In this document: one piece after another, positions 1-6,979 of the stretch | How the letters are laid out: each line of letters begins with the position of its first letter | Position numbering within the stretch: position 1 is the stretch's first letter | DNA from: Promethearchaeota archaeon | Lineage (GTDB): Archaea > Asgardarchaeota > Lokiarchaeia > Sigynarchaeales > SOKP01 | Assembly (NCBI GenBank): GCA_016839905.1 | Contig: JAEOTJ010000056.1 | Span: forward strand, 1 to 6,979 | DNA length: 6,979 nt | Direction: 5' to 3' | The notes under the pieces: generated by a model | What the model saw: only the letters and a program-made list of their open reading frames with translations | Database searches by the model: none | What the model was told of the DNA's origin: nothing | Position numbers and translations under genes: made by a program

Positions 1-320
1 AAACATGTTATAAAATGAGTCATCCCTTCATCAGCACTTCTCGTCTGCCGAGTCTCAAGATGAGCTTTATCATATCCACATAGAGGACATCGAAAATCTT
101 TAATCGTGCTTTTTAAATTTTTTTCTTTCCATTCCATAATAGTATCAGTATTGACCACTTCCTCTCTAATATCATGCTTAATCGTAGTTTTGAGTTTATA
201 AGAATCAGAGTTCTCATCGGAAAGTGGTTTTGTAGCACCACATCTGCATTTAAAAACTTTCTCGCCATCCACAGTTGATGGTAGCATCAACCCTCCACAG
301 TCATCACAAAATTCAACCAA
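1..320 (-). CDS. tfs: Transcription factor S (TFIIS-like RNA polymerase cleavage factor), 3' end cut by window edge
   Basis: Archaeal TFS rescues backtracked RNA polymerase by stimulating cleavage of the nascent RNA 3' end. I translated 106 codons on the minus strand. An N-terminal zinc ribbon has Cys5-x2-Cys8 and Cys25-x-Cys27. A charged linker of about 50 residues follows, then a C-terminal ribbon with CPLC (Cys78, Cys81) and Cys106; the last zinc Cys and a few residues lie beyond position 1. The hairpin RSADEGMT (94-101) carries the Asp97-Glu98 pair that enters the polymerase active site in TFIIS/TFS. This separates it from RPB9-type subunits, which lack the pair, so it should be cleavage-competent. 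The start is TTG at 318-320: an in-frame stop lies three codons upstream, and GGTGAT sits 5 bases before it. It follows the CitG-like gene by 13 bases and is probably cotranscribed with it. Family TFS is certain; which paralogue is not. Confidence 0.9.
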   Translation of the reverse strand, partial: MVEFCDDCGGLMLPSTVDGEKVFKCRCGATKPLSDENSDSYKLKTTIKHDIREEVVNTDTIMEWKEKNLKSTIKDFRCPLCGYDKAHLETRQTRSADEGMTHFITC

Positions 321-325
321 AATTA

Positions 326-331
326 ATCACC
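326..331 (-). promoter_or_regulatory. Ribosome binding site GGTGAT that sets the TTG start of tfs
   Basis: On the minus strand GGTGAT lies 5 bases upstream of the TTG at 318-320. It is an exact complement of the ATCACC core at the 3' end of archaeal 16S rRNA. It lies just past the stop codon of the preceding CitG-like gene (334-336), so tfs is positioned for translation from a shared transcript. It supports the TTG start over a GTG in another frame at 328-330, which falls inside the motif itself. Confidence 0.75.
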
Positions 332-333
332 AT

Positions 334-1302
334 TTAATACTTGAGGCCAAAAATTAAAGCACAAAAAATTATTCCTGCAACTAAATCTGCTGTTGTTCCA
401 GGATTCATTTGGCCTTTCTTACTCTGGAGATATTTATCCAATTCAAGAGTTAGGTTTAAACCCTTTTCTGTTGAAACCCCTCCATTTTCTACAATCTCCT
501 TCGCACGATTAGATACATCTATAGCCGATTTTAATCCAGATTTTCTAATTATTAATGTATCGGGGTGTTCAGCTAGTATTTTTAGGAAGGTATTTACAGT
601 TGCGGTATTGATGTCTTTTATTTGGTAAAAAACATCAAGGTAATATGGTAATCCCTCATTTAAGATAATTTCAAAACCAGTGGAGTACTCCTGACTAATT
701 AAATCATATTCTCTTGAGAGATCAAAGATTTTTTTGAGATCTATCTTATCCCTTGTAATTAAATCAATGGAATTCTCATCATTAAGGTCATACTTATCGA
801 TCTTTCCCATTCCGCCTGGTTTACATGTTTTTATTGCCTTATACAAGTTAACGGTATCTTCTACGGTTGCATCCTCAATAATTTTTTTAAGATTGTATAT
901 AAAATTATCAAATTTATTTTCATTCATTTTTAAGCAAATCATCGCCGCAGAAGCAAGAGGTGCTAAAATAAGAATATGTCCCAATATCACATTGCCTCCA
1001 CTTTGCCATTTCATCATTTGTTCCACAGCTTCTTTATAAAAACGACCTAAATTTACAAAACTATAGTCATCTGCGGTAATTGAAGGATTTTTGAGAATAT
1101 TTTTACAAAGAACTCTAAAATTCGGTTGAATTGCTATAATTCCTGCCAATAAATGTTCAAACCGAGTATCTTTAAAATCATGTGTACAATGAATATTTCC
1201 TGGTTTAGGCCATCCAGAAATTTCTAATAAACTTGTTAAATTAAGACATCGTAATATATCATCTATAGAATGAATAGATAAAATTGGTTCTTTTAATGGC
1301 AC
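334..1302 (-). CDS. CitG/MdcB-family triphosphoribosyl-dephospho-CoA synthase homologue
   Basis: In bacteria CitG joins ATP and dephospho-CoA, releasing adenine, to make the prosthetic-group precursor of citrate lyase; MdcB does the same for malonate decarboxylase. This 322-residue all-helical protein shows the family signatures in order: PKPGN (32-36) followed by D45-T-R-F-E-H, a GGNVILGH block (102-109) leading to AP-L (114-116), PGGMGK (162-167), and NPGTTADL (300-307) near the C-terminus. These are the conserved nucleotide/phosphate-binding segments, so it looks intact. Archaeal members of this family usually lack citrate lyase or malonate decarboxylase partners and none is present here, so the true substrate is open. 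The start codon is GTG, with no Shine-Dalgarno motif; an AT-rich TATA-like stretch about 20-25 bases upstream suggests a leaderless message. The gene lies between eL22 and tfs on the same strand. Family assignment is strong, reaction uncertain. Confidence 0.85.
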   Translation of the reverse strand: MPLKEPILSIHSIDDILRCLNLTSLLEISGWPKPGNIHCTHDFKDTRFEHLLAGIIAIQPNFRVLCKNILKNPSITADDYSFVNLGRFYKEAVEQMMKWQSGGNVILGHILILAPLASAAMICLKMNENKFDNFIYNLKKIIEDATVEDTVNLYKAIKTCKPGGMGKIDKYDLNDENSIDLITRDKIDLKKIFDLSREYDLISQEYSTGFEIILNEGLPYYLDVFYQIKDINTATVNTFLKILAEHPDTLIIRKSGLKSAIDVSNRAKEIVENGGVSTEKGLNLTLELDKYLQSKKGQMNPGTTADLVAGIIFCALIFGLKY

Positions 1303-1312
1303 AGTTAAAATA

Positions 1313-1331
1313 TATGTATTTATAATATAAA
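1313..1331 (-). promoter_or_regulatory. Possible TATA element for leaderless transcription of the CitG-like gene
   Basis: The minus strand reads TTTATATTATAAATACATA just upstream of the GTG start at 1302. Its centre is about 20-25 bases from the start codon, the spacing expected for an archaeal TATA box when transcription begins at or next to the start codon. There is no Shine-Dalgarno sequence, which agrees with a leaderless mRNA. The whole spacer is AT-rich, so chance resemblance is easy; this is a weak call. Confidence 0.35.
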
Positions 1332-1354
1332 TTTTTTTTTGAGAATAATCAGTA

Positions 1355-1666
1355 TTAATAATAAGATAATTTAAGGATTCTCTTTTCCTTCACGATATAA
1401 CCATCTTTTTCTCCAGATTTAAATGAAATCGGTCTAAATTCACCCATCAATCCTTTTTTATATATGAATTTACGAATTCTAAGTTTTATTTTTTTTTTTG
1501 ACATCTTTTCCGGAACGGTGATTTCAAATTCATTTCCTGACCTTTCAATAGTGATTTGTGGAAGTTGTTCGATTAAATACCTTATTAAATCTTCGATTAA
1601 TTGCTCTGCTTTATAGCTTAGATCTTTAATATTAACAAAAATCTTTTTAGTATCTTCTTGAATCAT
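1355..1666 (-). CDS. rpl22e: Eukaryote-type large-subunit ribosomal protein eL22 (L22e)
   Basis: This small basic protein of 103 residues matches eukaryotic eL22 along most of its length. The N-terminal strand KKIFVNI (7-13) and helix EQLIEDLIRYLIEQL (21-35) correspond to the KFTLD strand and FEQFLQERI helix of human RPL22. QITIERSG (37-44) matches VVTIERSK. The segment MSKKKIKLRIRKFIYKKGL (55-73) matches the FSKRYLKYLTKKYLKKNNL helix, and GEFRPISF (75-82) matches DWLRVV. In eukaryotes eL22 is a peripheral RNA-binding protein of the 60S subunit. Homologues have been reported in Lokiarchaeota and are not part of the ordinary archaeal ribosome. The acidic tail of the human protein is absent. 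The comparison is from memory, so percent identity was not calculated. The gene is divergent from RuBisCO and is followed 52 bases later by the CitG-like gene on the same strand. Confidence 0.78.
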   Translation of the reverse strand: MIQEDTKKIFVNIKDLSYKAEQLIEDLIRYLIEQLPQITIERSGNEFEITVPEKMSKKKIKLRIRKFIYKKGLMGEFRPISFKSGEKDGYIVKEKRILKLSYY

Positions 1667-1693
1667 ATTTGAATCTATTAAATAAATTCAAGA

Positions 1694-1712
1694 TATTATA
1701 AAATTTTTATGC
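1694..1712. promoter_or_regulatory. Probable two-way TATA region between eL22 and RuBisCO genes
   Basis: The 82-bp divergent spacer contains attataaaatttttatgc, which reads as a TATA-like element on both strands because the A and T runs mirror each other. For the plus strand, a start about 25 bases on would fall near 1728, giving a leader of about 20 bases that contains the GGAAGTGAT ribosome binding site. For the minus strand it would give a leader of about 10 bases before the eL22 ATG, with no Shine-Dalgarno motif. A second TATA-like stretch at 1717-1726 is a competing candidate for the plus strand. Positions are by eye. Confidence 0.4.
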
Positions 1713-1734
1713 TTTCATATTTATATCATTTATA

Positions 1735-1743
1735 GGAAGTGAT
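1735..1743 (+). promoter_or_regulatory. Ribosome binding site of the RuBisCO gene
   Basis: GGAAGTGAT lies 5 bases before the ATG at 1749 and partly complements the archaeal 16S 3' end (AGTGAT against the ideal GGTGAT). The same arrangement, TATAGGAAATGA, precedes the GH5 gene. It supports the ATG at 1749 as the true start of the long RuBisCO, so the N-terminal extension is not an annotation artefact. Confidence 0.6.
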
Positions 1744-1748
1744 TTAAT

Positions 1749-3419
1749 ATGGTTGATATTAAAAATTGGATAGTATTTCCTGAAAAAGTCAGCATACCTA
1801 TAGTAACTTGTAATCTATATGATGCATATGGATTCTCAATTCCAGATATAAAGTTAGTTGATGAAAAAATAAGTCAACGTTTTGGACCATATGTTTTTGA
1901 AGAAGCTTCAGAGTTCAACTTTGATGAAATAAAACAAAAATATATCATAATGTATCTATCTTTAAGTCCAAAATTCAAGGAAGGGGAGTCTTTAGAATAT
2001 GGATTATTTAAAGCGGCCTTGGATATTGCCGGAGAAGAAAGCACGGGATCTTGGGATCCTGATTTGAAAACAATTCTCCCTGGTGAAATGGATGAGAATT
2101 CAGAAGCCAATATGAAAATCCTCCAAGCAAAAGTGATTGGTTTGAATGTTAAAAATGGAATGGCAGCTATTGCAATGCCTAAAGAAGGATTTGAGTATGG
2201 TAATATTCCACAACTATTAAGCGTAGTAATGGGTAATTACACTGGAATGACCAGTGTAGTATGGGGTGTAAGATTAGAAGATTTGGATTTTCCCGATGAT
2301 TATGTTAATTCATTTTTAGGTCCTCAGGTTGGAAATGAGGGAATTAAAAAGTTGTTAGGTGATCACATCACAGTAGGGACGATTGTTAAGCCTAAAACAG
2401 GATTAAGTGAGGCAGATTGGGCTAAAACCGCTAAAAGATCATATCTTGCTGGACTTGATGTAGTAAAAGATGATGAAAATTTAACCTCTCAAGACTATTG
2501 CACTTTTGAGAAGCGAATTGAGCTTGTTTTTAAAGCAATCAAGGAAGTAAAAGATGAAACTGGTCGTGAATTGATGATGGTTCCTAATATTACTCATGGA
2601 GATATTGATGAAATGATTAAGAGAGGTGAATTGGTAACACAACTTGGAGGTAATTGTTTAATGATAGATATATTAGCTTGTGGAATAACCGCGGTTCAAA
2701 CTTTAAGAAAAAGATTTCCGAATATGGTATTCCATGGACATCGAGCAGGGCACGGAGCTCAAACCCTCTTCCCAGAAGTGATAATTGATGGAAAAAAATA
2801 TGACTTTCGACATGGTATTTCCATGAAAGTCTGGAGTTTAATTTCACGATTAGCGGGTATAGATCAGCTTCATATAGGGGCGCCAAAAGGCAAGATGGAA
2901 TCAACGCATAGAACAGTTTTAGAGAATTTAGAAGCATGTACAAGGCCATTAGGTAATATTAAAACAGTTCGAGCCATCTGTTCTGGTGGATTGAAAGCTA
3001 CCGTGATGTGGGATGTAGCATCGATAATGAATCCTATAGGAGATGAACCAAACATGGATATAATTTTTCAAGCTGGAGCTGGTTCTCACTCTCACGATTT
3101 AGGTACGCATGGAGGAGCCAAATCTTTAGCTCAAGCGCGAGATGCGATAATGAAAGGAATTGGAAAATTTAAAGCTATTAGCAATCATTTTGAATTAATA
3201 TTAGCATTTAGAAAATGGGAACCTGAAACCTATTTTGAATGGCTAAAAACTCTAACAAAAGACTCTAAAATTGTTGTACAACCAGATGAGAGACCATATT
3301 TTGCTGTGGGGAAAGAAAAAGGAAATCCTCCCAATCCCGTGGAAATAAAGGCAGCAATTGAAATATTTCCCGATTTAAAAAAGGATTTAGAAAAGTATAA
3401 TCTTGAAATATTAAAATAA
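1749..3419 (+). CDS. rbcL: Form III ribulose-1,5-bisphosphate carboxylase, extended at both ends
   Basis: Archaeal form III RuBisCO carboxylates ribulose-1,5-bisphosphate to two 3-phosphoglycerates in nucleoside salvage. Catalytic residues (spinach numbering in brackets) are kept: Glu96 (E60) in EESTGSW, Asn163 (N123), Lys214 and Lys216 (K175, K177) in IVKPKTGLS, the carbamylated Lys240 with Asp242-Glu243 (K201, D203, E204) in GLDVVKDDEN, His331/Arg332/His335 (H294, R295, H298) in HRAGH, loop-6 Lys382 (K334) in GAPKGKMES, and Ser412-Gly-Gly (S379) in CSGGL. This argues for a true carboxylase rather than a form IV RuBisCO-like protein. Two ligand positions differ: T65 is Ser101, and G404 of the phosphate loop appears as Ala444. 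At 556 residues it is over 100 longer than the usual form III enzyme (about 420-450). The extra lies before E60 (about 40-50 residues) and after the phosphate loop (about 60, through residue 556). I do not recognise either extension. It is convergent with the R15P isomerase gene. Confidence 0.92.
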   Translation: MVDIKNWIVFPEKVSIPIVTCNLYDAYGFSIPDIKLVDEKISQRFGPYVFEEASEFNFDEIKQKYIIMYLSLSPKFKEGESLEYGLFKAALDIAGEESTGSWDPDLKTILPGEMDENSEANMKILQAKVIGLNVKNGMAAIAMPKEGFEYGNIPQLLSVVMGNYTGMTSVVWGVRLEDLDFPDDYVNSFLGPQVGNEGIKKLLGDHITVGTIVKPKTGLSEADWAKTAKRSYLAGLDVVKDDENLTSQDYCTFEKRIELVFKAIKEVKDETGRELMMVPNITHGDIDEMIKRGELVTQLGGNCLMIDILACGITAVQTLRKRFPNMVFHGHRAGHGAQTLFPEVIIDGKKYDFRHGISMKVWSLISRLAGIDQLHIGAPKGKMESTHRTVLENLEACTRPLGNIKTVRAICSGGLKATVMWDVASIMNPIGDEPNMDIIFQAGAGSHSHDLGTHGGAKSLAQARDAIMKGIGKFKAISNHFELILAFRKWEPETYFEWLKTLTKDSKIVVQPDERPYFAVGKEKGNPPNPVEIKAAIEIFPDLKKDLEKYNLEILK

Positions 3420-3420
3420 A

Positions 3421-3441
3421 TATTTTCTTTTTTTAAAAAAA
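3421..3441. terminator. Symmetric T7-A7 tract between convergent genes, probable two-way terminator
   Basis: The 35-base spacer between the RuBisCO and R15P isomerase stop codons contains tattttc followed by seven T and then seven A. Archaeal intrinsic termination depends mainly on a run of T in the non-template strand. This tract gives such a run to the plus-strand transcript directly after the RuBisCO stop and, on the other strand, to the R15P isomerase transcript. No GC-rich hairpin is present or needed. Confidence 0.6.
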
Positions 3442-3454
3442 GTTAGATACTAAT

Positions 3455-4402
3455 TTAATCTATTAAATCAGGATACATCCTGGCAAATTGAAAATGGACA
3501 TGACTACTAGCAAATATGCCTGCCTCGGTAATTAATCCGTCTATATATCTCCTACTCACTGTCTCAAAAGCAGGATTCAAAACTTTCAACTTTTTTGGAT
3601 GTTGTTTCCAAACTTCTGCGGGATCTCTCATTTCTATTCGTTCAATAATCCCAAAAGAAGTTTCTGGATTATATTTTAATAGGGGAGTGGCAACATAGAA
3701 CGGCACGTGCTCTTCATGAGCTACTAATGCTAATAATCTAGAGCCAATCTTATTTAACACGGTTCCCTCACTTGTAATGCTATCAGCTCCGATTAAAATT
3801 AAATCGACTTCAAAACGATTAACTGCCCATCGCATGGCACTATCAACAACATGTATGACCTCTATACCTGCACCCATTAATTCTTTAGCAGTTTGTCTTC
3901 CTTGTAATCTTGGTTGAGTTTCAGTATTTATTACTTTAAAGTTATTCTTCCCTTGCTTTTTAGCTTCTAAAAGGATTCCTGTAACCACCGAAGAATGGCA
4001 ATGTGTCATTACAGTGAAGTGTTGCCCAGTTTGAACTTCTGGAATTCTCCTTGCTCCAATCTCGGCAATCTTTTTTTTCGAATTTTGAATCATCCTTTCA
4101 TATTTATTCTTGTAATGATCGATTTGGGACAATACATGCGTTTGATCAACTATTTCTTTCTTTTTAGACAGCTTATTGATAATAAAATTTAAGCCATTCC
4201 TCATTGCGGGTTCAGTTGGACGGGTATTAACAAGAATTTCTTTTGCTTCTTTTAATTTTGATAAATAATCTTCAGCAGTACAGCAATCTTCTAATCTTTT
4301 AGCATAATTACTTAAAAAATCAATGGCGCTAAGCGCTACATTTGTTGCTCCCTGTATTTCGAGAGAACTTATCCTTTCTGCATCCTTTAATAATTGTTCC
4401 AT
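3455..4402 (-). CDS. Ribose-1,5-bisphosphate isomerase (eIF2B alpha/beta/delta superfamily)
   Basis: The enzyme converts ribose-1,5-bisphosphate, made from AMP by AMP phosphorylase, to ribulose-1,5-bisphosphate for RuBisCO. The 315-residue protein has an N-terminal helical part with LEIQGATNVA (14-23) and TRPTEPAMRN (60-69), then a Rossmann-like C-terminal half. The two residues known to be catalytic in the Thermococcus enzyme (Cys133, Asp202) correspond to Cys135 in MTHCHSS and Asp207 in LIGADSIT, followed by Asn217-Lys218 in LNKIG. ETQPRLQGRQTA (161-172) is the substrate-loop signature of this subfamily. Methylthioribose-1-phosphate isomerase (MtnA) and archaeal eIF2B-like subunits share the fold. 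The QGA and RPTEP motifs, the two catalytic residues and the adjoining RuBisCO favour R15P isomerase. The start is ATG with GG ten bases upstream across a run of A. It is tail to tail with RuBisCO, so the two are not one operon. Confidence 0.87.
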   Translation of the reverse strand: MEQLLKDAERISSLEIQGATNVALSAIDFLSNYAKRLEDCCTAEDYLSKLKEAKEILVNTRPTEPAMRNGLNFIINKLSKKKEIVDQTHVLSQIDHYKNKYERMIQNSKKKIAEIGARRIPEVQTGQHFTVMTHCHSSVVTGILLEAKKQGKNNFKVINTETQPRLQGRQTAKELMGAGIEVIHVVDSAMRWAVNRFEVDLILIGADSITSEGTVLNKIGSRLLALVAHEEHVPFYVATPLLKYNPETSFGIIERIEMRDPAEVWKQHPKKLKVLNPAFETVSRRYIDGLITEAGIFASSHVHFQFARMYPDLID

Positions 4403-4484
4403 TTTTTTTTTCCAATATTTTATTCTTTTAACTTAGAATAAATTATGAAAAGATAAATTTAATTGAATTTTTTTATGGTTAATT

Positions 4485-4497
4485 CAATATATATTAG
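4485..4497 (+). promoter_or_regulatory. Possible TATA box of the GH5 gene
   Basis: CAATATATATTAG lies about 40 bases before the ATG at 4531. A start roughly 22-26 bases downstream would place the 5' end of the message at about 4512-4517, at the beginning of the CATTTATAGGAAATGA leader motif. This would leave a leader of about 15-20 bases that includes the ribosome binding site. The region (4403-4530) is AT-rich throughout and also carries the promoter of the divergent R15P isomerase gene, so this is a tentative call. Confidence 0.4.
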
Positions 4498-4519
4498 TTA
4501 TTTCTCACTTGCATTTATA

Positions 4520-4527
4520 GGAAATGA
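4520..4527 (+). promoter_or_regulatory. Ribosome binding site of the GH5 gene
   Basis: GGAAATGA lies 3 bases before the ATG at 4531 (ATGGTTAAG). It matches the site before the RuBisCO gene (GGAAGTGA) at all but one base, and in both cases it is preceded by CATTTATA. Complementarity to the archaeal 16S 3' end is partial. Confidence 0.45.
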
Positions 4528-4530
4528 ATC

Positions 4531-6507
4531 ATGGTTAAGTTAAAAATAAAGAATAAATGGTTTATTGATGATAACGATCGTATTGTACTGCTAAGAGGAT
4601 TAAATTTAGGTGGTAGTTCAAAAGTTCCCTTTAATCCGAATGGAGCTACTCATCTAAAGACCGATTTTAGTGATCATAGAGATGTATCTTTTATTGGTCG
4701 GCCTTTTTTTTTAAAGGAAGCTGATGAGCATTATAAACGTATAAAACATTGGGGCTTTAATTGCCTTAGATTTTTAATTATTTGGGAGGCAATTGAGCAT
4801 CGCGGTCCAAAAAAATATGATAATGAATATTTAGACTATTTAGAAGAAGTTCTTAAAATTGCTGAAAATTACGGTTTTTATATTATAATTGATCCTCATC
4901 AAGATGTTTGGAGTAGAATGACTGGTGGGGATGGTGCTCCATGCTGGATTTTTGAGAAGATTGGTTTGGATTTTACTAAATTTAATGAATCTGAAGCGGC
5001 TATTCTCATGCAAAATAGATATGATCCTAATAACTTAGATGCTTATCCTCATTTAATTTGGCCAAATAATGCTCATAGATTTGCTAATGGGACAATGTGG
5101 ACATTATTTTTTGGTGGTAAAGATTTAGCACCATCTTGTAAAATAGATGGAATTAATGTTCAAGATTACTTGCAAGATCATTATATTGAAGCTATAAGGC
5201 AGGTTGCCTTAAGAGTTAAGGATTATAAATATATTATTGGTTTTGATACTTTAAATGAACCACAGAAAGGATGGATAGGTAAAATGGTTAATCAAGGGGC
5301 ACAAAAGGGATTTAGTGAGGAATTAGGACACTCATTTACTCCTTTTGATGCTATACTTACCGGGTCTGGTCATTCTAGAGAAGTTGGTTATACTGAAATA
5401 AAAATTTCAGAAACAGTAGAAACACGAAGAGATATTTTAAACAAAAATAAAGTATCTTGTTGGGTTGATGAAAATGAAGATATCTGGAAAAATGAAGGTG
5501 TTTGGGGATTAGATGACGACGGAGAACCAATTATTTTGAAAAATGATTTTTTTACGACTAAGAACGGTAAAAATATTAATTTTTATAGAGATTATCTAGT
5601 TCCTTTCATCATGAGATATTCTGAAGGTATTCAAAGCATTATTCCTGAAGCCATAATCTTTTTTGAAGGTCCTGAAGGTACATTTACTACAAAACACTTT
5701 AAAGCACTTAGTAAAGATTATCATGATGCTATAGAAGATTTAAAGAGAAAAGGTAATGCCCTTAAATCTATAGCCTTTGCAGCTCATTGGTATGACATAG
5801 GAACATATGCATCAAAGACACATTTATTTAAAATCAATAAAGACATCATTACAAATGAAATAATATATGGAGAAGAAAATGTTCAAAATATGTTTATTAA
5901 TCAATTATCAACTATCAAGAGTATTTCTAAAAATATCAATGAAGGAATACCTACTTTAATTGGAGAATTTGGATTAATTTATAATTTAAATAATAAAAAA
6001 GCCTTTAGACTATTTAAAAGAAATCCAGAAAAAGCTTGGGCTCCATACGTGAAATTATTAAACATGTATTATAATGCAATGGATGCGAATATATTAAGTT
6101 CAACTCAATGGAATTATACAGCAGATAATTGTAATGAATGGGGGGATTTATGGAATTTAGAAGATTTTTCAATTTTTAGTAGAGATCAACAAAATAATCC
6201 TAAAGATATTAATAGTGGAGGAAGGGCAATAAAGGGATTCTGTCGGCCACATTTTATTTATTGTGCGGGAATACCATTGAAGATGGAGTTTAATATTAAG
6301 GATGGAACCTTCAATTTTAAATTTGAAGGAAAATCTATTATTAAAGCTCCAACAACTCTTTATGTTCCAGATATCCACTATCCGAATGGCTATGACATAA
6401 CTTCCCAACCAGAAGGAGAAATTGAAAGAATTTCTAATAGACAGTTATTAAATATTTATACTAAGAAAGATGGAATTTTTAATGTTAAAATCACTAAAAA
6501 TCCTTAG
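4531..6507 (+). CDS. GH5 glycosidase of the endoglycoceramidase / steryl-beta-glucosidase type (GH5_12-like)
   Basis: A retaining beta-glycosidase of 658 residues. The (beta/alpha)8 domain opens with VLLRGLNLGGSSKVP (19-33) and DPHQDVWSR (121-129) followed by GGDGAP (132-137). It holds the acid/base Glu243 in TLNEP (240-244), AAHWYD (417-422), the nucleophile Glu479 in LIGEFG (476-481), and STQWNYT (524-530). The GHSFTPFDA block (266-274) and the region to about residue 350 resemble the insertion of fungal GH5_12 enzymes such as the Cryptococcus glucocerebrosidase/ergosteryl-glucosidase. After about residue 570 a beta-rich domain, beginning RPHFIYCAGIPL, matches the endoglycosidase C-terminal domain. 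There is no signal peptide or membrane segment, so it should be cytosolic, as the fungal relatives are. Family members cleave glucose from glucosylceramide or sterylglucosides. Archaea do not usually make these, so the natural substrate is unknown; an archaeal glycolipid or a scavenged lipid glycoside is possible. GH5 assignment and catalytic residues are firm, the subfamily fairly so. Confidence 0.88.
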   Translation: MVKLKIKNKWFIDDNDRIVLLRGLNLGGSSKVPFNPNGATHLKTDFSDHRDVSFIGRPFFLKEADEHYKRIKHWGFNCLRFLIIWEAIEHRGPKKYDNEYLDYLEEVLKIAENYGFYIIIDPHQDVWSRMTGGDGAPCWIFEKIGLDFTKFNESEAAILMQNRYDPNNLDAYPHLIWPNNAHRFANGTMWTLFFGGKDLAPSCKIDGINVQDYLQDHYIEAIRQVALRVKDYKYIIGFDTLNEPQKGWIGKMVNQGAQKGFSEELGHSFTPFDAILTGSGHSREVGYTEIKISETVETRRDILNKNKVSCWVDENEDIWKNEGVWGLDDDGEPIILKNDFFTTKNGKNINFYRDYLVPFIMRYSEGIQSIIPEAIIFFEGPEGTFTTKHFKALSKDYHDAIEDLKRKGNALKSIAFAAHWYDIGTYASKTHLFKINKDIITNEIIYGEENVQNMFINQLSTIKSISKNINEGIPTLIGEFGLIYNLNNKKAFRLFKRNPEKAWAPYVKLLNMYYNAMDANILSSTQWNYTADNCNEWGDLWNLEDFSIFSRDQQNNPKDINSGGRAIKGFCRPHFIYCAGIPLKMEFNIKDGTFNFKFEGKSIIKAPTTLYVPDIHYPNGYDITSQPEGEIERISNRQLLNIYTKKDGIFNVKITKNP

Positions 6508-6544
6508 AATTGTTACTTTATTTTAATTTCTATTTAAATTAGTA

Positions 6545-6733
6545 TCAGTCTTTTTCTTGATCTTGAATTTTTTTATGTTTAATTAAGTCTTCTGAATCTA
6601 CTTCAACGAATAATGCTCCAATATATTTACAATTAGTGCATTCATATAAATTAGGTGCAAGCCATCCGCTAACATTCACAGCATTTTTTAATTTCGGCTC
6701 CTTACATTTTGGACAAATCTTTATTATGGTCAT
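6545..6733 (-). CDS. Small archaeal zinc ribbon protein of unknown function
   Basis: This 62-residue protein has two CxxC knuckles, CPKC (7-10) and CTNC (32-35), spaced as in a single four-cysteine zinc ribbon. Between them lies GWLAPNLYEC (23-32); a GWL-x-P-x-x-Y-x-C pattern recurs in short archaeal zinc ribbon proteins that I recognise as a type but cannot name. The C-terminal 20 residues are charged and probably flexible (DLIKHKKIQDQEKD). Such proteins often bind nucleic acid or a larger complex, but nothing in the sequence shows which. The gene is convergent with the GH5 gene (37 bases between stops) and divergent from uvrC across 115 bases. No Shine-Dalgarno motif precedes the ATG; AT-rich sequence upstream allows a leaderless or short-leader message. 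The intact pair of knuckles and the clear intergenic borders argue that it is a real gene. Confidence 0.72.
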   Translation of the reverse strand: MTIIKICPKCKEPKLKNAVNVSGWLAPNLYECTNCKYIGALFVEVDSEDLIKHKKIQDQEKD

Positions 6734-6848
6734 GAATATAAATTTATACTCGGTACTATTTTAATTAGGTTATATTCTTATAACAAATAAATTTTAATAA
6801 AAAGATATTCCTTAGTAGTTTAGAGTTTATTGAGGAAATAATAATAAA
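6734..6848. promoter_or_regulatory. Divergent promoter region of the zinc ribbon gene and uvrC
   Basis: This 115-base spacer separates two genes read away from each other, so it must hold both promoters. For uvrC, TTTTAATAAAAAG (from about 6792) is a plausible TATA box giving a leader of about 25 bases, which includes TGAGGA (6831-6836) as a weak ribosome binding site 12 bases before the ATG. For the minus strand, TTAAAATAG (around 6762) and TATAAATTTATA (around 6742) are candidates. I see no hairpin, tRNA or repeat here. Confidence 0.4.
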
Positions 6849-6979
6849 ATGTCTGATTTGGAATTACAACGAAAGAGCTTACCTAGCGAACCAGGAATCT
6901 ATTTATTTAAGGATAAAAAAGGTGTAATAATTTATATCGGTAAAGCAATTAATCTAAAAAAGCGAGTTTCTTCATATTT
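6849..6979 (+). CDS. uvrC: UvrC, excinuclease ABC subunit C, N-terminal fragment (cut by window edge)
   Basis: UvrC makes the two incisions on either side of a DNA lesion in the UvrABC nucleotide excision repair system. Only the first 43 codons are present. They show the N-terminal GIY-YIG nuclease domain, responsible for the 3' incision: [12 protein letters not shown] (11-22) with the GIY triplet at 16-18, then [17 protein letters not shown] (27-43) with YIG at 29-31. The order and spacing match bacterial UvrC (LP-x-x-PGVYLF, YVGKA-x-NLR-x-RV-x-SY). The ATG at 6849 is chosen because the conserved block begins ten residues later, as in other UvrC proteins. The system is of bacterial origin and occurs in many mesophilic archaea, so its presence suggests a non-hyperthermophile. 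Cho-type nucleases share the GIY-YIG domain and cannot be fully excluded from the fragment alone. Confidence 0.9.

Follow-up and report, generated by a model that had tools for sequence, protein, structure and literature searches.

The ribosomal protein eL22 belongs to the large subunit and, to our knowledge, was long thought to occur only in eukaryotes, where it ends in an acidic tail. PMC4571567 names a putative L22e in Lokiarchaeum, and PMC8997704 (2022) cites Zaremba-Niedzwiedzka et al. 2017 for eL22 and eL28 in some Asgard archaea, in agreement with an earlier note on this DNA, according to which homologues had already been reported from Lokiarchaeota. Entries named '60S ribosomal protein L22' are also present in public annotation for Promethearchaeota, Hodarchaeota, Helarchaeota, Baldrarchaeia and Thorarchaeota (for example P0070, P0075, P0100, P0124, P0139, P0165).

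Here, we describe an eL22 homologue encoded in the window, that is, the whole stretch of 6,979 nucleotides that was analysed, which comes from a Lokiarchaeon-like archaeon. Judged by description, it is the same kind of protein, from the same archaeal group, as the putative Lokiarchaeum L22e and other Asgard eL22. The public Asgard entries are found by profiles of the window family, and over the aligned part they are 62% (P0075), 54% (P0070) and 25-27% (P0124, P0139, P0165) identical to the window protein. Because such proteins of Lokiarchaeum and other Asgard archaea are already published and publicly annotated, the window eL22 is a sound example and not a new one. What the present analysis adds is the breadth of its spread, the conserved gene order, and the finding that a standard cut-off misses many members.

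Compared with eukaryotic eL22 (PF01776; RPL22), the window protein shares the predicted fold, the domain size, the basic RNA-binding residues and a core sequence that spans the first hairpin strand to the basic helix. It differs in having fewer residues before the first strand, and in its group a conserved C terminus enriched in K, E and Y takes the place of the acidic tail. The features of the window are as follows.

3..320, minus strand: transcription factor S (TFIIS-type zinc ribbons), after the CitG-like gene; runs off the window
334..1302, minus strand: CitG-like gene (PF01874), on the same strand as eL22 and just after it
1355..1666, minus strand: eL22 homologue, 103 aa (open frame, relatives, family profiles, predicted fold)
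1448..1504, minus strand: codons 55-73, around the basic helix matching the RNA-binding helix of eukaryotic eL22 (model and conservation)
1749..3419, plus strand: RuBisCO large-chain homologue, long form, 556 aa, divergent from eL22
3455..4402, minus strand: ribose-1,5-bisphosphate-isomerase-like protein of the IF-2B family (TIGR00511, 234.8 bits against a cut-off of 314.1)
4531-6507, plus strand: GH5-type glycosidase, between the isomerase-like gene and a 62-aa protein

The frame is a conserved gene

The frame extends from an ATG at 1666 to a stop at 1355 (103 codons, minus strand) and encodes a basic protein with a computed pI of 9.6. Both motifs quoted in the earlier note lie in it, QITIERSG as residues 37-44 and MSKKKIKLRIRKFIYKKGL as residues 55-73. 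A first protein search returned 21 candidates, 13 of them at E <= 0.01; these relatives are 101-104 aa long and 55-99% identical to the window protein. When 12 of the 13 were aligned with it, the only irregularities were a single inserted residue in one sequence and, close to the N terminus, gaps one or two residues long. Since relatives of near-constant length and such identity align along the frame, it is a real, conserved gene and not a chance frame. A search with a 14-sequence alignment matched 542 proteins, and some of the best 120 of these carry the source name '60S ribosomal protein L22 [Promethearchaeota archaeon]'.

Homology to eL22

Taken alone, the window protein bears a weak, merely suggestive likeness to eL22 in sequence searches. 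PF01776 matched it with E 0.026 and 15.3 bits, under the gathering cut-off of 23.6 bits, and no eL22 match was obtained in NCBIfam, a library that may hold no eL22 model. When the single sequence was compared with the PDB by phmmer, the L22 chain of Spraguea appeared at E 0.011, ranked below an unrelated Rap-GEF chain (1wgy, E 0.0075). Such weak and mixed matches would be expected if an unrelated small archaeal protein of similar fold resembled eL22 by chance.

The family profiles and the predicted structure make this highly improbable. Searched one by one, 62 of the 71 aligned family members matched PF01776 at E <= 0.01, with values down to 1.7e-6; the window protein is among the nine without such a match. 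Thus, the Ribosomal_L22e search proposed in the earlier note fell short for the single sequence and succeeded for the family. At E <= 1, the 71-member profile (A3) found 63 distinct sequences in the PDB, with eL22 chains from 2.2e-6. Among the 60 of these 63 that were listed, two are unrelated (1wgy and 7upp), and 8jiv, 5it7 and 6uz7 bear other names, the latter two being yeast ribosome entries or having the same protein name. A profile of 37 diverse members sampled throughout the phylum (A4) reached PDB eL22 with a best E of 8.2e-13, in a match covering almost the entire domain. In structural alignments with eL22 of PDB ribosomes, the predicted fold of the window protein was the eL22 fold over nearly the whole chain, at 15-26% identity to the eukaryotic proteins, and the basic helix described below appears to lie in register with that of eL22. 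No archaeal chain was among the PDB matches listed for either profile, so the reading is not backed by a solved archaeal eL22.

Other candidates raised by the single sequence were rejected. The eIF2-beta/eIF5 domain (PF01873; 13.4 against 27 bits, E 0.075) and FAM193_C (14.2 against 27 bits) matched 0 of 71 members at E <= 0.01, and eIF2-beta chains were absent from the 60 of 63 PDB matches listed with the family profile, with which the Rap-GEF chain also weakened to E 0.093. The window protein scored 12.9 against 82.15 bits for TIGR00413 (RlpA). PF09286 (Pro-kumamolisin activation) matched only one of the 71 members (E 0.00065) and was set aside. None of the three outcomes that, according to the earlier note, would count against its reading came about. 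The likeness to eL22 becomes clear once the relatives and the predicted fold are taken in, and the window protein family is almost certainly homologous to eL22, as the earlier note had proposed from the short protein itself.

A conserved basic helix

The predicted model of the window protein has a helix at residues 57-70, and residues 57, 58, 61, 65, 66 and 70 are all basic. At these positions, 70, 71, 71, 71, 71 and 69 of the 71 rows of A3 are basic, as are 33, 32, 37, 34, 37 and 25 of the 37 rows of A4. The basic RNA-binding helix is thus present in the window family as a sequence feature. Positions 38-85 of the 71-member profile align with residues 61-108 of the 128-residue PDB chain 22tu_LU, which we take, from the entry codes listed alongside, to be human L22. 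Because the two spans are of equal length, human residues 80-93 would fall on window residues 57-70. In human L22, according to PMC2668802, basic residues 88-93 are required for binding to EBER-1 and 28S rRNA, and residues 80-84 contribute.

The gene is very probably an archaeal orthologue of ribosomal protein eL22, whose product would fold as the eL22 alpha/beta domain and whose conserved basic helix (57-70) would bind large-subunit rRNA, in the manner of eL22 in the 60S subunit. For the window protein, we infer rRNA binding, the binding site and its contacts, and incorporation into the ribosome.

Spread across Asgard genomes

The survey covered 227 genomes from the phylum to which 'Candidatus Harpocratesius' (G001) belongs, with a threshold of E <= 0.01 for one genome. 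Matches were found in 96 genomes with a narrow profile (A2), in 107 with A4 and in 83 with PF01776, of which 40 exceeded its cut-off; PF01776 matched none of 14 control genomes. Adding the most divergent members to A4 (profile A5) gave 106 genomes, and the iteration was ended there because no genomes were gained. All of these tallies include weak rows with stops or inside long unrelated frames, which are probably chance matches (for example G109 C298 with A2; G109 C192 and G049 C28:26708 with PF01776; G079, G113 C35 and G086 C51 with A4; G118 C52 with A5). In the 120 genomes lacking an A4 match, the gene may have been lost, may be too divergent, or may be missing from incomplete assemblies (completeness is not given). 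G003, G049 and G068 have a PF01776 match and none with A2; A4 recovers the PF01776 places in G003 and G068, and in G049 a different one.

A single A2 match was present in 94 of the 96 genomes. The two others have two: in G109 the second is weak and carries stops, and in G147 the matches are a near-complete and a partial piece. With A4, six of 107 genomes have a second match. Among them, G227 has two pieces that may be a single split gene, one at a contig end and the other at the first base of a contig. A real gene, homology, a predicted eL22 fold, a conserved basic face, nearly always one match per genome and wide spread in the phylum are shown by computation.

A short divergent form occurs in 11 genomes (G043-G050, G052-G054). 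A4, built without these genomes, finds all 11 (E 1.8e-7 to 4.3e-4); PF01776 finds the form at the same place only in G052 and G054, at about 0.003. These are the weakest members, though they are counted. The PF01776 cut-off is too strict for Asgard eL22, and the usual annotation step that looks at single proteins misses the window protein and many of its orthologues.

Several variants were seen. Three eL22 homologues (L045:4881-5192, L057:4598-4909, L068:4889-5203) end, unlike the window group, in a glutamate run, which resembles the acidic tail of eukaryotic eL22. In two eL22-like proteins (L046:926-1333, L050:2830-3225), a lysine-rich stretch of some 30 residues is inserted ahead of the basic helix. 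Four others, of 93 aa and with PF01776 (P0181-P0184), have no taxon given and may come from outside the Asgard clades that were sampled.

Gene order

The nearest named relatives of the window eL22 are Promethearchaeota/Lokiarchaeota proteins, and a RuBisCO scan retrieved two Lokiarchaeal contigs. Gene order was compared in 56 loci, including 24 Lokiarchaeal-type loci with wide flanks (L062-L066, L070-L088; labelled from the names of family members). The CitG-like gene adjoins eL22 on the same strand in all 24; together with the named relatives and the scan, this pair bears out the earlier assignment of the window to Asgard archaea. RuBisCO is present in 23 of the 24 loci (divergent from eL22 in 21), transcription factor S in 22, the isomerase-like gene and the 62-aa protein in 21 each, and the GIY-YIG start in 20; the contig ends at the misses of RuBisCO (L088) and transcription factor S (L071, L075). 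In the window, the GH5-type glycosidase is followed by the 62-aa protein, which has two CxxC motifs, and then by the beginning of the GIY-YIG protein, possibly UvrC. The best NCBIfam match of this glycosidase, endoglycoceramidase I, is far under its cut-off, and it was matched in none of the 56 loci, the 24 Lokiarchaeal-type ones included.

Five distant loci (L002, L054, L055, L058, L089) likewise have the CitG-like gene beside eL22. Since the adjacency holds even there, at 29-38% identity of eL22 to the window protein, it supports eL22 orthology. In the other 27 loci compared, the CitG-like gene was not found next to eL22. Neighbours elsewhere include a class I tRNA synthetase (L044, L048), adenylosuccinate synthetase with a carbon-nitrogen hydrolase (L045, L057), Arf/Ras-type GTPases (L039, L040) and radical-SAM proteins (L052, L061). 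L002 also has an Spt5 gene, some 2.5 kb away from eL22.

No ribosomal protein was found among the seven neighbours scanned in the window or the 20 scanned in 12 divergent loci, six of the 20 having no Pfam match at all. The neighbours that were identified encode GTPases or proteins of transcription, tRNA charging and metabolism, as might suit an RNA binder of eL22 fold that works off the ribosome, for example by regulating its own or neighbouring messages, and that eukaryotes later recruited into the 60S subunit. Eukaryotic L22 also binds a non-ribosomal RNA, EBER-1 (PMC2668802). However, the homologue is widely kept, nearly always as one match per genome, and the family shares the basic helix with which human L22 binds 28S rRNA. 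We consider an off-ribosome role unlikely and prefer a ribosomal one.

As a ribosomal protein, the window eL22 is a well-supported addition to the few 'eukaryote-only' ribosomal proteins that are known in Asgard archaea. We tentatively suggest, at somewhat less than even confidence, that eL22 was in the large subunit of the Asgard common ancestor, was lost or became unrecognisable in several clades and was inherited by eukaryotes through descent; the acidic-tailed eL22 of one clade (L045, L057, L068) is cited alongside this suggestion. With its wide but patchy spread, the time of origin of eL22 becomes a testable question.

The RuBisCO slot

The window RuBisCO shares 65-66% identity with its counterparts in L001 and L002 and 49% with the one in L058. 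In the Lokiarchaeal-type loci, all RuBisCOs matched in this slot (23 of 23) are 418-437 aa long and 34-38% identical to the window RuBisCO. The RuBisCO tree groups the window with L001/L002 (0.97) and L058 (1.00), whereas a tree of four neighbouring genes, in which several supports are low (0.30-0.84) and L001 is not included, places it among the Lokiarchaeal loci. Because the two trees place the window differently, its RuBisCO is an apparent in-place swap. A further RuBisCO lineage occupies the slot at L086:5449-6720 and L087:3709-4962, where it lies on the same strand as eL22 and is not divergent.
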